Of a stretch of DNA of 10,539 nt, positions 1-10,539 are shown piece after piece. The DNA comes from Desulfobacteraceae bacterium (GTDB lineage: Bacteria; Desulfobacterota; Desulfobacteria; Desulfobacterales; Desulfobacteraceae). Made by a program: the position numbers and the translations under genes. The stretch is from contig WFQS01000175.1 in assembly GCA_015486915.1 (NCBI GenBank), positions 1-10,539 of the forward strand, read 5' to 3'. Under the pieces are notes generated by a model, which was not told the origin of the DNA, searched no databases, and saw only the letters and a list, made by a program, of their open reading frames with translations. Position 1 is the stretch's first letter. Each line of letters begins with the position of its first letter.

Positions 1-72
1 AAAGAATCAAAGATTCTGACAAATATAGAAACTCTTACTCCGAAAGGAATTTTACAGGAGTTTCATATAAAA
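1..72 (+). repeat. Dispersed 72-nt repeat, copy R1
   Basis: This copy aligns without gaps to 5305-5376, with about 58 of 72 identities by eye. The first 23 bases and the last 18 bases are almost identical, and most differences fall in the middle. Each copy can form two hairpins. One is AGAATC/GATTCT with an AAA loop (3-8 with 12-17). The other is a wider GAAACTC/GAGTTTC stem (28-34 with 58-64). The repeat begins at the first base of the window, so it may extend further upstream; the other copy is directly preceded by another hairpin. Here it lies immediately before the hgcB-like gene. It carries no coding capacity. It may be a REP- or MITE-like element or a processed RNA structure. Confidence 0.8.
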
Positions 73-77
73 AAAAA

Positions 78-82
78 CAGGA
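78..82 (+). promoter_or_regulatory. Ribosome binding site for hgcB-like gene
   Basis: CAGGA ends 8 nt before the ATG at 91. This supports that start rather than any internal one. Confidence 0.6.
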
Positions 83-90
83 AAAATAAA

Positions 91-381
91 ATGAAAGATA
101 TGAGATACATAGATGACGTTACCACGCTTCAGCTTAATGAAGAATTGTGTATTGGATGCGGCCTCTGCATTGAGGTGTGTCCCCGGGGTGTACTTGAACT
201 TAAACGAGGCAAAGCTCATATTATTGACAAAAATGCATGCATGGAATGCGGAGCCTGTGTCAACAACTGCCCTGTGCATGCCGTTGAAGTTCATCCAGGT
301 GTTGGCTGAGCGTCCTATATTATCCAGGTATGGATAAAAGGCGAAGAAAATGCATCCTGCGGCAGCGGAGCCTGCTGCTGA
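91..381 (+). CDS. hgcB: HgcB-type dicluster ferredoxin, probable selenoprotein (TGA at 307-309 read as Sec)
   Basis: HgcB is a small cytoplasmic 2[4Fe-4S] ferredoxin that partners the corrinoid protein HgcA in mercury methylation. It is thought to reduce HgcA's corrinoid and hand over Hg(II). Two CxxCxxCxxxCP clusters are visible: Cys20/23/26/30 and Cys50/53/56/60. The second contains the HgcB signature CMECGAC. The first open stretch ends at codon 73 with TGA directly after GVG, where known HgcB proteins read GVGCA with the critical Cys73. Translation resumes in the same frame with Ala and continues to a TGA at 379-381. That tail has Cys90 and ends in the vicinal pair Cys95-Cys96, as HgcB does. 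Full length would be 96 residues, close to the roughly 95 usual for the family. A SECIS-like stem-loop follows the internal TGA. The alternative is a gene broken by a nonsense mutation, giving a 72-residue protein. The family call is strong; selenocysteine use is inferred. Confidence 0.85.
310..343 (+). promoter_or_regulatory. Putative bacterial SECIS element in hgcB
   Basis: Just after the TGA at 307-309, TTATCC (320-325) pairs with GGATAA (332-337) around the hexaloop AGGTAT. A lower stem pairs CCT (314-316) with AGG (339-341), and CG (311-312) with CG (342-343). The loop begins 16 nt after the TGA. From memory, the E. coli fdhF SECIS has loop AGGTCT 17 nt after its TGA, with the same C before and G after. 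This is the expected SelB-binding geometry. The fold was done by eye; no covariance search was run. Confidence 0.7.
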
Positions 382-423
382 AGCTACAGGCTTTCTTATC
401 AAATTAATTTCACTGGGCCAGAA

Positions 424-429
424 GGAGGA
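424..429 (+). promoter_or_regulatory. Ribosome binding site of the nitroreductase remnant
   Basis: A strong GGAGGA lies a few bases before the ATG at 434. It shows that this was once a properly initiated gene, probably translated from the same message as the hgcB-like gene 52 nt upstream. Confidence 0.6.
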
Positions 430-433
430 TAAA

Positions 434-772
434 ATGAATATAGTACTTGAAGCTCTTAATTTTAGACATGCCTGCAAAAAATTTGATCCTGAAAAAAAAA
501 TAAACAAAAATGATCTGGATTAAATTCTGCAGTGTGCGGTTTTATCACCCAGTTCATTTGGGATGGAAGCATGGAAATTCCTTGTTGTAGAATCGGACAG
601 GATTAAAAAAGCACTGCGGCCTGTTTGCTGGAATCAACCGCAGATAACCGATGCAAGTCATGTGGTGGTTATTCTTGCACGACCCGGCATTGTCAATTAT
701 GAAAATGATTATGTAAAAAATACATTTGACGTAAAAAACAGGCAGAAGTGGGCGTTGTGCAAAGGTCTGTGA
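434..772 (+). pseudogene. Nitroreductase-like FMN flavoprotein remnant, nonsense-interrupted and truncated
   Basis: Reading from the ATG at 434 gives an NfsB/nitroreductase-like N-terminus with RH at residues 11-12 and KKFD at 15-18. A TAA at 521-523 replaces codon 30, probably from GAA. The same frame continues with LSPSS (37-41), WKFLV (47-51) and TDASHVVV, all typical of the FMN-binding nitroreductase fold. The frame then ends at a TGA at 770-772 just after RQKWA, where family members continue with a helix and roughly half of the protein. About 112 codons remain of the usual 200 or so. The good ribosome binding site and position behind the hgcB-like gene suggest a former operon partner. 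The converging kinase gene begins only 7 bases after the remnant, so the missing half was probably lost by deletion. Residual expression of a 29-residue peptide is possible, but a working enzyme is not. Confidence 0.8.
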
Positions 773-779
773 TTGTCTT

Positions 780-3700
780 TTATTTATCAAGTAATTCGCG
801 AATCAATGACACTAATTCCTCGCTGTCTATGGGCTTTTGAATATATTGTTTAATTCCAAGTTCAAGGGCTTTATCTTTTGAAATTTTTTCATTATATCCT
901 GTACACAGAATAATGGGAATATCTTTTTTGATTTTTAGAATACCTGCTGAAAGTTTATCTCCGGTCATATGGGGCATGGTCATATCCGTAATCACAAGAT
1001 CAAATTCATCGGGAGACTTTTTAAATTCCTCAAAAGCTTCTGCTCCGTTTGAAAAACTTGTCACCTTATACCCGTAATCTTTTAGAAATTCTTCAATTGA
1101 GTCGAGTATACTTTTTTCATCATCAACAACCATGATTTTTTCCTGTCCGCCTTTTAATGGTTTTCTGCTGCCTGACGGGTGCATGGCAACGTCTTTCTTA
1201 TCCTCTACAGGTAAAAAAACATAAAATTCAGTGCCTTTACCCACGGTGCTGTAAGCCTTTATATATCCCTTATGGTCCTCAATAATTGCATAAACAAGAG
1301 CCAGTCCAAGCCCTGTACCTTCTCCTGCCTTTTTGGTGGAAAAATACGGGTCAAACATTTTCCCCATGGTCTCTTTATCCATGCCATGGCCTGTATCACT
1401 TACTTTAAGCCTTATATATTCCCCGGGTAAAATATTCATATCCGGTAAACTGTTGCGCTGAGAAATTTCAATATCATTTAATTCAACTTCCAGTTTTCCA
1501 CCCTTATCGCGCATTGCATGGTAAGCATTTGTACAGAGATTCATCACAACCTGATGGATCTGGGTAGGGTCTGCCATGACATTTTTATCAGAAAAAACAT
1601 TTTCCTTGATTTCTATTGTGGAAGGAATTGATGAGCGCAATAGTTTAAGGGCCTCTTTAACGACAATTGACACCTCAAGCAGTTGTTTTTCATGATCTGT
1701 CTGCCTTGTGAAAGTCAAAATCTGCTGAATCAAACTTGCTGCTCTTTTAGCACCCTTAAAAACCTGGCCAACATAAGACTTTGCCTTTACAGGATTATCA
1801 ATATTCATTTCAGCAAGTTGACAATATCCGAAAATACCGGATAAAATGTTGTTGAAATCATGGGCAATACCTCCTGAGAGAGTCCCGATCGCTTCCATTT
1901 TATGGGACTGGCGCAGTTCGGATTCAAATTTCTTCCTTTCCTGTTCCGCTCTTTTCCTTTCTGTAATATCAATTATCAGGGCACGAAATCCACAGGCACG
2001 ACCGTTCGGATCTTTCATTAAAGAAACCGAAGCCTCAACTGTAACCAAATCCCCTGATTTCCTGAAAGCAGGATATTCAAAGCTTTTTAAGGATTTTCCT
2101 GTCTTAAAGATAGCTCTATATTTTCTTTTTATCTCTTCAGATGTTTTATCATCAGTATAGGTTTTATAATTCATTCCAAACAGTTCATCCGGAGAATACC
2201 CGGTAATATCGCAGAGAGCTTCGTTAAAAAATGTAAGATTTCCTTTAAGATCAACTTCAACATATCCTATATTCCTGTTATCAAGGATAGTACGATACCT
2301 TTCTTCATTATCCCTTAACGCCTGTTCAGCCATCTTGAGTTCAGATATATCAATGGCCGTGCCAATGATAATCATTGGTTTGTTATCCTGATCAAATTTA
2401 ATAACCTTTGCCCTGTTATTGAGCCATCGCTGTTCACCATTTACAGTTATAATTGAAAATTCATCCTGGTAATAAGGCTTGTTCCCTTTAATAAATTCTT
2501 TAAAACGACGTCTGACTTTTTTAATATTGTTTGGATTTATAAGATTTAATATGTCTGTAACTTTTTCAAGATCCGCTCTTTCATAACCCGGCAGTTTAAA
2601 TTTGTCGGTATCGATCTTAAATTTTTCTGTTTTAAGATTGAATTCCCAGGTTATTGCAAGGCTTACCTCAAGGGCAAGGGAAAGTCTTTCTTCACTTCTT
2701 ACCAGATCATGCTGTATTTTTTTACGGTCTGTAATATCCCTTGCAACACTTAAAACAGCTTTTTTCCCCTTAAAAATAATTTTTTTTGCATGGCATTCAA
2801 CATAAACAAGGGTGCTGTTTTTTGTAAAAATTTCCGTTTCAAAAACAACGGGACCTCCTGTTCTGGAAATATCCTCAATTAAAGCTGCAATTTTGTTACA
2901 CTGTTTTTCAGGAATTATGTTGGTAAAAGTTGTGTTCTCAAACTCTTGTTTTGAAAATCCAAACTGGTCCAATGCTATCTGGTTTACTTCAAGGAATTTG
3001 CCTGAGAAATCATAGATAAATACAGGGTCTGCAACACCTTCAAACAATTGCTGATATCGTTTTAACTCTTCTGTTTTCTTAAGGTTATTAACCATAATGG
3101 ACAAAGATAACATTAACTGTCCAACCTCTATAACATTTGAAGAAATTCTTTTTCCGTCAGTATATGGCTTACCCTCGGCAATTTTAAGAGATAATTGAGA
3201 CAACTCGGAAAGTGGTCTGGCAAGCAGTCTGCTCAAAAATAATGATATGGTAATAGTCAGTATAAGAACAAACGCCAGGGAATAAAGCACAGGTCTTAAC
3301 ACTTTTATTTTTGCATTATTTAGTTTATTAAGTCCTGATAAATAAATCAGATCAGGAAATTCCCTGTTCACGACTACAGCAGCTTTTTCATTGTTTAATA
3401 CAATATAGGACAGGCCTTGTTTTTTGATTTTCTCCGTCAGAAGATTAAATCCTTTAACTATTTTTCCAGTTAAAATATTCCATGCCCTGCCATTATTAAT
3501 CTTAATTATGGAACTGGTTTTATGTTTACATACAGATTTCAACAGGGTCTCATCCTTGTTCAATATATAAATGGCATATGCCGTTCCTATACGATCTTTC
3601 TGCCTGAAAACAGGGTATGAAAGTGAATAAATAAAACCATATTTTCCAAATCTCACAAGTTTACCCGCGGCACTGGACGAAGTAAGAATTGCGCTAAGTT

Positions 3701-4076
3701 TTTTCCGGCTTAAGTTAGAAATTGAACTTTTAAATAACTTTTCCGAATTTAATGGCCTTATAAAAAAATAAGTACCATTGTCAGATCTGTATTTCTGGCT
3801 TAAATGCTCTTTAAGCTGTTGATATACACCAAGCATCAGGGTAACCCTGATTGTATTATCAAGGGAAAGTTCTCTTAAACGGTTATCAGTCTCCTGGAAT
3901 CTGCCCGATAAAATCTGTAATGTCTCGCCGCACTGAGCTCCCACCCTGTCCTCAAACTCAGATGTAAGACTTTTACTCAAACTGAAATATAATATGCCGG
4001 AAATAACAAGGGTTGAACCTATCACAAGCAGGGTTATTGTAATGGAAATGTAAGTTGATAAATGAAATTTTTTCAT
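780..4076 (-). CDS. Membrane-bound hybrid sensor histidine kinase (periplasmic sensor, HAMP, 3 PAS, HisKA, HATPase, receiver)
   Basis: This is a 1098-residue inner-membrane signalling kinase. TM1 spans about residues 9-32, a periplasmic sensing region about 34-260 (probably Cache-like, not proven), TM2 about 263-284 and HAMP about 285-335. Three PAS domains follow: about 340-450, 465-580 (PAS_3-like) and 592-710. The HisKA box GGIAHDFNN has the phospho-accepting His739. The ATPase domain has the N-box around Asn846/Asn850, G1 DTGHGM (894-899) and G2 GEGTGLGL (918-925). The C-terminal receiver has Asp985-986, phospho-acceptor Asp1031, Thr1059 and Lys1081, so every key residue for an internal phosphorelay is present. 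No separate histidine phosphotransfer protein or DNA-binding regulator is adjacent. It follows the periplasmic binding-protein gene after a 31-nt gap and is probably co-transcribed with it, which suggests the binding protein delivers the signal. The ligand is unknown. Confidence 0.93.
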   Translation of the reverse strand: MKKFHLSTYISITITLLVIGSTLVISGILYFSLSKSLTSEFEDRVGAQCGETLQILSGRFQETDNRLRELSLDNTIRVTLMLGVYQQLKEHLSQKYRSDNGTYFFIRPLNSEKLFKSSISNLSRKKLSAILTSSSAAGKLVRFGKYGFIYSLSYPVFRQKDRIGTAYAIYILNKDETLLKSVCKHKTSSIIKINNGRAWNILTGKIVKGFNLLTEKIKKQGLSYIVLNNEKAAVVVNREFPDLIYLSGLNKLNNAKIKVLRPVLYSLAFVLILTITISLFLSRLLARPLSELSQLSLKIAEGKPYTDGKRISSNVIEVGQLMLSLSIMVNNLKKTEELKRYQQLFEGVADPVFIYDFSGKFLEVNQIALDQFGFSKQEFENTTFTNIIPEKQCNKIAALIEDISRTGGPVVFETEIFTKNSTLVYVECHAKKIIFKGKKAVLSVARDITDRKKIQHDLVRSEERLSLALEVSLAITWEFNLKTEKFKIDTDKFKLPGYERADLEKVTDILNLINPNNIKKVRRRFKEFIKGNKPYYQDEFSIITVNGEQRWLNNRAKVIKFDQDNKPMIIIGTAIDISELKMAEQALRDNEERYRTILDNRNIGYVEVDLKGNLTFFNEALCDITGYSPDELFGMNYKTYTDDKTSEEIKRKYRAIFKTGKSLKSFEYPAFRKSGDLVTVEASVSLMKDPNGRACGFRALIIDITERKRAEQERKKFESELRQSHKMEAIGTLSGGIAHDFNNILSGIFGYCQLAEMNIDNPVKAKSYVGQVFKGAKRAASLIQQILTFTRQTDHEKQLLEVSIVVKEALKLLRSSIPSTIEIKENVFSDKNVMADPTQIHQVVMNLCTNAYHAMRDKGGKLEVELNDIEISQRNSLPDMNILPGEYIRLKVSDTGHGMDKETMGKMFDPYFSTKKAGEGTGLGLALVYAIIEDHKGYIKAYSTVGKGTEFYVFLPVEDKKDVAMHPSGSRKPLKGGQEKIMVVDDEKSILDSIEEFLKDYGYKVTSFSNGAEAFEEFKKSPDEFDLVITDMTMPHMTGDKLSAGILKIKKDIPIILCTGYNEKISKDKALELGIKQYIQKPIDSEELVSLIRELLDK

Positions 4077-4088
4077 ACATCCGGCCTT

Positions 4089-4106
4089 TAAGGATCGAAA
4101 ATTTTA
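4089..4106. repeat. 18-nt exact direct repeat, copy 1
   Basis: TAAGGATCGAAAATTTTA is identical to 5415-5432. This copy occupies most of the gap between the binding-protein stop and the kinase start. The other copy abuts the long palindrome. Confidence 0.6.
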
Positions 4107-4107
4107 A

Positions 4108-5181
4108 TTATTTTTTAAACACTTCATCTGCAGACAGCAGAATATCATCTGGAATTTTAATTCCAAGAGCCTTTGCCCTTGAAAGATTAAAAACCAGGGC
4201 AACCCTTTTTGCATCATCAATGGGCAGGCTCCCGGGATCTGCACCATTCAGGATCTCAGACAACTTTTTCCCAGCCTGATATCCCATTGCAAAAAAATCA
4301 ACCGATGCCCCGCCAAGCAGCCCCATTTTTGCAAAGGCATAATTTATGGCAATACCTGGTTTTTTTGCATATTTGACAGTATAGGCAATTATGTCACGGG
4401 CAGTATAAGTTCTGCCTGAACTATCTTTTAACAGAAGGGCACCCGGATAGAATGCGCTTATTGAGGGATCTGTATTGATCCTATGAATGATTTTTTTATA
4501 TTCTTCCCAGGACCTGACTGTTTTCTGTTCAATTCCGCATGAAAGAGAATCTCTGCCATGGTTTGTATAAAGCTCAAGTTTAACCTGCTCTGCAATGGCC
4601 TTGCCTGTGGGAGAAAGATCATCCAGTATAAGTATTTTTTTCAGATCAATCATATGGGCAAACACCTTTATTGCCTCCCTTATATGAAGCTTCTCATATA
4701 TACCGGTGATATTGCCCCCGGGATGTTGACGGTTTTTCATAAAATGCCTGATTTTATTGTATTTTTCTGGCTGAACATTCATCCCGCTGAACACAATACC
4801 TGTCCGTGTTCCCGCAAGGGGCAGGGCAACGGTTCTGAAAGCATTATCGTCAAGTGTAAGTATAGCATCGGGTTTGAAAATATTAATTTTCTTCAGTACC
4901 CTGGCCGCCTGTTGCCGTATTGATTTTTCTGTATTATTTTTCCGTTTTGTATCCATGTAATAAAAAGAAACATCAAGGTTTTTCCCAATTTTCCACCCTG
5001 AATCCTCAAGAGCTTTTATTGCCCCGTCATTCTGAGGCTGTCCGCAGATATGGTTTCTTTCATAACTATGGACTATCAATATTTTTTTTTCTGACTTCGC
5101 CTGGCAATTACTGCAGACAACAATAGCAACAAGTGATATAAGTAATAAAATATATATGTGTTTAACGTAAATGCTAATCAT
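4108..5181 (-). CDS. ABC_sub_bind family periplasmic substrate-binding protein
   Basis: This 357-residue exported protein starts with a charged tip and a hydrophobic signal sequence (about residues 8-24) ending in CQA before the mature KSEKKILIVHSYE. The body matches the ABC_sub_bind family (PF04392, tryptophan/tyrosine-type ABC binding proteins). It shows an N-terminal Rossmann-like lobe, a KPDAILTLDD segment, GIVFSGMNV, and the family hallmark PGGNITG before the second lobe with KILILDD. Length is normal for the family. No permease or ATPase gene is next to it. Instead the hybrid kinase gene follows after 31 nt, so a sensory role is more likely than transport. The ribosome binding site is weak (AGAGAA about 10 nt before the ATG). 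A cysteine near the signal end does not form a good lipobox, so signal peptidase I processing is favoured. The ligand cannot be told from sequence. Confidence 0.87.
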   Translation of the reverse strand: MISIYVKHIYILLLISLVAIVVCSNCQAKSEKKILIVHSYERNHICGQPQNDGAIKALEDSGWKIGKNLDVSFYYMDTKRKNNTEKSIRQQAARVLKKINIFKPDAILTLDDNAFRTVALPLAGTRTGIVFSGMNVQPEKYNKIRHFMKNRQHPGGNITGIYEKLHIREAIKVFAHMIDLKKILILDDLSPTGKAIAEQVKLELYTNHGRDSLSCGIEQKTVRSWEEYKKIIHRINTDPSISAFYPGALLLKDSSGRTYTARDIIAYTVKYAKKPGIAINYAFAKMGLLGGASVDFFAMGYQAGKKLSEILNGADPGSLPIDDAKRVALVFNLSRAKALGIKIPDDILLSADEVFKK

Positions 5182-5216
5182 AAATTAATTCTCTTTATGT
5201 CTTTCTCTTTTTAAGA

Positions 5217-5250
5217 CGGCCATGGGACAAATCTGGCTTTGCCCCATCCG
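5217..5250. repeat. Hairpin element C in intergenic island
   Basis: ATGGG (5222-5226) pairs with CCCAT (5243-5247). CAAA (5228-5231) pairs with TTTG (5238-5241), with one A/C mismatch between the two stems and the loop TCTGGC. CGG/CCG closes the base. It starts with ACGGCCATGGG, resembling the starts of the hairpins at 5266 and 9478. It lies 36 nt before the binding-protein start, in its presumed leader or promoter region on the minus strand. No U-run follows, so it is not a classical terminator. Confidence 0.6.
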
Positions 5251-5265
5251 CATATATTCTGAATA

Positions 5266-5304
5266 ACTGCCATGAGGCAGATCTGAAGACCCTCAGACTG
5301 CCTC
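5266..5304. repeat. Hairpin element A, covarying with the hairpin at 9478-9516
   Basis: GAGGCAG (5274-5280) pairs with CTGCCTC (5298-5304). After a single bulged A, TCTGA (5282-5286) pairs with TCAGA (5293-5297), giving 12 base pairs around an AGACCC loop. An alternative small hairpin pairs CTGCC (5267-5271) with GGCAG (5276-5280). The 31-nt core has the same length as 9486-9516, with compensatory changes. It is directly joined to the 72-nt repeat at 5305. Confidence 0.7.
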
Positions 5305-5376
5305 AAAGAATCAAAGATTCTGACAAAATTTGAAACTCTAATAATTCAAGGCACTTTTCAGGAGTTTTATATAAAA
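5305..5376 (+). repeat. Dispersed 72-nt repeat, copy R2
   Basis: This is the gapless second copy of the repeat at 1-72. The hairpin AGAATC/GATTCT is fully conserved. The outer stem is kept as AAACTC/GAGTTT. It directly follows hairpin A with no spacer, so hairpin plus repeat may be one composite unit of about 110 nt. It lies in a gene-free region between two minus-strand genes. Confidence 0.8.
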
Positions 5377-5414
5377 TTGTCCAAATCCATGTCTGAATTT
5401 TTAAACCGGTATGA

Positions 5415-5432
5415 TAAGGATCGAAAATTTTA
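5415..5432. repeat. 18-nt exact direct repeat, copy 2
   Basis: Identical to 4089-4106. It ends on the first base of the long palindrome. Confidence 0.6.
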
Positions 5433-5565
5433 TAAGTTGAACGAAATTGCTTGTCTTCTTTTCCCATCTACTTCGTTGCATCAAAGGCCGAATACGTCGA
5501 GTATGCAACCTTTAATGCGCCTTGTACATGGGGTAAGAATTCTGCGCTATTTCTGTTCAACTTAT
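5432..5565. repeat. 134-nt long imperfect palindrome
   Basis: The outer arms ATAAGTTGAAC (5432-5442) and GTTCAACTTAT (5555-5565) are a perfect 11-bp inverted repeat. The pairing continues inward. GAAAT (5443-5447) pairs with ATTTC (5549-5553), past a bulged T. TTCTT (5456-5460) pairs with AAGAA (5535-5539), and CCCAT (5463-5467) with ATGGG (5528-5532). TAC (5469-5471) pairs with GTA (5524-5526), GCAT (5478-5481) with ATGC (5515-5518), and AAAGG (5483-5487) with CCTTT (5509-5513). A terminal ATAC/GTAT hairpin caps it. About 45 base pairs form in total. An open frame runs across it on the + strand but shows no protein character. It may be a MITE-like or REP-like element. No typical U-run terminator follows on either strand. 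Confidence 0.75.
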
Positions 5566-5599
5566 TTCATCTCCGATCCTAATCTCCTGTTATTATTAG

Positions 5600-6691
5600 T
5601 CAGCAAAGACGGCAACCCCGGTTAAGACACGCAGTACAGTTTAAGTGCAAATTTCTGCACACTCCGACTGAATAGGTACTCATACCACAGGACTGACAGA
5701 CCATGGGGTCAATCCGTTTGGTTACAGGGTTGTATGTCATGGTAATATCCCTTTTATCATGACCTGAAATAAGGGAGGCAAACACCTTAACACCGGGACT
5801 GATTATTGATAACACAGCAATGGGGGTAAAACTTATTTTTATGCTGTACTTATTCAACAGATCTTTTTTCTTAACTGTAAGTTCATCGGGGATCAGGGTA
5901 ATTTTAGACTGTCTTTCCTGAATCAGTTTATCTGAAAGTCCGGTCCTTAAAAGGCTTTCTTCCATCTCCTTTTTAAGTGCTCCATAGTACTTGTCAAGGC
6001 TTAATGAATCTCTTTTAAATCTGCGGTTCATACTTTGGATAAAATTCTCAAGCTCTCCCTCAACGGCTTCAGGGCCATAGATGCTGATAAGCTCATGAAT
6101 ACGTCTGATCTGACTTTCCGAATATTTCCGAATGTTTATTGTATCAAATTCCTGTTCAATGCCTAACATCATTTCCGACATATCGGGAATCACAGCTCCT
6201 GTGTCGATATTAAAGGAAAAATTAAAAAGTCCCTGTTTCTGTTCATCGCTCTGGGCAAGGATCATGCATGTGACAAGGGCGTAATTTGTGTAAACATTCC
6301 CTGTTCCGGTTATCTTAATTTTACTTTTATGAAATTCAAATTGTTCCCTGATAAGATTGGCAAAGCCCTGTGTTTTGATATAATTAAATTTTAGTTCACA
6401 CTGAAGAAAGGGCGGAGTTGATCCTGCCATGGATACAATTTTATCAAGTAGAGGGCTTTGGAACTGTATGGAATACAGCTTTTCACCACCAAAATTTTTT
6501 ACATTTTCCGTATCCTTTGAAAATGAAATATGTTCTTCAACATCAAGGGCCTCAGAGAGTTGTTCAGAAAGAAGTGCATCTGTCACACTGTTGTTTTCAG
6601 AGTCAATAACAGCGCCTTTACTATCTAAAAAGCGACGGGTAAATTTTATAAGATCAACGTTATTTTTTTCTATTGCATTATCAGAGTTCAT
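5600..6691 (-). CDS. Conserved-looking protein of unknown function with seven-cysteine C-terminus, partner of SNF2 helicase
   Basis: I do not recognise a named family. The frame opens at 6718, but the ATG at 6691 is preferred because GGAG lies six bases before it; the earlier ATG lacks a good site. That gives 363 residues and an 11-nt overlap with the helicase gene, implying translational coupling. Numbering from 6718, the middle (about 195-290) is helical and charged, with a KYYGALKKEMEES coiled-coil-like segment. A beta-rich stretch (about 290-335) then leads to the end: Cys341, 344, 354, 361, 364, 369 and 372. The CxxC pairs suggest zinc binding, probably two knuckles, and the protein ends on the last cysteine. 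There is no signal peptide or membrane segment, so it should be cytoplasmic. Context suggests it acts with the helicase on nucleic acid or nucleoprotein; this is inference. Confidence 0.75.
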   Translation of the reverse strand: MNSDNAIEKNNVDLIKFTRRFLDSKGAVIDSENNSVTDALLSEQLSEALDVEEHISFSKDTENVKNFGGEKLYSIQFQSPLLDKIVSMAGSTPPFLQCELKFNYIKTQGFANLIREQFEFHKSKIKITGTGNVYTNYALVTCMILAQSDEQKQGLFNFSFNIDTGAVIPDMSEMMLGIEQEFDTINIRKYSESQIRRIHELISIYGPEAVEGELENFIQSMNRRFKRDSLSLDKYYGALKKEMEESLLRTGLSDKLIQERQSKITLIPDELTVKKKDLLNKYSIKISFTPIAVLSIISPGVKVFASLISGHDKRDITMTYNPVTKRIDPMVCQSCGMSTYSVGVCRNLHLNCTACLNRGCRLC

Positions 6692-9122
6692 AGGCATCTC
6701 CAAAAAGTTTGTCGTCAAATTCCCGGGATTTATTGTACCCTGTTTTTGCTCTTTTCAATTTTGTTCCAAGGTTTGTAAAAGCCTTCTGGCGCTCCTGCCG
6801 GGTTTTTGAATTCATCCATATCTCATAAACCATGTCGCTGAACTCTTTTTCACCCCTGATCCGTCCAAGGATCATATCAATTTCACCAATTACCATTTCA
6901 AACATATTGATTTTGCGGTCCAGAATATCAAGTATATAGTCCTCAATGGAACCTGTTGCACAAAAATTAAATATTTGAACCTCTTTTTCCTGTCCTATCC
7001 TGTGGATTCTGCCTATTCGCTGCTCTATTTTCATGGGGTTCCACGGCAGGTCATAATTAACCATTCTTGAACAGAACTGAAGGTTTCTGCCCTCACCTCC
7101 TATTTCCGTTGTGATGAGCACCTGGGTTTGATTTTTAAAAGAATCAATGGCATGATCTTTCTGTCTGTTGGTCATTCCACCGTGAAAAAGGGAAAATGAA
7201 ATATTATTCCACTCTAAAAATTCTGCAAGATGTTCCACTGTACCTTTAAATTTAACAAATACAATTATTTTTTCTTTTTCAGACCGGACAAGTTTCAGCA
7301 GGGCAAGGTTCTTTGGCGTATCTAAGGTTGTCCTGCACAGATTTTTAACTGCTCTTATTTCTGCTTCATGTTCAAGAAGATATGTCTGTTTTCCAAGCAT
7401 TTTGTTTAAGGTTGATTCCACCGCCTTTGGCGAGGAACCAGCCTGGGCCAGCAGGTTGATAACAAGGATTCTTGACTTTGCCTGATTTTTTTCAGTAAGG
7501 GATATTATCAATGTTTCAAGTCTTTCATAAAATGCCTGCTCAGCCTTTGTCGGTTCAATACGTATTGTCTGAGCGAATCTTGGGGGAATGTTAATACCTG
7601 CCACAGCCCTTGTATTGCGGATCATCACCTGGGATAAAAGTTCTTTTAAAAGAGCCTGATTTCTCGGGTCGGTGGGGTCGCCCTTTTTCATGAACTTTTC
7701 CCTGAATGAAGTTGCTGTCTCAAGCTGACCCGGCTTCAGCAGCGTGATGAGATTGTATAATTCCATGAGGTTATTTTCCACAGGTGTTGCAGTTAGCAGC
7801 AGTATAAATCGTTTTTTCAGGGAATTTACAAGCTTCCAGTTTAGTGTTGTCCGATTTTTCAGGTGATGGGCTTCATCAACTATGATCATGTCGTATTTTC
7901 TATTTGTGATAAAATCAAAATTTTTTTTGGATTTGGCATAATTAATTGATGCAATTATAAAGGGCTTTTTCCAGAATTTTTCCGAACCTGATTTATATCC
8001 GGGATCATCCGTTGATGGAACATCCATGTCAAATTTTGATTTTATCTCTTCCTTCCACTGGCTGACAAGGGGAGTCGGAGTTAATATAAGGCATGTCTTT
8101 ACCATATTCCTTTTAATATATTCCGTCAGTACAATTAAAGCTTCAATTGTCTTGCCAAGGCCTACTTCATCGGATAAAAGAGCCCTTCCCCTGAATTGTT
8201 TTAAAACTTTTTTAGCTGTTTCCTCCTGGTACCAGAACGATTTTACAGATTTGAGCCCTGGAAGGCAGATCAGTGTTTCAAAGGATTCGGTGAAACGAAT
8301 TTCATGACTCATAAGGGCAAGTTCATACATTTCGGGATTTGCAGGCAGAGGGTCTGAAAAAGCTTTTAAAAAGGGTTCAACATCTATTTTATAAGTTATG
8401 GGAACCTCGGCAATCATTGCAGGGTGCGCTGATTCAGTGGTTTTTCCCGATTTTTTTTGTATGTTTGACTCTGCCTTTGAATCCGGCTGCGAACTCTGCT
8501 TTGAATTGATCTTTGATATCAGGCCTGTTTTCCCATTATTTTTCCGGCCTGATTTTTTTTGCCTGCCTGGTGTATTCTTTTGTCTGTCGAATGTCACAGG
8601 CCCGGAATATCGGCCGGTTTTTCTTAAAATTTCTTTTTTTTCGTTTGCTTGAAGAATATAAATACAATATTCTCTGATAGCTTCCATGGTCTTTTTTGTC
8701 TTTTTTTTGTCTTTTATTTTAACCCGGGCGAAATTTTCAAGCAGATTATCAACATTTTGAAGACATTCTTTATATTTTTTAGAGTTATAAAGAAGTGATA
8801 TCCTCCGTATTTTCATCTCATCGCTTAATTTCCCCATTTTATTTAGAGATGAAAAGGCGTATAATTCCATATCTCTATTGCCGCTGGCAAACCCGATATC
8901 AATCATCAGCTGAAAAATTTCTTCTTCATCCGGCAGGATCTTGGCTGCTTTTTTAATGGCTTTAACAGCATCATCCTTACTGCCTGTATCAAAGAAAAAA
9001 CATGCCTCTGAAAAATAAGACCAGCCGTTTTCACGGTGATTTCGTTGAGCCCTGGCATTTTTTATCTTTTTTATCTTTGCTTTACGTTTTTGCTTTTTTC
9101 TGTCAGTTTTTGATTTGCCCAC
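6681..9122 (-). CDS. RapA-like SNF2/DEAH-family ATPase with basic, TPR-like N-terminus
   Basis: This 813-residue superfamily 2 ATPase starts at GTG (9122); no ATG occurs in frame until residue 72, deep in the N-domain. A very basic tip (1-30) is followed by a TPR-like helical region (about 33-160) and a Lys/Ser/Gln-rich linker (about 170-235). The ATPase core begins near residue 295. Motif I is DEVGLGKT (318-325), motif II DEAH (416-419) and motif III TATPVEN (444-450). The C-lobe has FHGGM (646-650), TEIGGEG (672-678) and the arginine-finger motif QRIGRIHRIGQ (701-711). All catalytic residues look intact. Such enzymes translocate on double-stranded DNA and remodel protein-DNA complexes; RapA recycles RNA polymerase, and related ATPases occur in phage-defence islands. 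It overlaps the cysteine-rich protein gene by 11 nt. AGGG lies 12 nt before the start, a long spacing. The exact role is not known. Confidence 0.92.
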   Translation of the reverse strand: MGKSKTDRKKQKRKAKIKKIKNARAQRNHRENGWSYFSEACFFFDTGSKDDAVKAIKKAAKILPDEEEIFQLMIDIGFASGNRDMELYAFSSLNKMGKLSDEMKIRRISLLYNSKKYKECLQNVDNLLENFARVKIKDKKKTKKTMEAIREYCIYILQANEKKEILRKTGRYSGPVTFDRQKNTPGRQKKSGRKNNGKTGLISKINSKQSSQPDSKAESNIQKKSGKTTESAHPAMIAEVPITYKIDVEPFLKAFSDPLPANPEMYELALMSHEIRFTESFETLICLPGLKSVKSFWYQEETAKKVLKQFRGRALLSDEVGLGKTIEALIVLTEYIKRNMVKTCLILTPTPLVSQWKEEIKSKFDMDVPSTDDPGYKSGSEKFWKKPFIIASINYAKSKKNFDFITNRKYDMIIVDEAHHLKNRTTLNWKLVNSLKKRFILLLTATPVENNLMELYNLITLLKPGQLETATSFREKFMKKGDPTDPRNQALLKELLSQVMIRNTRAVAGINIPPRFAQTIRIEPTKAEQAFYERLETLIISLTEKNQAKSRILVINLLAQAGSSPKAVESTLNKMLGKQTYLLEHEAEIRAVKNLCRTTLDTPKNLALLKLVRSEKEKIIVFVKFKGTVEHLAEFLEWNNISFSLFHGGMTNRQKDHAIDSFKNQTQVLITTEIGGEGRNLQFCSRMVNYDLPWNPMKIEQRIGRIHRIGQEKEVQIFNFCATGSIEDYILDILDRKINMFEMVIGEIDMILGRIRGEKEFSDMVYEIWMNSKTRQERQKAFTNLGTKLKRAKTGYNKSREFDDKLFGDAYEL

Positions 9123-9285
9123 AATTTTTATTTACCCTGGAAATATCCTTATGGAATATTATTTGTAATTTAGAATAGGAAAAAACCCTGACGCTGGCGA
9201 TACCACAATCCCCTTGCCTCTTTCCATTTTTTTTTGACAAGAACCTAGAAGTCATACACTAAAGCGAGCTATACCCGCAATCCAT

Positions 9286-9345
9286 GTGCCTGCCTGAATT
9301 TTTTGTTTTTTATTACAGAAAATCAGGGTAAGGCACTAACTGCCT
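9286..9345. promoter_or_regulatory. Competing hairpins in the helicase-gene leader
   Basis: GTGCC (9286-9290) pairs with GGCAC (9332-9336). Nested inside, CCTGA (9293-9297) pairs with TCAGG (9323-9327) and TTTT (9299-9302) with AAAA (9319-9322). AGGCA (9331-9335) can instead pair with TGCCT (9341-9345) around CTAAC. The two structures exclude each other. They fall in the transcribed leader if the promoter at 9366-9395 is used, so an attenuator-like switch is possible. No ligand or known riboswitch class is recognised. Confidence 0.35.
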
Positions 9346-9365
9346 CTCCACTTTAATTTTATGAA

Positions 9366-9395
9366 CTTATAAAATCATTCCATATACAATGTCAA
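9366..9395 (-). promoter_or_regulatory. Sigma70-type promoter for the helicase operon
   Basis: On the minus strand, TTGACA (9395-9390) is followed after 18 bases by TATAAG (9371-9366). This is a perfect -35 and a five-of-six -10. Transcription would start near 9359 and leave a leader of about 235 nt before the GTG at 9122. Confidence 0.6.
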
Positions 9396-9420
9396 AAAAA
9401 ATATCACTTCTTTTAAATAA

Positions 9421-9477
9421 TGTACTGCACTGCAAAGTTTAAGATTTTATATTCAGACCCTGAATATGTGCAGTATA
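9421..9477. other. Nested stem structure upstream of the response regulator
   Basis: TGTACTGCAC (9421-9430) pairs with GTGCAGTATA (9468-9477) over ten positions with one G-T wobble. It encloses an 18-nt unpaired strand and a perfect 8-bp hairpin, ATATTCAG (9449-9456) with CTGAATAT (9460-9467) around ACC. Hairpin B follows directly, so the tandem looks like a folded RNA. It ends about 130 nt before the regulator start. I do not recognise it as a GEMM c-di-GMP riboswitch. It could be an sRNA, a leader structure or a repeat element. Confidence 0.45.
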
Positions 9478-9516
9478 ACGGCCATGAGGCCACTTTGATG
9501 GTCCTTAAACGGCTTT
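9478..9516. repeat. Hairpin element B, homologous to hairpin at 5266-5304
   Basis: GAGGCC (9486-9491) pairs with GGCTTT (9511-9516) using two G-T wobbles. TTTGA (9494-9498) pairs with TTAAA (9505-9509) around the loop TGGTCC. The 31-nt core has the same length as 5274-5304, with 19 of 31 identities. The flanking ATAAC and GCCATGAGGC are shared. The C-G/T-A and A-T/C-G exchanges keep the pairing, which argues that the structure is selected. Confidence 0.65.
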
Positions 9517-9593
9517 ACAACAAATATGGAAATAGATTTGAAAAAATTTAAACTATCAAGTAATGTAATACAATAAAATTTTAAAGGGAAATT

Positions 9594-9597
9594 GAGG
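9594..9597 (+). promoter_or_regulatory. Ribosome binding site of the GGDEF regulator
   Basis: GAGG lies 8 nt before the ATG at 9606. The in-frame ATG at 9624 has no equally well-placed site, so the first start is chosen. Confidence 0.6.
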
Positions 9598-9605
9598 CTT
9601 TAATT

Positions 9606-10499
9606 ATGGGGACAAAGTTAGCAATGGAAAATAAGCCCACCATATTAATTGTGGATGACATAAAGGAAAATATACATATCCTTTTATCACTTCTTGATGA
9701 TTATGATCTGCTGGTGGCATTAAATGGTGCAAAAGCTTTAAAACTTCTCGAAAAAAATGAAATAGACCTCATCCTTTTGGATATCGTAATGCCTGGAATG
9801 GATGGTTATGAGGTCTGCAGAATTATAAAATCCAACCCCGATACAAAAGACATACCAATACTTTTTATCACGGCCAAAACAGATGAAGACAGTATTGAAA
9901 GAGCTTACGATGCAGGAGGCGTGGATTATGTTACAAAGCCCTTTAAACCAAAAGAATTGATATCCCGGATCAAAACCCACCTTAATATGCGCAGCATGTT
10001 AAAATCGTTAGAATTTTTTGCCACAAGGGATTTCATGACGGGTATATACAACAGAAGAAAATTCTTTGAGCTGGGAAATGAACTTTTTGAAAAATCGGAT
10101 AAGCTTTTTGCAATTATGATGGATATAGATAAATTTAAACTTATCAATGATAATTACGGGCATCCCTTTGGAGATATTGTGATAAAAAGCGTTACAAAAA
10201 CAATCTCGCAGAACATATCGGAGGATTCTGTTTTTGGACGATTAGGCGGGGAAGAATTTGCCATCCTGTGTGAAGCGGATTCAATGGAAGAAGTAAAACA
10301 AAGAATCGAAAATATCAGAAAAGCAGTAGAAAATTTAGAAGAAAAATATCAAAATACAATTGTTAAGGTTACCATAAGCAACGGCATCGCCCGTAAGCAT
10401 GCCAGTAACGATACAATGGACAAACTCTTAAAAAGAGCAGATGAAGCTCTTTATGAAGCAAAGGGAACCGGACGGAACAGGGTCTGTTTCAGAAATTAA
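9606..10499 (+). CDS. Response regulator with diguanylate cyclase (GGDEF) output
   Basis: This 297-residue cytoplasmic protein has a receiver domain (about 11-128) joined to a GGDEF domain (about 135-297). The receiver shows the acidic pair Asp17-Asp18, phospho-acceptor Asp59 in LLDIVMPGMDG, Thr89 and Lys111. The output domain has DxxTGIYNRR at its start, the metal-binding Asp173 region (MDIDKFK), DNYGHPFGD and the active site GGEEF (214-218). It should therefore condense two GTP to cyclic di-GMP when phosphorylated, as PleD- and WspR-like regulators do. The usual inhibitory RxxD motif before GGEEF is replaced by SEDS (205-208), so classical product inhibition at that site is not expected. 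No kinase gene is adjacent in the window. The hybrid kinase at 780-4076 has its own receiver and is not obviously its partner. The gene stands alone behind a structured intergenic region. Confidence 0.93.
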   Translation: MGTKLAMENKPTILIVDDIKENIHILLSLLDDYDLLVALNGAKALKLLEKNEIDLILLDIVMPGMDGYEVCRIIKSNPDTKDIPILFITAKTDEDSIERAYDAGGVDYVTKPFKPKELISRIKTHLNMRSMLKSLEFFATRDFMTGIYNRRKFFELGNELFEKSDKLFAIMMDIDKFKLINDNYGHPFGDIVIKSVTKTISQNISEDSVFGRLGGEEFAILCEADSMEEVKQRIENIRKAVENLEEKYQNTIVKVTISNGIARKHASNDTMDKLLKRADEALYEAKGTGRNRVCFRN

Positions 10500-10539
10500 C
10501 AATGCAAAGAACAGGTGACTGCAATGAGGACGCGAGGAC

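What the first reader, a model, noticed from the sequence alone, without database searches (positions are those of the whole stretch)
91..381. Selenocysteine-containing HgcB: in-frame TGA exactly at the critical Cys73
The sequence shows two ferredoxin clusters and the HgcB signature CMECGAC. A TGA follows at codon 73 directly after GVG, and 23 further codons in the same frame end in Cys-Cys. From knowledge of HgcB, residue 73 is the conserved cysteine needed for methylation, and a C-terminal Cys pair is normal. Substituting Sec for that Cys would place a selenol, with very high affinity for mercury, at the metal-handling site. Automatic annotation would truncate the protein to 72 residues and hide both the active residue and the tail. 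I do not recall a described selenoprotein HgcB, but cannot check.
Basis: partly seen in the sequence, partly recalled or inferred. Interest (0 to 1): 0.95.

Follow-up and report, generated by a model that had tools for sequence, protein, structure and literature searches.

The report
Selenocysteine form of mercury-methylation ferredoxin HgcB
This bacterial DNA carries a gene for HgcB, a small iron-sulphur protein of the mercury-methylating pair HgcAB, in which a UGA codon followed by a strictly conserved RNA hairpin stands where other HgcB genes have an essential cysteine, so the protein likely carries selenocysteine there; selenoprotein HgcB is already in print, but it is the only form found in the 55 sampled genomes of one bacterial family that have the gene.

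Summary
Confirmed and, as a class, already described. Window 91-381 encodes a 96-residue HgcB (NF040864, 122 bits, cut-off 99) with TGA at codon 73, where Cys-type HgcBs have the Cys whose mutation abolishes mercury methylation. A 2026 review lists HgcB with motif GVGU, citing Haft & Gwadz 2023 (not held here). New here is the strength and spread of the evidence. Of 86 genomes of one family, 55 have HgcB over cut-off and codon 73 is TGA in all 55. Just after the TGA lies a 7-bp hairpin with a GG loop; its wobble bases are frozen in Sec genes (0 changes at three Ile codons on an HgcA tree, against 2-19 at 46 other codons) but change 9-15 times in Cys genes, as a working SECIS predicts. TGA still ends the same gene. 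On the HgcA tree the Sec genes form one group plus one isolated outsider. Not shown: Sec itself, mercury methylation, or hgcA beside this copy, because the window starts 90 bases upstream inside a dispersed repeat and its genome is not held. The nearest of the 86 genomes has selA but no selB, tRNA-Sec, hgcA or hgcB over cut-off.

The parts
91..381 (+). hgcB, 96 residues with predicted Sec at 73, including the TGA stop
   Evidence: NF040864 122.3 bits, profile 1-93 of 93
148..183 (+). First CxxCxxCxxxCP cluster motif (C20-P31)
   Evidence: conserved in alignment A1
238..273 (+). Second CxxCxxCxxxCP cluster motif (C50-P61), with CMECGAC
   Evidence: conserved in alignment A1
307..309 (+). TGA codon 73, predicted selenocysteine, at the position of Cys73
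   Evidence: TGA at the same codon in 23 of 80 scanned loci and in 55 of 55 over-cut-off HgcB genes of the sampled family (codons read)
311..343 (+). SECIS-like hairpin: lower stem 311-316/339-343, upper stem 320-326/331-337, loop GGUA 327-330 (GG 18-19 nt after the TGA)
   Evidence: (310-345): -11.7 kcal/mol, z -3.10, 0 of 200 shuffles as good; the longer stretch 301-360 gave z -0.37. Wobble bases frozen in Sec genes
373..378 (+). C-terminal Cys-Cys pair (C95, C96)
   Evidence: 57 of 62 distinct Sec genes end in CC
379..381 (+). TGA read as the stop of the same gene
   Evidence: TGA is the terminal stop in 42 of 62 distinct Sec hgcB genes, including this one
1..76 (+). Copy of a dispersed repeat, cut by the start of the window
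   Evidence: 43 matches of window 1-780 in G115, all within query bases 1-116; further copy at 5305-5376 (81%)

Best explanation
The window encodes HgcB, the ferredoxin partner of the mercury-methylating protein HgcA, with an in-frame UGA at the essential Cys73 position that is likely decoded as selenocysteine by means of the hairpin directly after it. Shown: the reading frame, the family match, the shared TGA across species, and the wobble-frozen hairpin. Inferred: SelB with tRNA-Sec binds the GG-loop hairpin and inserts Sec; the 96-residue protein docks on HgcA; its two [4Fe-4S] clusters feed electrons to the corrinoid; and the selenolate at 73 takes the place of the thiolate that receives or hands on Hg(II) or methylmercury together with the C-terminal Cys pair. 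Selenium would then be needed for a full-length, active HgcB in this clade.
For: NF040864 at 122.3 bits against 100.1 for the truncation. TGA at codon 73 in 55 of 55 over-cut-off HgcB genes among 86 genomes of one family (each codon read). In 62 distinct Sec sequences codons 77, 78 and 82 are ATT, ATC and ATA in 62 of 62 and codon 79 is CAG in 61 of 62, while 58 distinct Cys sequences vary there. On an HgcA tree these third bases show 0, 0, 0 and 1 changes in 54 Sec rows, against 2-19 at 46 other codons; in 50 Cys rows codons 77, 78 and 82 show 10, 15 and 9. Hairpin z -3.10. TGA remains the terminal stop in 42 of 62. HgcA is over cut-off in 53 of the 55 HgcB genomes and in two pieces in a 54th. 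SelB is over cut-off in 76 of 86 genomes, 48 of the 55 with HgcB. tRNA-Sec is over cut-off in 20 of 23 genomes whose HgcB has TGA. The nearest of the 86 genomes has SelA. Cys73Ala abolished methylation in Desulfovibrio ND132 (PMC7305189, passages). HgcB GVGU is in a review's table of known and predicted selenoproteins (PMC13188914, passages).
Against: The window's genome is not held, so its Sec machinery and hgcA are untested. The nearest of the 86 genomes, G115 (94% DNA identity over 3.3 kb), shows no SelB, tRNA-Sec, hgcA or hgcB over cut-off; its completeness is not told. Seven of the 55 HgcB genomes show no SelB over cut-off. tRNA-Sec does not discriminate: 24 of 27 Cys-type genomes have it too. 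No Rfam family matches the hairpin. Folded with more flanking sequence the hairpin is not unusual (z -0.37). The stem never varies, so there is no covariation. One genome (G103) has Sec-HgcB and no HgcA match.
Confidence: 0.88

Rival explanations
1. Sec is inserted, but this HgcB does not serve mercury methylation here: it is an orphan ferredoxin or serves an unknown native reaction.
For: The 90 bases before hgcB encode no HgcA end (read by eye). A repeat sits there. G115 lacks an hgcA match. G103 has Sec-HgcB without an HgcA match. Downstream is a gene fragment with a stop inside.
Against: The window simply starts there, and hgcA-hgcB gaps of 108 and 124 bases occur in Sec-type relatives L023 and L020. 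Of 55 family genomes with HgcB, 54 also have HgcA: 53 over cut-off and G027 as two pieces below it.
Confidence: 0.2
2. TGA is a real stop: a 72-residue protein is made and the tail is a relic.
For: Databases carry 72-residue forms.
Against: The tail and its Cys pair are kept in dozens of species, and the hairpin wobble bases are frozen. A relic would drift.
Confidence: 0.03
3. TGA is read as Cys, Trp or another residue by a changed code or a suppressor.
For: The frame is open.
Against: TGA ends this gene and two other genes of the window, and ends 42 of 62 Sec hgcB genes. A hairpin just after the codon is what Sec decoding needs.
Confidence: 0.02
4. The TGA is a sequencing or assembly error in place of TGT or TGC.
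For: It is one base away.
Against: The same codon is TGA in 23 other assemblies of the first scan and in 55 of 55 of the family (some genomes are in both sets).
Confidence: 0.01

Closest known systems
Selenoprotein HgcB with motif GVGU (NF040864, example WP_250697400.1; listed in PMC13188914, citing Haft & Gwadz 2023)
   Same: Same family and same GVGU motif, so the same Sec position
   Different: Another sequence from an unnamed source. The listed example's sequence and host were not compared, and the 2023 paper was not held.
Cys-type HgcB of Desulfovibrio desulfuricans ND132 (Cys73, Cys94, Cys95; PMC7305189 passages)
   Same: Two [4Fe-4S] motifs, conserved residue 73, C-terminal Cys pair
   Different: Sec predicted instead of Cys at 73, with a hairpin in the mRNA
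Selenoprotein HgcA (motif CU, NF040863; PMC13188914 passages)
   Same: The partner protein is also listed as a selenoprotein in some organisms
   Different: In the sampled family, HgcA matches over cut-off have no stop inside, so there only HgcB has the recoded codon.

Membership tests
HgcB (NF040864) | Score over the curated cut-off over the full length | tested here: met
   122.3 bits, cut-off 99, profile 1-93 of 93
HgcB (NF040864) | Two CxxCxxCxxxCP motifs | tested here: met
HgcB (NF040864) | Conserved Cys73, or Sec in its place | tested here: met
   TGA at codon 73, aligned with Cys73
HgcB (NF040864) | C-terminal Cys pair | tested here: met
   C95-C96
HgcB (NF040864) | hgcA next to it | not testable with these tools
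   The window starts 90 bases upstream inside a repeat; no genome is held
Bacterial selenoprotein | In-frame UGA aligned with Cys in homologues, kept across species | tested here: met
Bacterial selenoprotein | SECIS hairpin with G in the apical loop just after the UGA | tested here: met
   Judged by shape (recalled description) and wobble freeze; no library model matched
Bacterial selenoprotein | selA, selB, selC and selD in the same genome | not testable with these tools
   Own genome not held. Nearest of the 86 genomes: SelA yes, SelB and tRNA-Sec not over cut-off, SelD not tested
Bacterial selenoprotein | Sec found in the protein | not testable with these tools
   Needs mass spectrometry

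The most novel reading that the evidence does not exclude
In a whole clade of marine sulphate reducers (Desulfobacteraceae and close neighbours) the mercury-handling Cys73 of HgcB was replaced by selenocysteine at the base and has never reverted, so that methylmercury formation there is selenium-dependent; the same switch, with the same hairpin, arose or was transferred at least once more outside the clade.
Probability: 0.5. Interest if true: 0.72.

Novelty: new member of a known kind. Interest (0 to 1): 0.48.

Why it matters
HgcAB makes the methylmercury that enters food webs. If its key thiol is a selenol throughout a family of sediment sulphate reducers, selenium supply could control methylation there. 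Annotation that cuts these proteins at 72 residues would also miss the functional residue and the tail. The clade-wide Sec/Cys contrast makes the question of what residue 73 does directly testable.

Tried and rejected
A check of the window's own assembly was impossible. A viral-contig scan found no relative, and a plasmid DNA search of window 1-900 found no match. Rfam gave no match at gathering score for the window and two weak matches at 290-380, both far under their gathering scores. tRNA-Sec presence was tried as a discriminator and does not discriminate (50 of the 80 loci were given). The five hits besides G023 that show a TGA in the phylum sample (G625, G445, G612, G673, G662) were fetched and have Cys at 73; their TGA lies further downstream. 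G287 is likewise Cys at 73. The hgcA motif search missed or cut seven Sec loci and eight Cys loci. A first tblastn script to recover them returned nothing for any of them, most likely because of a wrong option of mine; the repeat recovered all seven Sec loci and four of the eight Cys loci. The first HgcA tree needed one Sec/Cys change (54 Sec and 50 Cys rows). With the recovered rows it needs two, because L170 falls among Cys rows (61 Sec and 54 Cys rows); the short HgcB tree also needs two. The third-base counts were made on the first tree and not repeated on the larger one. No structure was predicted, as the published HgcAB model covers residue 73.

Full report
What is there. The window (10,539 bases) starts 90 bases before an ATG at 91. 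The frame runs through two CxxCxxCxxxCP motifs and GVG to a TGA at 307-309 (codon 73), continues for 23 sense codons to Cys-Cys, and stops at a second TGA, 379-381. The 96-residue reading matches NCBIfam NF040864 (mercury methylation ferredoxin HgcB) with 122.3 bits over the whole profile; the 72-residue truncation scores 100.1, cut-off 99. Homologues with Cys align straight through the position (the window's protein with 21 of the 120 proteins listed).

Prior art. A 2026 review (PMC13188914, passages only) has a table of known and predicted selenoproteins. It lists HgcB, NF040864, motif GVGU, and HgcA, motif CU; for HgcB the reference is Haft & Gwadz 2023. I saw a heading 'Predicted with high confidence' some rows above, but not all rows between. 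The 2023 paper is not held and I did not read it. PMC11588087 (passages) also says that some hgcA and hgcB homologues may be selenoproteins. So the kind is known. My searches were HgcB+selenoprotein, selenocysteine/mercury methylation/HgcAB, the 2023 title, hgcB+selenocysteine, Desulfobacula+selenoprotein, mercury methylation+selenoprotein, vacuolatum+mercury methylation and hgcB+UGA. In what I saw of their results I met no statement that the Sec form is the rule for a family. Most listed papers were seen only as listings, and the 2023 paper might say so. PMC8318568 (passages) reports 34 putative selenoproteins in a Desulfobacula-like genome; its main text does not hold 'Hgc' or 'mercury', and its supplement was not seen. 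PMC12013277 and PMC11227280 (passages) only cite the 2023 paper as far as the searched terms show.

Spread. Codon 73 is TGA in 23 of 80 and Cys in 57 of 80 (54, three read by eye). The record titles of the 23 are Desulfobacula, Desulfotignum, Desulfamplus, Desulfobacterium, Desulfocicer and less specific names (Desulfobacteraceae, Desulfobacterales, Deltaproteobacteria, an uncultured proteobacterium). In 86 genomes of the family of G023 (the genome of L023, Desulfocicer vacuolatum; that this family is Desulfobacteraceae, and that its members are sulphate reducers, is recalled), 55 have HgcB over cut-off and all 55 carry a TGA inside; codon 73 was read as TGA in each. In 389 genomes drawn from the order, 164 have a match at E <= 1e-24; the printed list of matches is cut and mixes open frames with TGA rows. 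From that list I fetched eight TGA hits outside the family: seven in six genomes (G337 twice, G295, G131, G196, G253, G161) are Sec-type, and G287 is Cys-type. In 395 genomes drawn from the phylum, 115 have a match at E <= 1e-26. Besides G023 only five show a TGA, and all five have Cys at 73.

The hairpin. Bases 320-337, UUAUCCA-GGUA-UGGAUAA, form a 7-bp stem on a short lower stem, with GG 18-19 nt after the UGA (310-345: -11.7 kcal/mol, z -3.10, 0 of 200 shuffles as good; the longer stretch 301-360 gave z -0.37). Across 62 distinct Sec sequences (first hit per locus, duplicates collapsed, window included) codons 77, 78, 79 and 82 are ATT in 62, ATC in 62, CAG in 61 and ATA in 62. In 58 distinct Cys sequences the same places vary in codon and residue. 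Ile codons elsewhere in hgcA and hgcB of the Sec loci are ATT 43%, ATC 36% and ATA 21%. Because relatedness could mimic this, I counted third-base changes on a tree of the partner protein HgcA: 0, 0 and 0 at codons 77, 78 and 82 and 1 at 79, against 2-19 at 46 other codons between 20 and 87 (those whose commonest residue is in at least 70% of the Sec rows and is not Met or Trp), in 54 Sec rows. In the 50 Cys rows codons 77, 78 and 82 show 10, 15 and 9 changes, counted over the 41, 43 and 25 rows with Ile there. Nothing in the protein explains wobble bases frozen in the Sec genes only; a working SECIS does. The stem pairs do not vary, so there is no covariation to cite. One gene (L141) has CAA, which alters the first G of the loop, and two (L098/L122 and L166) have Gly for Val80.

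TGA is not reassigned. It ends 42 of 62 Sec hgcB genes, including this one, and two other genes in the window.

Machinery. tRNA-Sec is over cut-off in 44 of 50 genomes, 20 of 23 with TGA-HgcB and 24 of 27 with Cys-HgcB (50 of the 80 loci were given), so it permits but does not single out the Sec form. SelB is over cut-off in 76 of 86 family genomes, 48 of the 55 with HgcB. The window's genome is not held. The nearest of the 86 by one neighbouring protein is G115: 92% identity over the 372-residue protein and 94.4% DNA identity over window 5417-8686. It has SelA at 598.9 bits, but no SelB, tRNA-Sec, HgcA or HgcB over cut-off. Its completeness is not told, so this is a caution, not a refutation.

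The partner gene. HgcA is over cut-off in 54 of 86 family genomes, with no stop inside those matches. Of the 55 with HgcB, 53 are among these, G027 has HgcA in two pieces below cut-off, and G103 shows no HgcA at E <= 1e-20; tblastn found no remnant around its hgcB. G090 has HgcA but no HgcB over cut-off. In the window the 90 bases before hgcB encode no HgcA end. Bases 1-76 are a copy of a repeat that matches G115 in 43 places; such repeats often break assemblies, but whether the window's start is a contig end is not told. Most Sec-type relatives have hgcA within about 10-35 bases of hgcB; gaps of 108 (L023) and 124 bases (L020) also occur. So nothing can be concluded for this copy.

Evolution. 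On the HgcA tree of 104 rows, Sec and Cys need one change (SH-aLRT 100). After adding rows that the motif search missed (115 rows) they need two: L170 (G253) sits among Cys rows although its hgcB has the TGA and the same hairpin. The short HgcB tree also needs two. So there is one large group plus one isolated switch or transfer. Both trees are quick searches. The window lacks hgcA and was placed only on the poorly resolved HgcB tree, nearest to Sec rows.

Mechanism. Reported by others: Cys73Ala abolished methylation in vivo, and in a model Cys73 lies at the start of the C-terminal helix, within reach of the Cys pair (PMC7305189, passages). Inferred here: the selenolate replaces that thiolate in receiving or releasing Hg(II) or methylmercury. 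Whether this speeds transfer, protects the site or serves another native reaction is untested.

Noticed in passing
window 1-76, 5252-5376, 9464-9513 (partial): Copies of a dispersed repeat with a GAAACTC/GAGTTTC inverted pair (by eye). Window 1-780 matches G115 in 43 places, all within query bases 1-116; in L161 a copy lies, by eye, between the end of one gene and the start of the next. No Rfam family.
   Followed up: partly
window 5413-5584: A second repeat of about 170 bases with 30-nt inverted ends, 80% complementary. In L155 it is found once inside the long match and once alone at 94.7% identity, like a small mobile element.
   Followed up: partly
window 434-772: Frame downstream of hgcB with an in-frame TAA at 521-523, which looks like a decayed nitroreductase (name from recall; no Pfam hit for the 563-772 piece). 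Weak DNA matches of 67-68% in G077 and G112.
   Followed up: partly
window 5600-6718 (-): 372-residue protein with a Cys-rich C-terminus and no Pfam or NCBIfam match, next to a SNF2-type helicase. Relatives at E <= 1e-30 in 19 of 86 family genomes.
   Followed up: partly
L123 (G103:C81): Sec-type hgcB in a genome with no HgcA match: a possible orphan HgcB.
   Followed up: partly
L170 (G253:C6): Sec-type HgcB whose HgcA falls among Cys-type rows, with the same hairpin: a second switch or a transferred 3' end.
   Followed up: partly
P0001: Top-ranked metagenome HgcB homologue with Leu at position 73 (GVGL), perhaps a one-base change from TGA or an error.
   Followed up: no
L181 (G662:C363): HgcB with Cys73 and an in-frame TGA in its tail, after which the same frame goes on to Cys-Cys: possibly a Sec in the tail, or chance.
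   Followed up: no
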